From positions 806,001 through 870,000 of the forward strand of contig NZ_SPUJ01000003.1 in the NCBI RefSeq assembly GCF_004522105.1: a DNA stretch of 64,000 nucleotides, written 5' to 3'. Under the pieces are notes generated by a model. That model had not been told where the DNA came from, searched no databases, and saw nothing but the letters and a program-made list of their open reading frames with translations. Position 1 is the stretch's first letter, and every line of letters begins with the position of its first letter. Of this stretch, positions 1 to 64,000 are shown in pieces. Position numbers and translations under genes: made by a program. The stretch comes from Nocardioides sp. 1609 (lineage in GTDB: Bacteria > Actinomycetota > Actinomycetes > Propionibacteriales > Nocardioidaceae).

Positions 1-1508
1 AGGTGCACCAGCGGCAGCTCGACCTCGGCGAGCAGCCGGGTGCCGCCGCGCTCCTCGAGCTCGACGTCGAGCGCCTCGGCCAGGTCGAGGACGGCGCGGG
101 CGTGCAGCATCGCCGGGCCCGCCACGTCGGTGCCCGCGTCGAACAGCAGGCCCTGGTCGCTCTCGTCGAGCTCCTGCTTGAGCTCGCGCTTGAGGTAGCG
201 CACGGTGAGGTCGGCCAGGTCGTAGGAGCGCTGGTCGGGGCGCGCGAGGTAGGCCGCGAGCGCGGTGTCGCTGACGACCCCGCGCAGCGCCCAGCCGTGC
301 GCCGCGAGGGCGAGCTCGGGCCCCTTGGCGTCGTGCAGCACCTTCGGCCGGTCGACGTCGGTGAGCCAGTCGGCGAGTGCGGCGTCGTCGTCGGGCGTCA
401 GGCCGGTCGTGTCGACGTACGCCGTGCGGCCGGTCGCGGTGGCGAACCCGATCCCGTCGACCCGGCCGGTGCCGGCGCCCCACGCCCCGCGCACGTGCAG
501 CCCGGTGCGCTCGCCCCCGAGCTCGGCCAGCCACGCGGCGACGGCGCCGGGCTCGAGCGCCTGCCCCTCGAGCTCGAAGCCGCCCTCCTCGAGCACCTCG
601 GTCGACTCGATCTCCTCGAAGAGCCGGTTGCGCAGCACCCGGAACTCGAGGCCGTCGAAGAGGGTGTGGACCTCCTGGCGGTCCCACGCCTGGCGGGCCA
701 TCTGCGAGGGCAGCAGGTCGAGCTCGAGGTCGCGCACGAGCGCGTTGAGCCGCCGGTTGCGCATCACGTCGGCGAGGTGGGCGCGCAGGTTCTCGCCGGC
801 CTTCCCCTTGACCTCGTCGGCGCGGGTGATCACGTTGTCGAGGCCGTCGTAGAGGGCCAGCCACTTGGCGGCGGTCTTCGGCCCGACGCCCGGGATGCCG
901 GGCAGGTTGTCGGAGTCCTCCCCGACCAGGGCGGCGAGCTCGGGGTAGCGGTCGGGCGTCACGCCGTACTTGGTCTCGACGGCCTCGGGCGTCATCCGGG
1001 CCAGCTCGGAGACCCCGCGGGTCGGGTAGAGGACGGTGGAGTGCTCGGTGACCAGCTGCAGGGCGTCGCGGTCGCCGGTGAGGACCAGCACGTCCATGTC
1101 GTCGGCGAGGGCCTGGGTGACGAGGGTGGCGATGATGTCGTCGGCCTCGAAGCCCGGCTTCTTCAGGAACGGGATCCGCAGCGCGTCGAGCACCTCCTCG
1201 ATCAGCGGCAGCTGGCTGCTGAACTCGGTGGGCGACTTCTGCCGCTTCGCCTTGTACTCGGCGTACTCCTCCATCCGGAAGGTCTGCCGCGACACGTCGA
1301 AGGCGACCGCCAGGTGGGTGGGCCGCTCGTCGCGCAGCACGTTGATGAGCATCGAGGTGAACCCGAAGACCGCGTTGGTGAACTGCCCGGTCTTGGTCGA
1401 GAAGTTCTCGACCGGCAGCGCGAAGAACGCGCGGTAGGCCAGGGAGTGTCCGTCGAGCAGCAGCAGTCGCGGACGGTCGCCGGTGGGTGCGGTGGGTGCC
1501 TCGGTCAC
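1..1508 (-). CDS. polA: DNA polymerase I, N-terminal part (cut by window edge)
   Basis: This is the first ~502 residues of DNA polymerase I, which fills gaps and removes RNA primers during replication and repair. The polymerase domain lies beyond the left edge. Residues ~12-290 are the 5'-nuclease domain, with the metal-binding EADD at ~121-124 and a helix-hairpin-helix GIPGVGPKTAAKW. The following ~200 residues match the position of the 3'-5' exonuclease domain, but the DxE motif expected at its start is not visible. It is therefore probably not proofreading, as is usual for actinobacterial PolA (inference). The GTG start at 1508 has TAGGGT seven bases upstream, which fits a leaderless transcript. 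It is divergent from the thioesterase gene. Confidence 0.95.
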   Translation of the reverse strand, partial: MTEAPTAPTGDRPRLLLLDGHSLAYRAFFALPVENFSTKTGQFTNAVFGFTSMLINVLRDERPTHLAVAFDVSRQTFRMEEYAEYKAKRQKSPTEFSSQLPLIEEVLDALRIPFLKKPGFEADDIIATLVTQALADDMDVLVLTGDRDALQLVTEHSTVLYPTRGVSELARMTPEAVETKYGVTPDRYPELAALVGEDSDNLPGIPGVGPKTAAKWLALYDGLDNVITRADEVKGKAGENLRAHLADVMRNRRLNALVRDLELDLLPSQMARQAWDRQEVHTLFDGLEFRVLRNRLFEEIESTEVLEEGGFELEGQALEPGAVAAWLAELGGERTGLHVRGAWGAGTGRVDGIGFATATGRTAYVDTTGLTPDDDAALADWLTDVDRPKVLHDAKGPELALAAHGWALRGVVSDTALAAYLARPDQRSYDLADLTVRYLKRELKQELDESDQGLLFDAGTDVAGPAMLHARAVLDLAEALDVELEERGGTRLLAEVELPLVH

Positions 1509-1573
1509 GCGCCCGACCCTAGCCCTCGCCACCGACACCGCGGCACGCGGCGGCGCGCGGCAGGATGGGGTCC

Positions 1574-2005
1574 ATGACCGATGAGAAGACGTCCGTCGAG
1601 GAGTTCCTCGCCACCATGCCGATGGGCGCACTGAACGACAAGCTGGGCGTCGAGCTGGTCGAGATGTCCGCCGAGCGCGTGGTCGCGACGATGCCGGTCG
1701 AGGGCAACACCCAGCCCTACGGCCTGCTGCACGGCGGGGCGTCGGTGGTGCTGGCGGAGTCGCTGGGCTCGATGGGCTCGGCGCTGCACGCGCACGGCCT
1801 CGACAAGATCGCCGTCGGCGTCGACATCAACGCCACCCACCACCGCTCGGCCACCTCGGGGCTCGTCACCGGCGTCGCGACACCGGTGCACCTCGGTCGG
1901 TCGAGCACGTCGTTCGAGGTCGTCGTCACCGACGAGCGCGGCAAGCGGGTGTGCACCGCCCGGATCACCTGCGCGCTGATCCCCCGCGACGCCGTCACGC
2001 AGTAG
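1574..2005 (+). CDS. PaaI-family hotdog thioesterase
   Basis: A ~143-residue single-domain hotdog-fold thioesterase that probably hydrolyses a small acyl-CoA or aryl-CoA. The family signature is visible in TQPYGLLHGGASVVLAES, where the HGG turn and the following acidic residue form the active site. The ending RVCTARITCALIPRD is the usual last beta strand. An ATG three codons earlier (1565) is possible, but the GGATGGGG before 1574 makes 1574 the better start. The gene is divergent from polA and its last 11 bases overlap the convergent acetyltransferase gene. The substrate cannot be told from the sequence. Confidence 0.88.
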   Translation: MTDEKTSVEEFLATMPMGALNDKLGVELVEMSAERVVATMPVEGNTQPYGLLHGGASVVLAESLGSMGSALHAHGLDKIAVGVDINATHHRSATSGLVTGVATPVHLGRSSTSFEVVVTDERGKRVCTARITCALIPRDAVTQ

Positions 2006-2609
2006 GCGGCGGCTCGCTCGGCACCTCGGCGGGCCCGGGGACGTCGGCGCGTCGGGCCGAGCGGCGCGCGGCCAGCACCCGGGTCAGCTGCCGGCCACCG
2101 GCCCCGGACGACGACGCCCGGGTCGGTCGCTGCGCGGCGATCCGCGCCCGGACCGCCGCGGTCGGCGCGACCCGGAACGTGCCGACCTGACCCAGCGCGA
2201 GGCGGGCCATGAACCGGTTCGCGTCGCGCGACCCGGACGCCACGCCCACGCACACGTGCGGGACGCCGGCGTCCTCGGCGAACGCCGCGGCGCACTCCAT
2301 CAGGGTGCGGCCGACACCGTGCCGGCGGAACGCGGGCGCCACGGTCGGGGAGACGACGTGCACGGCGAGCTCGAGGTTGAGCGCGGTCACCGTGCCGATG
2401 CGGAGGAGCACCGCGCCGGCCGGCTCCCCGTCGTACTCCGCGACGAGGAGACGCTGCTCGGGCGAGGCCTCGGCGGTCTTGACCACCTGCTCGAGGTCGG
2501 CGACGTGCTCGTGGTGCTCGGCGCGGCGCAGGGCGTCGCACCACAAGGTGGTGAGGAACCCGGCGTCGGTCTGGGTGGCCGGACGAACTGCGATGAGCGA
2601 ACGCGACAC
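1995..2609 (-). CDS. GNAT-family N-acetyltransferase
   Basis: A 204-residue protein with one GNAT domain over residues ~7-160. The acetyl-CoA binding motif A is seen as PAFRRHGVGRTLMECA, the pyrophosphate loop RRHGVG being typical, and is followed by a motif B-like segment SRDANRFMARLALGQVGTF. The last ~45 residues are a basic, Pro/Arg-rich tail with no recognised domain. The GTG start is preceded by a strong AGGAGG. The 3' end overlaps the convergent thioesterase gene by 11 bases. The acceptor substrate is unknown. Confidence 0.85.
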   Translation of the reverse strand: MSRSLIAVRPATQTDAGFLTTLWCDALRRAEHHEHVADLEQVVKTAEASPEQRLLVAEYDGEPAGAVLLRIGTVTALNLELAVHVVSPTVAPAFRRHGVGRTLMECAAAFAEDAGVPHVCVGVASGSRDANRFMARLALGQVGTFRVAPTAAVRARIAAQRPTRASSSGAGGRQLTRVLAARRSARRADVPGPAEVPSEPPPTA

Positions 2610-2927
2610 GCCGACCTCCTGAAGGCGTCGTCGCCGACGCTGATTGCCGGCGTCCTGCCCGACGCCTGCCCCTTTCCCCGGGGGCGGTGACGAACACTAC
2701 GCCCCCGGCGCGCCGGTTGTCAGAGGCCTCCCCAGGCGGCCCGGACCCCTGGTCCGAGACCGGACCGTGCCCGTGCCGTTACCTCGAACCACCCACCCGG
2801 GGCCCCCGAGGTGGGTAACGTGAACCCTCGGTCGGGCGACGCGCGGGCGTTCCATGGATATGATCCGCCGACCCACCACACCAGGGACCAGCTCGTCGGG
2901 ACCTCCCGACCCGCTGACAGGAGCCAC
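2610..2927. other. 318-bp intergenic region between acetyltransferase gene and liv operon
   Basis: No gene seen. It must hold the divergent promoters for the acetyltransferase gene (minus) and the livHMGF operon (plus). An AT-rich patch GGATATGATCC near 2854-2864 is the best candidate -10 region for the liv operon. A GC-rich CCCCGGGGGCGG stretch lies at ~2676-2690. No convincing operator was identified. Confidence 0.5.
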
Positions 2928-4283
2928 ATGCCGAACCGTCAGACCCCGTCCCGGGGCATTCTTGCTCGACCACTTGCCGCCGTCGTGGCGCTCGGCGCCT
3001 TCCTCGCGCTGTTCGTGCTGGCGGGCCCGGCCTCGCCGGCGTCCGCTGCCTGCGACGGCACCGCGATCCCGAAGACGATGTCGGGCGTCCTCGTGAACTC
3101 CGCCGACGACGGCGCACCCGTGCCGGGCGTCGCGATCACCGTCACCAACTGCGACGGCGTCGAGTTCGAGGGCGAGACCGACGAGTCGGGCGCGTTCACG
3201 ATCGACTTCGAGGCCGGCATCGGTCCCGTCACCGTCGCCCTGGACCCCGAGACCCTGCCCGACGGCGTCGACATGCGCGACGGGGCCAGCACCACCAACA
3301 CGCTGACCGGCTCGCTGACCGAGCTCAACACGACGTTCCTCATCGGACCCGACGGGCGCAACGTCGAGACCAAGTGGGACCGCGTCGCCGGACTCGTCTA
3401 CAGCGGGTTGCTGTTCGGCCTGATCCTGGCGATGGCGGCGCTGGGGCTCTCCATGGTCTTCGGCACCACCGGGCTGACCAACTTCGCCCACGGCGAGCTC
3501 GTCACCTTCGGCGCGATGGCGGCGTTCTTCGTCAGCACCGGCATCCCGCTCCCGTTCACCGACAACGACATCAGCCTGCCGTTCATCTGGGCGGTACCGG
3601 CCGTGGTCGTCCTGGCGCTCGGGTTCGGGTGGCTCCAGAACACCGTGCTCTGGCAGCCGCTGCGCAAGCGCGGCGTCGGCCTGATCGCGGCGATGATCGT
3701 CAGCATCGGCCTGCAGTTCTTCCTGCGCAACGTCTACGCCTACCTCACCGGGTCGCGCACCGAGACCTACCAGGACTACTACACGCCCCAGGGCAAGGAC
3801 GCGTTCGGCCTGTTCACCTACACCGACCGTGACATCGCCATCGCCGTCACCTGCATCGTCGTCCTCACGGTCGTGCTCCTGGTGCTCCAGTTCACCCGGA
3901 TCGGGCGGGCCACCCGCGCCGTCTCCGACAACCCCGCGCTGGCCGCGGCCACCGGCATCAACGTCGACCGCGTCATCTCGCTGGTGTGGATCGTCGGCAC
4001 GGCGCTGGCCGCCCTGTCGGGTGTCTTCCTCGGCTTCACCCTGGGTGTCACCTACCAGATCGGGCAGCTCGTGCTGCTGCTGCTGTTCGCCGCGTGCTGC
4101 GTCGGCGGCCTCGGCTCGGTCTGGGGCGCGCTGCTCGGCGCGCTCATCATCGGCGTCCTGATCGACCTGTCGACGCTCGTCATCCCCTCCGACCTCAAGA
4201 ACGCCGGAGCCCTGCTCCTGCTCATCGTCATCCTGCTCGTGCGTCCCCAAGGCCTGCTCGGCCGCCGGGAACGGGTCGGCTGA
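2928..4283 (+). CDS. livH: Branched-chain amino acid ABC transporter permease LivH with extra N-terminal extracellular domain
   Basis: Inner-membrane permease of a branched-chain amino acid type ABC importer, 451 residues; LivH is usually ~290-310. The start is the ATG at 2928 with ACAGGAG upstream. Residues ~12-41 are a signal-peptide-like segment ending ASPASA. Residues ~42-145 form a beta-rich extracellular domain resembling carboxypeptidase-regulatory or CNA-B folds (SGVLVNSADDGAPVPGVAI, FEGETDESGAFTI). The LivH permease follows, with a conserved FGTTGLTNFAHGELVTFGA segment and further membrane helices to the end (RPQGLLGRR). It is the first gene of livHMGF. Ligand specificity cannot be fixed from sequence. 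Confidence 0.92.
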   Translation: MPNRQTPSRGILARPLAAVVALGAFLALFVLAGPASPASAACDGTAIPKTMSGVLVNSADDGAPVPGVAITVTNCDGVEFEGETDESGAFTIDFEAGIGPVTVALDPETLPDGVDMRDGASTTNTLTGSLTELNTTFLIGPDGRNVETKWDRVAGLVYSGLLFGLILAMAALGLSMVFGTTGLTNFAHGELVTFGAMAAFFVSTGIPLPFTDNDISLPFIWAVPAVVVLALGFGWLQNTVLWQPLRKRGVGLIAAMIVSIGLQFFLRNVYAYLTGSRTETYQDYYTPQGKDAFGLFTYTDRDIAIAVTCIVVLTVVLLVLQFTRIGRATRAVSDNPALAAATGINVDRVISLVWIVGTALAALSGVFLGFTLGVTYQIGQLVLLLLFAACCVGGLGSVWGALLGALIIGVLIDLSTLVIPSDLKNAGALLLLIVILLVRPQGLLGRRERVG

Positions 4284-4301
4284 GGCGAAAGGACGAACGC
4301 A

Positions 4302-5270
4302 ATGGACCTCATCACCACACCGCTCCACGACGCCTTCGCCCCTGTGGCCATCTCCTACGTGCTCGCGGCGATGGGCCTCAACATCCACTACGGGTACACG
4401 GGCCTGCTCAACTTCGGTCAGGCGGCGTTCGCGGCCGCCGGCTCCTACGCCATGGCGGTCACGATCGTCTCCTTCGGGGTGCCGTTCATCCCCGCCATCC
4501 TGCTCGGGCTCGCAGCCTCGGTCGTCCTGTCACTGGTCATGGGTGTACCCACCCTGCGCCTGCGGGCCGACTACCTCGCGATCGTCACGATCGCGGTGGC
4601 GGAGATCCTCCGCCTGCTGTTCAGCACCTCGTTCAAGAAGTACTTCCACGCCCGCGACGGCGTGAGCGGCTTCACCGGGACCTTCCGGTCCTGGAACCCG
4701 TTCAAGGACATGGAGGGCACGTTCCTGTCCTTCAGCGCCAACGACCTGTGGGTCATGGTGGTCGGCTGGATCATCGTCGCGCTCGTCAGCACGCTGGTGT
4801 TCCTCCTGATGCGCAGCCCGTGGGGCCGCGTCCTCAAGAGCATCCGCGAGGACGAGGACGCCGTCCGCTCGCTCGGCAAGAACGTCTACGGCTACAAGAT
4901 GCAGGCGCTCGTGCTCGGCGGCATGATCGGGGCGATGGGCGGCTTCGTCGGCGCGCTGGGCCTGGCCTCGGTGCAGCCCGACACGTTCAACACCGACTTC
5001 ACCTTCATCGCCTTCACCATGCTGATCCTCGGTGGCGCGGCCCGGGTCCTCTCCCCCGCCGTCGGCGCCGTGCTCTTCTGGGGCGTGCTGTCGTTCATGT
5101 CCGTCGCCCTGTCCGAGCTGTCCGACATCGTCCCGGGCGACCTGCTCGACAGCAACCGGATCGGCAACATCCGTTTCGCAGTGGTCGGCCTCGTGCTGAT
5201 GCTGCTGATGATCTACCGCCCGCAGGGACTCTTCGGAGACCGGAAGGAGATCGCGATCGATGCCCGCTGA
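4302..5270 (+). CDS. livM: Branched-chain amino acid ABC transporter permease LivM
   Basis: Second membrane subunit of the importer, 322 residues, the normal size for LivM. Typical motifs are NIHYGYTGLLNFGQAAFAAAG near the N-terminus, GVPTLRLRADYLAIVTIAV, and the cytoplasmic EAA-like loop SPWGRVLKSIREDEDAVRSLGKN that contacts the ATPases. The sequence ends RPQGLFGDRKE. It begins 18 bases after livH with GAAAGGA upstream, and its last 11 bases overlap livG, so it is translated as part of the operon. Confidence 0.95.
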   Translation: MDLITTPLHDAFAPVAISYVLAAMGLNIHYGYTGLLNFGQAAFAAAGSYAMAVTIVSFGVPFIPAILLGLAASVVLSLVMGVPTLRLRADYLAIVTIAVAEILRLLFSTSFKKYFHARDGVSGFTGTFRSWNPFKDMEGTFLSFSANDLWVMVVGWIIVALVSTLVFLLMRSPWGRVLKSIREDEDAVRSLGKNVYGYKMQALVLGGMIGAMGGFVGALGLASVQPDTFNTDFTFIAFTMLILGGAARVLSPAVGAVLFWGVLSFMSVALSELSDIVPGDLLDSNRIGNIRFAVVGLVLMLLMIYRPQGLFGDRKEIAIDAR

Positions 5271-6282
5271 CCGCGACGAGCCCACGCTCGACAAGACCAC
5301 CCTCGACAAGGCCCCGCTCGACAAGGCCCCGTCCCACCGGGCCGCGACCGACGGCAAGGCAGGGCTGGCCGGACTGGCCGGTCTGTCGACCGATCCCGGC
5401 GTGGCCAAGCCCGACCCGATCCTGGTGGCCACGGGGATGACCCGCACCTTCGGCGGCCTCAAGGCCGTCGACGTCGCCCACCTGGAGATCCAGCGCGGTG
5501 TCATCACCGCGCTGATCGGGCCGAACGGCGCCGGCAAGACGACGTTCTTCAACCTGCTGACCGGGTTCGACCGACCCGACGCCGGCGAGCGCTGGTTCAA
5601 CGGCCGCTCGCTCAAGCGGGTCTCGGCCAGCCGGGTCGCCCGACTCGGCATGGTCCGGACCTTCCAGCTGACCAAGGTGCTCTCCAAGCTCACCGTCCTG
5701 GAGAACATGCGCCTGGGTGCGACCGGCCAGCTCGGCGAGAAGATGTGGGCCGGCTGGCTGCCCTTCCTCTGGCGTGACCAGGAGAAGGAGGTCACCGGAC
5801 GCGCTCGTGAGCTGCTGACCCGGTTCAAGCTCGACACCAAGGAGGACGACTTCGCCGGCGCCCTGTCCGGTGGTCAGCGCAAGCTCCTCGAGATGGCTCG
5901 TGCCCTGATGGTCGGCCCCGAGCTCGTCATGCTCGACGAGCCGATGGCCGGGGTGAACCCCGCGCTCAAGCAGTCGCTGCTCGGGCACGTGAAGTCGCTG
6001 CGCGAGGAGGGCATGACCGTCCTCTTCGTCGAGCACGACATGGACATGGTCCGCGACATCTCCGACTGGGTCGTGGTCATGGCCCAGGGCCAGATCATCG
6101 CCGAGGGCCCGCCGGACGCCGTCATGGCCGACCAGCGCGTCATCGACGCCTACCTGGGCGCGCACCACGACGTCGACATCACCGAGCTCGACCCCGAGGT
6201 GGTCGCGCTCGAGGTCGAGGCCGAGATCGGGGCCGAGCACGGCTCCACGGGCGCCTCCACCACCGAAGAACTGGAGCGATGA
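5260..6282 (+). CDS. livG: Branched-chain amino acid ABC transporter ATP-binding protein LivG
   Basis: Cytoplasmic ATPase of the importer, 340 residues against ~255 usual. Walker A is GPNGAGKTT, the signature is LSGGQRKLLEMARAL, Walker B is LVMLDEPMAGVNP, and the H-loop is VEHDMDMV. The extra length is an N-terminal ~50-residue low-complexity extension containing three near-repeats of LDKxxLDKAP, plus a ~35-residue C-terminal tail after the usual end. The gene overlaps livM by 11 bases and livF by 4, so the subunits are translationally coupled. The role of the extensions is unknown. Confidence 0.94.
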   Translation: MPADRDEPTLDKTTLDKAPLDKAPSHRAATDGKAGLAGLAGLSTDPGVAKPDPILVATGMTRTFGGLKAVDVAHLEIQRGVITALIGPNGAGKTTFFNLLTGFDRPDAGERWFNGRSLKRVSASRVARLGMVRTFQLTKVLSKLTVLENMRLGATGQLGEKMWAGWLPFLWRDQEKEVTGRARELLTRFKLDTKEDDFAGALSGGQRKLLEMARALMVGPELVMLDEPMAGVNPALKQSLLGHVKSLREEGMTVLFVEHDMDMVRDISDWVVVMAQGQIIAEGPPDAVMADQRVIDAYLGAHHDVDITELDPEVVALEVEAEIGAEHGSTGASTTEELER

Positions 6283-7079
6283 GCATGGCTCTCGAGAAGC
6301 AGACCGACGCCGACGCCCGCGCCGACGAGGCGCGGGCCAAGCACCTCGCGGCCGCCGACGGCGCCGTCCTGCGTGCCGACGACCTCATCGCCGGGTACGT
6401 GCCGGGCGTCAACATCCTCAACGGCGCCGACCTGTACTGCCACCCCGGCGAGCTGGTCGGCATCATCGGCCCGAACGGTGCCGGCAAGTCCACCCTGCTC
6501 AAGGCGCTGTTCGGCCTGGTGAAGGTGCACACCGGCTCCGTCACGCTGCGGGGCGACGAGGTCACCAACGAGCGTGCCGACTCGCTGGTCAGCAAGGGCA
6601 TCGGCTTCGTGCCCCAGACCAACAACGTGTTCCCGAGCCTCACCATCGCCGAGAACCTCCAGATGGGCTGCTACCAGGCCCCCTCGAAGTACTCCAGCCG
6701 GTTCGAGTTCGTCACCAACATCTTCCCGCAGCTCGCGGCCCGTCGCGGGCAGCGGGCGGGGTCGCTGTCCGGCGGCGAGCGGCAGATGGTCGCGATGGGC
6801 CGCGCCCTGATGATGGAGCCGTCGGTGCTCCTGCTCGACGAGCCGTCGGCCGGGCTCTCCCCCGCCATGCAGGACGAGGTGTTCCTGCAGACGCGCGAGA
6901 TCAACAAGGCCGGCGTCAGCGTCGTCATGGTCGAGCAGAACGCCGCCCGGTGCCTGCAGATCTGTGACCGCGGCTACGTCCTCGACCAGGGTCGCAACGC
7001 CTACACCGCGACCGGCGCCGAGCTGGCCAAGGACCCCAAGGTCATCGAGCTGTACCTCGGGACCCTGGCGAAGAAGTAG
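6279..7079 (+). CDS. livF: Branched-chain amino acid ABC transporter ATP-binding protein LivF
   Basis: Second ATPase of the importer, 266 residues, pairing with LivG. Walker A GPNGAGKST, signature LSGGERQMVAMGRAL, Walker B VLLLDEPSAGLSP, H-loop VEQNAARC and the ending VIELYLG are all canonical for LivF. Its ATG overlaps the livG stop as ATGA; a second ATG two codons later is also possible. It is the last gene of the operon and is followed by a strong hairpin terminator. Confidence 0.94.
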   Translation: MSMALEKQTDADARADEARAKHLAAADGAVLRADDLIAGYVPGVNILNGADLYCHPGELVGIIGPNGAGKSTLLKALFGLVKVHTGSVTLRGDEVTNERADSLVSKGIGFVPQTNNVFPSLTIAENLQMGCYQAPSKYSSRFEFVTNIFPQLAARRGQRAGSLSGGERQMVAMGRALMMEPSVLLLDEPSAGLSPAMQDEVFLQTREINKAGVSVVMVEQNAARCLQICDRGYVLDQGRNAYTATGAELAKDPKVIELYLGTLAKK

Positions 7080-7113
7080 CCCGCCCAGCAACACCCGGCG
7101 CTCACCGCAGCGC

Positions 7114-7155
7114 GACAGCAGGCCCCCGGTGCCACCGCACCGGGGGCCTGCTGTC
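7114..7155 (+). terminator. Terminator of the livHMGF operon
   Basis: A perfect 19-bp inverted repeat (GACAGCAGGCCCCCGGTGC and its complement) with a 4-base loop CACC, 34 bases after the livF stop. It lacks a long T-tract but is followed by GTCTGCTC. The region 7156-7342 between this and the next terminator holds only a short ACCGG x4 repeat (7186-7205) and no gene. Confidence 0.8.
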
Positions 7156-7342
7156 GTCTGCTCGCGAGCGGCCCCGGCCCGTCGAACCGGACCGGACCGG
7201 ACCGGGCGGAGGCGGCGCGCGGCGGTGCGGTGGTGCGGTGCTGACAGGGACCCGCCGGAGGCTCGCCCGGACCCCGGGGTCGAGGGCGTGAGCGAGCCCT
7301 GGGACTGCCCAGCGCCTCGCTGGGGCACGGGGACACGAGAAA

Positions 7343-7372
7343 GGGCCCCGGGTGCCGAAGCACCCGGGGCCC
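7343..7372 (-). terminator. Terminator of the substrate-binding protein gene
   Basis: A 13-bp perfect stem GGGCCCCGGGTGC with loop CGAA (TTCG on the transcribed strand). On the minus strand it is followed by TTTCTCG. It lies 32 bases after the stop of the binding-protein gene, so it is a conventional intrinsic terminator for that transcript. Confidence 0.8.
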
Positions 7373-7404
7373 TCCTCAGAAGGTGTGTCCTACCGCGGAG
7401 AAGG

Positions 7405-8766
7405 CTACTCGCCCTGTCCGAGGCCGGCCTGGATGAGCGCCGGGACGATCTTCTTGGTCTCGTCGAAGCTGATCAGGATGATCGCGTCGGGGTCCTCGGC
7501 AGCGATCGCCTGCACCTCGGCGTTGTAGTTGGCCGCCTCCGGCGAGTAGAGCTGGTAGGAGACGACGCTGCCGCCGGCCTCCTCGTAGAACGAGCGGACG
7601 TTCTCCGCCAGCGCCTCACCGTAGGAGTCCTGGCGAGCCAGGATCGCGATGTTCTGCTTGCCGTCCTCGATCAGGGTCGAGGCCATGACCTGGCCCTGCA
7701 GCACGTCGGACGGCGCGGTACGGAAGTACAGGCCGCTGTCGGCGTAGGAGTCGAAGGCCGTGGAGGTGTTCGCCGGGGAGATCTGGGCGACACCGGCCTG
7801 CGTGATCTTGTCGATGACCGACAGCGAGACCGAGGACGACGCTGCACCGATGACGACGTCAGCGCCACCGGAGAGGAGCTTGTCGGTCTCGGACGGGGCG
7901 ATGTTCGGCGTGCCGTCACCGGAGTCGGCGCGGATCGAGGTCGCCTGCGACCCGTTGACGCCACCGTTCTCGTTGATCTCCTTGACCGCCAGCTCGACGC
8001 CGGCGAACTCCGGGGGCCCGAGGAAGGCGAGGTCACCGCTCGAGGGCAGCAGCATGCCGACGACGAACTTGCCGTCACCCGGCTTGACGCTGGCGATCTC
8101 CTGGTCGGGCTTCACCTCGGACGCGTCCGGGATCTGGCCGGTCACGAAGTTGACGGGGGCGTAGTTGTTGTCCGCGCCGTACTCGAAGATGCCGATCGTC
8201 GCGGCCGACGGGCTGCCGGTCGAGTTCAGGTCGATCGGACCGGAGACACCGTCGTAGTCGATGTCGGTGCCCGCGCCGAGCAGGTCGGCGCACGCCTTGA
8301 ACTCGGTGCACTTCTCGCCGCCGCCGGTGACGTCGGCCATCTTGGAGCCGACCGCCGTGCCGGAGTCGTCGCCCGCGGCGATGGCCGCGAGAGCCGCCAC
8401 GATCGTGGCGTCGTAGGACTCGGGACCGTAGGTGAAGTCCTTGAGCTTCTTGTCGACGCCGAGCAGCCGCTGACGGAAGTCGTCGCCGAGCTCGGCGCCC
8501 GGGTAGGTCGCCTTGACACCCTCGAGGGTGCCCGGGTCGAAGTCCTCGGTGTAGTTGGCGGTGTTGCCGTCGACGAAGTACAGCTGCATCCCCGTCGCCT
8601 CGGCCGGCGGAGCACTCGACTCGCCGCCCTCGGCGCTCGAGCTCGACTCGCCGCCGGACGGCGTGTCGTCGCTGTCGCCGTCGTCCTCGCCGCCACATGC
8701 GGCGAGCACGAGCGTGCTGGCAACGGCAACGATCCCGAGTCGCGCCTTCTTGCTAAGGGGTTTCAT
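7405..8766 (-). CDS. livK: Branched-chain amino acid ABC transporter substrate-binding lipoprotein, apparently circularly permuted
   Basis: The extracellular binding protein partnering livHMGF, 453 residues. It has a lipoprotein signal peptide with lipobox LAAC (Cys24) and a Ser/Gly/Glu-rich linker to ~58. In normal family members the mature protein begins with a segment like VGMLLPSSGDLAFLGPPEF and ends with YDGVSGPI...YGADN. Here the order is swapped. Residues ~60-210 (LYFVDGN, ESYDA, DIDYDGVSGPI, YGADNNY) are the usual C-terminal part. Residues ~233-453 are the usual N-terminal part, and the protein stops at LIQAGLGQGE, just where LYFVDGN would normally follow. All key blocks are present once. 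It is convergent with livF and has GGAGG before its ATG, with TAGGTT at 8817-8822 as likely -10. Confidence 0.92.
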   Translation of the reverse strand: MKPLSKKARLGIVAVASTLVLAACGGEDDGDSDDTPSGGESSSSAEGGESSAPPAEATGMQLYFVDGNTANYTEDFDPGTLEGVKATYPGAELGDDFRQRLLGVDKKLKDFTYGPESYDATIVAALAAIAAGDDSGTAVGSKMADVTGGGEKCTEFKACADLLGAGTDIDYDGVSGPIDLNSTGSPSAATIGIFEYGADNNYAPVNFVTGQIPDASEVKPDQEIASVKPGDGKFVVGMLLPSSGDLAFLGPPEFAGVELAVKEINENGGVNGSQATSIRADSGDGTPNIAPSETDKLLSGGADVVIGAASSSVSLSVIDKITQAGVAQISPANTSTAFDSYADSGLYFRTAPSDVLQGQVMASTLIEDGKQNIAILARQDSYGEALAENVRSFYEEAGGSVVSYQLYSPEAANYNAEVQAIAAEDPDAIILISFDETKKIVPALIQAGLGQGE

Positions 8767-8922
8767 GGGGCCTCCGGAGTCATCACAGGTCGCGGCTCGT
8801 GCCGACGACGAGGCACAACCTAATACGGCTGCGCCCCCGCGCGCAGTATGTCGCCACGGCTTGTCGGATTCGTGATCTTTCCGTGTCGAAGCGCCTGAGG
8901 CCGGACAGTTGCCGGTCGAGGG

Positions 8923-9507
8923 TCAGGAACGGCCGGGAACGCCGTGCTCGACGACGCCCTCGGCCACCTGGCGCATCGAGAGCCGCAGGTCCATCGCGGT
9001 CTTCTGGATCCACCGGAAGGCGTCCGGCTCGGACAGCTGGAGCTCCTGCTGGAGGACGCCCTTGGCGCGGTCGATCGCCTTGCGGGTCTCGAGCCGCTCG
9101 GTGAGGTCGGAGACCTCGGCCTCGAGCAGGGAGAGCTCGGCGAACCGGCTCCGTGCCATCTCGATCGCCGGCACCAGGTCGGACTGGGTGAACGGCTTGA
9201 CGAGGTAGGCCATCGCCCCGGCGTCGCGGGCGCGCTCGACGAGCTCGCGCTGCGAGAACGCGGTGAGGATCACGACCGGGGCGATCCGCTTCGCCGCGAT
9301 CGCCTCGGCGGCCGCGATCCCGTCGAGGACGGGCATCTTGACGTCGAGGATGACCAGGTCGGGCCGGTGCTCGGTGGCCAGCTCGATGGCCCGGGCCCCG
9401 TCACCGGCCTGCCCCACGACGGAGTAGCCCTCGTCGGTCAGCATCTCGGCGAGGTCCATCCGGATGAGGGTCTCGTCCTCGGCTATGACGACGGTGGGCG
9501 CGTTCAC
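8923..9507 (-). CDS. pdtaR: ANTAR-domain response regulator (PdtaR-like)
   Basis: A 194-residue response regulator that acts on RNA, not DNA. The receiver domain (residues ~1-120) has the acidic pair D11/E12-region, the phosphoacceptor Asp55 in VILDVKMPV and Lys in YLVKPF. The C-terminal ANTAR domain (~130-185) contains the RKAIDRAKGVLQ and AFRWIQKTAMDLRLSMRQVAE helices that bind paired hairpins and cause antitermination. Its cognate kinase (PdtaS type) is not in the window. The pyk-pdtaR-polA neighbourhood is also found in mycobacteria. GTG start, with TAGATT exactly 6 bases upstream, so it is probably leaderless. Confidence 0.93.
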   Translation of the reverse strand: MNAPTVVIAEDETLIRMDLAEMLTDEGYSVVGQAGDGARAIELATEHRPDLVILDVKMPVLDGIAAAEAIAAKRIAPVVILTAFSQRELVERARDAGAMAYLVKPFTQSDLVPAIEMARSRFAELSLLEAEVSDLTERLETRKAIDRAKGVLQQELQLSEPDAFRWIQKTAMDLRLSMRQVAEGVVEHGVPGRS

Positions 9508-9513
9508 GGCCCC

Positions 9514-9519
9514 AATCTA
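9514..9519 (-). promoter_or_regulatory. Leaderless -10 box of pdtaR
   Basis: TAGATT on the minus strand, separated by 6 bases from the GTG start at 9507. This spacing puts the transcription start at or next to the start codon. Confidence 0.6.
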
Positions 9520-9543
9520 GCGGGCGTTCGGGTCACCGCCGTC

Positions 9544-9726
9544 TCAGGCCGGGTGCTCCGAGCCGTAGGTCCGGGCGAGGGGCGCGGGGAGCCGCGACCG
9601 CGAGTCGAGGTAGTGCGCGACCTCGGCCCGCTCGACCCGGCGCCGGCCGCAGGCGGTGGCGCCGGCCCGGGCGTTCTCGATGGCACGCTGGTTGCTGGCC
9701 GCGGCCCAGCCCAAGAGGTTCCACAC
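9544..9726 (-). CDS. Small conserved-looking hypothetical protein
   Basis: A 60-residue basic protein of unknown function, beginning MWNLLGWAAASNQRAIENA and containing a positively charged segment CGRRRVERAEVAHYL. There is no signal peptide or membrane helix. The GTG start has GGGAG five to six bases upstream, and the gene is preceded by an AT-rich promoter-like region containing a TAACT/AGTTA dyad. The good ribosome binding site and compatible codon use argue it is real, but no domain is recognised. Confidence 0.6.
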   Translation of the reverse strand: MWNLLGWAAASNQRAIENARAGATACGRRRVERAEVAHYLDSRSRLPAPLARTYGSEHPA

Positions 9727-9759
9727 GGTGTGCTCCCGGCGGTCTGGTGATGGAGACTT

Positions 9760-9771
9760 TAACTGTAGTTA
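9760..9771. promoter_or_regulatory. Small dyad in AT-rich promoter region
   Basis: TAACT-GT-AGTTA, a 5-bp inverted repeat inside the most AT-rich stretch of the neighbourhood (9755-9790), directly upstream of the 60-residue gene. It is a candidate operator; the regulator is unknown. Confidence 0.35.
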
Positions 9772-9832
9772 GTTGATCATGTTTATGCAATGCGCCGACG
9801 GGACTCGCCGTGGGCTAGGGTTTCGTGCGCTC

Positions 9833-9906
9833 GCCCCGATAGCCCAACTGGCAGAGGCGATGGTCTCAAACACCATTCAGTGTGGGTTCGAATCCCACTC
9901 GGGGCA
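9833..9906 (+). tRNA. tRNA with CAA anticodon (Leu codon) but short variable arm
   Basis: A 74-base cloverleaf. Acceptor GCCCCGA pairs with TCGGGGC, discriminator A73, anticodon stem ATGGT/ACCAT with loop CTCAAAC (anticodon CAA, reading UUG), and T arm GTGGG-TTCGAAT-CCCAC. The variable region is only TCAGT, whereas bacterial tRNA-Leu is class II with a long variable arm. The D stem has only three pairs, GCC/GGC. No CCA is encoded. Identity as a working leucine tRNA is therefore uncertain. TAGGGT at 9815-9820 is a possible -10. Confidence 0.75.
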
Positions 9907-9960
9907 CCCGGGTCGCCTCCGCCGCACCACCCGCTCGTCCGCAACCGGGCCAGCCAGCGG

Positions 9961-10155
9961 GTGGCCGGCGAGGTCAAGCGCTACGACTACCCGCGGTGGC
10001 AGCTCACCAACGTCAGCGCCGACATCCGGGAGCTGTGCTGCTGGGCCCTGGACCTGGTCGACGTGCCGTGGCGGCAGAGCCGCTGGAACTGCATCAGTGT
10101 CTCCCGGCGCGAGGCGGTCGCGCGGCTCGACGGGCTGATCGGCCCGAAGACCTGA
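9961..10155 (+). pseudogene. Remnant resembling the C-terminus of a LAGLIDADG-like protein
   Basis: A 64-codon open frame (GTG at 9961) just downstream of the tRNA, with YDYPRWQLTNVSADIRELC and a following segment ending RLDGLIGPKT. This pattern (YPR...FTN.S.DI...C...D..GV.W....ISVSRR..V..LD..IGPK) resembles the C-terminal part of actinobacterial LAGLIDADG-like or HTH proteins. The N-terminal part is missing and no ribosome binding site is seen, so I read it as a decayed fragment left beside the tRNA. It could instead be a small expressed protein. Confidence 0.45.
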
Positions 10156-10176
10156 CGGCACGGGACCGCCGGCTCC

Positions 10177-10182
10177 TATGCT
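10177..10182 (+). promoter_or_regulatory. Leaderless -10 box of the lipoprotein gene at 10189
   Basis: TATGCT, six bases before the GTG start at 10189; no ribosome binding site is present. Confidence 0.55.
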
Positions 10183-10188
10183 GGCGCG

Positions 10189-10782
10189 GTGGACCGCACC
10201 GTCACCGCCGCCGTCGTGCTGTCGGTGCTGGCGCTCGCGGCCTGCACCCAGGACGGCGACGCCGGACCGCCGCCGGACCCGCCCACCGCGGAGCCGGCCA
10301 GCTCCGGCCAGCGGGCGCAGTGCGCGGTCGCCGACCCCGAGGGGCAGCTGATCCTCCTGCCCGGCAGCCTGACGCCGAGCAGCGAGACGGTGCTCGACGG
10401 CGTCGACCTCGACCGCTCCGTCGGGCTGGAGGTCATCGAGCAGGCGGCCGTCGCGTTCGCCGGCCGGAGCACCGTGCAGGGCGTCGTCCTCGACTACCCC
10501 CCGCTGCCGAACGCCGACCTCGCCGACTCGCTCGCCACCTGGGACACCCGCCGGGCCCTGCCCGGGCTCAGGCTCACGCCCGACGACGGGCAGCACGCCG
10601 TCCTGGTGGCCGTGCAGCTCACCGATCCCGACGAGGCCGGTCACCTCGACGGCGTCGTCCTGCGCCACACCGACGCGGACGGCACCCACGAGAAGGTGAT
10701 GGCGCAGCCGCTGCTGGTGCAGCCGGCCGACGCGCTGTGCGACGTCGAGGCCTACGCCTCGACGCTCGACTGGGCGCCCTGA
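10189..10782 (+). CDS. Putative lipoprotein of unknown function
   Basis: A 197-residue protein with a short lipoprotein signal: hydrophobic VVLSVLALAAC with lipobox Cys at ~19, then a Pro/Gly/Asp-rich linker. The mature part has no domain I recognise. It has two further Cys residues (in AQCAVAD and ALCDVEAY) that could form a disulfide, which fits an exported protein. It is convergent with pyk, with only 10 bases between stops. GTG start, apparently leaderless. Confidence 0.75.
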   Translation: MDRTVTAAVVLSVLALAACTQDGDAGPPPDPPTAEPASSGQRAQCAVADPEGQLILLPGSLTPSSETVLDGVDLDRSVGLEVIEQAAVAFAGRSTVQGVVLDYPPLPNADLADSLATWDTRRALPGLRLTPDDGQHAVLVAVQLTDPDEAGHLDGVVLRHTDADGTHEKVMAQPLLVQPADALCDVEAYASTLDWAP

Positions 10783-10792
10783 CGCGCCGGGG

Positions 10793-12256
10793 TCAGTTCT
10801 GTCGGCGGTAGGCCGGGGCCGCCTCGTTGATGGCGTCGCCCATCCGGTGGATGCGCAGCGCGTTCGTCGAGCCGGGGATGCCGGGCGGGCTGCCCGCGAC
10901 GATGACGACGAGGTCGCCCTCCTCGACCCGGCCGATCGCGAGCAGCTGCTCGTCGACCTGGCGGACCATCTCGTCGGTGTGGTCGACCGCCACGGTCCTG
11001 AACGTCTCGACGCCCCAGGTGAGCGAGAGCTGCGAGCGCACCCGGTTCTCCGGCGTGAAGGCGAGCGTCGGGATCGCGCTGCGCAGCCGGGCGAGCCGCT
11101 TGGCCGAGTCGCCGCTCTGGGTGAAGGCGACGACGTACTTCGCGCCGACGCGGGCCGCGACCTCCTCAGCCGCCTTGGCGATCACGCCGCCGCGGGTGTG
11201 GGGGTCCCACACGATCGCGGTGATCTGGCCGGACTCGGCCTGCTCGAGGGCGTGGTTCTCGGTCGAGGTGATGATCCGGGCCATCGTCTCGACGACGTGG
11301 ATCGGGTGGTCGCCGACGCTGGTCTCCCCCGACAGCATGACCGCGTCCGCGCCGTCGAGGACGGCGTTCGCGACGTCGCTGGCCTCGGCGCGGGTGGGCG
11401 CCGGGCTGGTGATCATCGACTCGAGCATCTGGGTCGCGACGATGACCGGCTTGGCGTTCAGCCGGGCCTTGCGCACGATCTCCTTCTGCAGGAACGGCAC
11501 GTCCTCGAGCGGGCACTCCACGGCCAGGTCGCCGCGGGCGACCATGAAGCCGTCGAAGGCCTCGATGACCTCGTCGAGGTTGTCGATGGCCTGCGGCTTC
11601 TCGATCTTGGCGATGACGGGGAGCAGCTGCCCCTCCTCGCGCATGATCCGCCGCACGTCCTCGACGTCCTTGGCGTCGCGCACGAAGCTCAGGGCGATGA
11701 AGTCGACGCTGAGGCTGAGCGCGAAGCGGAGGTCCGCGATGTCCTTCTCCGACATCGCCGGCACCGAGACCGCCACGCCGGGCAGGTTGATGCCCTTGTG
11801 GTTGCTCACCCGCCCGCCGACGAGCACCTCGGTCTGGACGTCGGTGCCGTCGACCTGCAGCACGCGCAGCCGCACCTTGCCGTCGTCGATGAGGATCGGG
11901 TCTCCGGTCTTCACGTCACCCGGCAGGCCCTGGTACGACGTCCCGGCGACCACGCCGTCCCCGGGCACGTCGCGGGTCGTGATGGTCCACCGCTGGCCGC
12001 GCTCGAGGATCGCGTGGCCCTCCGCGAACGTCGCCAGCCGGATCTTGGGGCCCTGCAGGTCCGCGAAGATCCCGACGCCGCGACCCGAGGCGTCGGCGGC
12101 CTCGCGGACGAGGCGGTAGGACTCGGCGTGGTCGGCGTGGGTGCCGTGGCTCATGTTCAGCCGGGCGACGTCCATGCCGGCGTACACCAGCTCACGGATC
12201 CTCCGCTCGGAGCTCGTGGCCGGACCCAGGGTGCAGACGATCTTTGCTCTACGCAC
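10793..12256 (-). CDS. pyk: Pyruvate kinase
   Basis: Last enzyme of glycolysis: phosphoenolpyruvate plus ADP gives pyruvate and ATP. Length 487 residues, normal for the bacterial enzyme. Visible motifs are KIVCTLGPATSS at the N-terminus, ARLNMSHG, the metal and substrate site around VIAKIEKPQAIDNLDEVI and FMVARGDLAVE, and VMLSGETSVGDHP. The C-terminal allosteric domain runs from ~350. GTG start with TAGGGT six bases upstream, indicating a leaderless transcript. Confidence 0.96.
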   Translation of the reverse strand: MRRAKIVCTLGPATSSERRIRELVYAGMDVARLNMSHGTHADHAESYRLVREAADASGRGVGIFADLQGPKIRLATFAEGHAILERGQRWTITTRDVPGDGVVAGTSYQGLPGDVKTGDPILIDDGKVRLRVLQVDGTDVQTEVLVGGRVSNHKGINLPGVAVSVPAMSEKDIADLRFALSLSVDFIALSFVRDAKDVEDVRRIMREEGQLLPVIAKIEKPQAIDNLDEVIEAFDGFMVARGDLAVECPLEDVPFLQKEIVRKARLNAKPVIVATQMLESMITSPAPTRAEASDVANAVLDGADAVMLSGETSVGDHPIHVVETMARIITSTENHALEQAESGQITAIVWDPHTRGGVIAKAAEEVAARVGAKYVVAFTQSGDSAKRLARLRSAIPTLAFTPENRVRSQLSLTWGVETFRTVAVDHTDEMVRQVDEQLLAIGRVEEGDLVVIVAGSPPGIPGSTNALRIHRMGDAINEAAPAYRRQN

Positions 12257-12262
12257 GTGCTC

Positions 12263-12268
12263 ACCCTA
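12263..12268 (-). promoter_or_regulatory. Leaderless -10 box of pyk
   Basis: TAGGGT on the minus strand, followed by GAGCAC and the GTG start at 12256. Confidence 0.6.
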
Positions 12269-12342
12269 CTCCGTCTTGGATCGATCCAAGAACAACTGGC
12301 CGCACCAGACCCCCGCGAGTGCGCCCGGCTCGTCTCCCCACC

Positions 12343-12380
12343 GACGCCGACCCGTCACCTATAGATGACGGGTCAGCGTC
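12343..12380. repeat. 38-bp palindromic intergenic repeat, copy 1
   Basis: Arms GACGCCGACCCGTCA and TGACGGGTCAGCGTC (15 bp, one mismatch) around the 8-base loop CCTATAGA, directly after the gltD stop. A second copy lies at 18573-18610 after lgt, and about 31 of 38 bases agree. It could act as the gltD terminator. The shared loop sequence CCTAT makes a dispersed repeat family more likely than chance. Confidence 0.7.
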
Positions 12381-12386
12381 ATCTGC

Positions 12387-13874
12387 TCAGACGACGAGCG
12401 GGCGCGCGGTCGGCGGGATCGGCGCCGGCAGCGCCGTCGAGCCGGTCAGGTAGGTGTCCACGGCGGCGGCCGCCGCGCGACCCTCGGCGATGGCCCAGAC
12501 GATGAGCGACTGGCCGCGCCCGCAGTCGCCTGCGGAGAAGACGCCGCTGACCGACGTCATGTAGTGCTGGTCGCGCGCGACGTTGCCGCGCTCGTCGAGG
12601 TCGACGCCGAGCTGCTCGACCAGGCCCTGCTTCTGCGGCCCGACGAAGCCCATCGCGAAGAGCACCAGCTCGGCCGGGATCTCGCGCTCGGAGCCCTCGA
12701 TCTCGGTCAGCCGGCCGCCCTCGAACACCACGTCGACGATGAGCAGCGCCCGCACGTTGCCGTCGGCGTCGCCGAGGAACTCCTTGGTCGAGACCGCGTA
12801 GACGCGCTCGCCGGCCTCCTCGTGCGCCGAGGAGACGCGGAACGTCATCGGGTACGTCGGCCACGGCTGGCCCGCGGGTCGCGCGCTCGGCGGCTCCGGC
12901 ATGATCTCCAGCTGCGTGATCGACGCCGCGCCGTGCCGCGTCGAGGTGCCGAGGCAGTCGGCGCCGGTGTCGCCGCCGCCGATGATGACGACGTTCTTGC
13001 CGGTGGCCGTGACCTGCTCGGAGCCGTCGGTGGTCGCCGGCTCGCCGAGCGCCGCGCGGTTGGCCTGCGGCAGGAACTCCATCGCCTGGTGGATGCCGCC
13101 CAGCTCGCGGCCGGGCACCGGCAGGTCGCGCGCCTCGGTCGAGCCCATGGCCAGGACGACGGCGTCGTAGCGGTCGCGCAGCTTGTCGGTGGTCAGCCCC
13201 GACTCCTCGGAGCCGACCTCGATGCCGGTGCGGAAGACGGTGCCCTCGCGCCGCATCTGCTCGAGACGCTTGTCGAGGTGCTTCTTCTCCATCTTGAACT
13301 CGGGGATGCCGTAGCGCAGCAGCCCCCCGATCTTGTCGGCCCGCTCGTAGACGGCGACCGTGTGACCGGCCCGGGTCAGCTGCTGGGCGGCCGCGAGACC
13401 GGCCGGGCCCGACCCGATGACGGCGACGGTGCGTCCCGAGAGCCACTCCGGCGCCTGCGGGCGCACCAGCCCGGACTCCCAGGCCCGGTCGATGATCGAG
13501 ACCTCGACGTTCTTGATGGTCACGGGGTCCTGGTTGATCCCGAGCACGCACGCGGTCTCGCACGGCGCGGGGCAGAGGCGTCCGGTGAACTCCGGGAAGT
13601 TGTTGGTCGCGTGCAGGCGGTCGATGGCGCCCTCCCAGTCGTCGCGCCAGACCAGGTCGTTCCACTCGGGGATGATGTTGCCGAGCGGGCAGCCCTGGTG
13701 GCAGAACGGGATGCCGCAGTCCATGCAGCGGCCCGCCTGCTGGGTGATGATCGGCAGCAGCGCCCGCCCGGCCGAGCCCGGGTAGACCTCGTTCCAGTCC
13801 TGCACGCGCTCCTCGACGGGGCGTCGGGTCGCCACCTCGCGGCCCTGCTTCAGGAAGCCCTTCGGGTCAGCCAT
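12387..13874 (-). CDS. gltD: Glutamate synthase (NADPH) small subunit
   Basis: The 495-residue beta subunit of glutamate synthase, which supplies electrons from NADPH through FAD to the large subunit. The N-terminal cysteine cluster [17 protein letters not shown] binds the [4Fe-4S] centres. Two Rossmann folds follow: [13 protein letters not shown] for FAD and [13 protein letters not shown] for NADPH. A final FAD-domain motif [21 protein letters not shown] closes the protein. The gene overlaps gltB by 8 bases, so the two are translated together. Confidence 0.96.
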
Positions 13875-16800
13875 GGAGACTCTCCATCATCGCGTTGGCG
13901 GTCTGCTGCTCGTCGAGTCCCTCGGCCTCGGCCTTGGCCTTGGCCTCCAGGACGGTGCGGTAGTCGCGCGGCATCACCTCGGTGAAGCGGGCCAGCGCTG
14001 CGGGCCAGTCGGCCAGCAGCTCGGCGGCCACCGGCGAGCCGGTCTCCTCGAGGTGCTCGCGCACCAGCTGCTCGAGCTCGCCGGCGGCCTCGCCCTCGAC
14101 GGGGCCGAGCGCGACGAGCTCCTGGTTGACACGGAACTCCTTCAGGTCGAGCACCCAGGCGACGCCGCCGGACATGCCGGCCGCGAAGTTGCGCCCGGTC
14201 TTGCCCAGCACGACCACCCGGCCGCCGGTCATGTACTCGCAGCCGTGGTCGCCCACGCCCTCGGTGACCAGCCAGGCTCCGGAGTTGCGCACGGCGAACC
14301 GCTCCCCCACGCCACCGCGCAGGAACACCTTCCCGGACGTCGCGCCGTAGGCGATCGTGTTGCCGGCGATGATCTGCTCGTTGCTGTTGAACGTCGCCGC
14401 ACGGTCCGGGCGGACGACGATCCGGCCGCCGGAGAGTCCCTTGCCGACGTAGTCGTTGGCGTCGCCCTCCAGGCGCAGGGTGATCCCCCGCGGCAGGAAC
14501 GCGCCGAACGACTGGCCGGCCGAGCCGGTGAAGGTGAGGTCGATGGTGCCCTCGGGCAGCCCCTCGCCGCGGTACCGCTTGGTCACCTCGTGGCCGAGGA
14601 TCGTGCCGACGGTGCGGTTGACGTTGCGGATCGGGACCTGGGCGCGCACCGGCTCGCCGCGCTCGAGCGCGGCCTCGGCCAGCGGCACGAGCGTGGTGAC
14701 GTCGAGCGAGCGCTCCAGGCCGTGGTCCTGCGTGCCGGTGTTGCGGCGCGCCTGGTCGGGGAACTGGGCGTGGTCGACCTCGTGCAGGATCGGCGACAGG
14801 TCGAGACCGGCGGCCTTCCAGTGCTGGACCGCCTCGACGGTGTCGAGCGCCGAGACCTGGCCGACGGCCTCCTCGAGGGTGCGGAACCCGAGCTCGGCGA
14901 GGATCTCGCGCACCTCCTGGGCGACGTACTCGAAGAACGTGACGACGTACTCGGCCTTGCCGCTGTAGCGCTCGCGCAGCACCGGGTTCTGGGTGGCGAC
15001 GCCCACCGGGCAGGTGTCGAGGTGGCAGACCCGCATCAGGATGCAGCCCGACACCACCAGCGGGGCGGTGGCGAAGCCGAACTCCTCGGCGCCGAGCAGC
15101 GCGGCCACGACGACGTCGCGCCCGGTCTTGAGCTGGCCGTCGGCCTGGACGACGATCCGGTCGCGCAGGCCGTTGAGCAGCAGCGTCTGCTGGGTCTCGG
15201 CCAGGCCGAGCTCCCACGGACCGCCGGCGTGCTTGAGCGACGTCAGCGGCGAGGCGCCGGTGCCGCCGTCGTGCCCGGAGATCAGGACGACGTCCGCGTG
15301 CGCCTTGGAGACGCCCGCGGCGACGGTGCCCACGCCGACCTCGGAGACCAGCTTGACGTGCACGCGGGCGGCCGGGTTGGCGTTCTTGAGGTCGTGGATC
15401 AGCTGGGCGAGGTCCTCGATGGAGTAGATGTCGTGGTGCGGCGGGGGGCTGATCAGCCCCACGCCCGGCGTGGAGTGCCGGGTCCTGGCGACCCACGGGT
15501 ACACCTTGTTGCCGGGCAGCTGACCGCCCTCGCCGGGCTTGGCGCCCTGCGCCATCTTGATCTGGATGTCGTCGGCGTTGGTGAGGTACTCCGACGTGAC
15601 GCCGAAGCGACCCGAAGCGACCTGCTTGATCGAGCTGCGCCGCTCGGGGTCGTGCAGCCGCTCGGGGTCCTCGCCGCCCTCGCCGGTGTTGGACTTCGCG
15701 CCCAGCCGGTTCATCGCGATGGCGAGCGTCTCGTGCGCCTCCTGCGAGATCGAGCCGTACGACATCGCGCCGGTGGAGAAGCGCTTGACGATCTCGCTGA
15801 CCGGCTCGACGTCCTCGATCGGGATCGGGTCGCGGCCGGTGATGTGGGCGCCCTTGAAGCGGAACAGCCCGCGCAGCGTCATCAGCTCGCCGGCCTGGTC
15901 GTCGACGGCCTTCGTGTACTGCTTGAAGATGTCGTAGCGCTGGCTGCGCGTGGAGTGCTGGAGCCGGAAGACGGTCTCGGGGTTGAACAGGTGCGGCTCG
16001 CCGTCCCTGCGCCACTGGTACTCGCCGCCGATCTCGAGCTGCCGGTGGATCGGCAGCACGCCGCCGCGGGGGTAGGCCGTCGCGTGGCGGCGGGCGACCT
16101 CCTCGGCGATCGTGTCGAGGCCGATGCCGCCCAGCTTGGACGTCGTGCCGGTGAAGTAGGCGTCGACGACGTCCTGGGAGATGCCGACGGCCTCGAAGAT
16201 CTGCGCGCCGGTGTAGGACGCGACGGTCGAGACGCCCATCTTCGACATCACCTTGAGCACGCCCTTGCCGAGGCCCTTGATGAGGTTGGCGACGGCCTGC
16301 TCGGGCTCGGTCTTGACGTAGTAGCCCTCGCGGGCGAGGTCCTCGACCGACTCCATGGCGAGGTAGGGGTTGACCGCCGCGGCGCCGTAGCCGACGAGCA
16401 GCGCGACGTGGTGCACCTCGCGGACGTCGCCGGCCTCGACCAGCAGCCCGACCTGGGTGCGGGTCTTCTCGCGCACCAGGTGGTGGTGGACCGCGCCGGT
16501 GAGCAGCAGCGACGGGATCGGCGCCAGGTCGGCGTCGGAGTGCCGGTCGGAGAGCACGATGACGCGGGCGCCCTCGGCGATCGCGTCGCTGACCTCGCGG
16601 CAGATCTCCTCGATCCGGGTGGCCATCGCCGCGCCCCCGCCGGCGACCTCGTAGAGGCCGCGGGCGACGTGGGTGATGAAGCCCGGCATGTCGCCGTCGC
16701 GGTTGATCTGGCGGATCTTGCCGAGGTCGTCGTTGGAGATGACCGGGAACGGCAGCACGACCTGGCGGCACGACGCCGGCTGCGGCTCGAGCAGGTTGGC

Positions 16801-18426
16801 CTCCGGTCCGATGGTGCCGTTGAGCGAGGTGACGAGCTCCTCGCGGATGGCGTCCAGCGGCGGGTTGGTGACCTGCGCGAAGAGCTGGGCGAAGTAGTCG
16901 AACAGCAGCCGCGGCTTCGCGCTGAGGGCCGCGATCGGCGAGTCGGTGCCCATCGAGCCGAGCGCCTCGCCGCCGGTGTTGGCCATCGGCGAGAGCAGCA
17001 CCCGCAGCTCCTCGGTCGTGTAGCCGAAGATCTGCTGGCGCCGGGTGACCGAGGCGTGGGTGTGCACGACGTGCTCGCGCTCGGTGAGGTCGTCGAGGTG
17101 GATCAGGCCCGCGTGCAGCCACTCGCCGTACGGGTGCTCGGCGGCCAGCGCGGTCTTGACCTCCTCGTCCTCGATGATCCGGTGCTCGTCGGTGTCGACG
17201 AGGAACATCCGGCCCGGCTGCAGCCGGCCCTTGCGGACGATGGTGGCGGGGTCGAGGTCGAGGACGCCGACCTCGGAGGCCAGGACGACGAGCCCGTCGT
17301 CGGTGACCCAGTAGCGCGAGGGACGCAGCCCGTTGCGGTCGAGCACGGCGCCGATCTGCGAGCCGTCGGTGAACACGACGCACGCGGGACCGTCCCACGG
17401 CTCCATCAGGGCCGAGTGGAACGAGTAGAACTCGCGCCGCTTGGCGTCCATCTCGGTGTGGTTCTCCCAGGCCTCCGGGATCATCATCAGCACCGCGTGC
17501 GGCAGCGACCGGCCGCCCATGTGCAGCAGCTCGAGCACCTCGTCGAACGACGCGGAGTCCGACGCGCCGGGCGTGCAGATCGGGAACAGCCGGTCGAGGT
17601 CGCCGGGGATCAGGTCGGACGACAGCAGCGCCTCGCGGGCCCGCATCCAGTTGCGGTTGCCCATCACGGTGTTGATCTCGCCGTTGTGGGCGATGAACCG
17701 GAACGGGTGCGACAGCGGCCAGCTCGGGAACGTGTTCGTCGAGAACCGCGAGTGCACCACGGCCAGCGCCGAGGCCATCCGCTCGTCGACGAGGTCGGGG
17801 AAGACCTGGTCGAGCTGGTCGGTGGTGAGCATGCCCTTGTAGGCGAGGGTGCGCGAGGAGAGCGACGGGAAGTACACGTCGGTCTCCCGCTCGGCGCGCT
17901 TGCGCAGGCAGAAGGCGAGGCGCTCGAGCGCCATGCCGGTGAGCCGCTGGCCGGCGCCGGCCACGAAGAGCTGGCTGAAGGTCGGCATCACCGAGAGCGC
18001 CATGCTGCCGAGGCTCGACGGGTCGGTCGGCACCTCGCGCCAGCCGAGGACCGCGAGGCCCTCCTCGGCGGCGATCGTCTCGACCTGGGCGCGGGTGGCC
18101 GCGACGTGCTCGTCGTCTCCGGGCAGGAACGCGATGCCCACGGCGTACGACGACGGCGCGGGCAGCTCGAACCCGGCCTCGGCGGTGACCGCGCGCAGGA
18201 ACGCGTCCGGCACCTGGAGCAGGATGCCGGCGCCGTCACCGGAGTTGACCTCCGCGCCGGCAGCACCGCGGTGGTCGAGGTTGCGCAGCGCCGTCAGGGC
18301 CTTCGCGACGATGTCGTGCGAGGCCTCTCCCGTGAGCCTGGCCACGAACGCGACGCCACAGGCGTCCTTCTCGTGCGCCGGGTCGTAGAGCCCCTGGGGC
18401 GGCGGGAACGCGTGCTGGTACGGCAC
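13867..18426 (-). CDS. gltB: Glutamate synthase (NADPH) large subunit
   Basis: The 1519-residue alpha subunit, which converts glutamine and 2-oxoglutarate to two glutamates. The N-terminal amidotransferase begins at Cys in [11 protein letters not shown] after a ~22-residue propeptide. The central and FMN-binding synthase domains include [14 protein letters not shown], the FMN region and the [3Fe-4S] cysteines in [19 protein letters not shown]. The C-terminal beta-helix (GXGXG-type repeats) ends the protein. I chose the GTG at 18426 (VPYQHAF...) because GGGAG precedes it; earlier starts have no ribosome site. It is the first gene of gltBD. Confidence 0.96.
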
Positions 18427-18572
18427 TGGAGTTCTCCCGTCGGTGGTGCCGCGCATCGATGGTGCGAACGCGGAACGTGTGTGGACGCAGGGACATCGTT
18501 GGCCCACGCGGCGGAGTTCCAGAGATTACCACCGCGTTACGCCGCCCGCGCCGACGTCCCTCCCGCGTGGAC

Positions 18573-18610
18573 AACGCTGACCCGTCACCTATCGGCGACG
18601 GGTCGGCGTC
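18573..18610. repeat. 38-bp palindromic intergenic repeat, copy 2
   Basis: Arms AACGCTGACCCGTC and GACGGGTCGGCGTC around loop ACCTATCGGC, overlapping the lgt stop codon. It is homologous to the copy at 12343-12380; the arms and the ACCTAT part of the loop are conserved. It sits at the 3' end of lgt, as copy 1 sits at the 3' end of gltD, so a terminator role is plausible. The rest of 18427-18608 holds the gltB upstream region and no gene. Confidence 0.7.
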
Positions 18611-19643
18611 AGGGTGTGTCGGGTCTCGCGGAACGGTCCGCGTCGGCGGGCTCGCCGTCGGGGTCGACGCCGTCCCTGGCCGGCTCGACGTCCCCGGCCG
18701 CGGCCGCCTCGTCGGTCCCATCGGTCCCGTCGGTCCCATCGGTCCCGTCGGTCCCGTCGGTCCCGTCGGTGGCGTCGTGCTCGTCGGTCTCCGGTGCCGG
18801 CTCTCGGCCGGGCAGGTAGACGGAGGGCTCACGACCCGGGTGGCGGCGGCTGCTCCACACGAAGTACGCCGCGGCGGCGACGAAGAGCACGATCGAGGTC
18901 CACACGTTGAACCGCAGCCCGAGCACGTCGTCGAGCTGGACGGCGTCGACGCGGAGGTACTCGATCCAGCCCCGACCCAGGGTGTAGCCCATGACGTAGA
19001 GCGCGAAGACCCGGCCGTAGCCGAGCTTGAACCGGCGCTCGGCCCACAGCAGCAGGCCGAAGACCCCGAGGTTCCAGACGCACTCGTAGAGGAACGTCGG
19101 GTGGAACGTCGTGCCCGGCGGGTAGCCGTTCTCGACGGCGACGTCGTCGGTCACGTCGAGCGCCCACGGCAGGTCGGTGGGCTTGCCGAAGAGCTCCTGG
19201 TTGAACCAGTTGCCCCAGCGGCCGATGGCCTGGGCCACGATGACCGCCGGCGCGAGGGTGTCCATCAGCGCGGTGATCCGGAAGCCGCGGCGGCGCGACC
19301 AGATCCAGACGCCCACCGCACCGAGCGCGACCGCGCCCCAGATGCCGAGGCCGCCGCGCCACACGTACAGCGCGGTGACGGGGTTCTTGCCCTCGCCGAA
19401 GTACTTCTCCCAGTCGGTGGCCACGTGGTAGAGGCGGGCGCCGACGACGCCGAACGGCACCGCCCACACCGCGAGGTCCTGGACGTCGCCGGGGCGACCA
19501 CCGCGGGCGACCCAGCGGCGCTCGCCGATCCAGATCGCCACGACGATGCCGAGGATGATGCACAGCGCGTAGCCGCGGAGCGGGAGCGGGCCGAGGTCCC
19601 AGACGCCGTCGCCGGGCGGGTGCGGGAAGGTCATCGGGAGCAT
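18609..19643 (-). CDS. lgt: Prolipoprotein diacylglyceryl transferase
   Basis: Integral membrane enzyme that attaches diacylglycerol to the lipobox cysteine of prelipoproteins, 344 residues. The Lgt signature is GRWGNWFNQELFGKPTDLPW, and HPTFLYECVWNLGVF and GRGWIEYLRVD are also typical. About seven membrane helices occupy residues ~15-275. The C-terminal ~60 residues are an acidic, low-complexity tail with six or seven GTD repeats encoded by a 9-bp tandem repeat. The ATG overlaps the stop of the SCO1-like gene by one base (TGATG). An alternative ATG lies three codons later. trpA-lgt proximity is common in actinobacteria. Confidence 0.95.
   Translation of the reverse strand: MLPMTFPHPPGDGVWDLGPLPLRGYALCIILGIVVAIWIGERRWVARGGRPGDVQDLAVWAVPFGVVGARLYHVATDWEKYFGEGKNPVTALYVWRGGLGIWGAVALGAVGVWIWSRRRGFRITALMDTLAPAVIVAQAIGRWGNWFNQELFGKPTDLPWALDVTDDVAVENGYPPGTTFHPTFLYECVWNLGVFGLLLWAERRFKLGYGRVFALYVMGYTLGRGWIEYLRVDAVQLDDVLGLRFNVWTSIVLFVAAAAYFVWSSRRHPGREPSVYLPGREPAPETDEHDATDGTDGTDGTDGTDGTDGTDEAAAAGDVEPARDGVDPDGEPADADRSARPDTP
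18712..18774. repeat. 9-bp tandem repeat encoding the Lgt GTD tail
   Basis: Seven consecutive copies of TCGGTCCCR/G (plus strand) within lgt; the last copy is degenerate. In the gene frame each unit encodes Gly-Thr-Asp. Being in frame with period 9, copy-number change would lengthen or shorten the tail without a frameshift. Confidence 0.9.
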
Positions 19644-20245
19644 CAGGATTCCTCGAGGAGCGCGTGGATGTCGGCGGCGTACTGCGACGGGCTGGTGGTG
19701 GCGTCCCAGTAGACCGGTGCCTCGTCGGCGGGGTCGATCCCCATGACCTGGGTGGTGTGGCCGCCGGGGTCCTTGCGGTCGATCCCGACGGCGAGCGACC
19801 TGCCGACCGTGGCGATGGTGTCGAAGTCGCTGGTGAGCCCGATGAAGGCGTCGTCGAACTGGTCGAGGTAGCTGCGCAGCGCCTCGGGGGTGTCGCGGTC
19901 GGGGTCGCTGGTGACCATCACGACGTCGACGGCGTCGCGGTCGGCGTCGTCGAGGCGGGTCATCGCCGAGGCGAGGTTGGTGAGCACGGCCGGGCAGACG
20001 TCGTCGCAGTTGACGTAGCCGAAGAAGACCAGGGTCAGGCGCTTGTCGGTGCTGTCGGCGAGCGAGTACGCCGCCCCGTCGGTGTCGACCAGCTCGGTGG
20101 CCGGCACGTCGTAGGGGTTCTCGAGCACCCGTCCCGAGAACGGGGCGGCGTCGTCGTCGCCCCCGCACGCGCTCAGCCCGAGACCCAGCGCGAGCGACAG
20201 GACGAGGGCGAGGGCGGCCGGGCGGCTACGCACGGGCCGGGGCAC
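19643..20245 (-). CDS. SCO1/SenC-family copper-binding lipoprotein
   Basis: A 200-residue exported thioredoxin-fold protein, probably delivering copper to the CuA site of cytochrome c oxidase. The lipobox is LSAC (Cys27). The copper ligands are present: CxxxC at Cys80 and Cys84 (VNCDDVCPAV) and the distal His163 (GGHTTQV). The GTG start at 20245 lies inside the end of trpA (20-base overlap), and the stop overlaps the lgt start by one base, so it is translated within the trp-lgt transcript. A respiratory role in a trp operon is unexpected and is probably only co-transcription. Confidence 0.9.
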   Translation of the reverse strand: MPRPVRSRPAALALVLSLALGLGLSACGGDDDAAPFSGRVLENPYDVPATELVDTDGAAYSLADSTDKRLTLVFFGYVNCDDVCPAVLTNLASAMTRLDDADRDAVDVVMVTSDPDRDTPEALRSYLDQFDDAFIGLTSDFDTIATVGRSLAVGIDRKDPGGHTTQVMGIDPADEAPVYWDATTSPSQYAADIHALLEES

Positions 20246-21043
20246 GGCGTACTCCCTCGGCGAGCTCGGCGGTGAGCGCGGACAGCGCGCGCAGCCCCGC
20301 GGCGCGGTCGCCGGCGTGGTCGAGCAGGGTGCGGACGAACGCTGACCCGACGATCACCGCGTCGGCGTACGACGCCACCTCGGCGGCCTGGTCGCCGGTG
20401 CTGACGCCCACGCCGACGCCGACCGGGAGGTCGCGGCCCTCGGCGAGCGAGGCCCGGGTGCGGGCGACGAGGGGCCCGGCGAGGTCGCTGCTCGCGGCGC
20501 GGGCGCCGGTCACGCCCATCACGGCGGTGGCGTAGACGAAACCGCGGGAGGCCGCGGTGGTCAGGGCGAGCCGCTCCTCGGTCGAGGACGGCGCCACCAG
20601 GAAGATCTTGTCGAGGTCGCGCTCGTCGGCCGCGGCGATCCACTCGGGGGCGTAGTCGGGCGTCAGGTCGGGCGTGATGAGGCCCGCTCCCCCGGCGTTC
20701 GCGAGGTCGGTGGCGAACCGCTCGACGCCGTAGCGCTCGACCGGGTTCCAGTACGTCATCACCACGGTCGGGACGCCGGTGGCGGCGACCGCCTCGACGG
20801 TGCGCAGCACGTCGGAGGTGCGGAAGCCGAGCTCGAGGGCCTGCTGGGCGGCGGCCTGGATGGTCGGGCCGTCCATGACCGGGTCGCTGTAGGGCAGCCC
20901 GACCTCGATCGCGTCGCACCCGGCCTCGACCATGGCGCGCATCGCCTCGATGCCGCCGTCGACGTCGGGGAAGCCGGCCGGCAGGTAGCCGAGGAGGACC
21001 GCGCGGTCCTCGGCGCGGGCCCGGGCGAAGGCGCGGGAGGTGC

Positions 21044-21047
<4 letters not shown>
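20226..21047 (-). CDS. trpA: Tryptophan synthase alpha subunit
   Basis: Cleaves indole-3-glycerol phosphate to indole and glyceraldehyde-3-phosphate, passing indole to TrpB. Length 273 residues. Typical TIM-barrel motifs are [13 protein letters not shown], the catalytic Glu in [18 protein letters not shown], and [26 protein letters not shown] near the phosphate site. The GTG start overlaps the trpB stop by four bases (GTGA). The 3' end overlaps the SCO1-like gene by 20 bases. Confidence 0.96.
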
Positions 21048-22314
<1,267 letters not shown>

Positions 22315-22318
<4 letters not shown>

Positions 22319-23097
22319 GCGGTGACTCCGGTCATCTTGGCGACCGCCTCGCGCGGTGCGCCGTCCTTGACGAGCGCCTCGCCGACGAGGACCGCGCGGG
22401 CGCCCTCGGAGACGAAGCGCTTCACGTCGGTCTCGTCGCCGATGCCCGACTCGGCCACCAGCACGCGGTCGGCCGGCACCAGCGACGCGAGCCGGCCGAA
22501 GGTGTCGGCGTCGACGGCGAGGGTCTTGAGGTTGCGGGCGTTGACCCCGATCAGCTCGGCGCCGAGGGCCACGGCGCGCTCGGTCTCGGGCTCGTCGTGC
22601 ACCTCGACCAGCACGGTCAGCCCGAGCTCGCGGGCCTCGTCGTGCAGCCGGTGCAGCGTGTCGTCGTCGAGCGCGGCGACGATGAGCAGGGCCAGGTCGG
22701 CGCCCGCGGCGCGGGCCTCGACGAGCTGGTAGCCCTCCACGATGAAGTCCTTGCGCAGCAGCGGGACGTCGACGGCGGCGCGGACGGCGACCAGGTCGGC
22801 GAGGCTGCCCCCGAAGCGCCGCTCCTCGGTGAGCACGCTGATCGCGGCGGCTCCCCCGGCGGCGTACTCGCCGGCGAGCGAGGCCGGGTCGGGGATGTCG
22901 GCGAGGTCGCCCTTGCTGGGGCTGCGGCGCTTGACCTCGGCGATCACGCTGGAGCCGGCGCTGCGGAGGTGCGGCATCGGGTCACGCGGGGGCGGGGCGT
23001 CGGCCAGGGCGGCCCGGACGTCAGCGAGCGGCGTCCGCGCCTCACGGACGGCGAGGTCGAGCCGGACGCCGGCGACGATGTCGTCGAGCACGGACAT
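22315..23097 (-). CDS. trpC: Indole-3-glycerol phosphate synthase
   Basis: Closes the indole ring from CdRP in tryptophan synthesis, 260 residues, monofunctional (no TrpF fusion). Motifs are [15 protein letters not shown] at the catalytic lysine, [35 protein letters not shown] and VAESGI. It is the first gene of trpC-trpB-trpA, with GGAGATCAGCAA before the ATG. No Trp-rich leader peptide is visible between 23098 and 23235. With no trpF here, that step is presumably supplied by the PriA-type HisA at 35.7 kb. Confidence 0.96.
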
Positions 23098-23235
23098 TTG
23101 CTGATCTCCGGTGGTGGACTGGACCGATGTTCGGATCGAGGTTTGCGCAGTGGCCTTCCGAAGCAGTCTGGCACGCGACCCCCTAAGGTCTGGCGCGACC
23201 CCACGTCATCTCCAGCAGATGGAAAGAGAGATCAC

Positions 23236-23562
23236 ATGAGCTACGGAGCTCCGCCCCCGTCCAACCCCTACGGCTCCCCCGGTGGCTACGGCGGTGCGCC
23301 GCAGGACCACCCGAAGGGCACCACCGTCCTGATCCTGGGCATCCTGAGCCTGGTGTGCTGTGGTCTGTTCACCGGCATCCCGGCGATCGTCATGGGCAAG
23401 AAGGCGCTCGAGGAGATCGACCGGGCGCCGCAGTCCTACGGCAACCGCGGCAACATCAAGGCCGGCTACATCTGCGGCATCGTCGGCACCGCGCTGTCGG
23501 TCGTCGGCATCGTGCTCAACATCATCCTGCTCGCGGCGGGTGCCGGCCTCGCCGGCAGCTGA
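23236..23562 (+). CDS. DUF4190-type small membrane protein
   Basis: A 108-residue protein with a Pro/Gly/Tyr-rich cytosolic N-terminus (PPPSNPYGSPGGYGG), then two membrane helices at ~32-55 and ~78-104 joined by a short loop with GKKALEEIDRAPQ. This layout is the DUF4190 pattern common in actinobacteria. Function unknown. GGAAAGAGAG precedes the ATG. It lies on the opposite strand between trpC and the DUF2752 gene, splitting what is often a continuous trp-region operon. Confidence 0.85.
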   Translation: MSYGAPPPSNPYGSPGGYGGAPQDHPKGTTVLILGILSLVCCGLFTGIPAIVMGKKALEEIDRAPQSYGNRGNIKAGYICGIVGTALSVVGIVLNIILLAAGAGLAGS

Positions 23563-23597
23563 CCGACTCGCTGGACGGCGCCCTGGTCCCTCGTGGG

Positions 23598-24002
23598 TCA
23601 GGGCGCCAGCCATGTCCCGAAGGGCAGGTTGCGCGCCACGGTGAACACCGCGAGCGCGATCAGCAGGAGCACGACGAGCGGCGTCGTGAGGGCCGACGCC
23701 GGGCGGTCGGTGCCGCGCCAGGCGTCGAGCGCCCAGCGACCGAGCAGGAAGACCGCGACCGGGATCATCGCGACGAGCAGGACGTTGCTCGAGGCGGCGT
23801 CGAGGAACCGGCCGTGGGTCAGGTCGTTGACGGCGCGAAGGCCGCCGCAGCCGGGGCACGCGAAACCCAGCGCCGCGCTCGGGCAGGCGCCCCAGGAGCC
23901 CTGGGAGTGCGGGTCGCGCAGGGCCAGGGCGACCGTGGCGGCCGCCAGGCCGCCGATCGTCGCAGCCGGCCAGAGGACCTGGCGGGTGCGGGTCGCGAGC
24001 AC
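23598..24002 (-). CDS. DUF2752 membrane protein
   Basis: About 134 residues with three membrane helices and the DUF2752 signature FACPGCGGLRAVNDLTHGRFLDAASSN, which has a CxxC pair that may bind metal or form a disulfide. The function of the family is unknown. The frame remains open upstream, but the first usable start is the GTG at 24002, 11 bases after the stop of the HGxxPAAW gene; its ribosome site is weak. It is convergent with the DUF4190 gene. Confidence 0.82.
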   Translation of the reverse strand: MLATRTRQVLWPAATIGGLAAATVALALRDPHSQGSWGACPSAALGFACPGCGGLRAVNDLTHGRFLDAASSNVLLVAMIPVAVFLLGRWALDAWRGTDRPASALTTPLVVLLLIALAVFTVARNLPFGTWLAP

Positions 24003-24013
24003 CGGGTCGGCGG

Positions 24014-24214
24014 TCAGTGGCTCGACTCGTGGTAGCCGAGCCTGGCCATCACCACGAAGAGCAGTCCGGCGACCACGTTGAGGCCCACCCCGACCCAGAA
24101 GACCGCGAAGTTGATCGGGGAGAGCATCAGGCCCGCGCCGCCGACCACGAACCCGACCAGGGCGACCACGACCGCCGTCCACGCAGCGGGGGTGTTGCCG
24201 TGGTTGTCAGACAT
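24014..24214 (-). CDS. HGxxPAAW-motif small membrane protein
   Basis: A 66-residue protein beginning MSDNHGNTPAAWTAV, the motif that names the family, followed by two membrane helices (~12-33 and ~36-57). Function unknown. In actinobacteria it is typically next to the Trp-associated membrane protein and trpC, as here. GAGGAG lies upstream of the ATG. Confidence 0.85.
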   Translation of the reverse strand: MSDNHGNTPAAWTAVVVALVGFVVGGAGLMLSPINFAVFWVGVGLNVVAGLLFVVMARLGYHESSH

Positions 24215-24254
24215 GCAGGGCTCCTCGGTCGTGCGTGCGGGCGGTACGGCGATC

Positions 24255-24845
24255 CTAGTGGCCCGTCCCGTCGTCCGGGGAGTCGGTCGGGTCGCGGCCC
24301 TCGTCCATCGCCCTCCAGAGGTCGAGGCTCGCCTGCTCGGCGTCGTCGGACGGCGGCGCGGCGGTCGCCTCGACGGGCGAGTCGTAGCGCCGACCCATCT
24401 CCGGCCACCGCCCCACCCCGCGGACGGCGAGCACCGACGTCGTCACGGCGAGGACGCCGGCGCCGACGCCGAGGTAGGCCCACACCGTGCGGCCGACGTC
24501 GAGGTCGAGGGTCGGCAGGTCGTCCGCGACCTCGTCGGGACGCACGAGCCACGACGCCACCGCGAACCCGAGGACGGCGACCGCGGCGACCAGTCCGAGC
24601 CACGCCACGGCCCGGCGGAACCCGCCGCGGGTGACCAGCACGACGCCCCACGACGCCAGCAGCACCAGCGCGGTCGCCGTCACGGGCGGGGCGGTGAGGT
24701 CGACGCCGCCGGTGCTCGCGAAGACCAGGTCGCCGGAGCCGCCGTCGTCGAGCGACACCCAGTCGCGGGCCCCCACGACCGCGGCCGCGCCGCCGGCGAC
24801 CAGGCCGCCGAGGACGACCACGCCGAAGCGGGAGCGCTCAGCCAC
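24255..24845 (-). CDS. Tryptophan-biosynthesis-associated membrane protein (TIGR02234 type)
   Basis: A 196-residue protein with four predicted membrane helices (~8-27, ~55-73, ~79-99, ~125-147) and a charged C-terminal tail ([11 protein letters not shown]...[14 protein letters not shown]). The helix pattern, GARDWVSLD segment and the ending [11 protein letters not shown] are typical of the actinobacterial Trp-operon membrane protein; its biochemical role is unknown. The GTG overlaps the end of hisI by 8 bases. trpE, which often lies between hisI and this gene, is absent. Confidence 0.88.
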
Positions 24846-25191
24846 GCAGGAGCCCGGCGTCGAAGCAGGTGCGGTCGCCGGTGTGGCAGGCGGCGCCGAC
24901 CTGGTCGACGCTGACCAGCACGGTGTCGCCGTCGCAGTCGAGGCGCACCTCCTTAACGTGCTGCACGTGCCCGGAGGTGTCGCCCTTGACCCAGTACTCC
25001 TGCCGCGAGCGGCTCCAGTACGTCGCCCGCCCGGTCGTCAGCGTGCGGTGCAGCGCCTCGTCGTCCATCCAGCCGAGCATCAGCACCTCGCCGGTGTCGT
25101 GCTGCTGGGCGATCGCCGCGACCAGCCCGCGTCCGGAGTCGTCGGGGGTGCGCTTGAGGCGGGCGGCGATGGCGGGGTCCAGCGAGGTCAC
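24838..25191 (-). CDS. hisI: Phosphoribosyl-AMP cyclohydrolase
   Basis: Third step of histidine synthesis, opening the adenine ring of PR-AMP; 117 residues, the monofunctional actinobacterial form. Motifs are [33 protein letters not shown], the metal-binding DCDGD and the zinc cysteine segment [10 protein letters not shown]. The GTG start overlaps the ackA stop (GTGA), so it is downstream of pta-ackA in one coupled unit and separated by ~14 kb from the main his operon. Confidence 0.95.
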
Positions 25192-26402
25192 GGGTCCAGT
25201 ATCGCGGGCGGCCGGGCGTCCTCGACGACGGCCGCCGACTGCCGGGCGATCTCGAGCTCCTCGGCGGTCGGCACCACCCACACCGCGACGCGCGAGGCGT
25301 CGGTCGAGATCCGCCGCTCCGCGGGGCCGGACTCGTTGCGGGCGGCGTCCAGCTCGATGCCGAGACCCTCCAGCCCGGCGAGCGCGGCGGCGCGGACGGG
25401 TGCGGAGTTCTCGCCGACCCCCGCGGTGAACGCGATCGCGTCGGCGCCGCCCAGCACCGCCAGGTAGGCACCGATGGTGGAGCGCAGCCGGTGCGCCAGC
25501 ACCTCGAGCGCCTCGACGGCGTGGTCGTCGCCGGCCCCGGCCGCGCGGACGACGTCGCGCAGGTCGCCGGTGCCGGTCAGCCCCACCAGGCCGGAGCGCT
25601 GGTTGAGCAGCCGGTCGAGGTCGTCGACGCTCATCCCGGCGACCCGGTGCAGGTGCACGAGCACGCCGGGGTCGACGTCGCCCGAGCGGGTGCCCATCAC
25701 CAGGCCCGCGAGCGGCGTCATGCCCATCGAGGTCTCGACCGACCGGCCGCCGTCGACCGCGCACGCGCTGGCGCCGTTGCCGAGGTGCAGCACGATCGTG
25801 CGGGTCTGCTCGAGCGGCCGGCCGACGAGCTCGGCGGTGCGTCGGGCGACGAACTGGTGGCTGGTGCCGTGGAAGCCGTACTTGCGCACGTGGTGCGCGT
25901 CCGCGACCGCCCGGTCGATCGCGTAGCGCCACGCCGCGCGCGGCAGGGTGCGGTGGAAGGCGGTGTCGAAGACGGCGACGTGCGGCAGCGCCGGGAACGC
26001 CGCCCGCGCCGCGGTGATGCCGAGGAGGTTGGCGGGGTTGTGCAGCGGGGCCAGCGGGGCGACGTCGGTGATGGCGGCGACGACGTCCTCGTCGATCACG
26101 ACGGCGGCGTCGAACCGGTCGCCGCCCTGGACGACGCGGTGACCGACCGCGACGACCCGCCCGTCGTCGAGGGCCGGACCGTGCTCGGCGAAGGCGGCGA
26201 GCACGTGGGCGAACGCCGCCTCGTGGTCGGCGGCCCGCACCTCCTGCTCCGACCGGACGTCGCCGGCGACGTGCCGGGCGGGGCTGCGCGCCTCGCCGAT
26301 CCGCTCGACGAGCCCGCTGGCCAGGGCGACACCCGCCGTGACGTCGACGAGCTGGTACTTCAGGCTCGAGGAGCCGGCGTTGACGACGAAGACGCAGCTC
26401 AC
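25188..26402 (-). CDS. ackA: Acetate kinase
   Basis: Interconverts acetyl phosphate plus ADP with acetate plus ATP, 404 residues. N-terminal [27 protein letters not shown] with the nucleotide-binding glycines, [20 protein letters not shown] and [13 protein letters not shown] are all canonical. The GTG overlaps the pta stop by four bases and its own stop overlaps hisI by four, giving a pta-ackA-hisI chain. Confidence 0.96.
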
Positions 26403-28486
26403 GCCGGCGTCCTCGGACCCTGGGCCTGGATGGCGGTGATGGCGACGGTGTTGACGATGTCGGCCACCAGTGCGCCGCGCGAGAGGTCGTTGACGGGCTT
26501 GTTCAGCCCCTGCAGCACCGGTCCGATCGCGAGCGCGCCGGCCGAGCGCTGCACCGCCTTGTAGGTGTTGTTGCCGGTGTTGAGGTCCGGGAAGACGAAG
26601 ACCGTCGCGCGGCCGGCGACCTCGCTGTCGGGCATCTTCGCCGCGGCGACGGTCGGGTCGGCCGCGGCGTCGTACTGGATCGGCCCCTCGACCGCCAGCT
26701 CGGGCGCCCGCTCGCGGACCAGGCGCGTCGCCTCACGCACCTTGTCGACGTCGGCGCCGGCACCGGACTCCCCCGTCGAGTACGACAGCATCGCGACCCG
26801 CGGCTCGATGTCGAAGTCGAGCGCGGTGCGCGCCGAGGAGATCGCGATGTCGGCGAGCTCGGTCGCCGTCGGCTCCGGGACCACGGCGCAGTCGCCGTAG
26901 ACGAGCACCCGGTCGGCCAGCGCCATGAGGAACACCGAGGAGACGACCGAGACGCCGGGCTTGGTCTTCACCACCTCGAACGACGGCCGGATGGTGTGGG
27001 CGGTGGTGTGCGCGGCGCCGGAGACCATGCCGTCGGCGTCGCCGAGGTGGACCATCAACGTCGCGAAGTACGACACGTCGGCGACCCGTTCCCAGGCCTC
27101 CTCGAACGTCGTCCCCCTGTGCGCGCGGGCGACCCGGTAGGCCTCGGCGTAGCGGTGCCGCAGCGTCTCGTCGGTGGTCGCGACCACGGCGGCCCCGCTC
27201 AGGTCGAGACCGAGCTGGGCGGCGCGACCGCGCACCGCCGTCTCGTCGCCGAGGATGGTCAGCCGGGCGACACCCCGCTGCAGGATCGTCGAGGCGGCGC
27301 GCAGGACCCGGTCGTCGTCGCCCTCGGGCAGCACGATGTGGCGGACGTCGGCGCGGGCCCGCTCGATGAGCCCCTGCTCGAACATCAGCGGCGTCACGAC
27401 GCTCGAGTGCTGCAGCTGGAGGACGTCGAGCAACCGGTCGACCTCGACGTGCTTCTCGAAGACCGCCAGGGCGGTGTCGCGCTTGCGCTGCGTGCCGGTC
27501 GAGAGCATGCCGCGGGTGGCTGCGACCCGCCGCGCGGTCTCGTAGGTGCCGTGCGGCGAGCGCCCGATCGGCATCGCGACGTCGAGGCCGTCGATGAGCC
27601 GCTGCACCGGCGGGGCCAGGTCGAAGCCGCCGTTGAGGATGATCCCCGCGACCGTCGGGAACCCCTCGGACCGCTGGGCCAGCAGGGTCGCCACGACGAC
27701 GTCCGACCGGTCACCGGGGACGACCACGATGCCGCCGTCGATGAGCCGGTCGAGCACGTGGTCCATCGACATGCCGGCCACCACCGTGCCGAGCGACTCG
27801 CGCTCGAGCAGCGCGGCGTCGCCACCGACGAGCTCGGCGTCGGTGGCCTCGAAGAGCTGGTGGACGGTCGGCGCCGACAGGATCGGGTCCTCCGGGATCG
27901 CCCACACCGGCACGTCGGCGAGGCCGGTGATCTCGGTGATCTCGGTCGCGGGCACGTCGCTGCGGTTGACGACGATCGCGGCCAGGTGCGCGTGGGCGGT
28001 GCGCAGCTCGGGCAGCGTCACGTCCGCGAGCTGGTGCAGGTCACCCGCCGTCCGCACGGCTCCGGTCTCGGGGTCGCGTCCCCCGAGCACCAGCACGACG
28101 GGCGCGCCGAGGTTGGCCGCCACCCGCGCGTTGAAGCTCAGCTCGGCCGGGCTGCCGACGTCGGTGTAGTCGGTGCCGACGACCACGATGGCGTCGAAGC
28201 GGTCCTCCAGCGCGTGGAACCGCGTCACGATCGTCGCGAGCGCCGCGTCGGCGTCCTCGTGGACGGCCTCGTACGTCGTCCCGACCGCCTCGTCGTACCC
28301 GAGGTCGACCGCGTCGTGCCTCAGCAGCAGCTCGAGCACGCTGTCGCGCGCCACGCTCGACCGCGACACCGGCCGGAACACCCCGACCCTGCCCACCCGC
28401 CGGCTCAACGCGTCCACCAGGCCCAGCGCCACGATCGACTTGCCGGCATGCCCCTCGGGCGACGCGATCATCATCCTGGAGCTCAC
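26399..28486 (-). CDS. pta: Phosphate acetyltransferase (long form)
   Basis: Converts acetyl-CoA and phosphate to acetyl phosphate, 695 residues, the long form. The N-terminal ~200 residues are a P-loop CobB/BioD-like domain ([19 protein letters not shown]). A DRTGG-type regulatory region follows to ~340. The C-terminal catalytic PTA/PTB domain starts near [22 protein letters not shown] and includes [20 protein letters not shown] and [19 protein letters not shown] start with TAGGCT seven bases upstream; it heads the pta-ackA-hisI unit. Confidence 0.95.
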
Positions 28487-28493
28487 CCGTGGC

Positions 28494-28499
28494 AGCCTA
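28494..28499 (-). promoter_or_regulatory. Leaderless -10 box of pta
   Basis: TAGGCT on the minus strand, seven bases before the GTG start at 28486; no ribosome binding site lies between. Confidence 0.5.
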
Positions 28500-28537
28500 G
28501 TTCGCCGCCCTCGGCGGCGACCGCGGGGAGGCGACGG

Positions 28538-30448
28538 CTACGACTGCTGGGAGACCCAGCTGCGGTGCAGGCCGGCGTACACGCTGTCGGGCTCGGCGAC
28601 GAGGACGGCGTGCGGGCCGCGCTGGACGACGCGGCCGCGGTCGACGACGACGACCTCGTCGGCGTTCTCGGCGGTCGAGAGGCGGTGGGCGATGGTGACG
28701 CTGGTGCGGCCGGACATGAGGCGCTCGAGGGCGCGGCCGATACGCATCTCGAGCTGGGGGTCGACCGCGCTGGTGGCCTCGTCGAGGACGAGCAGGTCGG
28801 GGTCGGCCAGGTGGGCGCGCAGGAGCGCGACGAGCTGCCGCTCCCCCGCCGACAGCGACTCGCCGCGCTGGCCGACCCGGGTGTCGAGGCCAGCGGGCAG
28901 GCCGGCCAGCCAGTCGCCGAGGCCGAGCTCCTCGGCACTGGCGCGGACGTCGTCCTCGGTGGCGTCGAGCTTGCCGTAGCGGACGTTGGCGGTGATGGTG
29001 TCGTCGAAGAGGAAGCCCTCCTGGGGCACCAGCACGACGCTCGAGCGCAGCGAGGTCTGCCGGACGTCGCGGACGTCGATGCCGTCGAGGAGGACCGCGC
29101 CGCTGCTGGGGTCCATCAGCCGGGTGAGCAGCTTGGCGAAGGTGGACTTGCCGGAGCCGGTCTCGCCGACGATCGCGACGCGGCGGCCGGCGTCGATGTC
29201 GAGGGTCACGTCGCGCAGCACGGGCGGGCCGCCCGGGTAGGCGAACCCGACGTCGGCGAAGCGGACGTCGATCGGGCCGCGCGGCAGGACGTGACCGTCG
29301 TCGCCGGGGTCGACCAGGTCGGCCGGGGTGTCGAGGATGCCGATGACGCGGCGCCAGCCGGCGATCGCGTTCTGGGCGTCGGTGAGGATCTGGGTGCCCA
29401 TCTGCACGGGTCCGACGAACAGGGTGACGAGGAACGCGAAGGCGAGGACCTCGCCGGCGGTGATGTCTCCGGCGCTCCAGAAGCGGCCCTGTCCGAGCCA
29501 GATGCCGACGACGAGCACGCCGGCGTTCGCGAGGCCGGCGGACAGGCCGCCGAGCGAGAACGACACCGCGGTGAAGCCCTGTGCGCGGGTGCTGGCGCGC
29601 TGGTGGATGGCGACGGCCTCGTCGATGCGGGCCTGGGTGCGGGCCTCGACGGCGTACGACTTCACGACGGCCGCGCCGACGACGGGCTCGGAGATCGCCG
29701 AGAGCATCGAGCCGACCTGGCGGCGGACCAGGCTGTAGGCGTCGGACAGCTTGCGCTGGAAGTAGCGCAGCGACAGGAACAGCGGCGCGAAGCAGACCCA
29801 GACCACGACCGCGAGCTGCCAGGAGTAGAAGAGCATCACGATGGTCGCGATCAGCACCTGGCCGATGCTGATGATGAAGAGCAGCCCGCCGAAGACGAGG
29901 AACTGGCTGACCTGGTCGACGTCGCTGGTGACGCGCGAGACGAGCGCACCGCGGCGCTCGGTGTTCTGGGTGAGCAGCGGCAGGTCGTGCACGTGCCGGA
30001 ACGCCTTGACCCGCAGGGTGGCCAGGCCGTGCTCGGCGACGGTGAAGAGCCGCGTCGTCATGAGGTAGGACGCGACGCTGGTGATCACGACCGCCAGGCC
30101 GGCGAGCACCCCCATCAGGACCGTGTAGGAGAGGTCGGGACCGCCGGGGCCGTTGAGCCCGCGGTCGAGGGTCTGCTGCACGGCGATCGGGACGACGACC
30201 TGGCCGACCGAGGCGAGGACGGCGAGCGCCAGGGTGCCGCGGATGCCGTGGGTGAGCTCGGGCGAGTGCCGGATGCCGCGCCGGATCGTCTCGATCGCGC
30301 CGAGCTCCTCGCCGGTGGTCATCGAGGTGCCGGACGCCGACGCCCCGCGGGCCGTGCCGTCCGCGGTGCCGTCCGTGGCGCCGCCCGTGGTGCCGCCCGT
30401 GGTCCCGTCGGCGGCCTCGCCGGTGGTGTCGGTGTCGGTGGTGCTCAT
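28538..30448 (-). CDS. ABC exporter half-transporter (catalytically canonical Walker B subunit)
   Basis: A 636-residue membrane-plus-ATPase half-transporter. Residues 1-45 are a low-complexity Thr/Gly/Asp tail. Six membrane helices span ~70-340, and the ATPase follows from ~385. Walker A is GETGSGKST, Walker B LLVLDEATSAVD with the catalytic Glu, and H-loop TIAHRLST, but the signature is LSAGERQL instead of LSGGQ. It overlaps the 607-residue partner gene by four bases (ATGA), so the two almost certainly form a heterodimer. It is probably a multidrug or lipid exporter; the substrate is unknown. Confidence 0.92.
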   Translation of the reverse strand: MSTTDTDTTGEAADGTTGGTTGGATDGTADGTARGASASGTSMTTGEELGAIETIRRGIRHSPELTHGIRGTLALAVLASVGQVVVPIAVQQTLDRGLNGPGGPDLSYTVLMGVLAGLAVVITSVASYLMTTRLFTVAEHGLATLRVKAFRHVHDLPLLTQNTERRGALVSRVTSDVDQVSQFLVFGGLLFIISIGQVLIATIVMLFYSWQLAVVVWVCFAPLFLSLRYFQRKLSDAYSLVRRQVGSMLSAISEPVVGAAVVKSYAVEARTQARIDEAVAIHQRASTRAQGFTAVSFSLGGLSAGLANAGVLVVGIWLGQGRFWSAGDITAGEVLAFAFLVTLFVGPVQMGTQILTDAQNAIAGWRRVIGILDTPADLVDPGDDGHVLPRGPIDVRFADVGFAYPGGPPVLRDVTLDIDAGRRVAIVGETGSGKSTFAKLLTRLMDPSSGAVLLDGIDVRDVRQTSLRSSVVLVPQEGFLFDDTITANVRYGKLDATEDDVRASAEELGLGDWLAGLPAGLDTRVGQRGESLSAGERQLVALLRAHLADPDLLVLDEATSAVDPQLEMRIGRALERLMSGRTSVTIAHRLSTAENADEVVVVDRGRVVQRGPHAVLVAEPDSVYAGLHRSWVSQQS

Positions 30449-32268
30449 CGGGCGGCCTCCTCGGTCTCGCGCTCCTGCTCGTAGGCGTTCACCAGGCGCG
30501 CGTACGCCGGCGAGCGGTCGAGCAGCTCGCGGTGGGTGCCCCGGTCGGCGATCCGGCCGTCCTCGAGGTGCAGGACCTCGTCGGCCAGGCCGATGGTGGC
30601 CTTGCGGTAGGCCACGACGACCAGCGTCGTGTCGTTCTGCCCGTCCTCGGCGCTGCCCTTGAGGCCCGCGAGGATCCGGGCCTCGACCTCGGGGTCGACG
30701 GCGGAGGTGGCGTCGTCGAGGATCAGCAGCCGCGGACGCCGGACGAGGGCGCGGGCCAGCGAGAGCCGCTGGCGCTGGCCGCCCGAGAGCGACGTCCCGC
30801 GCTCGCCGAGGCGGGCGGAGAGCCCGTCGGGCAGGGCGGCGACGAACCCGTCGGCCTGGGCGACCCGCAGGGCCGCCCACACCTCGTCGTCGCTGACGTC
30901 GGCGCCGAGGGCGACGTTGCCGCGGACGGTGTCGTCGAAGAGGAACGGGGTCTGCGGGACGATCGAGACGGCATCGGCGAGCGCGCCGCGGGCGAGGTCG
31001 CGGACGTCGACCCCGTCGACGAGCACGGCGCCGCCGTCGGGGTCGACGAGGCGGGTCAGCAGCGTGGTGAGCGTGCTCTTGCCCGAGGCGGTAGCGCCGA
31101 CCAGGGCGACCGTGCGGCCAGGGTCGACGGTGAAGGACAGGTCCTGCAGCAGCGGCTGGGTGGGCGTGTAGGCGTAGTCGAGGGCAGCGACCTCGAGCCG
31201 TGCTCCCCCGCCGCCGGGCGGTGCGGGGACGACGGCGTCGCCGTACGGCATCTCGCCGGTCGCGCGCAGGACGGCGTCGACGCGTCGGTAGCCGACCACG
31301 CTGCGAGGGAACTCGCCGAGCAGCCAACCGATGGAGCGGATGGGGAAGGAGACGATCGTGAGCAGGTAGGCGACGGTGACCACGTCGCCGGGGTCGGTGG
31401 CGCCGCTGGTGACGCGCTGGACGCCGACGGCGAGCACGACGAGGACGCCGACGTTGGGCAGCGCCGCGAGCACGGGGTCGAACGCCGCGCGGATCCGGCC
31501 GACGCGGATGTTGACGTCGCGCAGCTCCTGGGCCCTGCGGGCGAACCGCTCGGTCTCCTCGACCTCGCGGCCCAGGGTCTTGACGACCATCGCGCCGTCG
31601 AACGACTCGTGCGCGATCTCGCTGACCTCGGCGCGCAGCTGCTGGGCACGGGTCGCCCAGCCCTGGGCGCGGCTCTGGTAGACGATGTTGGTGACGATGA
31701 CGGCCGGGAAGACCAGCAGTCCCACGGTGGCCATCGCGACGTCGGCGAAGAACATCTGGCCGACGGCGATCACCATCATCGCGACCGTGCCGACCGCCAT
31801 CGGCAGCGGCGCGATCGGTCCCCACGCGGCCTCGACGTCGGCGTTGGCGTTGCTGAGCAGCTCGCCGGTCGGGTGCTTCTGGTGCCACTGCATCGGCAGG
31901 GCCAGGTAGCGGCGGGTCACGTCGCGGCGGTAGCGGGCCTGCATCCGGAACTGCATGATCCCGGCCCCGAGGCGGCGCGCGACGATGCCGACCGCGCGCA
32001 GGATGGCGACGCCCACGAAGAGGGCGAGCACCGCCCACAGCATGTCCGCGCCGATCTCGCCGTCGCGGAACGCCGGCAGCACGACGTGGTCGGTGGCCCA
32101 CCCGAGCACCCAGGCGTCGGCGACGGTGAGCGCGCCGAAGAGCAGGCTGCCGATCGTGGAGAGGGTGAAGATCCACGGCTCGCGCTTGATCGCGACCCAC
32201 AGGACCGCAAAGCCCGCGCTCGTCGAGCCGCGCCCGAGCTGGGACGGCGGTGCGGCGGTGTCGGTCAC
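30445..32268 (-). CDS. ABC exporter half-transporter (degenerate Walker B/H-loop subunit)
   Basis: A 607-residue half-transporter with six membrane helices (~25-320) and a C-terminal ATPase. Walker A is GATASGKST and the signature [15 protein letters not shown] is canonical. Walker B is [12 protein letters not shown], with Asp where the catalytic Glu should be, and the H-loop region reads VVAYRKAT, with Tyr in place of His. With the partner's LSAGE signature, both defects fall in the same composite ATP site, leaving one working site, as in known heterodimeric exporters. GTG start with GGAG upstream; it is the first gene of the pair. Confidence 0.92.
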
Positions 32269-32390
32269 GATTCTCCTGCGGTCGGGGTGCGGGGGCGCAC
32301 AGCCTGCGGCAACCTCGTCCGGCCGCCGGCTATTCCTCGCTCGTGTCGAGGATCAGGATGCAACCTCGACCGCACGTGAGGTCAAGCCGG

Positions 32391-32696
32391 TCAGACCTCC
32401 TGCACGACGCGGGTGCTGAAGTGGAACGACTTGGTGGCGCCCCGGACGACGGTCAGGTAGCCGGCTGCCTCGCGGAAGACCGTGCGGCCCTGCGGCGACC
32501 ACGGGTCGGGCGGGTCGTAGGTCCGGGCGATCTCGAGGGCCGCCTCGTCGGCCGACTCGACGTCGCGATACCGCTCCCTGAACACCTCGACCACGGTCGA
32601 CGGCTTCGCGTCCCCGCGGTTCGAGTACTCGACCAGGACCTGCCAGAGCACCTCGCCCGTCGCGGGCGCGTCGCCGTCGTACACCTCGTAGCTCAT
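32391..32696 (-). CDS. Hypothetical protein, 101 residues
   Basis: A soluble 101-residue protein with no signal peptide and no domain I recognise. It begins MSYEVYDGDAPATGEVLWQV and contains a helical stretch DVESADEAALEIARTYDPP. The ATG has TAGGGT seven bases upstream (32704-32709), fitting a leaderless transcript. It is separate from the ABC pair (122-bp gap) and from the lipoprotein gene upstream (68 bp). Gene reality is supported by third-position GC and the promoter; function is unknown. Confidence 0.7.
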   Translation of the reverse strand: MSYEVYDGDAPATGEVLWQVLVEYSNRGDAKPSTVVEVFRERYRDVESADEAALEIARTYDPPDPWSPQGRTVFREAAGYLTVVRGATKSFHFSTRVVQEV

Positions 32697-32764
32697 GGGT
32701 CGGACCCTAGACGGCCTCGGCCGGTCCGGCCGCCGGCACCGTCGTCACCTTGACGGGGCCCACC

Positions 32765-33319
32765 TCAGCGCCACACGACCTCCGCTGCGTTGCGCCGGTA
32801 GTCGCCGGCGTCGTGGAAGCCGACCCGGTCGATCGGGGTGGCGCTGGTGAAGACGGTGCACGTCTCGAGCACACCCACGGGACCGTCGTCCGGGAAGTAG
32901 CGGGTGGGGCACGGATCGTAGGGCCGCGGGTCGGTCAGCACGTGCGGGACGAGGTCGTCGCCCGCCCAGCCGTGGACGTGGTCGTAGGAGGCGAAGCCGC
33001 CCACGTCGCCCGACACCCGGGTCACCGTCATCCAGACGTAGGACACGGCGGCCCTGGCGTCCTGACCGAACGCCTCGAGGTCGGCCGGCCGGCCCTCCTC
33101 GATCCTGGTCACGACCAGTCGGGCGACGCCGTTGCGGCCGATCGGGACGGTGGCCGCCTCACCGAGCTCCAGCGCCGTCCCGGGTGCGGTGAGCGCCGGG
33201 CCGGCCGGCTCCTCGTTCGTCCCGGTCACGAACTCCTCGCCGCAGGCGGCCAGCACCACGCAGGCCGCCGTGGCCACCGCTGCGGCTGGCGCCCGGCGGA
33301 GCACGGACACGCCGACCAT
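32765..33319 (-). CDS. Putative lipoprotein with DUF4352-like domain
   Basis: A 184-residue protein with lipoprotein signal (AAVATAACVVLAAC, lipobox Cys ~26). After a short linker, the mature domain has the pattern LGEAATVPIGRNGVARLVV followed by YVWMTVTRVSGD, which resembles the DUF4352-type extracellular beta-sandwich. A Cys pair (DPCPTRYF, LETCTVF) may form a disulfide. Its ATG overlaps the stop of the 526-residue gene by one base (TGATG), so the two are translated as a pair and probably work together at the cell surface. Confidence 0.75.
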   Translation of the reverse strand: MVGVSVLRRAPAAAVATAACVVLAACGEEFVTGTNEEPAGPALTAPGTALELGEAATVPIGRNGVARLVVTRIEEGRPADLEAFGQDARAAVSYVWMTVTRVSGDVGGFASYDHVHGWAGDDLVPHVLTDPRPYDPCPTRYFPDDGPVGVLETCTVFTSATPIDRVGFHDAGDYRRNAAEVVWR

Positions 33320-34899
33320 CAGACGGTGTCGAACTGAGCGGCGATCGCGTCGAGCTCCGCCTCGCGGTCCGCGTCGGTGAGCGAGAAGTCCGTGGAGATG
33401 TCGAAGGCGTGCTCGGCCACCCGGTGGGCCGTGTCGGCCTCCTGGACCAGGAGGCCGACCAGGCTGTCGACGAGCGCCTCGTAGCTCGCGAAGTGGCCGT
33501 GCGGGCCGGACCCGAGCACGACGCCGTCGAGCGACTCGCGCGACCACTCGGACTCGACGAGCGCGCTCGGGTTGCCGGCCGAGTCCGCCCCCCCGAGCTT
33601 GCCGGCGACGTCGCGCTGGTGGTCGCCGATGGTCTCGATCATGCCGGCGACGTTCCTCAGCTTGGCGTGCACGATGTTGATCTCGGTGCCTGCGTAGAGC
33701 TCCGAGTCCGGGCTGCTCCGGTTGGCGTCGAGGAAGCGCTGGAGGTCGAGGTAGTCGTTGCCCTGACCGGAGTCGTCCGGCTTCCTGTTGGTGATCGAGA
33801 AGGCGTCGGGGAAGCTGGCGGCGTCCTCGAGCATCCGGTTGCACATCGTGGCGAGGCAGCGCTCGGCGTTGGTGAGCTCGGCGTCGACGGCGCGCACCGA
33901 CGTCGTGAACGACGACCAGTACTCGTCGTAGGAGCCGCCACCCAGGACGATCTCGGTCGGCTCGATGGCCTCCTCCTGGGGCCAGAGCGCGGCACCGATG
34001 CTCGCGACGCCGGAGATCACGCCGAACGTGCCGGATGCCGGCGGGAACGCGGCGGTGGCGCCGGAGGCGACCGCCGCCACACCGGAGATGACGGACAGCG
34101 TCTGCACCTCGCCCTGTCCGGAGGCTCCCCGACTCTGGGCGTAGGAGTTGAAGTCGGCGGTGGCGTTGGTGAAGAACGTGCGGAGGTCGCTGTAGACCTT
34201 GTTCCACGCCGCGGCCTCGCCGGTGAGGGCGAGGCCGGCCACGATCGCCATGGCTCGCTGTCCCGAGATCGTCAGGCCCACGTCGTTGGTGTAGCTCCTC
34301 TCGAGCGCGTCGATGGCCAGGCCGCTCAGGTCGCCGATCTCGGTCTGGATGTCGGCGACGCAGGTCTGGATGTCGGAGACCGGCACCGACGTCGTGCCCT
34401 CGTCGTCGCCCGGCGCGACCGGGTTGCCCCCGATCCTCACCTCGTCCTGGATGTAGAGCTGGTCGATGATCGCCGCGATGCTGGCGATCTGGTTGGTGAA
34501 CTCGTGGGGGCTGTGGCCGTTGACGAACGGGTCGATCCACCTCGAGACCAGGTCCTCGATCTCGCCGTACGCCGCCGCGGCGTCGAAGGGGCCGCTGGTG
34601 TCGTTGTCGAACCAGAGGGGCACGTCCTCCCGCCACTGCCCGCCGGGGTAGGAGACGTAGATCCGGTGCCCGGTCGACGCCATCGGGTGGTCGGAGTTGA
34701 GCAGCGAGAAGTAGAAGTCGAAGCGACCCTCGTCGCAGCTCCCCCCGGTGGACTCGACCAGGGGGATGACGGAGCCGTCGCCGGCGGCGTCGCCCTCGGC
34801 GAAGATCGTCGCCTTGCGGAAGTAGGCGTTGATGACCGCCTCGACGAGCGGCTGCTTCAGCGGGGCGAGGTCCGACGGCGTGGTGACGTCTCCGGTCAC
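33319..34899 (-). CDS. Unrecognised 526-residue protein
   Basis: I do not recognise this protein. The GTG at 34899 has AAGGAG eight bases upstream. There is no signal peptide. The first ~100 residues look globular (DFYFSLLNSDHPM, YVSYPGGQWREDVPLWFD). Then come long helices (NQIASIAAIIDQLYIQ, VADIQTEIGDLSGLAIDALERSY) and a hydrophobic hairpin-like region at ~250-295 (SVISGVAAVASGATAAFPP...GVISGVASIGAALWP). Further helices end with AEHAFDISTDFSLTDADREAELDAI. The all-helical body with a mid-protein hydrophobic hairpin recalls type VII secretion substrates or pore-forming proteins, but that is only a shape argument. It is coupled to the lipoprotein gene and sits just upstream of hisF on the same strand. 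Confidence 0.7.
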   Translation of the reverse strand: MTGDVTTPSDLAPLKQPLVEAVINAYFRKATIFAEGDAAGDGSVIPLVESTGGSCDEGRFDFYFSLLNSDHPMASTGHRIYVSYPGGQWREDVPLWFDNDTSGPFDAAAAYGEIEDLVSRWIDPFVNGHSPHEFTNQIASIAAIIDQLYIQDEVRIGGNPVAPGDDEGTTSVPVSDIQTCVADIQTEIGDLSGLAIDALERSYTNDVGLTISGQRAMAIVAGLALTGEAAAWNKVYSDLRTFFTNATADFNSYAQSRGASGQGEVQTLSVISGVAAVASGATAAFPPASGTFGVISGVASIGAALWPQEEAIEPTEIVLGGGSYDEYWSSFTTSVRAVDAELTNAERCLATMCNRMLEDAASFPDAFSITNRKPDDSGQGNDYLDLQRFLDANRSSPDSELYAGTEINIVHAKLRNVAGMIETIGDHQRDVAGKLGGADSAGNPSALVESEWSRESLDGVVLGSGPHGHFASYEALVDSLVGLLVQEADTAHRVAEHAFDISTDFSLTDADREAELDAIAAQFDTV

Positions 34900-34963
34900 G
34901 GGGACTCCTTGGGGTAGAGCGGGACGTCCGATCCCTACCCGACGCCCCGCCGGCGAAACGGGA

Positions 34964-35737
34964 TCAGCGCACCGGGTGGCCGGCCGAACCCAGCGCTCCC
35001 TTGACGTCACCGATGCGCAGCGTGCCGAAGTGGAAGACCGTGGCGGCCAGGACGGCGTCCGCGCCGGCGTCGACGGCGGGGGCGAAGTGGTCGACGGAGC
35101 CGGCACCGCCCGAGGCGATGACCGGGATCGAGACGGCGGCGCGGACCAGGCGGATCAGCTCGAGGTCGAAGCCGTCCTGGGTGCCGTCGGAGTCCATGGC
35201 GTTGAGGAGGATCTCACCGGCGCCGAGCTCGGCGGCCCGGGCGGCCCACTCGACGGCGTCCAGGCCGGCGGAGGTGCGCCCGCCGTGCGTGGTGACCTCG
35301 AAGCCGGAGTCCGTGCCGCCCTCACGACCGGCGACGCGCCGGGCGTCGACCGAGAGCACCAGCACCTGGTTGCCGAAGCGGTCGGCGATCTCGGCGACCA
35401 GCTCGGGGCGTCGGATGGCTGCGGTGTTGACGGCGATCTTGTCGGCGCCCGCGCGCAGCAGCCGGTCGACGTCGTCGACCGAGGAGACGCCGCCACCGAC
35501 GGTCAGCGGGATGAAGACCTCCTCGGCGGTGCGGGAGACGATGTCCATCGTGGTCGCCCGGCCCTCGTGGGAGGCGGAGATGTCGAGGAAGGTCAGCTCG
35601 TCGGCGCCCTCGGCGTCGTAGGCGCGGGCGAGCTCGACGGGGTCGCCGGCGTCGCGCAGGTCGACGAAGTTGATGCCCTTGACGACCCGGCCCGCGTCGA
35701 CGTCGAGGCACGGGATGACGCGGACGGCCAGGCTCAC
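34964..35737 (-). CDS. hisF: Imidazole glycerol phosphate synthase, cyclase subunit
   Basis: Works with HisH to make imidazole glycerol phosphate and AICAR; 257 residues, TIM barrel. Motifs are [18 protein letters not shown] with catalytic Asp, [35 protein letters not shown], and [15 protein letters not shown]. The GTG overlaps the hisA (priA) stop by four bases. It is the last gene of the his operon. Confidence 0.96.
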
Positions 35738-36486
35738 GACGGCGTCCTGCCGGACCGTCGCGGCAGCGTGAGGGCCAGGGCGTCCTCGAGGGTGAAGCGA
35801 CCCTCGTAGAGCGCGGTGCCGGCGATCGCGCCCTCGACGCCGACCTCGACCAGTCCCATCAGGGCCCGGATGTCGTCGAGCGTCGTGACGCCGCCGGAGG
35901 CGATGACCGGCCGGTCGGTGGCCGCGCACACGTCCTGCAGCAGCTGGAGGTTCGGCCCGGCGAGCATGCCGTCCTTGTTGACGTCGGTGACGACGTAGCG
36001 CGCACAGCCCTCGGCGTCGAGGCGGGCCAGCACCTCGTAGAGGTCGCCGCCCTCACGGGTCCAGCCGCGCGCGGCGAGGGTGCGGCCGCGGACGTCGAGG
36101 CCGATCGCGATCCGGTCGCCGTGCTCGGCGATGATCCGGGCGCACCACTCAGGCTGCTCCAGCGCCGCGGTGCCGATGTTGACCCGGCGGCAGCCGGTGG
36201 CGAGCGCAGCGGCGAGCGACTCGTCGTCGCGGATGCCGCCGCTCATCTCGACGTCGATGTCGAGGGTGCCGACGATCTCGGCCTGCAGCTCACGGTTGCT
36301 CCCCCGGCCGAAGGCGGCGTCGAGGTCGACGAGGTGCAGCCACTCGGAGCCGGCGTCCTGCCAGCGCATCGCGGCGGCCACCGGGTCGCCGTACGCGCGC
36401 TCGGAGCCGGCGACGCCCTGGGCGAGCTGGACGGCCTGGCCCTCGGTGATGTCGACGGCGGGCAGCAGCTGGAGGTAGTCGCTCAT
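35734..36486 (-). CDS. priA: Phosphoribosyl isomerase A (HisA/TrpF bifunctional type)
   Basis: A 250-residue TIM-barrel isomerase. It begins [20 protein letters not shown], with [34 protein letters not shown] and [16 protein letters not shown]. The PriA form, which isomerises both ProFAR (histidine) and PRA (tryptophan), is the usual actinobacterial version. The absence of trpF from the trp cluster supports it, but the dual activity is inferred. It starts 11 bases after the small membrane protein gene and overlaps hisF by four. Confidence 0.93.
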
Positions 36487-36496
36487 GGGGTGGTTC

Positions 36497-36823
36497 TCAC
36501 TTCCGGGTGATCAGGGCGGCGGCGATGGGGCCGACGAGGACGCAGAGCAGCAGGAACAGCGCCCGTGGCTCCCAGGAGCTGGTGCCGAGGAAGACCAGCA
36601 CGTTGAGGCAGACGACGCCGGCGACGACGAGCCCGGTGGCCTGGCGCCTGCGGGCGGCCAGCGTGCCGCTCTGGCCGGGCGCGGAGGTGGGGACGAGACG
36701 GGTGAGCGTGGCCCGCCGGGCCTCGCGACGGCGGCGCTTCTCGGCCTCGGCGGCGCGGACGACGGCCGCGGCGGCGAGCTCGCGCTCCCGGGCCTCGCGG
36801 CGCCGGGCCCGCTCCTTGCTCAT
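36497..36823 (-). CDS. Small membrane protein inserted in the his operon
   Basis: A 108-residue protein. The first ~45 residues are a highly charged helix rich in Arg, Glu and Ala ([19 protein letters not shown]), probably coiled coil. Two membrane helices follow (~65-83 and ~88-104). Function unknown; small proteins of this type recur in actinobacterial his operons. Its ATG overlaps the hisH stop (ATGA) and it ends 10 bases before hisA, so it is translated with the his genes. Confidence 0.85.
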
Positions 36824-37470
36824 AGGCTCAGCACCCAGTTGCGCAGCAGTGCCGCCCCGGCGTCCCCCGACTTCTCGGGGTGGAACTGGGTCGCGCTCAG
36901 GGGCCCGTTCTCCACGGCCGCCACGAACCGGTCGCCGCGCTGCTCCGACGGCCCGGTCTCGGCCCAGGTGACGAGCGGTGCCCGGGTGTGCCCGGTGGTG
37001 ACGAGGTCCCAGGTGCGTGCGGCGTAGGAGTGGACGAAGTAGAACCGCTCGTCCTCGATGCCGGCGAACAGGCTGGTCCCATCCGGGACGTCGACGGTGT
37101 TCCAGCCCATGTGCGGGACGACGTCGGCCTCGAGCCGCGAGATCGTGCCCGGCCACTCGTCGCACCCAGCGGTCTCGACCCCGTGCTCGACGCCGCGCTC
37201 GAAGAGGACCTGCATGCCGACGCAGATGCCGAGCACCGGGCGGCCGCCGGCGAGGCGGCGTCCGATGATCCGGTCTCCCTTGACCGCGCGAAGCCCGGCC
37301 ATGCACGCGGCGTACGCCCCGACGCCGGGGACGAGCAGCCCGTCGGCCTCCAGCGCGGCCTCGAAGTCGCCGGTCAGCGTGACGTCGGCCCCGGCGCGCT
37401 CCACCGCGCGCACGGCGGAGCGCAGGTTGCCCGAGCCGTAGTCGAGGACGACGACGGAGGGTGTGGTCAC
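36820..37470 (-). CDS. hisH: Imidazole glycerol phosphate synthase, glutaminase subunit
   Basis: Class I glutamine amidotransferase supplying ammonia to HisF; 216 residues. N-terminal [21 protein letters not shown], nucleophile Cys in [15 protein letters not shown], and the His/Glu of the triad in [10 protein letters not shown]. It overlaps hisB and the small membrane protein gene by four bases each. Confidence 0.96.
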
Positions 37471-38084
37471 AGCGCACCCTTGGTGCTGGGGATGCCCGTC
37501 TCGCGCGGGTCGATGGCGACGGCGTCGCGGAAGGCCCGCGCGAACGCCTTGAACTGGGTCTCCACGATGTGGTGCGGCTCGCGGCCGGCCAGCACCCGCA
37601 CGTGCAGGGCGAGGTGACCGTGGAACGCGATGGTCTCGAAGACGTGCCGCGTCAGCGAGCCGAGGTAGGCGACGCTGCCGGGGACGCCGCCGCCGAGCGC
37701 GACGTACTGCTGGCCCTCGGGCTCGCCGGTGTGCACGCAGTACGGGCGCCCGGACACGTCGACGACGGCCTGGACGAGCGCCTCGTCGAGCGGCACGGTG
37801 GCGTCGCCGAAGCGGCGGATGCCGGACTTGTCGCCGAGGGCCTGGCGCAGCGCCTGGCCGAGGGCGATGGCGGTGTCCTCGACGGTGTGGTGGCCGTCGA
37901 TGTGGACGTCGCCCTCGGTGCGCGCGACGAGGTCGACCAGGCTGTGCCGGGCGAACGCGGTGAGCATGTGGTCGTAGAACCCGACGCCGGTGGAGATGTC
38001 GTGTCGGCCCGAGCCGTCGAGGTCGACCTCGACGAGCACCTTCGACTCGCTGGTCTGGCGCTCGATGCGTGCGGTGCGGGTCAT
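37467..38084 (-). CDS. hisB: Imidazoleglycerol-phosphate dehydratase
   Basis: Dehydrates imidazole glycerol phosphate, 205 residues; monofunctional, without the HisN phosphatase domain. The manganese-binding motifs are [16 protein letters not shown] and [17 protein letters not shown] in the first half, with their repeat-domain equivalents [10 protein letters not shown] and [16 protein letters not shown] in the second. ATG with GGAG upstream and a 4-base overlap with hisC. Confidence 0.96.
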
Positions 38085-39187
38085 GCGATCTCCTTCAGGG
38101 CCCTGGTGAGGGCGTGCTTGAACGACGTCATCTCCTCGGCGGTGCCGACCGAGACCCGGAGCCAGCCGTCGGGGCCAGTCTCGCGGATCAGCACCCCCTG
38201 GTCGAGCAGGGCCTGCCACACCGCGTGCCGGTCGGCGAAGGTCCCGAAGAGCACGAAGTTCGCGTCGGAGTCGGCGACGTCGAGCCCCTGCCCACGCAGC
38301 CAGCTGACGGTGGCGTCGCGCTCGGCGCGCAGGTCGTCGACCCGGCCCAGCAGCTCGGGGGCGTGGCGCAGCGCGGCCAGCGCGACGGCCTGGGTGACCG
38401 CCGAGAGGTGGTACGGGAGCCGGACGACGCGGACGGCGTCGCAGATCTCCGCGGCGGCGGCCAGGTAGCCCAGGCGGGCGCCGGCGAGCGCGAACGCCTT
38501 GCTCATCGTGCGCGACACGACGAGGTTGCGGTGCACGGGCAGCAGCTCGAGGGCGCTCGGCGTGCCGGCCCGCCGGAACTCGCCGTAGGCCTCGTCGACC
38601 ACGACCACTCCCCCGTCGCCGACCGCCTCGCACAGCATGGTGACGGCCTCGGGCGGCAGCGCGGTGCCGGTCGGGTTGTTGGGCGAGGGCAGCAGGACGA
38701 CCGAGGGCCGCTCGGCCTCGACGAGCTCGCGGGCGGCGTCGAGGTCGAGGCTGAAGTCGCTCTCGCGACGTCCGGTCAGCCAGCGGGTGTGGGTGTCGCG
38801 CGCGTACTCCGGATACATCGAGTACGTCGGCGCGAAGCTGACCGCGGTGCGGCCGGGGCCTCCGAAGGCCTGCAGGAGCTGGAGCATGACCTCGTTGGAG
38901 CCGTTCGCCGCCCAGACCTGCTCGGGCGCGACGGGCACCCCGGCGCTGTCGCCCGACAGGTAGGCAGCGAGCCCGGCCCGGAGGTCGGTGAACTCGCGGT
39001 CGGGGTAGCGGTTGAGCGACGTCGTCGCCTGCGCCACCGAGGTCGCGACGTCGGCGACGACGGCAGCCGAGGGGGCGTAGGGGTTCTCGTTGACGTTGAG
39101 CTGGACCGGCACCAGGTCGACGGGGAGCTGCGGGGCGCCGTACGGCTCGATGCCGCGCAGCTCCTCCCGGATCGGCGGGAAGGTCAT
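38081..39187 (-). CDS. hisC: Histidinol-phosphate aminotransferase
   Basis: PLP aminotransferase acting on imidazole acetol phosphate with glutamate, 368 residues. It shows [11 protein letters not shown] near the N-terminus, [31 protein letters not shown], and the PLP lysine in [18 protein letters not shown]. The ending [13 protein letters not shown] is typical. It is coupled by 4-base overlaps to hisD and hisB. Confidence 0.96.
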
Positions 39188-40527
39188 GGCAGCCCGTCGG
39201 GCTCGACGTCGGGCTCGACGTCGGCGAACCTGACCCGCACGGCCTGGCCGTGCCCGGGCAGGTCCTCGGCCTCGGCGAGGGTGACGACGTGGTCGGCGAC
39301 CTCGGCGAGCGCCGCGCGGCTGTAGTCGACGACGTGCACGGACTTCAGGAACGCGCGCACGGAGAGACCCGAGGAGTGGCAGGCGCACCCGCCGGTGGGC
39401 AGCACGTGGTTGGAGCCGGCGCAGTAGTCGCCGAGGCTCACCGGCGCGTGCGGACCGACGAAGATCGCGCCGGCGTTGCGCACGCGCGCGGCCCAGGAGG
39501 CGGCGTCGGTGGTCTGGATCTCGAGGTGCTCGGCGCCGTAGGCGTTGACGACGTCGAGGCCCTGCTCGAGGTCGTCGACCAGGACGACGCCCGACTGCGC
39601 GCCGGCGAGCGCGGTGCGGATCCGCTCGACGTGCTTGGTGGCCGGGACCTGCACCTCGAGCTCGGCGAGGACCGCGTCGGCCAGGGCCTCGGACGGGGTC
39701 ACGAGCACCGCAGCCGCGAGCGGGTCGTGCTCGGCCTGGCTGACCAGGTCGGCGGCGACGTGCGCGGGCACGGCGGTGTCGTCGGCGAGCACGACGATCT
39801 CGGTCGGCCCGGCCTCGGAGTCGATGCCGACCAGGCCCTTCAGGATCCGCTTGGCCGTGACGACGTAGATGTTGCCGGGACCGGTGACCAGGTCGACGCG
39901 GCGGCAGGGCGCGGTGCCGTGGGCGAACATCGCGATCGCCTGGGCTCCCCCGACGGCGTACACCTCGTCGATGCCGAGCAGCGCGCAGGCGGCCAGGATG
40001 GTCGGGTGCGGGAGGCCGCCGTGGTCGCGCTGCGGCGGGCTGGCGAGCGCGATCGAGCCGACGCCGGCGGTCTGGGCCGGGACGACGTTCATCAGCACGC
40101 TGGACACGAGCGGCGCGAGACCGCCGGGCACGTAGAGGCCGACCCGGTCGACCGGGATCTTGCGGTGGGTGACCGTGGCGCCGGGGCCGAGCTCGGTGGT
40201 GACGTCGTGCTCGAGCTCGCGGGCGCAGGTGGCGCGCAGGCGACGGATCGACTCCTCCAGCCCGGCGCGGATCCCCGGGTCGAGGGTCTCGAGCGCGGCG
40301 GTGATCGTTGCTGCCGGCACCCGGATGTCGTCGTCGGCGGTGCCGCCGTCGAAGCGCGCGTTGAGCTCGAGGATCGCGTCGAGACCACGGGTACGGACGG
40401 CCTCGCAGATGTCGTGGACGGCGGGGATCGCCGCCTCGACGTCGAAGTCCGCGCGCGGCACGGCGGCGCGGTAGTCGACGGGAGCGCCTGAGGCGAGAGC
40501 TCCCCGGAGGTCGATGCGGCGGATCAT
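39184..40527 (-). CDS. hisD: Histidinol dehydrogenase
   Basis: Oxidises histidinol to histidine in two NAD-dependent steps, 447 residues. Signatures are [52 protein letters not shown] and, at the zinc site, [18 protein letters not shown]. First gene of the hisDCBH-(membrane protein)-priA-hisF operon. The ATG has TAGAAT exactly 6 bases upstream, so the operon is probably read from a leaderless promoter. Confidence 0.97.
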
Positions 40528-40533
40528 GGCTCG

Positions 40534-40539
40534 ATTCTA
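40534..40539 (-). promoter_or_regulatory. Leaderless -10 box of the his operon
   Basis: TAGAAT on the minus strand followed by CGAGCC and the hisD ATG at 40527. It is the best match to consensus among the leaderless boxes in the window. Confidence 0.6.
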
Positions 40540-40605
40540 GGTGGGAGGCCCGCCACGCTCGGACGCGGTGGCGCAGCATGGCCCTCAGGGGTGGCCGGGG
40601 CCCGT

Positions 40606-40611
40606 TAGGTT
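40606..40611 (+). promoter_or_regulatory. Leaderless -10 box of the gene at 40618
   Basis: TAGGTT followed by GGGCAC and the GTG start at 40618; divergent from the hisD box. Confidence 0.55.
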
Positions 40612-40617
40612 GGGCAC

Positions 40618-41283
40618 GTGACCGAGCAGCTGCCCATGTTCCCGCTCAACGCGGTGCTGTTCCCGGGGCTCAGCGTGCCGCTGCACGTCTTCGAGGACCG
40701 CTATCGCGCCCTGGTCCACCACCTGCTCCGGATCGAGGACCCGACGGAGCGGCTCTTCGGCTCCGTCGGCGTCCGCGAGGGCTACGAGGTCGGCGACCAC
40801 GGAGCGCAGTCGCTGTTCCGCGTCGGCTGCAAGGCGCTGCTCACCGAGATCGAGTCGCACGGCGACGGCACCTTCGACGTCGTCGCCGTCGGGCTCGAGC
40901 GGATCCAGCTCGACCGGCTCGACACCAGCGGCCCGTTCCCGGTCGGCCACGTCGAGGAGCTCCCCGAGCCCACCTCGCACGTCGCCCCCGAGGTCCTCGA
41001 CCGGGCGCGGTCGACGTTCACCGCCTACCGCCAGGCGCTGTCGGAGATCCGTGCCGACCCCTACGAGGGCATGCTGCCGCGCGACGCGTCGTACCTGTCG
41101 TGGACGCTGGCCGCCTGCGCGCCGCTGCCCCTGCACGACCGGCAGGCGCTGCTCGAGGCCGACGACGCCGGCGAGCGGCTGGTGCTGGTCACCGACCTGC
41201 TCCGCTCCGAGCTGCGCGCGATGAACGTCATCCCCTCGCTGCCGGCCACGGAGGTGGCCCGGACCCGCTGGTCGCCGAACTGA
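40618..41283 (+). CDS. LON peptidase substrate-binding domain protein
   Basis: A 221-residue protein consisting of the Lon N-terminal (substrate-binding) domain only, with no ATPase or protease part. The family start QLPMFPLNAVLFPGLSVPLHVFEDRYR is clear. Such stand-alone proteins are widespread, but their role is not established. The GTG start is leaderless-like. The stop overlaps the following YbaK gene by one base (TGATG). Confidence 0.9.
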   Translation: MTEQLPMFPLNAVLFPGLSVPLHVFEDRYRALVHHLLRIEDPTERLFGSVGVREGYEVGDHGAQSLFRVGCKALLTEIESHGDGTFDVVAVGLERIQLDRLDTSGPFPVGHVEELPEPTSHVAPEVLDRARSTFTAYRQALSEIRADPYEGMLPRDASYLSWTLAACAPLPLHDRQALLEADDAGERLVLVTDLLRSELRAMNVIPSLPATEVARTRWSPN

Positions 41284-41780
41284 TGGCGAGGCGGAAGCCG
41301 GCCGGGGCGGGCGGCACCCCGGCCACCGTCGCCCTGACGGCGGCCGGGATCGACTTCGTCCTGCGCGAGTACCACCACGACCCGCGGGCGGAGTCCTACG
41401 GTTCGGAGGCCGCCGAGGCGCTCGGCGTCGAGCCTGCGCGGGTGTACAAGACCCTGCTCGCCGACGTCGACGGCCGGCTGGTCGTCGGCGTCGTCCCGGT
41501 GACCGGCCAGCTCGACCTCAAGGCGCTGGCCCGCGCGGCCGGGGGCCGCAAGGCCCAGATGGCCGACCCGGCGGCAGCCGAGCGCGCCACCGGGTACGTC
41601 GTCGGCGGCATCTCCCCGATCGGGCAGAAGCGCGCGCACCCCACGGTCGTCGACGCCGGCGCCCTCGACCACGACACGGTCCTGGTCTCGGGCGGACGGC
41701 GGGGCCTCGACCTCGAGCTGGCTCCGGCCGACCTGGTCGCGGTCACGGGTGCCACCACGGCCCCGATCGGCCGGAGCTGA
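41283..41780 (+). CDS. ybaK: Cys-tRNA(Pro) deacylase YbaK/EbsC type
   Basis: A 165-residue editing-domain protein that hydrolyses Cys-tRNA(Pro) mischarged by prolyl-tRNA synthetase. The family pattern is visible as HDPRAESYGSEAAEALGVEPARVYKTLL, a central conserved lysine region LDLKALARAAGGRKAQMA, and VVGGISPIGQKRAHPTVVD. It is translationally coupled to the upstream Lon-substrate-domain gene and convergent with the DUF3352 gene. Confidence 0.93.
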   Translation: MARRKPAGAGGTPATVALTAAGIDFVLREYHHDPRAESYGSEAAEALGVEPARVYKTLLADVDGRLVVGVVPVTGQLDLKALARAAGGRKAQMADPAAAERATGYVVGGISPIGQKRAHPTVVDAGALDHDTVLVSGGRRGLDLELAPADLVAVTGATTAPIGRS

Positions 41781-41789
41781 GCAGACGGC

Positions 41790-43568
41790 TCAGTCGACGG
41801 TGATCCGCAGCATGCTGTGCGCGACGTCGTCGTCGTCGACCCAGGCCGACAGCCCGGCCGCGCTGAGCGGCTCGAGGTTGGCGGCGACCTCGTCGTCGCC
41901 CGCCGCGAGCCGGTCGAGCCACGAGCCGGCGTCGAAGTTCACGAACAGCACCGCCGAGGCGTCCTCGGACTCGGGGACGACGTCCTGGTAGGCGTCCGTG
42001 GCACCGAGGTCGCCGTCGTCGAGCAGGGAGTCGACGTAGTCGGCGGAGAAGCCGGCAGCGACGTGGTCGCCCTCGCTGCGGTGCTCCACCCCGGCCTCGG
42101 CGGCGTCGAGCTCCTCCAGGATCGACTCGATCCGGTCGGTGTCGCCCTCGACCTTGATGCCGACCGGCAGGCCGGTCGGGTCCGGCATCCCCCCGACCTC
42201 GGAGACGTCGATGTCACCGCTCACGGCGAGCGCGGCCGACTCCCCGAGCAGGGCCTCGGCGTCCTCGGGAAGCTCGAGACCGGTCTCCTGCTCGATGGTC
42301 GCGATCATCTCGTCGACGTCGAGCACGCCGCCGCTGCCCGCGGCGACGCCCTCGACGAGGGCGTCGAACCAGCCCTCCTCGAACCCGAGGCCGAGCGCCA
42401 TCGCGGTGTCGTCGGGCAGCGTCGCGACGACGTCGTCGCCGCGCTCGGACGCCGGGAGCGCGTCGAGACCGCTGACGGCACCGCCGGTGGCCGCCTCGAC
42501 CTCGAGACCGCCGTCGTCGAAGCGCACCTTGAGGGCCATCCCCTCGAAGTCCTCGAGCTGGTCGCGCAGCTCGGACGCCGCTGCGTCGGGCTCGGGAACC
42601 TCGACGTCGCCGCACGGCGGCACGACGGGGTCGATGTCGGTGCCGGGGTCGGCCGCGGCGCCCGGCGCGGGCGCGGGACAGCTGGGCACCGCCATCGCGG
42701 CCATGCCGCCGAACGACCCGACCGCCTCGGCGAGGAGCGGACCCGCCGCGGGGGCGGCGTAGGCGGTGAGGATGCCCTCGTCGCCGGCGGCGTCGGTCCA
42801 CCTGACGAAGTCGTCGTCGTCGGACAGCGGCGCGTCGGCGGCCGCGTCGGTGACCTGCTCGGCGAGGTCGTCGGTCTCGGCGAGCACGACCCAGTCACCC
42901 TGGACCGACCAGCCGCCCAGGTCGTCGCCGCCCTCGCCCAGGCAGCCGAGCAGCTGCTCGAGGCCCTCCTCGGCCGCGTCGGCGTCGGTGACCTGGAGGA
43001 CGCCGACAGCCGCGACGTCGTCGACGTCGCCGTTCCCGTCGCCGAGGTCGACGGCGGCCATCGCGAACCGGTCACCGAGCCACGGCTCGATGTCGTCGGC
43101 GTAGTCGATGTCGGGGCAGACGCCCTCCTCGCGCTGGACCAGCTCGACGAGGGTCCGGCGCAGGTCGTCGTCGCGGTCGACGTCGACGTTCTCCTCGAAC
43201 GCCGGGAACTTCTCGAGGGCGTCGAGCGCGGCCAGCTTCTGCTTGCCGCTGGGGTCGAGGTCGACGCTCACGTAGGCGACCGTGCTGTCGGGCAGCGCCT
43301 CGGCCGGCTGCGGACCGGTGGCGAAGTAGGCGCTCCACGCGAAGTAGCCCCCGGTGCCGATCGCGGCGATGCCGGCGATCGCGCCGCCCGCGATGGCGGC
43401 GCGGCGGCGTCCACCCGAGGGAACCGGGCCGTCGGCACGCGACGACGGGACCGGGCCGGAGGAGGAACCGCTGTCGAGGAACTCGGGCGGACCCGAGGGC
43501 GGCGGACCCAGGGGCGGGCCGGGCGGCGGGCCCGCGGGAGGACCGGACGGAGGGAGCTGGCTGGACAT
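41790..43568 (-). CDS. DUF3352 membrane-anchored protein
   Basis: A 592-residue protein with a Pro/Gly-rich cytosolic N-terminus (~1-50), one membrane helix at ~57-80 (AAIAGGAIAGIAAIGTGGYFAW) and a very acidic extracytoplasmic domain of ~500 residues. It starts with LPDSTVAYVSVDLDPSGKQ, the recognisable beginning of the DUF3352 family, and contains the FEENVDVDRDDDL and LGDRFAMAAVDLG segments. The function of the family is unknown. The ATG at 43568 was chosen; longer open frame upstream has no good start. Confidence 0.88.
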   Translation of the reverse strand: MSSQLPPSGPPAGPPPGPPLGPPPSGPPEFLDSGSSSGPVPSSRADGPVPSGGRRRAAIAGGAIAGIAAIGTGGYFAWSAYFATGPQPAEALPDSTVAYVSVDLDPSGKQKLAALDALEKFPAFEENVDVDRDDDLRRTLVELVQREEGVCPDIDYADDIEPWLGDRFAMAAVDLGDGNGDVDDVAAVGVLQVTDADAAEEGLEQLLGCLGEGGDDLGGWSVQGDWVVLAETDDLAEQVTDAAADAPLSDDDDFVRWTDAAGDEGILTAYAAPAAGPLLAEAVGSFGGMAAMAVPSCPAPAPGAAADPGTDIDPVVPPCGDVEVPEPDAAASELRDQLEDFEGMALKVRFDDGGLEVEAATGGAVSGLDALPASERGDDVVATLPDDTAMALGLGFEEGWFDALVEGVAAGSGGVLDVDEMIATIEQETGLELPEDAEALLGESAALAVSGDIDVSEVGGMPDPTGLPVGIKVEGDTDRIESILEELDAAEAGVEHRSEGDHVAAGFSADYVDSLLDDGDLGATDAYQDVVPESEDASAVLFVNFDAGSWLDRLAAGDDEVAANLEPLSAAGLSAWVDDDDVAHSMLRITVD

Positions 43569-43638
43569 GAGGCGACCCGCTTTCAGGCACGGTGGGGCGT
43601 CGAGCCGGCGCACGGAGCGCCTGGCGCGACATTCTCGT

Positions 43639-44256
43639 CTACGACGGGTGTCTACCCGCGCCGGTTCCGCCCGAATCGCGCGGCGAGGTGAGGAAGTAGG
43701 TGAAGGTGAGGCCCACGAGGGCGGCGAAGGGCCAGGCCACGAACGGGCTGAGCCCGTCGAAACCGAGGCTGCCCGCCAGCATGGTGCCGTCGGCGGCGGA
43801 CGACGCCGCCGCGGCGGGGTCGGCCGGGCCGAGCGCCACGCCGAGCCGGTAGCTGATGATTCCGGCCAGCACCGCCCCGACGACCACGAAGGCGAGGGTG
43901 GCCAGCTCGGAGCGACGGCACAGCAGCGCGGCGGCGGTGCCAACCACGAGGCCCCCGACGAGGCCGACGACCACGTAGGTGCCGATGACGCCGAAGCCGT
44001 GGCCCAGGCTCTGGAAGTCACCGACGAAGAACTCGCCCTCGATCCGGTAGCCGAGCCGCCACTCCCCCTCGAACACGACGCCGTCGGGCGGGGTGACCCA
44101 TCGCTCCCAGAGCCAGCCGACGACCGCTCCGGCCAGCGCGAAGACCGCGAGGACCACCGCCCCCTCGACCGCGATGCCGCGCCACGGCACGGGGGGCCGC
44201 GGGCCGGGGTGCGAGGGCGGCGCCGGGATCTCGGGCGCGGGCAGGTCGGTGGTCAC
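43639..44256 (-). CDS. Hypothetical membrane protein coupled to dnaE
   Basis: A 205-residue protein with a Pro-rich N-terminus (PAPEIPAPPSHPGPRPPVP) and four membrane helices (~32-52, ~85-110, ~120-140, ~170-192). The GTG overlaps the dnaE stop by four bases (GTGA). There is a segment FEGEWRLGYRIEGEFFVGDFQ in the first extracytoplasmic loop. No family recognised with confidence; many actinobacteria have a DUF2567-like membrane protein in a similar position. Confidence 0.8.
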   Translation of the reverse strand: MTTDLPAPEIPAPPSHPGPRPPVPWRGIAVEGAVVLAVFALAGAVVGWLWERWVTPPDGVVFEGEWRLGYRIEGEFFVGDFQSLGHGFGVIGTYVVVGLVGGLVVGTAAALLCRRSELATLAFVVVGAVLAGIISYRLGVALGPADPAAAASSAADGTMLAGSLGFDGLSPFVAWPFAALVGLTFTYFLTSPRDSGGTGAGRHPS

Positions 44257-47200
44257 CCGGTCAGACAACCCGGTCCGAGGAGCTGCTTCAAGTCGGCGAA
44301 CAGCGCCGGGGTCGGGGTGACCCGCAGCCGGTCGTCGAGGCGCATCAGCTTCGTCGACTGCCGCGACAGCAGCTTGAGCCGCACCTCGGTCATCCCGGGG
44401 TGGGTGCCGAGGACGTCGCGCAGCTGCTCGATGACCGGGGCGGTGCAGCGGGTGGACGGCAGGCTGATGGTCACCGGACCGCTCGGACCCTCGGAGAGGT
44501 CGGGCACCGAGATCTCCTGCCCGTGGATCTCGGGCTGGTCCTTGCTCTTGGAGAGCCGGCCCTTGACCGTGATGATGGCGTCCTCGACCAGGTGCGGGCT
44601 CGCGAGCTGGTAGGCGCTGGGGAAGAGCAGCACGTCGATCGCACCGTCGAGGTCCTCGACCGTGATCATCGCCCAGGCGTCGCCGCGCTTGGTGATCTTG
44701 CGCTGGACCGAGGTGATGAGGCCGCTGATCGTGATCGGCGAGCCGTCCGAGCGCTCCTCGTCGAGCATCAGCTGCCCGATCGTGCAGTCGGTGCCGGTGG
44801 ACAGGACGTGCTCGAGACCGAGGAGCGGGTGGTCGGAGACGTAGAGCCCGAGCATGTCGCGCTCGTGGCCGAGCAGGGTCATCTTGTCCCACTCGTCGAT
44901 CTCCGGGACGACGACGGTGATGCCGAAGCCCCCGCCGCCCTCGTCGTCGTCGAGACCGGCGAACAGGGAGTCCTGGCCGATGGCCTCGTTGCGCTTGATG
45001 TCGACGTACTGGTCGACGGCGGTCTCGTGGATCGCGACCAGGGCCTTGCGCTTGAGCTTCATCTCGTCGAACGCGCCGGCCTTGATCAGCGACTCGAGGA
45101 CCCGCTTGTTGCACACCAGGGCGGGGACCTTGCCCATGAAGTCGTTGAAGTCGGCGTAGCGCCCCTTCTCCTCGCGGCCGGCCACGATGCCGTCGACGAC
45201 GTTGGCGCCGACGTTGCGGACCGCGGTGAGGCCGAAGCGGATGTCGCGCCCGACCGGGGTGAAGTTGGCCGACGACTCGTTGACGTCGGGCGGGAGCACC
45301 TGGATCTTCATCCGCCGGCACTCGTTGAGGTAGATCGCGGACTTGTCCTTGTCGTCGCGCGTCGAGGTCAGCAGCGCCGCCATGTACTCGGCCGGGTAGT
45401 TGGCCTTGAGGTAGGCGGTCCAGTAGGAGACCAGACCGTAGGCCGCGGAGTGCGCCTTGTTGAAGGCGTAGTCGGAGAACGGCAGCAGGATGTCCCACAG
45501 CGTCTTGATCGCGGCGCCGGAGTAGCCGTTGGCGGTCATGCCGGCGGAGAACCCGGCGAACTGCTTGTCCAGCTCCTCCTTCTTCTTCTTGCCCATCGCG
45601 CGCCGCAGGATGTCGGCCTGGCCCAGCGTGTAGCCCGCGAGCTTCTGGGCGATGGCCATGACCTGCTCCTGGTAGACGATCAGGCCGTAGGTCTCGCCGA
45701 GCACGTCCTCGAGGGCATCGGCCAGCTCGGGGTGGATCGCCTCGACCGGCTCGCGACCGGTCTTGCGGCGGGCGTACTTGTTGTGGGAGTCGGCGCCCAT
45801 CGGGCCCGGTCGGTAGAGCGCACCGACGGCCGAGATGTCCTCGAAGGTGTCGGGGCGCATCGAGCGCAGCAGCGCGCGCATCGGCCCGCCGTCGAGCTGG
45901 AAGACACCCAGGGTGTCGCCGCGCTGGAGCAGCCCGTAGGTGGCCTCGTCGGTGAGCTCGAGGTCCTCCAGGACGACGGTCTCGCCGCGGTTGGCCTCGA
46001 TGTTCTTCACCGCGTCGTCGAGGACGGTGAGGTTGCGCAGCCCCAGGAAGTCCATCTTGATGAGCCCGAGGCTCTCGCAGGTCGGATAGTCGAACTGCGT
46101 GATCATGGCGCCATCGGAGGGCCGCTTGAGCATCGGGATGATGTCGAGGAGCGGCTCGCTGGACATGATCACGCCGGCCGCGTGCACGCCCCACTGCCGC
46201 TTGAGGCCCTCAATGCCCATCGCGGTGTCGACGACCCGCTTGACGTCGTTGTCGCCGTCGTAGAGGGCGCGGAACTCGCCGCCCTCCCCGTAGCGCTTGT
46301 GCTCGGGGTTGAAGATCTCCTGCAGCGGGACGTCCTTGCCCATCACCGCGGCCGGCATGGCCTTGGTGATCCGGTCGCCCATCGCGAAGGGGTAGGCGAG
46401 GATCCGGCTGGAGTCCTTGACGGCCTGCTTGGCCTTGATGGTGCCGTAGGTGACGATGTAGGAGACGCGCTCGTCGCCGTACTTGTCGGTGACGTAGCGG
46501 ATGACCTCACCGCGCCGGCGCTCGTCGAAGTCGATGTCGAAGTCGGGCATCGAGACGCGGTCGGGGTTGAGGAACCGCTCGAAGATCAGGCCGTGGACGA
46601 GCGGGTCGAGGTCGGTGATCCGCATCGCGTAGGCGACCATCGAGCCGGCACCGGAGCCGCGGCCGGGACCGACCCGGATGCCGTTCTTCTTGGCCCAGTT
46701 GATGAAGTCGGCGACGACCAGGAAGTAGCCGGAGAAGCCCATCCGGGTGATCACGTCGATCTCGAACTCGGCCTGCTTGCGCGAGGCCTCCGGGACGCCG
46801 TGGGGGTAGCGCACGGCGAGCCCGGTCTCGACCTCCTTGACCAGCCAGGAGTCCTCGTTCTCCCCCGGCGGGCACGGGAACTTCGGCATGAAGGTGCCGC
46901 TGCCCTCGGTGAAGGCGACGTCGCAGCGCTCGGCGATGAGCAGGGTGTTGTCGCACGCCTCGGGGAGGTCGCGCCACAGGTGACGCATCTCCTCGGCCGT
47001 CTTGAGGTAGTAGCCGTCGCCGGAGAACGCGAAGCGCTGCCCCGGCCCGTCTCCGGCCGGGATGTCCATCGTCGACCCGGAGTTGATGCACAGGAGGTGC
47101 TCCTGCGACGGCGCGTCCTCCTTGTTGACGTAGTGGGAGTCGTTGGTCGCCAGGAGCGGGATCTGCAGGTCCTTGGCGAGGCGGAGCAGGCCGTCGCGGA

Positions 47201-47810
47201 CCCGCTTCTCGATGTCGAGCCCGTGGTCCATCAGCTCGAGGAAGTAGTTGTCCTTGCCGAGGATGTCCTGGAAGTCGGCCGCGGTCTGGCGGGCGGCGTC
47301 GTAGGCGCCGTGGCGCAGGTGCACCTGGACCTCGCCCGAGGGGCACCCGGTCGTGCCGATCAGCCCGGCACCGTGCTGGGCCAGCAGCTCGCGGTCCATG
47401 CGCGGGTGCTGGAAGAAGCCGTCGCGCCACGCCCCGGTGGAGAGCCGGAACAGGTTGTGCATCCCCTGCGTCGACTCCGAGAGCAACGTCATGTGGGTGT
47501 AGGCGCCCCGGCTCGAGACGTCGTCGGGGCCGCCGCCGTAGAAGTTGACGCGCTTGCGCTCGTGGCGGCTGATGTTGGGGGTGAAGTAGGCCTCGATGCC
47601 GATGATCGGCTTGACCCCGGCGCTCTTGGCCTTCTTGTAGAACTCGAAGGCACCGAAGACGTTGCCGTGGTCGGTCATCGCGACCGCCGGCATCCCGAGC
47701 TCGGCGGCCCGCTCGGTCAGGGCACCGAGCCGCGCCGCCCCGTCGAGCATGGAGTACTCGGTGTGGACGTGCAGGTGGACGAAGGAGTCCTGGCTGGAGC
47801 CGTTCGACAT
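44253..47810 (-). CDS. dnaE: DNA polymerase III alpha subunit
   Basis: Replicative polymerase catalytic subunit, 1185 residues, DnaE1 size. The N-terminal PHP domain has FVHLHVHTEYSMLDGAARL and MTDHGNVFG. The polymerase active site includes VGPGRGSGAGSMVAYAM, MPDFDIDFDERRRGEVI and GVFQLDGGPMRALLRSM. A helix-hairpin-helix region (RFGLTAVRNVGANVVDGI) and a C-terminal OB fold (TISGLITSVQRKITKRGDAWAMI) follow. The ATG is at 47810, with no strong ribosome site. It is followed by the coupled membrane protein gene. Confidence 0.97.
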   Translation of the reverse strand: MSNGSSQDSFVHLHVHTEYSMLDGAARLGALTERAAELGMPAVAMTDHGNVFGAFEFYKKAKSAGVKPIIGIEAYFTPNISRHERKRVNFYGGGPDDVSSRGAYTHMTLLSESTQGMHNLFRLSTGAWRDGFFQHPRMDRELLAQHGAGLIGTTGCPSGEVQVHLRHGAYDAARQTAADFQDILGKDNYFLELMDHGLDIEKRVRDGLLRLAKDLQIPLLATNDSHYVNKEDAPSQEHLLCINSGSTMDIPAGDGPGQRFAFSGDGYYLKTAEEMRHLWRDLPEACDNTLLIAERCDVAFTEGSGTFMPKFPCPPGENEDSWLVKEVETGLAVRYPHGVPEASRKQAEFEIDVITRMGFSGYFLVVADFINWAKKNGIRVGPGRGSGAGSMVAYAMRITDLDPLVHGLIFERFLNPDRVSMPDFDIDFDERRRGEVIRYVTDKYGDERVSYIVTYGTIKAKQAVKDSSRILAYPFAMGDRITKAMPAAVMGKDVPLQEIFNPEHKRYGEGGEFRALYDGDNDVKRVVDTAMGIEGLKRQWGVHAAGVIMSSEPLLDIIPMLKRPSDGAMITQFDYPTCESLGLIKMDFLGLRNLTVLDDAVKNIEANRGETVVLEDLELTDEATYGLLQRGDTLGVFQLDGGPMRALLRSMRPDTFEDISAVGALYRPGPMGADSHNKYARRKTGREPVEAIHPELADALEDVLGETYGLIVYQEQVMAIAQKLAGYTLGQADILRRAMGKKKKEELDKQFAGFSAGMTANGYSGAAIKTLWDILLPFSDYAFNKAHSAAYGLVSYWTAYLKANYPAEYMAALLTSTRDDKDKSAIYLNECRRMKIQVLPPDVNESSANFTPVGRDIRFGLTAVRNVGANVVDGIVAGREEKGRYADFNDFMGKVPALVCNKRVLESLIKAGAFDEMKLKRKALVAIHETAVDQYVDIKRNEAIGQDSLFAGLDDDEGGGGFGITVVVPEIDEWDKMTLLGHERDMLGLYVSDHPLLGLEHVLSTGTDCTIGQLMLDEERSDGSPITISGLITSVQRKITKRGDAWAMITVEDLDGAIDVLLFPSAYQLASPHLVEDAIITVKGRLSKSKDQPEIHGQEISVPDLSEGPSGPVTISLPSTRCTAPVIEQLRDVLGTHPGMTEVRLKLLSRQSTKLMRLDDRLRVTPTPALFADLKQLLGPGCLTG

Positions 47811-48018
47811 CGGGTGGGGCGCTCCTCAGCGAAGGATCGTGGACTGTCGTGCGGGCGCGGCGAGCAGGCCGTGGGCGGGGGTGCTGACAGGCCGGCGGGG
47901 GAAGAGCGTCGATCCTGAGGGAAGGACGTCAGCCTACGCGAACCGTCCGGCTGATCGTGGCACCCGGCACCGACATCTCACCGCAGCCGCGAGCGACGCC
48001 GTGGGCACCGCGACAGCA

Positions 48019-49188
48019 CTACCAGGTGGCGCCGGCGAACGCGTCGCGCGCGGGCGGCAGCGCGTTGTAGAGGCGCATCGAGGCGCGGCCGTCGTCATAC
48101 CACGACAGCACCGTGACCGACGCCGGCGACAGCTCCATGCGGAAGACCGCCTCGAGCGGCGCGTCCAGGGCGTGCGCGACGAGGGTCTTGATCGGGGTGA
48201 CGTGACTCACGACGACGACCGTGCGGCCGGCGTGCTCGGACCGCAGCCGCTCCAGCCCGGCCAGCACCCGCTCCCGGACGACGCGGAACGACTCCCCGCC
48301 CCTGGGCGCGACGTCCAGCGCGCCGAGCCAGGCCTTCATCTCCTCGCCGTGGCGCTCCCCGACCTCGGCGAAGGTGAGGCCGTCCCAGTGGCCGAACTCC
48401 ATCTCGGCGAAACCCGGCTCCTCGGTGACCGCGACGCCGAGCAGCTCGCCGAGGATGTCGGCGGACTCACGGGTCCGCCGCACCGGCGAGGCGACGATCG
48501 CGTCGACCCGGTCGGACATCGGCAGCAGCCACTCACCCGCCGCCCGGACCTGGTCGCGGCCCTCCTCGCTCAGCGGCGGGTTGTCGCCGCCGAGACCCCC
48601 GGAGAACCGCTTGGCCTGGGTGTGCTTCGTGACGCCGTGCCGCACGAGGATCACGGTGGTGGCGACCCCGGTGCCGCCCCAGCCCCGCGCCGGGGGCTTG
48701 GCGGCCTCCTGCACCTCCTCGGCGAGGGACTCCGCCGGCTCCGGGTCGATCCCGACGACCGTGACGCCCGACCGCTCGCCGTCCAGCGCCTCGTTGGCGA
48801 GCCGGTCGGCGTGGGCGTTCTCGGCCCGCGGCACCCACGTGTACGTCGTCCCGGACGGCGCCAGGCGGGTCGCCTCGGCGTGCAGCGGGCGCATGTCGGG
48901 GTGCTTGACCTTCCAGCGGCCCGCCATCTGCTCGACGACGAGCTTGGAGTCCATCCGGACCTCGACGACGGCGTCCGGGGCCAGGTCCGCGGCCATCCGG
49001 AGGCCGGCGATCAGCCCGGAGTACTCCGCCACGTTGTTGGTGGCGCGCCCGATCACGGAGCCGTCCTCGGCGATCACCGCACCCGTGTCGGCGTCGGTCA
49101 GGACCGCGCCGTACCCGGCCGGCCCGGGGTTGCCCCGCGACCCGCCGTCGGCCTGGACGACGACCGCGCGCGGTCCCGTCACGCCCAC
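48019..49188 (-). CDS. Bifunctional RNase H / acid phosphatase
   Basis: About 389 residues. The N-terminal RNase HI domain (VQADGGSRGNPGPAGYGAVL, NVAEYSGLIAGL, MDSKLVVEQMAGRWKVKHPDM) removes RNA from RNA-DNA hybrids. The C-terminal histidine-phosphatase domain from ~210 (VILVRHGVTKHTQAKRFSGG, ASPVRRTRESA, VSHVTPIKTLV) resembles alpha-ribazole phosphatase CobC. This fusion is known in actinobacteria, where it lies in the same order with a zinc-ribbon and a Nif3 gene (M. tuberculosis Rv2228c-Rv2230c). The start may be GTG 49188 or 49182. Confidence 0.94.
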   Translation of the reverse strand: MGVTGPRAVVVQADGGSRGNPGPAGYGAVLTDADTGAVIAEDGSVIGRATNNVAEYSGLIAGLRMAADLAPDAVVEVRMDSKLVVEQMAGRWKVKHPDMRPLHAEATRLAPSGTTYTWVPRAENAHADRLANEALDGERSGVTVVGIDPEPAESLAEEVQEAAKPPARGWGGTGVATTVILVRHGVTKHTQAKRFSGGLGGDNPPLSEEGRDQVRAAGEWLLPMSDRVDAIVASPVRRTRESADILGELLGVAVTEEPGFAEMEFGHWDGLTFAEVGERHGEEMKAWLGALDVAPRGGESFRVVRERVLAGLERLRSEHAGRTVVVVSHVTPIKTLVAHALDAPLEAVFRMELSPASVTVLSWYDDGRASMRLYNALPPARDAFAGATW

Positions 49189-49196
49189 CGGTGGCC

Positions 49197-49940
49197 CTAG
49201 ACCCCGGACTCGGGGGTGCGCACGAGGATCCGCGAGCACTCCTCGCACCGCACGACGGTGTCGACCGGGGTGGCCCGGATGACGCCGAGCTCGGCGTTGT
49301 CGATGCCGAGCTGGCAACCGGTGCAGCGCCGCTGGGACAGCGCGGCAGCGCCGACGCCGCCCTTGCTGGCGCGGAGCTTGTCGTAGAGGGCGACGAGGTC
49401 GGCGGGCAGCCCCTCGGCCGCCGGCCCACGGTCGGCCTCGACCTGCGCGAGCTGGACGTCGATCTCCCCGCTCTTGCGGTCGCGCAGCTCGCCGAGCTCG
49501 GCGAGGCGCTCGTCGCTCGCGGCGACGCGCTGGACCAGCTCACCGAGAGCGGCCTGCGCCTCCTCGAGCTGCTCCATGATCGCGATCTCCTCGTCCTCGA
49601 GGGTGCCGATCCGGCGCTCGAGCGACTCCAGCTCGTGCTGCATGCGCTCGAGGTCCTTGGCGTTCTTGACGAGCCCCTGGTCCATCCGGTCGCGGTCGCG
49701 CGTGCGGCGGGCCTTGACGGCCTCGACGTCCTGGTCGGCCTTCCGCTGCGCCGCGACCAGGTCGTCGACGACGATCTGGGCGTCGCGGCGCTGGTCCTCG
49801 ACCTCGTTGCGGCTCGCCTGGAGGGTCGCCATCTCGGCGAGCTCCGGCAGGTGCGAGCGCTGGTGACGCAGCTGGTCGGCACGCGAGTCGAGCGCCTGCA
49901 CGTCCAGGAGACGAAGCTGGTCCTTCGGGTCTGCCTTCAC
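49197..49940 (-). CDS. C4-type zinc-ribbon protein (DUF164 family)
   Basis: A 247-residue protein. Residues ~5-185 form a long antiparallel coiled coil (QLRLLDVQALDSRADQLRHQ, LEDEEIAIMEQLEEAQAAL). The C-terminal zinc ribbon has two CxxC pairs, RRCTGCQLG and RCEECSRIL. The family is thought to bind nucleic acid or act as a scaffold, but its role is not established. GTG start; it lies 8 bases before the RNase H gene and 28 after the Nif3 gene. Confidence 0.92.
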   Translation of the reverse strand: MKADPKDQLRLLDVQALDSRADQLRHQRSHLPELAEMATLQASRNEVEDQRRDAQIVVDDLVAAQRKADQDVEAVKARRTRDRDRMDQGLVKNAKDLERMQHELESLERRIGTLEDEEIAIMEQLEEAQAALGELVQRVAASDERLAELGELRDRKSGEIDVQLAQVEADRGPAAEGLPADLVALYDKLRASKGGVGAAALSQRRCTGCQLGIDNAELGVIRATPVDTVVRCEECSRILVRTPESGV

Positions 49941-49968
49941 GGCGCCGTCCTCACAGTGCTCACGTTGC

Positions 49969-51087
49969 TCACAGGCGCATTGTCCACGGGTCCGTCACCC
50001 GGGTGCTGACCCGGGTCTCGACGGCGTCGCCCAGACCCGCGCGGAGCCGCGCGGCCACCACCGGGAGCCAGGTCGACTCCGCCGCCCAGTGTGCGACGTC
50101 GACCAGCGCCGGGCCGTCCTTCTCGAGGAACTCCGCCGCCGGGTGGTGCCGCAGGTCGCTGGTGACGTAGACGTCGGCGTCGGTGCGCAGCACGTCGTCG
50201 AGCAGGAAGTCGCCGGCGCCGCCGCACACCGCGACGCGGCGGACCCGCCGGGCGGGGTCACCGGCGACGCGGACGCCGTGGTGGGTCTCGGGCAGGGCCG
50301 CGGCGACCCGGCCCGCGAACTCCTCCAGGGTCAGCGGGGCGATCGTCCCGATCCGGCCGGTGCCGGTGGAGCCGGCGCCCCCGTCGGCGACCTGGACGAC
50401 GTCGTGGGCGGGCTCCTCGTAGGGGTGCGCGGCCCGCATCGCGGCCACCACCTGGCGCCGGCGGCTGCGTGGGAGGACGACCTCGATCCGCATCTCCTCC
50501 ACCTCCGAGATCGCACCGACCGTGCCGATCATCGGCTCGGCCCCGTCGAGCGGCCGGAACCGGCCGTGGCCGGGCGAGGAGAACGACGCGAAGTCGTAGT
50601 TGCCGATGGTGCCGGCCCCCGCCTCGGCCACGGCGGCCCGCACGATCGAGGCGGCGTCGGCCGGCACGTAGAAGGTGAGCTTGTCGATCGGGTCGCCGGC
50701 GGCCGGCAGGATCGGCGCCTGGTCGGCGACCCCGAGCGCGGTCGCGAGGGCCTCGGAGACTCCTCCGTCGGCCTGGTCGGCGTTGGTGTGGGCGGTCAGC
50801 AGCGCGCAGCCGGCGCCGACCAGCGTGGCCAGCGAGCGGCCCTTGGGTGTCGTCGCGGCGAACCCGTGCACGGCCTTGAGGAACAGCGGGTGGTGCACGA
50901 GCAGCAGGTCGGCCCCCCAGCCGGCGGCCTCGGCCGCGACCTCCGGAGTCACGTCGACGGCGAGCATCACCTTGACGACGTCCTGGGCCGGGTCGCCCCA
51001 GACCAGTCCCACGGCGTCCCATCCCTCGGCGGTCTGCGGTGGGTACCAGGTGTGGACCAGGTCGACGACGGCGTTGAGGGAAGGCAC
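49969..51087 (-). CDS. Nif3-like dinuclear metal center hexameric protein
   Basis: A 372-residue Nif3/YbgI/YqfO-type protein, the long form with an inserted domain. The metal-binding segments are LLLVHHPLFLKAV with the paired His, ALLTAHTNADQADGG and, near the end, VYVTSDLRHHPAAEFLE and DVAHWAAE. The inserted region (~135-240) resembles the PII-like insert of YqfO. The function is uncertain; GTP cyclohydrolase-type and metal-chaperone roles have been proposed for relatives. GTG start with TAAGGT six bases upstream. Confidence 0.93.
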   Translation of the reverse strand: MPSLNAVVDLVHTWYPPQTAEGWDAVGLVWGDPAQDVVKVMLAVDVTPEVAAEAAGWGADLLLVHHPLFLKAVHGFAATTPKGRSLATLVGAGCALLTAHTNADQADGGVSEALATALGVADQAPILPAAGDPIDKLTFYVPADAASIVRAAVAEAGAGTIGNYDFASFSSPGHGRFRPLDGAEPMIGTVGAISEVEEMRIEVVLPRSRRRQVVAAMRAAHPYEEPAHDVVQVADGGAGSTGTGRIGTIAPLTLEEFAGRVAAALPETHHGVRVAGDPARRVRRVAVCGGAGDFLLDDVLRTDADVYVTSDLRHHPAAEFLEKDGPALVDVAHWAAESTWLPVVAARLRAGLGDAVETRVSTRVTDPWTMRL

Positions 51088-51093
51088 TGCCTC

Positions 51094-51099
51094 ACCTTA
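51094..51099 (-). promoter_or_regulatory. Leaderless -10 box of the Nif3-like gene
   Basis: TAAGGT on the minus strand, then GAGGCA and the GTG at 51087. Confidence 0.55.
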
Positions 51100-51115
51100 G
51101 AGGGCGGCGGAGGCC

Positions 51116-51121
51116 TACGCT
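51116..51121 (+). promoter_or_regulatory. Leaderless -10 box of the gene at 51128
   Basis: TACGCT, six bases before the ATG at 51128. It is divergent from the Nif3 box; the two starts are only 40 bases apart. Confidence 0.55.
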
Positions 51122-51127
51122 GCGCGC

Positions 51128-51499
51128 ATGATCCTGATCTGGGGCTGGAAGCCGTACCTCACCCTGCTCGCGACCGGCAACCTCGTCTGCGGGCGCTGCC
51201 ACAACCCCGCCGCGCACCGGCTGCACCGGCTGCGCAAGAAGTTCACGTTCTTCTGGATCCCGCTCTTCACCACCTCGACGAGGCACTACCTCGACTGCAC
51301 GTTCTGCGGCCTGCAGTCCACGCTGACCGAGCAGGACGCCGAGCGGTGCGCCGCGCAGCTCAACGCCTCCGCCGCTCCCCAGCAGCCCGGCCCGCCGCCG
51401 TACGGCCAGCAGCCCCCGCCGCCGTACGGCCAGCAGGCCCCGCCGGCGTACGGCCAGCAGCCGCCGCCGTACGGTCAGCACCCGCAGCCGCCGCGCTGA
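51128..51499 (+). CDS. Zinc-ribbon protein with Pro-Tyr-Gly-Gln repeat tail
   Basis: A 123-residue protein. Residues ~20-65 carry two CxxC pairs (VCGRCHNPA and DCTFCGLQS) flanking KKFTFFWIPLFTTSTRHYL, a pattern seen in small zinc-ribbon proteins of actinobacteria. The last ~40 residues are four or five imperfect repeats of PPPYGQQ. Function unknown. There is no ribosome binding site; the ATG follows a TACGCT box at leaderless spacing. Confidence 0.85.
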   Translation: MILIWGWKPYLTLLATGNLVCGRCHNPAAHRLHRLRKKFTFFWIPLFTTSTRHYLDCTFCGLQSTLTEQDAERCAAQLNASAAPQQPGPPPYGQQPPPPYGQQAPPAYGQQPPPYGQHPQPPR

Positions 51500-51537
51500 G
51501 GCCCGCGGGCGTGTCGGGGCCTCCGCCGACGGCCGGC

Positions 51538-53109
51538 TCAGTTCACCTGGCGGTCGAGGCCCTCCCAGTACGGCGCGCGGAGCTTGAACTTCTGCAGCTT
51601 GCCGGTGGCCGTGCGGGCCAGCTCGTCGCGGAACTCGATCGAGGTCGGCGCCTTGTAGCCGGCCGCCCGCTCCTTGCACCAGGCGATCAGCTCGGCCTCC
51701 TTCTCGGCGCCCGGCTCCTCGCCGTCGGCGAGGACGACGAGCGCCTTGATCGTCTCGCCCCACTTCTCGCTCGGGACCCCGATCACGGCGACCTCCTCGA
51801 CGGCCGGGTGGGAGAAGAGCACGTCCTCGACCTCGATCGAGGACACGTTCTCGCCGCCGGTGATGATGACGTCCTTCTTGCGGTCCTGGATGGTGACGTA
51901 GCCGTCGTCGCCGATCGACGCGCCGTCACCGGTGTGGAACCACCCCCCGGCGAGGGCCGTCGCGGTCTCCTCGGGCTGCTCCCAGTAGCCCTCGAGGACG
52001 ACGTTCGACCGGGCCAGCAGCTCACCCGAGGGGCCGCCGTCCTCGTCGGGCTCGCTCACGCTCAGTCGGACGCCGAGCGCGGGCGCCCCGGCCCGGGTGA
52101 GCAGCGTGGCCCGCTCCTCGGCGGGCAGGTCGTCCCACTCGGCGCGGCTGCGGTTGATGGTGAGCAGCGGCGAGGTCTCGGTGAGGCCGTAGATCTGGAT
52201 GAACTCCCAGCCCAGCTCGGCCTCGACCCGGGCGACGGTCCTCGTCGGCGGCGGCGCCCCCGCCATGATGATCCGCACCCGGTCGCGGCCCGGGATCTCG
52301 CCCTCCCACGTCTGCGCGGCCTCGAGGACGGCGGCCGCCACCGCCGGCGCGGCACACATCACGGTCACCCCGTGGTCGCGCACCCGGCGCAGGATCTCCG
52401 CGCCGTCGATCTTGCGCAGCACGACCTGCTTGACCCCGAGGCCGGTCATCGCGAACGGCATGCCCCAGCCGTTGGCGTGGAACATCGGCAGGGTGTGCAG
52501 GTAGACGTCGCGGTCGCTGACCGTCGTGTGCATCGCGAAGGTGACGGCGTTGACCCAGATGTTGCGGTGGGTGATCTGCACGCCCTTGGGGCGCGCGGTG
52601 GTGCCGGAGGTGTAGTTGATGCAGGCGGTCGCGCCCTCGTCGGGCTCCCACGGCGCGGGCTCGACGTCGGCCGGGCCGTAGAGGTCGGCCGACGAAGAGG
52701 GGTCGCCGAGCACGAAGCGGTGCTCGGCGGTGACGTCGGCCAGGGCCTCGTCGAGCTCGGGGTCGAGGTAGACGACCCGGGCCCCGGAGTGCTCGATGAT
52801 GTAGCGGACCTCGTCGGGGCGGAGCCGGAAGTTCACCGGCACCAGCACCCGGCCCGACCCGGTCACGCCGAAGAACGACGTCAGGAGCCGCGCGCTGTTG
52901 TGGCTGACGACCGCGACCCGCTCCCCCACCCCGATCCCGAGCTCGTCGAGCCGGGCGGCCTGGCGCCGTGCGAGGCCGCCGATCTCGGCGTAGGTGAGCT
53001 CGCCCAGCGACGGCGCCGGCTGGTCGGGCTCGTCGACGGCGCCGACCCGGTCGCCGTAGACCTGGACGGCACGGTCGAGGAAGTCACGGACGGTGAGCGG
53101 GACGAACAT
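51538..53109 (-). CDS. Acyl-CoA synthetase (AMP-forming)
   Basis: A 523-residue ANL-superfamily ligase that activates a carboxylic acid as acyl-AMP and then acyl-CoA. The P-loop is NYTSGTTARPKG, A5 motif YGLTETSP, A8 HTGDGASIGDDGYVTIQDRKKD and A10 lysine in TATGKLQKFKLR. The start at ATG 53109 has AGGAGGG upstream; the open frame extends earlier without a better site. It resembles medium- to long-chain FadD proteins, but the substrate is not determined. Its promoter region is shared with the divergent acidic-protein operon. Confidence 0.93.
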   Translation of the reverse strand: MFVPLTVRDFLDRAVQVYGDRVGAVDEPDQPAPSLGELTYAEIGGLARRQAARLDELGIGVGERVAVVSHNSARLLTSFFGVTGSGRVLVPVNFRLRPDEVRYIIEHSGARVVYLDPELDEALADVTAEHRFVLGDPSSSADLYGPADVEPAPWEPDEGATACINYTSGTTARPKGVQITHRNIWVNAVTFAMHTTVSDRDVYLHTLPMFHANGWGMPFAMTGLGVKQVVLRKIDGAEILRRVRDHGVTVMCAAPAVAAAVLEAAQTWEGEIPGRDRVRIIMAGAPPPTRTVARVEAELGWEFIQIYGLTETSPLLTINRSRAEWDDLPAEERATLLTRAGAPALGVRLSVSEPDEDGGPSGELLARSNVVLEGYWEQPEETATALAGGWFHTGDGASIGDDGYVTIQDRKKDVIITGGENVSSIEVEDVLFSHPAVEEVAVIGVPSEKWGETIKALVVLADGEEPGAEKEAELIAWCKERAAGYKAPTSIEFRDELARTATGKLQKFKLRAPYWEGLDRQVN

Positions 53110-53177
53110 GGGCCCTCCTGGAGCAGCGGTGACGCCCGCCACTGTAGTGACGTCGACGTTGCCGACAGGCTGGTCCA

Positions 53178-53203
53178 TGAGAGACCTCTCACCGTCGTCT
53201 CAC
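53178..53203 (+). promoter_or_regulatory. Candidate OmpR-type regulator box, site 1
   Basis: TGAGAGACCTCTCA (dyad) overlapping a direct repeat TCTCAC-N5-TCTCAC with 11-bp period, 26 bp upstream of the GTG of the Asp-rich protein gene. The same arrangement and orientation occurs upstream of the gene starting at 57378. The 11-bp period is typical for OmpR-family regulators, and one is encoded in the downstream operon. Confidence 0.65.
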
Positions 53204-53228
53204 GCGGACCCCACCCGCGCAGGAGAAC

Positions 53229-53822
53229 GTGGCCGCCATGAGCCCGCTGTGGAAGATCGTGATCGCGCTGATGGTCGTGCTGCCGGTCGGCGGCTACGTC
53301 GTCGGCTCGCTGATCACCTCCGGCGCCGCCGAGCCGGACGACCGGGACACGATCGTGATCGACGGCTCCGGCACGGGCACCGGCTCGACGCCGTCCGAGC
53401 GCCCCTCCCGCGAGGCACGCACCGACGACCCCACCGTCGTCACGCCGCGTCCCGAGGCGGTCCCGGACGACGAGGACGACGCCGACGACACCGACGACGA
53501 TGACGACGACACGTACGCCGGCGGCGGCGGGGGCGACGCGCAGACCCGCACCCGCGAGGCCGGCCCGCCCCGCGACGGCGGCCAGTCCGCGCCGGCGGCG
53601 CCGTCCGGCCAGGGCGGCCAGGGTGGCCAGGGTGGCCAGGGTGGCCAGGGCGGCCAGGGCGGCCAGGCGGACGACGACCGGACCCGCGACGACGACGAGG
53701 GCGACGACCAGGGCGACGACCAGGGCGACGACCAGGGCGACGACGACGATGACGATGACGACCGCACCGGCGACGGCGACGACAATGACGACGACGACCG
53801 CGACGACCAGGACGACGACTGA
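53229..53822 (+). CDS. Membrane-anchored Asp-rich repeat protein upstream of the two-component system
   Basis: A 197-residue protein of extreme composition. Residues ~5-27 are one membrane helix (LWKIVIALMVVLPVGGYVVG). The rest is predicted extracytoplasmic and disordered: an acidic patch, a GGQ repeat block (~127-147) and an Asp-rich end with GDDQ repeats. About a quarter or more of the residues are Asp. The GTG at 53229 has AGGAG four bases upstream. It is the first gene of an operon with the histidine kinase and regulator. The acidic tail could bind cations, which would suit a sensor accessory; this is inference. Confidence 0.8.
   Translation: MAAMSPLWKIVIALMVVLPVGGYVVGSLITSGAAEPDDRDTIVIDGSGTGTGSTPSERPSREARTDDPTVVTPRPEAVPDDEDDADDTDDDDDDTYAGGGGGDAQTRTREAGPPRDGGQSAPAAPSGQGGQGGQGGQGGQGGQGGQADDDRTRDDDEGDDQGDDQGDDQGDDDDDDDDRTGDGDDNDDDDRDDQDDD
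53607..53669. repeat. 9-bp tandem repeat (GGCCAGGGY) in the Asp-rich protein gene
   Basis: Seven in-frame copies encoding Gly-Gln-Gly units. Period 9 keeps the frame whatever the copy number. Confidence 0.9.
53703..53738. repeat. 12-bp tandem repeat (GACGACCAGGGC) in the Asp-rich protein gene
   Basis: Three exact in-frame copies encoding Asp-Asp-Gln-Gly, followed by a run of Asp codons. Confidence 0.9.
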
Positions 53823-53878
53823 ACACCTCGACCGCCCCCGCCACGACCGGCACCCGGCCACGGCGGCCGGGCGCCTCG

Positions 53879-55297
53879 GTGCGCCTGCGCATCACCGCCG
53901 CCGTCGCCCTGCTCGTGGCCTCCGCGCTCGGCGGGTCCGGACTGATCGTCTACGTGATCGAGATGCAGCGCCTCGAGGCCAACACCATCAACGAGGTCGA
54001 CCAGGAGTTCCAGGAGTTCGAGAACCTGGCCACCACCGAGACGTGGAACGGCGCCGTGCCGCTGCTGTCGACGTTCCTGGCACGCAACGTGCCCGACGAC
54101 GACGAGCTGCTCTACGGCCGGGTAGGCGAGCGCGAGTTCATCCCGACACCCAACGCCGCCAACGACCTCTTCGAGCAGCAGGTCTTCCTCGACGCGGTCG
54201 AGCCGCTCCTGGGCTCCGACGGCTCGACGCGGATCACGACCGACGTCGGCGAGGTGCTGCTGTCCTCCCAGACCGTGATGATCGAGGGGGAGGCGGGCGC
54301 GCTCGTCGTCATCAACTTCCTCGAGGAGGACCGCGACGAGATCCGCGGCACGATGCGCACCTACGCGATCGTCAGCACCCTGTCGCTGTTCCTCATCATC
54401 GCGATCGCCTTCTGGCAGGCCGGGCGGGCGCTGGCCCCGCTGCGCGTGGTGCGCGACACCGCCGAGGAGATCACCGAGACCGACCTGTCGCGGCGGCTCC
54501 CGGTCACCGGCAACGACGACATCACCGCGCTGACCCGCACCATCAACGGCATGCTGGACCGGCTCGAGTCGGCGTTCATCGGCCAGCGACAGCTCCTCGA
54601 CGACGCCGGACACGAGCTGCGGACGCCGCTGACGATCCTGCAGGGCCACCTCGAGCTCCTCGACAGCGAGGACCCCGCGGAGGTCGGCGAGACCCGCGAC
54701 CTACTGCTCGACGAGATCGACCGGATGCGGCGGCTCGTCGACGACCTGATCCTGCTGGCCAAGACCGACCGGCCGGGGTTCCTCAAGCTCGCCGCGGTCG
54801 ACGCCGCCGGCCTGACCGAGGCGGCCGCCGCGAAGGCCGCCGGGCTCGGCGAGCGGGCCTGGTCGGTCGACGGCACCGCCGAGGCCACCGTGTCGGCCGA
54901 CCCGCAGCGGATCACCCAGGCTCTGCTCCAGCTCGCCCACAACGCCGTCAAGCACACCGCCCCCGGCGACGTCGTCGCGCTCGGCTCGGCGCTCGACTCC
55001 GGCTCGGTGCTCTTCTGGGTCCGCGACACCGGCGACGGGGTGGCGCCCGAGGACCGGGAGCGGATCTTCGAGCGGTTCGGGCGCGGCCACGACACGGGCA
55101 CCGACGGCTTCGGGCTGGGCCTGGCGATCGTCACCGCCATCGCCCGTGCCCACGGCGGGGACGCGTGGCTGGACGCCGACCACGACGGGGGCGCGCGGTT
55201 CGTCTTCTCGGTGCCCCAGGCGCCCCCGCCTCCGCAGCTTCCCCGGGCCGCCGGCTCCGGCGCACCCGACGACGTCCCGACCCGGCAGGAGACCTGA
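53879..55297 (+). CDS. Sensor histidine kinase
   Basis: A 472-residue membrane histidine kinase. TM1 ~3-26, an extracytoplasmic sensor of ~130 residues, TM2 ~161-181, HAMP ~182-235, HisKA with phospho-His245 in DDAGHELRTPLTI, and HATPase with N-box QLAHNAVKHT, G1 DTGDGV and G2 FGLGLAIV. GTG start with no clear ribosome site, 57 bases after the Asp-rich gene; no alternative start lies upstream in frame. The stop overlaps the regulator's ATG by one base. The signal is unknown; the Asp-rich neighbour may be part of sensing. Confidence 0.93.
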   Translation: MRLRITAAVALLVASALGGSGLIVYVIEMQRLEANTINEVDQEFQEFENLATTETWNGAVPLLSTFLARNVPDDDELLYGRVGEREFIPTPNAANDLFEQQVFLDAVEPLLGSDGSTRITTDVGEVLLSSQTVMIEGEAGALVVINFLEEDRDEIRGTMRTYAIVSTLSLFLIIAIAFWQAGRALAPLRVVRDTAEEITETDLSRRLPVTGNDDITALTRTINGMLDRLESAFIGQRQLLDDAGHELRTPLTILQGHLELLDSEDPAEVGETRDLLLDEIDRMRRLVDDLILLAKTDRPGFLKLAAVDAAGLTEAAAAKAAGLGERAWSVDGTAEATVSADPQRITQALLQLAHNAVKHTAPGDVVALGSALDSGSVLFWVRDTGDGVAPEDRERIFERFGRGHDTGTDGFGLGLAIVTAIARAHGGDAWLDADHDGGARFVFSVPQAPPPPQLPRAAGSGAPDDVPTRQET

Positions 55298-55971
55298 TGG
55301 CCCGCATCCTCATCGTCGAGGACGAGGCGCGCATCGCGTCCTTCGTCGCCAAGGGCCTGCGCTCCGAGGGCCACGTCGCCACCATCGCCGCCGACGGGCC
55401 CACCGGGCTCGACGAGGTGCTGAGCGGCGCCCACGACCTCGTCGTCCTCGACATCGGGCTCCCGGGCATCGACGGGTTCGACGTCCTCGAGCAGCTGCGG
55501 GCGCAGGGCTCCCGCATCCCGGTCATCGTGCTGACGGCGCGCGACTCGGTCAGCGACACGGTGCTCGCGCTGGAGGGCGGCGCCGACGACTACATGCCGA
55601 AGCCGTTCCGGTTCGCCGAGCTGCTGGCCCGGATCCGGCTCCGGCTCCGTCAGCACGGCGCCGGGGAGGGCGGCGCGAGCGTGCGCGAGGTGCTGGAGGC
55701 CGGCGGCGTCCGCCTCGACCTCCGCACCCGCCGGGCGACCACGGGTGGGCGCGACGTCGACCTGTCGGCGCGCGAGTTCACCCTCGCCGAGACGTTCATG
55801 CTGAACGCCGGCAACGTGCTCTCGCGCGAGCAGCTCCTCGACCACGTCTGGGGTCTCGACTTCGACCCCGGGTCCAACGTCGTCGACGTCTACGTCGGCT
55901 ACCTGCGCAAGAAGTTCGGCGCCCAGACCATCGCGACGGTGCGCGGGATGGGTTACCGCTTCAACGCGTGA
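55297..55971 (+). CDS. OmpR-family response regulator
   Basis: A 224-residue regulator. The receiver has acidic residues in IVEDEARI, phospho-Asp52 in VVLDIGLPG, Thr in VLTARD and Lys in MPKPFRFAELLARI. The C-terminal winged-helix DNA-binding domain (~125-224) ends VDVYVGYLRKKFGAQTIATVRGMGYRFNA. It is coupled to the kinase (TGATG, with CAGGAG upstream). I infer it binds the 11-bp-period boxes at 53178-53203 and 57445-57481, regulating its own operon and the convergent kinase operon. Confidence 0.94.
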   Translation: MARILIVEDEARIASFVAKGLRSEGHVATIAADGPTGLDEVLSGAHDLVVLDIGLPGIDGFDVLEQLRAQGSRIPVIVLTARDSVSDTVLALEGGADDYMPKPFRFAELLARIRLRLRQHGAGEGGASVREVLEAGGVRLDLRTRRATTGGRDVDLSAREFTLAETFMLNAGNVLSREQLLDHVWGLDFDPGSNVVDVYVGYLRKKFGAQTIATVRGMGYRFNA

Positions 55972-56010
55972 GCCCGGGACCCCGCCGGCGACCGGGTCCG
56001 GGGACGACGA

Positions 56011-56042
56011 CGCCCGGCCCCGAGCGGGCTCGGGGCCGGGCG
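56011..56042. terminator. Bidirectional terminator between regulator and kinase genes
   Basis: A 15-bp perfect stem CGCCCGGCCCCGAGC with a 2-base centre, between the convergent regulator gene (stop 55971) and Ser/Thr kinase gene (stop 56075). No T-tract on either strand. The strength of the stem and convergent position make termination its likely role. Confidence 0.7.
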
Positions 56043-56074
56043 GGTCTCCTCGGCGGCGGTCGCCGGCGACGTCG

Positions 56075-56962
56075 TCAGCGGCCGTTGACCTTGAAGGTCA
56101 GCCGGGCGGCGGGCTGGGCGGCGAGGACGGGCTCGAGGGCGTCGGCCACGTCGCGCGGCGCGGGACGGTCGGCCGGGTCGGGGCGCAGTGTCGCGTGGAG
56201 CACGTCGGCCACGGCGGCCGGGACGCCGTCCGGCAGGGTGTACGGCTCGTCGACGAGCTGCGGGAAGCGTGCCTCGGTGTCGGCGGCGTCCGGGTCGCCC
56301 TCGTCGAAGGGCCGGTAGCCGGCCACCGCGTGGAACAGCGTGGCACCGAGGCCCCAGACGTCGCTGGCGTGGCCGGGCAGCCCCCGCGCACCGGGACCGT
56401 CGCCGGGCAGGCACTGCTCGGGCGCCATGTAGAAGTCGGTGCCGATGGGCACCTCCAGCCGCGCCGCGCGCTCCCCCGGCCGGGCGACCGAGAGGTCGAT
56501 CAGCCGCGCCGGAGCGCCCATGATGACGTTGCTGGGCTTGATGTCGAGGTGGCAGACGTCGACGTGGCGGAAGTAGTGCAGCGCCGAGGCCAGGTCGATC
56601 GCCAGGGGCAGGTACTGCTGCTCGGAGAGCCGGCCGGTACGCCGGATCAGGCTCGAGAGCCGCGGCCCGTCGATGTTCTCGAGGACGACGTGCGGCCGGT
56701 CGCCGTCCAGCTGGTGCCGCAGCCCCCGGACGACGACCGGGTGGTTGACCCGGGCGAGGGCGCGGACCTCCCGGTCGAGGCCGCGCAGGCTGCTCGGGTC
56801 CTCGACCTGGTCGGGCCGGACGATCTTCACCACGACCGGTGCGAGGGTGATCTCGTCGAACGCGAGGTAGGCCTCGTAGGCCGACCCGCCCCCGAGCAGC
56901 CGCATCGCGGTCAGCTCGGGGGTGATCGGGTCTCCCTCACGGAGCCGCCAGCCGGCGGTCAA
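56075..56962 (-). CDS. Soluble Ser/Thr protein kinase (non-RD)
   Basis: A 295-residue kinase-only protein with no membrane segment or sensor domain. The Gly-rich loop is GGGSAYEAY (24-32), the ATP lysine is Lys46 in PVVVKIV, the catalytic loop is HLDIKPSN (His138, Asp140), the metal Asp is Asp156 in LIDLSVARP (DLS in place of DFG), and MAPEQC is the APE motif. HLD in place of HRD makes it a non-RD kinase. The start is TTG at 56962, overlapping the stop of the upstream gene (TTGA), so translation depends on that gene. The partner is unknown. Confidence 0.88.
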   Translation of the reverse strand: MTAGWRLREGDPITPELTAMRLLGGGSAYEAYLAFDEITLAPVVVKIVRPDQVEDPSSLRGLDREVRALARVNHPVVVRGLRHQLDGDRPHVVLENIDGPRLSSLIRRTGRLSEQQYLPLAIDLASALHYFRHVDVCHLDIKPSNVIMGAPARLIDLSVARPGERAARLEVPIGTDFYMAPEQCLPGDGPGARGLPGHASDVWGLGATLFHAVAGYRPFDEGDPDAADTEARFPQLVDEPYTLPDGVPAAVADVLHATLRPDPADRPAPRDVADALEPVLAAQPAARLTFKVNGR

Positions 56963-57378
56963 CGGCGGGTGTTGTGGCGCGAGCGGTCGTTGGTCTGGTT
57001 GGCCGACCAGTCGCGGGTGCGGTCGCCGCCGTCCCGGGTCCAGTCGTTGACCCGGCGCTCGCGGCTGTCGTCCCGGCCGGTCCGGGTGCCGGTGCCGGTG
57101 CCGTCGTTGCGGCTGCGCGAGTTCGTGTTGGTGCCGCCGCGGGTGTTGGTGTTGGTGTCCCTGGTCCGGGTGTCGGTGTCGCGGGCGTTGGTGTCGTCGT
57201 CGTCGTCGTCGGCGACCAGCACGACCTCGAGGGTGTCCTCGTCGCGCTTGACGACGTCGGCGGGGCCGTCGGTGACGGCGGGGGCGGCGGTCGCGCCGGA
57301 GGTGGGCAGCGACATCAGGCCGGCCGCGACGAGGCCGGCGACGCCGAGGGTGCCGAACGAGAGCGTGGTGATCTTCAT
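56959..57378 (-). CDS. Secreted Asn/Thr/Arg/Asp-rich low-complexity protein
   Basis: A 139-residue protein with a signal peptide (MKITTLSFGTLGVAGLVAAG, cleavage near ATAAPA). The mature chain begins DVVKRDEDTLEVVLVADDDDDD and then becomes a ~75-residue disordered stretch of Thr, Asn, Arg, Asp and Gly (DTDTRTRDTNTNTRGGTNTN). I recognise no family. The ATG at 57378 has GGAAAGG upstream. It is the first gene of an operon with the Ser/Thr kinase, and its promoter carries the same regulator box as the Asp-rich gene. Confidence 0.78.
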   Translation of the reverse strand: MKITTLSFGTLGVAGLVAAGLMSLPTSGATAAPAVTDGPADVVKRDEDTLEVVLVADDDDDDTNARDTDTRTRDTNTNTRGGTNTNSRSRNDGTGTGTRTGRDDSRERRVNDWTRDGGDRTRDWSANQTNDRSRHNTRR

Positions 57379-57444
57379 GGTGGTGGTGCCTTTCCGGTGG
57401 AGGCCGCGGTCCGGCCTCGATGCCCAGAACTCTGCTGGGCCGCG

Positions 57445-57481
57445 GTGAGGTGTCCGTGAGGTCGTGATGAGAGGTCTCTCA
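57445..57481 (-). promoter_or_regulatory. Candidate OmpR-type regulator box, site 2
   Basis: Read on the minus strand it starts TGAGAGACCTCTCA, identical to site 1 over 14 bases. Hexamers TCTCAT, CCTCAC and CCTCAC follow with starts exactly 11 bp apart; the second falls in the same position as in site 1. It lies 67 bp upstream of the ATG at 57378 and 37 bp upstream of the divergent DUF3467 gene. Confidence 0.65.
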
Positions 57482-57517
57482 CCGAGGTCCTTCACCTCCG
57501 GTCGGCATGATGTGTCC

Positions 57518-57817
57518 ATGAGCGACGACCTGCCGACCGCCTTCAACATCACCGTCCCCCCGGAGCACCTGGAGGGGCACTACGCCGACTTCGCGAGCGT
57601 GTGGCACAACAACGAGACCTTCATCCTCGACTTCGTCTCGATGAGCCGGCCGCCGGCGCCGACCCGCAACGACGACGGGACCTCGGTGGCCCGGGTCGAC
57701 GCCCAGGTCGTGACCCGGGTGCGGATCCCCGCCGCCCAGGTGTGGGAGGTCATGAAGGCCCTGCAGACCCAGCTCGGGCAGTGGGAGTCCGAGCACCCCG
57801 AGCGACGTCAGTCCTGA
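57518..57817 (+). CDS. DUF3467 protein
   Basis: A 99-residue soluble protein of the DUF3467 family, recognisable from YADFASVWHNNETFILDFVSM and a C-terminal RIPAAQVWEVMKALQTQLGQWE. Function unknown; members are small beta-sandwich proteins present across bacteria and archaea. The ATG at 57518 is chosen because conservation begins at MSDDLPTAFNI. It follows CATGAT at leaderless spacing. The 3' end is 21 bases from the convergent tRNA gene. Confidence 0.88.
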   Translation: MSDDLPTAFNITVPPEHLEGHYADFASVWHNNETFILDFVSMSRPPAPTRNDDGTSVARVDAQVVTRVRIPAAQVWEVMKALQTQLGQWESEHPERRQS

Positions 57818-57837
57818 GCCCGGACAATCAGGGAGGG

Positions 57838-57909
57838 TGGGCGCGGAGGGGATCGAACCCCCGACCACTTCGTTGTAAGCGAAGCGCTCTACCGCTGAGC
57901 TACACGCCC
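57838..57909 (-). tRNA. tRNA-Val (anticodon TAC)
   Basis: A 72-base cloverleaf. Acceptor GGGCGTG/CGCGCCC (one G-U), D arm GCTC/GAGC, anticodon stem CTTCG/CGAAG with loop CTTACAA (anticodon UAC, reading GUA), and T arm GGGGG-TTCGATC-CCCTC. Discriminator A, CCA not encoded. Possible -10 TAGGCT on the minus strand at 57919-57924. Confidence 0.95.
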
Positions 57910-57945
57910 GCGCCGGTGAGCCTACAAGTGGCGACCGGGAGCTGA

Positions 57946-57992
57946 GGAAAAAGAGTTGAACCGCCGGCGTCTCGGGTCGCCAGCGGTTCAAC
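57946..57992 (-). terminator. Intrinsic terminator of the acyl-CoA synthetase/peroxiredoxin operon
   Basis: Arms GTTGAACCGC and GCGGTTCAAC, extended by CGGCG/CGCCA to a 15-bp stem with one mismatch and an 8-base loop. On the minus strand it is followed by TCTTTTTCC. This is the clearest rho-independent terminator in the window. The rest of 57910-58063 holds only this and the tRNA promoter. Confidence 0.85.
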
Positions 57993-58063
57993 GGGAAAAG
58001 AGTACTCGCCACGAGCGGGTGGTCAACCCGCTGCCCGAAAGCTCGCCCACCGGTCCAGACCGG

Positions 58064-58531
58064 TCAGGCCACGGCGGCGCGCAGCTGGCGCAGGTGCTCG
58101 TCGAGGTCACGGACCTCCGGCATCGCGTTGTGGACCGCCCAGCGCAGCACGCCGTCGCGGTCGACGACGTAGGAGGAGCGCCGCGGACACCCCCGCTCCT
58201 CGTCGAGGACGCCGTAGGCCGCGGTGACCTCGCCGTGCGGCCAGAAGTCGCTGAGGAGCGGGAAGTTGAGGCCGTCCTGGTCGGCGAAGGCGCGCTGGGC
58301 GTAGACCGGGTCGCAGGAGATCCCGAGGACCTCGGTGTCGAAGGTGAGGAACTCGTCCAGCCGGTCGCGGATGCCGGCCATCTCGCCGGTGCACACGCCC
58401 GAGAACGCGAACGGGTAGAACAGGATCGCGACCGCCTTGCGGCCCCGGAACGCCGACAGCGTGACGTCCTGGCCGAACTGGTCGCGCAGCGTGAAGTCGG
58501 GGGCCGCGCCCCCCAGGCGAAGACCGTTCAC
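58064..58531 (-). CDS. AhpE-type peroxiredoxin
   Basis: A 155-residue thiol peroxidase. Peroxidatic Cys47 is in FAFSGVCTGEMAG, the PxxxTxxC-like site of the AhpE subgroup. FPLLSDFWPHGEVTAAYGV matches the M. tuberculosis AhpE pattern, and a further Cys lies in GISCDP. It reduces hydrogen or organic peroxides, with the reductant unknown. The GTG overlaps the acyl-CoA synthetase stop by four bases, so it is the second gene of that operon and ends at a strong terminator. Confidence 0.93.
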   Translation of the reverse strand: MNGLRLGGAAPDFTLRDQFGQDVTLSAFRGRKAVAILFYPFAFSGVCTGEMAGIRDRLDEFLTFDTEVLGISCDPVYAQRAFADQDGLNFPLLSDFWPHGEVTAAYGVLDEERGCPRRSSYVVDRDGVLRWAVHNAMPEVRDLDEHLRQLRAAVA

Positions 58532-60189
58532 GCCCGCTCGTCCCCGTCGCTCGCGCGCTCGTCCTCGCCGTGGTGGACCAGGTCGCGCTTGAGCACCTTG
58601 CCGGTGGCGTTGCGCGGCAGCTCGTCGAGGAAGACGATCTCGCGGGGCACCTTGTAGCGCGCGAGGTTCTGCTTGACCCAGTTCTTCAGGTCGTCCTCGT
58701 CGAGGTCGCCCCGGGCGTCGGCGGTGAGGACGACGAACGCGCGGAGCCTGGTGCCGAAGTCGTCGTCGTCGACACCGATCGCGGCCACCTCGGTGACGGC
58801 GTCGTGGCGGGCGAGGCAGTCCTCGACCTCCTGGGGGAAGACGTTCTCGCCGCCGGAGACGATCATCTCGTCGTCGCGACCCTCGACGAACAACCGGCCG
58901 TCGTCGTCGAGGCGACCGACGTCGCCCGAGGACATCAGCCCGTCGACGACCTCCTTGTGGCCGCCCCCGGTGTAGCCCTCGAAGAGCAGCCCGTTGCCGA
59001 CGAAGATCCGTCCCGTCGTACCGGCGGCGACCTCCCGGCCGTCGTCGTCGAGGATCTTCACGACGGTGGCGTACGGCGGGCGCCCGGCCGTGCCGGGGTC
59101 CTCGCGCAGGTCGGCGGGGCCGGCGACGGCGGCGTAGGCCACCTCCGTCGAGCCGTAGGTGGAGTAGAGGTTGTCGCCGAAGCGGTCCATCCACGTCGTC
59201 GCGAGGTCGCCGGGCAGCGCCGAGCCGGAGCTCGCGACCACGGCGAGCGTGGGCAGGTCGTAGCGGTCGAGCGTCTCGGCCGGCAACCCCAGCACGCGCT
59301 GCAGCATGACCGGGATCACCGCCGCCGACTCGCAACGACCGTCCCGGACGGTGCGCAGGAAGTCCTCGGGGTCGAAGCGGCGGCGCAGCACCACGGTCGA
59401 GCCGAGGAGCATCGCCAGCGCCAGGTGGGCGAAGCCCCAGGTGTGGAACAGCGGGGCGGCGACGTGGGTGCGCCAGCCCTCGCGCAGCGGGATCGAGCCC
59501 AGCAGCGACACGGCGGCCTCGACCCCGGCCTCGCTGCGCGGGGCGCCCTTCGGCGTCCCGGTGGTGCCGGAGGTGAGGATGATGATCCGGCCGTGCTGGG
59601 CCGGCGGGCTGAGGTCGGTGCGGTCACGGCCCTCGATGAGCGACTCGAGCGTCGGCACGTCGCCGCGCGCGGCGTCGTCGTCGACCCAGGCCACGACGCG
59701 GAGCCCGACCGAGGCCTCCTCGACCAGTCCGGTGAACTCCTGGTCGTGGATCAGCACCGTGGGGCGGTCGCGCTCGAGCACCTCGACGAGCTGCGGACCC
59801 GCGAAGGCGGTGTTGAGGTAGATGATGTCGGCCCCGAGCTTGGCGACCGCGATGCTCGCGTCGATGAAGCCGCGGTGGTTGCGGCACATCAGGGCGACGG
59901 AGTCGCCCTCGCCGACGCCCCGCTCGCGCAGGGCGTGGGCCAGGGCGTTGGACCGCGCGTGCAGCTCGCCGAAGGTGAGCTCCCCGAGCTCGTCGACCAG
60001 GCCCACCCGCTCGGGCACCCGCAGCGCCAGCGAGGCGAAGCCGCCCGCCGGTCCGGTGCCCCACTGCCGGAGCGTGCGCGCCAGGCGCGCGAGGGTCAGC
60101 GGCGAGTAGGGGCGGATGATCCCGGCCCGTCCGAGCACCTTCAGGGAGGTACCGGCCGCGGTGACGCCGGTCGTCAGCTTCTGGAGCAC
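58528..60189 (-). CDS. Acyl-CoA synthetase (AMP-forming)
   Basis: A 553-residue ANL-superfamily ligase, related to but distinct from the one at 51.5 kb. The P-loop is LTSGTTGTPKGAP, with YSTYGSTEVAY at A5, GLMSSGDVGRLDDDGRLFVEGR at A8, and A10 lysine in NATGKVLKRDL. The N-terminal ~60 residues include a basic helix (TLARLARTLRQWGTGPA) seen in mycobacterial FadD2/FadD12-like proteins. GTG start with TAGGCT seven bases upstream (60197-60202). The substrate is unknown, probably a fatty acid. Confidence 0.93.
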   Translation of the reverse strand: MLQKLTTGVTAAGTSLKVLGRAGIIRPYSPLTLARLARTLRQWGTGPAGGFASLALRVPERVGLVDELGELTFGELHARSNALAHALRERGVGEGDSVALMCRNHRGFIDASIAVAKLGADIIYLNTAFAGPQLVEVLERDRPTVLIHDQEFTGLVEEASVGLRVVAWVDDDAARGDVPTLESLIEGRDRTDLSPPAQHGRIIILTSGTTGTPKGAPRSEAGVEAAVSLLGSIPLREGWRTHVAAPLFHTWGFAHLALAMLLGSTVVLRRRFDPEDFLRTVRDGRCESAAVIPVMLQRVLGLPAETLDRYDLPTLAVVASSGSALPGDLATTWMDRFGDNLYSTYGSTEVAYAAVAGPADLREDPGTAGRPPYATVVKILDDDGREVAAGTTGRIFVGNGLLFEGYTGGGHKEVVDGLMSSGDVGRLDDDGRLFVEGRDDEMIVSGGENVFPQEVEDCLARHDAVTEVAAIGVDDDDFGTRLRAFVVLTADARGDLDEDDLKNWVKQNLARYKVPREIVFLDELPRNATGKVLKRDLVHHGEDERASDGDERA

Positions 60190-60222
60190 GGGCCCCAGCC
60201 TAGGGATGGTGCCGTCGCTGGC

Positions 60223-60660
60223 TCACGCGGGCGTCTTGGGCGCGACGAGCCGGGTCGCGGCCCAGTCCTTGCTGACGGAGGCCGAGATCGTCTGGGAGAG
60301 CCCGGCGATCGGGGCGGCCTCGGCGATGTCGGCGGCGTCGACGGCGTTGGGGCGCCCGATCTTCGGGGTCAGTAGCCAGATCGCGCCGCCGCCCACGAGG
60401 TCGGTGAGCGCCTCGACGAGCCCGTCGACCAGGTCGCCGTCCTCGTCGCGCCACCAGAGGACGACGGCGTCGACGACGTTGCCGTAGTCGCCGTCGACCA
60501 TGTCGGCGTCGAGGGTGTCCTCGATCGCGACCCGGAGGTCGTCGTCGGTGTCGTTGTCCCAGCCGAGCTCCTGGACGACCATCCCGGCGGTGAGGCCGAG
60601 ACGTTCGGCGTGGTCGGTCTGGCCAGACTGCGTGGTGCCGCCATCGGCGGTCGAGCTCAC
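60223..60660 (-). CDS. DUF3052 protein
   Basis: A 145-residue protein of the actinobacterial DUF3052 family, with RLGLTAGMVVQELGWDNDTDDDL, DYGNVVDAVVLWWRDEDGDLVD and IWLLTPKIGRPNAVDAADI. Function is not established. It is commonly found next to aceE in this phylum, as here, where it is divergent from it. The GTG at 60660 has GGAGGA upstream. Confidence 0.9.
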   Translation of the reverse strand: MSSTADGGTTQSGQTDHAERLGLTAGMVVQELGWDNDTDDDLRVAIEDTLDADMVDGDYGNVVDAVVLWWRDEDGDLVDGLVEALTDLVGGGAIWLLTPKIGRPNAVDAADIAEAAPIAGLSQTISASVSKDWAATRLVAPKTPA

Positions 60661-60870
60661 TGAACGTCCTCCATCGGGGTTGCCGGACGCGCCTGCGGGT
60701 GGGCGGGGCGCGCGGGTGCTGGCCCGTAGTCCATCGGAGAAGGGCGCACACTGCAAGCGCCCGGTGGGTGGGCGCCCGATCCATGGACAGTCGCGACCCC
60801 GTCCGAGTGCTACCGACCGGTAGGGATCCCGCGGATTTTCCGGCCACCGCGCGCGTGCGACGATGCACCT

Positions 60871-63705
60871 GTGAGCGGCGAGACATCCTCCACCCCAGAC
60901 AGCGTCGACACCGGCGACAGCACCGGTAGCGACACCAGCAGCCGACGATCCGGCTCGACCCCCGCGGTGATCCACGAAGGCCTGCCGACCCAGCTTCCCG
61001 ACATCGACCCCGACGAGACCCGCGACTGGCTCGACTCGTTCGACGCCATGCTCGACGAGCGTGGTCGCGACCGCGCCCGCTACGTCATGCTGCGGCTGCT
61101 CGAGCGCGCCCGCGAGACGCAGGTCGGCGTCCCGGCGCTGCGCAGCACCGACTACATCAACACCATCCCGCCGGAGCGCGAGCCGTGGTTCCCCGGCGAC
61201 TACCACGTCGAGCAGCGGATCCGCGCGTTCCTGCGGTGGAACGCCGCCGTCATGGTCTCGAGCGCCAACCGCAAGGGTCTCGAGGTCGGCGGGCACATCG
61301 CCACCTACCAGTCCTCGGCGAGCCTCTACGAGGTCGGCTTCAACCACTTCTTCCGCGGCCAGGACCACCCGGGCGGCGGCGACCAGATCTTCATCCAGGG
61401 TCACGCCTCCCCCGGCATCTACGCCCGCGCGTTCCTCGAGGGCCGCCTCGACGAGCAGCAGCTCTACCGGTTCCGCCAGGAGGTCCAGCACGGACCGGGC
61501 GCCGGGTTGTCGTCGTACCCGCACCCGCGGCTGATGCCCGAGTTCTGGGAGTTCCCGACCGTCTCGATGGGCCTGACCGGCATCAACTCGATCTACCAGG
61601 CGCGCTTCAACCGCTACCTGCAGAACCGCGGCGTCAAGGACACCTCCGAGCAGCGCGTCTTCGCCTTCCTCGGCGACGGCGAGATGGCCGAGCCCGAGTC
61701 GCTCGGCGCGATCCGCATCGCCGCCCGCGAGGAGCTCGACAACCTCGTGTGGGTCGTCAACTGCAACCTGCAACAGCTCGACGGGCCGGTCACCGGCAAC
61801 GGCAAGATCATCCAGGAGCTCGAGGCCAACTTCCGTGGCGCCGGCTGGAACGTCATCAAGGTGATCTGGGGCCAGGGCTGGGACGACCTGCTGGCCCGCG
61901 ACGTCGACGGCGTCCTGGTCAACAAGATGAACTCCACGCCCGACGGCGACTTCCAGACCTTCTCGGTCGAGGACGGCGCCTACGTGCGGGAGAACTTCTT
62001 CGGGCCCGACCCGCGGCTGCGCCGGATGGTCGAGCACATGACCGACGGCCAGATCCAGAAGCTCCCGCGCGGTGGCCACGACTACCGCAAGGTCTACGCC
62101 GCCTTCGACGCCGCCACCAAGCACGTCGGGCAGCCGACGGTGATCCTGGCCAAGACGGTCAAGGGCTGGACGATCGACGCCCTCGAGGGCAAGAACGCCA
62201 CGCACCAGATGAAGAAGCTGACGCCGGACGACCTGAAGAAGTTCCGCGACCGGCTCTACCTGCCGATCTCCGACCGCGACCTCGAGCGCTCCTACGAGGA
62301 GACCGGCGCCGCGCCGTTCTTCCACCCGGGCGCCGACTCCCCCGAGATCGAGTACATGATGCAGCGCCGCCAGGAGCTCGGCGGCTCGATGCCGAAGCGC
62401 GAGGTGCGGGCGAAGTCGCTGAAGCTGCCCGGCGACGCGATGTACACCGAGCTCGCCAAGGGCGGCGGCAAGCACCCCGTGGCGACCACGATGGCCGCCG
62501 TCCGGCTGCTGCGCGACTGGATGAAGGACCCCGAGATCGGTCAGCGGATCGTCCCGATCGCCCCCGACGAGTACCGCACCTTCGGCATGGACTCGATGTT
62601 CCCGAGCGCGAAGGTCTACAACCCGGCCGGTCAGACCTACCAGTCGGTCGACCGCAAGCTGCTGCTGAAGTACACCGAGTCCGTCCAGGGCCAGATGCTG
62701 CACGAGGGCATCTCCGAGGCCGGCGCGATGGCCTCGGCGACGGCGGCCGGGTCGGCGTACTCGACGCACGGCGAGCACATGATCCCCTTCTACATCTTCT
62801 ACTCGATGTTCGGGTTCCAGCGCACCGGCGACTCGATCTGGGCGATGGCCGACCAGCTCGCCCGTGGCTTCCTCATCGGCGCCACCGCCGGTCGCACCAC
62901 GCTGACCGGCGAGGGCCTGCAGCACGCCGACGGCCACTCCCCGCTCCTCGCGGCGACCAACCCGGCGGTCGTGCACTACGACCCGGCGTTCGCCTACGAG
63001 ATGGCGCACGTGATGCGCTCGGGTCTCGAGCGGATGTACGGCACCGGCGGCCCCGACGGCAACGGGGAGAACGTGATCTTCTACATCACGGTCTACAACG
63101 AGCCGGTCGAGCAGCCGGCCCAGCCCGACGACGTCGACGTCGAGGGCATCCTGCGCGGCGTCCACCGGGTGTCGACGACCGACGGCGAGGGCCCCCGCGT
63201 CCAGCTGATGGCCTCCGGTGTCGCCTTCCCGTGGATCAAGGAGGCGGCGCGCCTGCTGTCGGAGGAGTGGGGCGTCCGGGCCGACACCTGGTCGGTCACC
63301 TCCTGGAACGAGCTGGCCCGTGACGCCGTGGCGTCCGAGGACCAGAACCTCCTGCACCCCGACGACGCCCCGCGCGTGCCCTACGTGACCTCGAAGCTCG
63401 AGGGCTCGGGCGGTCCGTTCGTCGCGGTCTCGGATTACATGGCGGCGGTCCCGCTGCAGATCGCGCGCTGGGTCCCCGGCGACTACTGCGTCCTGGGCGC
63501 CGACGGCTTCGGCTTCGCCGACACCCGCCCGGCCGCCCGGAGGTTCTTCAAGATCGACGCGCAGTCGGTCGTCGTCCGCTCGCTGCAGGCGCTCGCCGAC
63601 GCCGGCGAGATCGACCCGGCCGTGGTCGCCAAGGCCGCCGCGCAGTACCGCATCGACGACCCGACCGCCGTCAGCGACGTCAAGCAGGAGGGTGGCGCCG
63701 CCTGA
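60871..63705 (+). CDS. aceE: Pyruvate dehydrogenase E1 component, homodimeric type
   Basis: Thiamine-diphosphate enzyme decarboxylating pyruvate and passing the acetyl group to E2; 944 residues, the actinobacterial and enteric homodimeric form. It shows [37 protein letters not shown], the ThDP motif [14 protein letters not shown]...NCNLQQLDG, and the C-terminal domain with [13 protein letters not shown]. The GTG at 60871 lacks a ribosome site and follows GACGAT at 6-base spacing, so it may be leaderless. The 210-bp gap before it (60661-60870) holds the divergent promoters and no gene. E2 and E3 are not in the window. Confidence 0.97.
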
Positions 63706-63735
63706 CGAGGCACGGGTCAGGCGGGCCAGGGCCGG

Positions 63736-63764
63736 CCTGACCCGGACGAGTCGTCCGGGTCAGG
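63736..63764. terminator. Bidirectional terminator between aceE and the hydrolase gene
   Basis: CCTGACCCGGAC with its complement around GAGTC, 30 bases after the aceE stop and touching the stop codon of the convergent hydrolase gene. Confidence 0.75.
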
Positions 63765-64000
63765 CGATGGACGTGACGCCCTCGGGGACCGCGGGACCCT
63801 GGCTCGCCTGGCCGTTGCGCAGCAGGGTGCGCCACTTGGCGCGGGAGTACGTCGCCGGCCGGGTGCTGGCGACCCAGTCGCGGAGGATCTCGACGAACCG
63901 CTCCGGGTGGTCCTTGTGCGGGAAGTGCCCGGCGTCCTCGATCACCTCGACCCGGGCCCCGGGGGCGAGGGCGGCGGCGTTGCGGGCGTGGCAGACCGGG
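63760..64000 (-). CDS. Alpha/beta hydrolase, C-terminal end (cut by window edge)
   Basis: The last ~80 residues of an alpha/beta-hydrolase-fold protein; the rest is beyond the right edge. The catalytic His lies in EDAGHFPHKDHPERF, which is typical of hydrolases ending with VEILRDWV. A ~30-residue tail (SRAKWRTLLRNG...) follows the domain. The substrate cannot be inferred from this fragment. Confidence 0.85.
   Translation of the reverse strand, partial: PVCHARNAAALAPGARVEVIEDAGHFPHKDHPERFVEILRDWVASTRPATYSRAKWRTLLRNGQASQGPAVPEGVTSIA

Follow-up and report, generated by a model that had tools for sequence, protein, structure and literature searches.

Introduction

Natural circular permutation is already known among type I binding proteins, and the one case that we found in print is Tp0684 (TpMglB-2) of Treponema pallidum, a binding lipoprotein of an ABC importer. 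In its description, the designation 'Type Ic/Cluster Bc' was proposed, the lobes are reported to have a fourth crossover, and both ligand binding and the conformational change to be retained (PMC4990184). The same paper places its relatives in treponemes and Gram-positive bacteria, and raises anchoring as a possible reason for its topology.

Here, we analysed a gene from a 64,000-nucleotide stretch of the genome of Nocardioides sp. 1609 (the whole stretch is called the window), whose product was confirmed, going by its sequence, to be a circularly permuted substrate-binding protein (SBP) of the LivJ type (Peripla_BP_6). We consider it highly probable (roughly 0.87) that it serves as the SBP of the adjacent LivHMGF importer, which is of the branched-chain amino acid/amide type, and that a canonical LivJ-type ancestor was permuted in place, and recurrently so.

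Gene and block order

Table 1. Features of the permuted SBP gene and of its neighbours in the window.
Feature	Position	Strand	Evidence
livH permease; exported domain at the N-terminus, beta-sandwich-like; start codon is uncertain	2811..4283	+	PF02653 1.6e-38
livM permease	4302..5270	+	PF02653
livG ATPase	5260..6282	+	PF00005, PF12399
livF ATPase, converges with the SBP gene	6279..7079	+	PF00005
Permuted substrate-binding lipoprotein gene (whole)	7405..8766	-	453 aa + stop
Residues 230-453: block A, homolog of the canonical orthologs' N-terminal region	7408..8079	-	PF13458 4-217; PDB 4n0q
Residues 213-229: new 17-residue linker PDASEVKPDQEIASVKP, old C-terminus to old N-terminus	8080..8130	-	canonical ends compared
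Residues 60-212: block B, homolog of the canonical orthologs' C-terminal region	8131..8589	-	alignment to canonical orthologs
Residues 25-59: low-complexity tether, Asp/Ser/Glu/Gly/Pro-rich	8590..8694	-	sequence; pLDDT <50 for residues 1-56
Residues 1-24: export signal, ends in lipobox LAAC (Cys24)	8695..8766	-	sequence
ANTAR response regulator, syntenic neighbour	8923..9507	-	PF00072 + PF03861

The ORF, its coordinates (7405..8766 on the reverse strand including the stop codon, 453 amino acids) and the motifs quoted in an earlier, sequence-only reading of the window were all borne out. From the N-terminus, the product is ordered as signal and lipobox, the C-terminal block of the family (60-212), the linker (213-229) and the N-terminal block (230-453). 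Cys24 was kept in all 13 permuted proteins that were compared. Block B opens with the strand MQLYFVDGN and block A ends just past the helix FDETKKIVPALIQAGLG; the cut corresponds to the loop between this helix and the strand QLYFVDGN, close to residue 221 in the 3ip5 chain. Going by the lobe limits of LIVBP, the break presumably falls in lobe 2.

The Pfam family PF13458 matched residues 236-451 with positions 4-217 of its 343-position profile (112.9 bits against a curated cut-off of 31.7). Only PF01094 and PF13433 were also above their cut-offs; the sole sugar-type match, Peripla_BP_3, stayed below its own (E 0.21, 12.1 bits versus 26.5). As regards Peripla_BP_6, the protein has a sequence above the cut-off and LivH, LivM, LivG and LivF alongside, but not the canonical block order. 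Each of the 28 canonical congeners examined (L002-L019 and L047-L056) aligned as query residues ~230-450 and then ~60-212, with block A 42-64% and block B 41-61% identical, which, together with the position of the PF13458 match, upholds the reversed order that the earlier reading had proposed. When the blocks were restored to the canonical order, the PF13458 match extended to profile positions 4-311 (with the score rising merely from 112.9 to 116.9 bits), the ANF_receptor match grew from 6-203 to 6-350, and 3ipc was collinear with the re-ordered protein over 7-313, including across the junction. The linker had been put at ~22 residues and has to be shortened to 17 (213-229, PDASEVKPDQEIASVKP), since the typical end of canonical relatives lies near (Y/F)xxGxI and their domain starts, after the tether, at GDG.

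The predicted structure of the window protein was confident outside the signal and tether (pLDDT 78.6, pTM 0.79). PDB 4n0q matched block A across residues 232-452 (Z 17.2), and nearly all of the matches that Foldseek and VIA listed for this model were confined to block A; a library of viral structures gave weak matches only. The window protein is modelled as a single confident unit, in which block A resembles PDB structures and block B may dock.

In a six-segment HMM test of 149 distinct ORFs, 108 were canonical, 40 were permuted and one (L111) had a missing segment; neither a third block order nor any fused or partly duplicated intermediate was found among them. Since the ORFs had been gathered with permuted-order queries, permutations with other breaks are possibly under-sampled in this set. 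Segment 3, which lies across the break, matched twice in 30 distinct permuted ORFs. The double matches shared at most six profile positions (49 permuted ORFs, species repeats included), and therefore the segment is split and not duplicated, in line with the earlier statement that all blocks are present once. Apart from its order, nothing of the canonical sequence is missing. Remnants similar to A or B were found neither in the flanks (at most 1 kb) of 26 permuted loci nor in the window gene's own flanks (325 bp and 156 bp). A lipobox was located at the start of all 40 distinct permuted sequences (script-picked).

Distribution and selection

Of the 215 genus genomes searched, a match at E<=1e-25 was obtained in 119. 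The permuted order was seen in 17 of these, including the window's own, each time as one continuous match; the permuted match of G204 was interrupted by a contig end. A second match at this threshold was present in none of the 17, and the window protein is the sole match in its own genome at E<=0.001. In the other 16 permuted genomes, six of which are single-contig assemblies, identity to the window protein ranged from 97 down to 67%. Among the 58 relatives sampled initially, no further genome with the permuted order was present. The named public genomes contributed 75 loci, of which 15 were permuted (L057-L071), 39 canonical (L072-L110) and 21 distant or partial. The permuted loci came from Nocardioides, Marmoricola, a Streptomyces-labelled strain, LLX17, Nonomuraea and Microtetraspora as well as from Ilumatobacteraceae, Acidimicrobiaceae and acIV MAGs. 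The same-order relatives that the earlier reading had envisaged therefore exist in 16 further genus genomes and at 15 loci of the public collection. The permutation is inherited in a clade of Nocardioides and its kin, and this inheritance, along with an order opposite to that of the family, supports the natural circular permutation that had been suggested. In seven close pairs of permuted genes, dN/dS was 0.086-0.311, which shows purifying selection in these pairs and rules out a degrading gene for them.

Beyond the genus, a profile of 13 permuted proteins was used as the query. In the class-level search (394 genomes), permuted orthologs were present in at least 11 of the 151 matching genomes, a lower bound because the matches were listed down to E ~2e-62, and in the phylum-level search (396 genomes), in eight of the 61 matching genomes; G000 and G326 were common to both samples. 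Two break sites can be distinguished, that of the window (site 1) and a second one ~20 residues further along. As site 2 is cut later, the strand (..YGCDGNMGNGLGKSFDAGE in L070) is retained at the C-terminal end, and GELEGMKGTTP opens the mature domain in L069-L071, with a similar start in L161-L166. The model of the site-2 protein L070 (pLDDT 77.7, pTM 0.79) was confident outside the signal, the tether and the last 12 residues, and its Foldseek matches mostly covered 229-258 columns.

Locus and partner genes

The livH-livM-livG-livF cluster of the window (2811-7079, +) is complete and converges with the SBP gene. Many canonical and permuted loci have a common neighbourhood, which consists of pyk, the ANTAR response regulator, the SBP and the facing livF-G-M-H. 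The SBP faced livF in 26 of the 33 permuted loci that were read and in 39 of the 41 canonical ones; some species are represented twice among them. A livF gene was recognised in 30 of the 33 permuted loci, where it was facing in 26, codirectional in three (L064, L067 and L068) and divergent in one (L198); of the remaining loci, one had livH as the only liv gene seen (L197) and two had no liv gene recognised. In the stretches read, liv genes were not recognised at the permuted loci L194 and L195 and at the canonical loci L100 and L208. The permuted SBP occupies an unchanged locus with unchanged partner genes.

Tandem canonical SBP genes were found at the syntenic locus upstream of the convergent livFGMH in L221 (5731-9416) and L222 (6011-9744). 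Nonomuraea and Microtetraspora each have one permuted and one canonical copy, of which the permuted copy may have been acquired by transfer. The permuted SBP of Streptomyces sp. GESEQ-4 (L064) groups with Marmoricola and has a codirectional livHMGF, which indicates either a transfer or a mislabelled genome. The permuted SBPs of family f40 (L194:9063-10433 and L195:9692-11152) are, within the stretches read, orphan binding proteins. The linkage of the ANTAR response regulator and pyruvate kinase (window positions 8923-12256, -) with the SBP often recurs in other Actinomycetota, and a functional reason for it is not evident.

Ahead of its permease core, the LivH of the window has an export signal and a ~100-amino-acid extracytoplasmic beta-sandwich-like domain, for which CarboxypepD_reg scored 23.6 bits, under the cut-off of 32.3. 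The LivH proteins of other loci, permuted and canonical alike, have the same architecture, and this domain could contact the binding protein. A tie between the permutation and the extra domain was considered and is unsupported, as the domain is present at canonical loci too. Nothing was found in the open-access literature on a LivH with such a domain.

Phylogenetic analyses

In the SBP tree, a careful IQ-TREE analysis of 75 re-ordered SBPs, the block order changed five times, and at least four of these changes were forced by the starred branches. The window clade comprised 15 permuted rows (support 95/97), and together with nine canonical rows it formed one mainly Nocardioidaceae clade of 24 rows (100/99), within which the branching was partly resolved. 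In topology tests on a quick tree of 69 rows, uniting all 28 permuted rows in one clade was rejected (p-AU 6.9e-68), as was uniting the 22 site-1 rows (1.2e-51). Holding the window clade and f28/f37 together was rejected at 0.028 with groups that had been named post hoc from the tree, while single clades were not rejected for the six site-2 rows, which form two groups (p 0.271), or for L139, L170 and L194 (0.543).

The partner genes gave a similar picture. The livM/livG/livF/livH tree, a quick one with SH-aLRT only (73 rows, 1220 columns), was built from the 88 of 113 loci tried in which the genes were present, with 73 kept after thinning. It required five changes, all of them forced, its permuted groups matched those of the SBP tree, and the window clade appeared as 15 permuted rows next to six canonical ones. 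The tree of the A block likewise had five changes, of which starred branches forced three only, and the weakly resolved tree of the B block (130 columns) had nine changes and broke up the window clade. These trees indicate that the permutation recurred in Actinomycetota, with five events as the best estimate and, conservatively, at least three, the number that we defend because some clade mergers were not firmly rejected by the topology tests.

Discussion

By descent and genomic context, the permuted protein is probably the ligand-capturing component of LivHMGF. According to the explanation that we favour, an ancestral canonical LivJ-type SBP would have been permuted in situ within a working importer. 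The new N-terminus and its lipid tether would directly precede a lobe-2 strand, the helix before that strand would be followed at once by the new C-terminus, and the 17-residue linker would bridge the old ends. The tether would then pull on lobe 2 and not on lobe 1, the linker would form a fourth interlobe connection, and the ligand would presumably still be bound in the interlobe cleft and delivered to LivHMGF. The permutation may in this manner alter the lipid anchor and the docking onto LivH and LivM, as the earlier reading had also suggested.

The gene itself may have arisen by the tandem duplication of an SBP gene, fusion and the loss of the outer pieces. The tandem canonical pairs of L221 and L222 suit such a route and would be its expected raw material; as neither a fused intermediate nor a remnant was found, the duplication route is not demonstrated. 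Alternatively, fission may have split the SBP gene into two ORFs that were re-fused in the opposite order, which would likewise explain cuts without duplicated residues; a general model of this kind has been published (PMC3320104). We regard this as unlikely, since tandem SBP pairs do exist at the locus and no single-block ORF occurred among loci L132-L208.

We hold it to be distinctly improbable that a single ancient permutation was followed by spread, by reversions or canonical replacements and by a drift of the break site. The two break sites are merely ~20 residues apart and the distant linkers seem vaguely similar (PDxxxVxxxQ in Nocardioides and APADADVPQ in L070). However, one permuted clade was rejected, two gene sets need five changes each, supported branches place canonical lineages between the permuted ones, and every reversion would have to be an exact reverse permutation.

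Even less probable is that the permuted protein has lost its role in transport and is now a sensor or a decoy, to which the f40 copies L194 and L195 would correspond, as no liv genes were recognised in the stretches read around them. Against this, the window gene lies beside an intact livHMGF and has no other match in its genome at E<=0.001, and livF was recognised in nearly all of the permuted loci (30/33). Finally, a swap of two segments by an error of assembly or binning can be rejected with near certainty despite the 19 contigs of the window's genome and the MAG origin of several permuted loci, because named public assemblies and 17 genus genomes, 16 of them besides the window's own and six of these single-contig, share this in-frame order and resemble one another in junctions and linkers, so that the rearrangement which the earlier reading had named as a possible refutation is ruled out.

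For the recurrent in-place permutation of a canonical SBP, which we prefer, a reason can be offered tentatively. The approximately five permutations, all within a lobe-2 stretch of ~25 residues, might have occurred because the shift of the tether or the fourth interlobe link is adaptive, an idea towards which we lean less than against. If it is true, nature has replicated an experiment on the position of the tether and the topology of the fold. The lipobox in all 40 permuted sequences fits the anchoring idea, although it does not discriminate because canonical SBPs are lipoproteins too. Permuted and canonical orthologs that are alike in the sequence of both blocks occur at one locus within one genus, which makes it testable how circular permutations arise and whether selection acts on tether position or on hinge connectivity. 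The system also bears on how a binding protein can change its topology while its permease partners remain unchanged. For annotation, sequential domain models such as those of Pfam cover just about half of such a permuted protein.

The canonical LivJ/LivK proteins (PF13458; 3ipc, 4n0q and 4gnr) share both blocks, lipoprotein export and the liv neighbours with the window protein, which, unlike them, has reversed blocks, both termini in lobe 2 and an added linker. DNA methyltransferases and swaposins are unrelated proteins with natural permutations, for which a duplication model is described and intermediates are reported (PMC3320104), whereas none were found for the window SBP family. A natural permutation in the Liv family was not found among the titles and abstract openings listed from the open-access literature. 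Like TpMglB-2, the window protein is a circularly permuted type I binding protein, judged by the order of its sequence. TpMglB-2 belongs to the MglB sugar family and not to LivJ/Peripla_BP_6; its first three strands stand at the C-terminus after a break in the N lobe, whereas the break of the window protein follows residue ~221 (3ip5 numbering), presumably in lobe 2; and the identity of the permuted part of TpMglB-2 is 13%, as against 41-64% between the window blocks and the 28 canonical congeners. Repeated origins are a feature of the Liv-type permuted SBPs when set against TpMglB-2. What is new in comparison with MglB-2 is the occurrence in the Liv family, the different break, the proof at the sequence level, the conserved locus and the recurrence.
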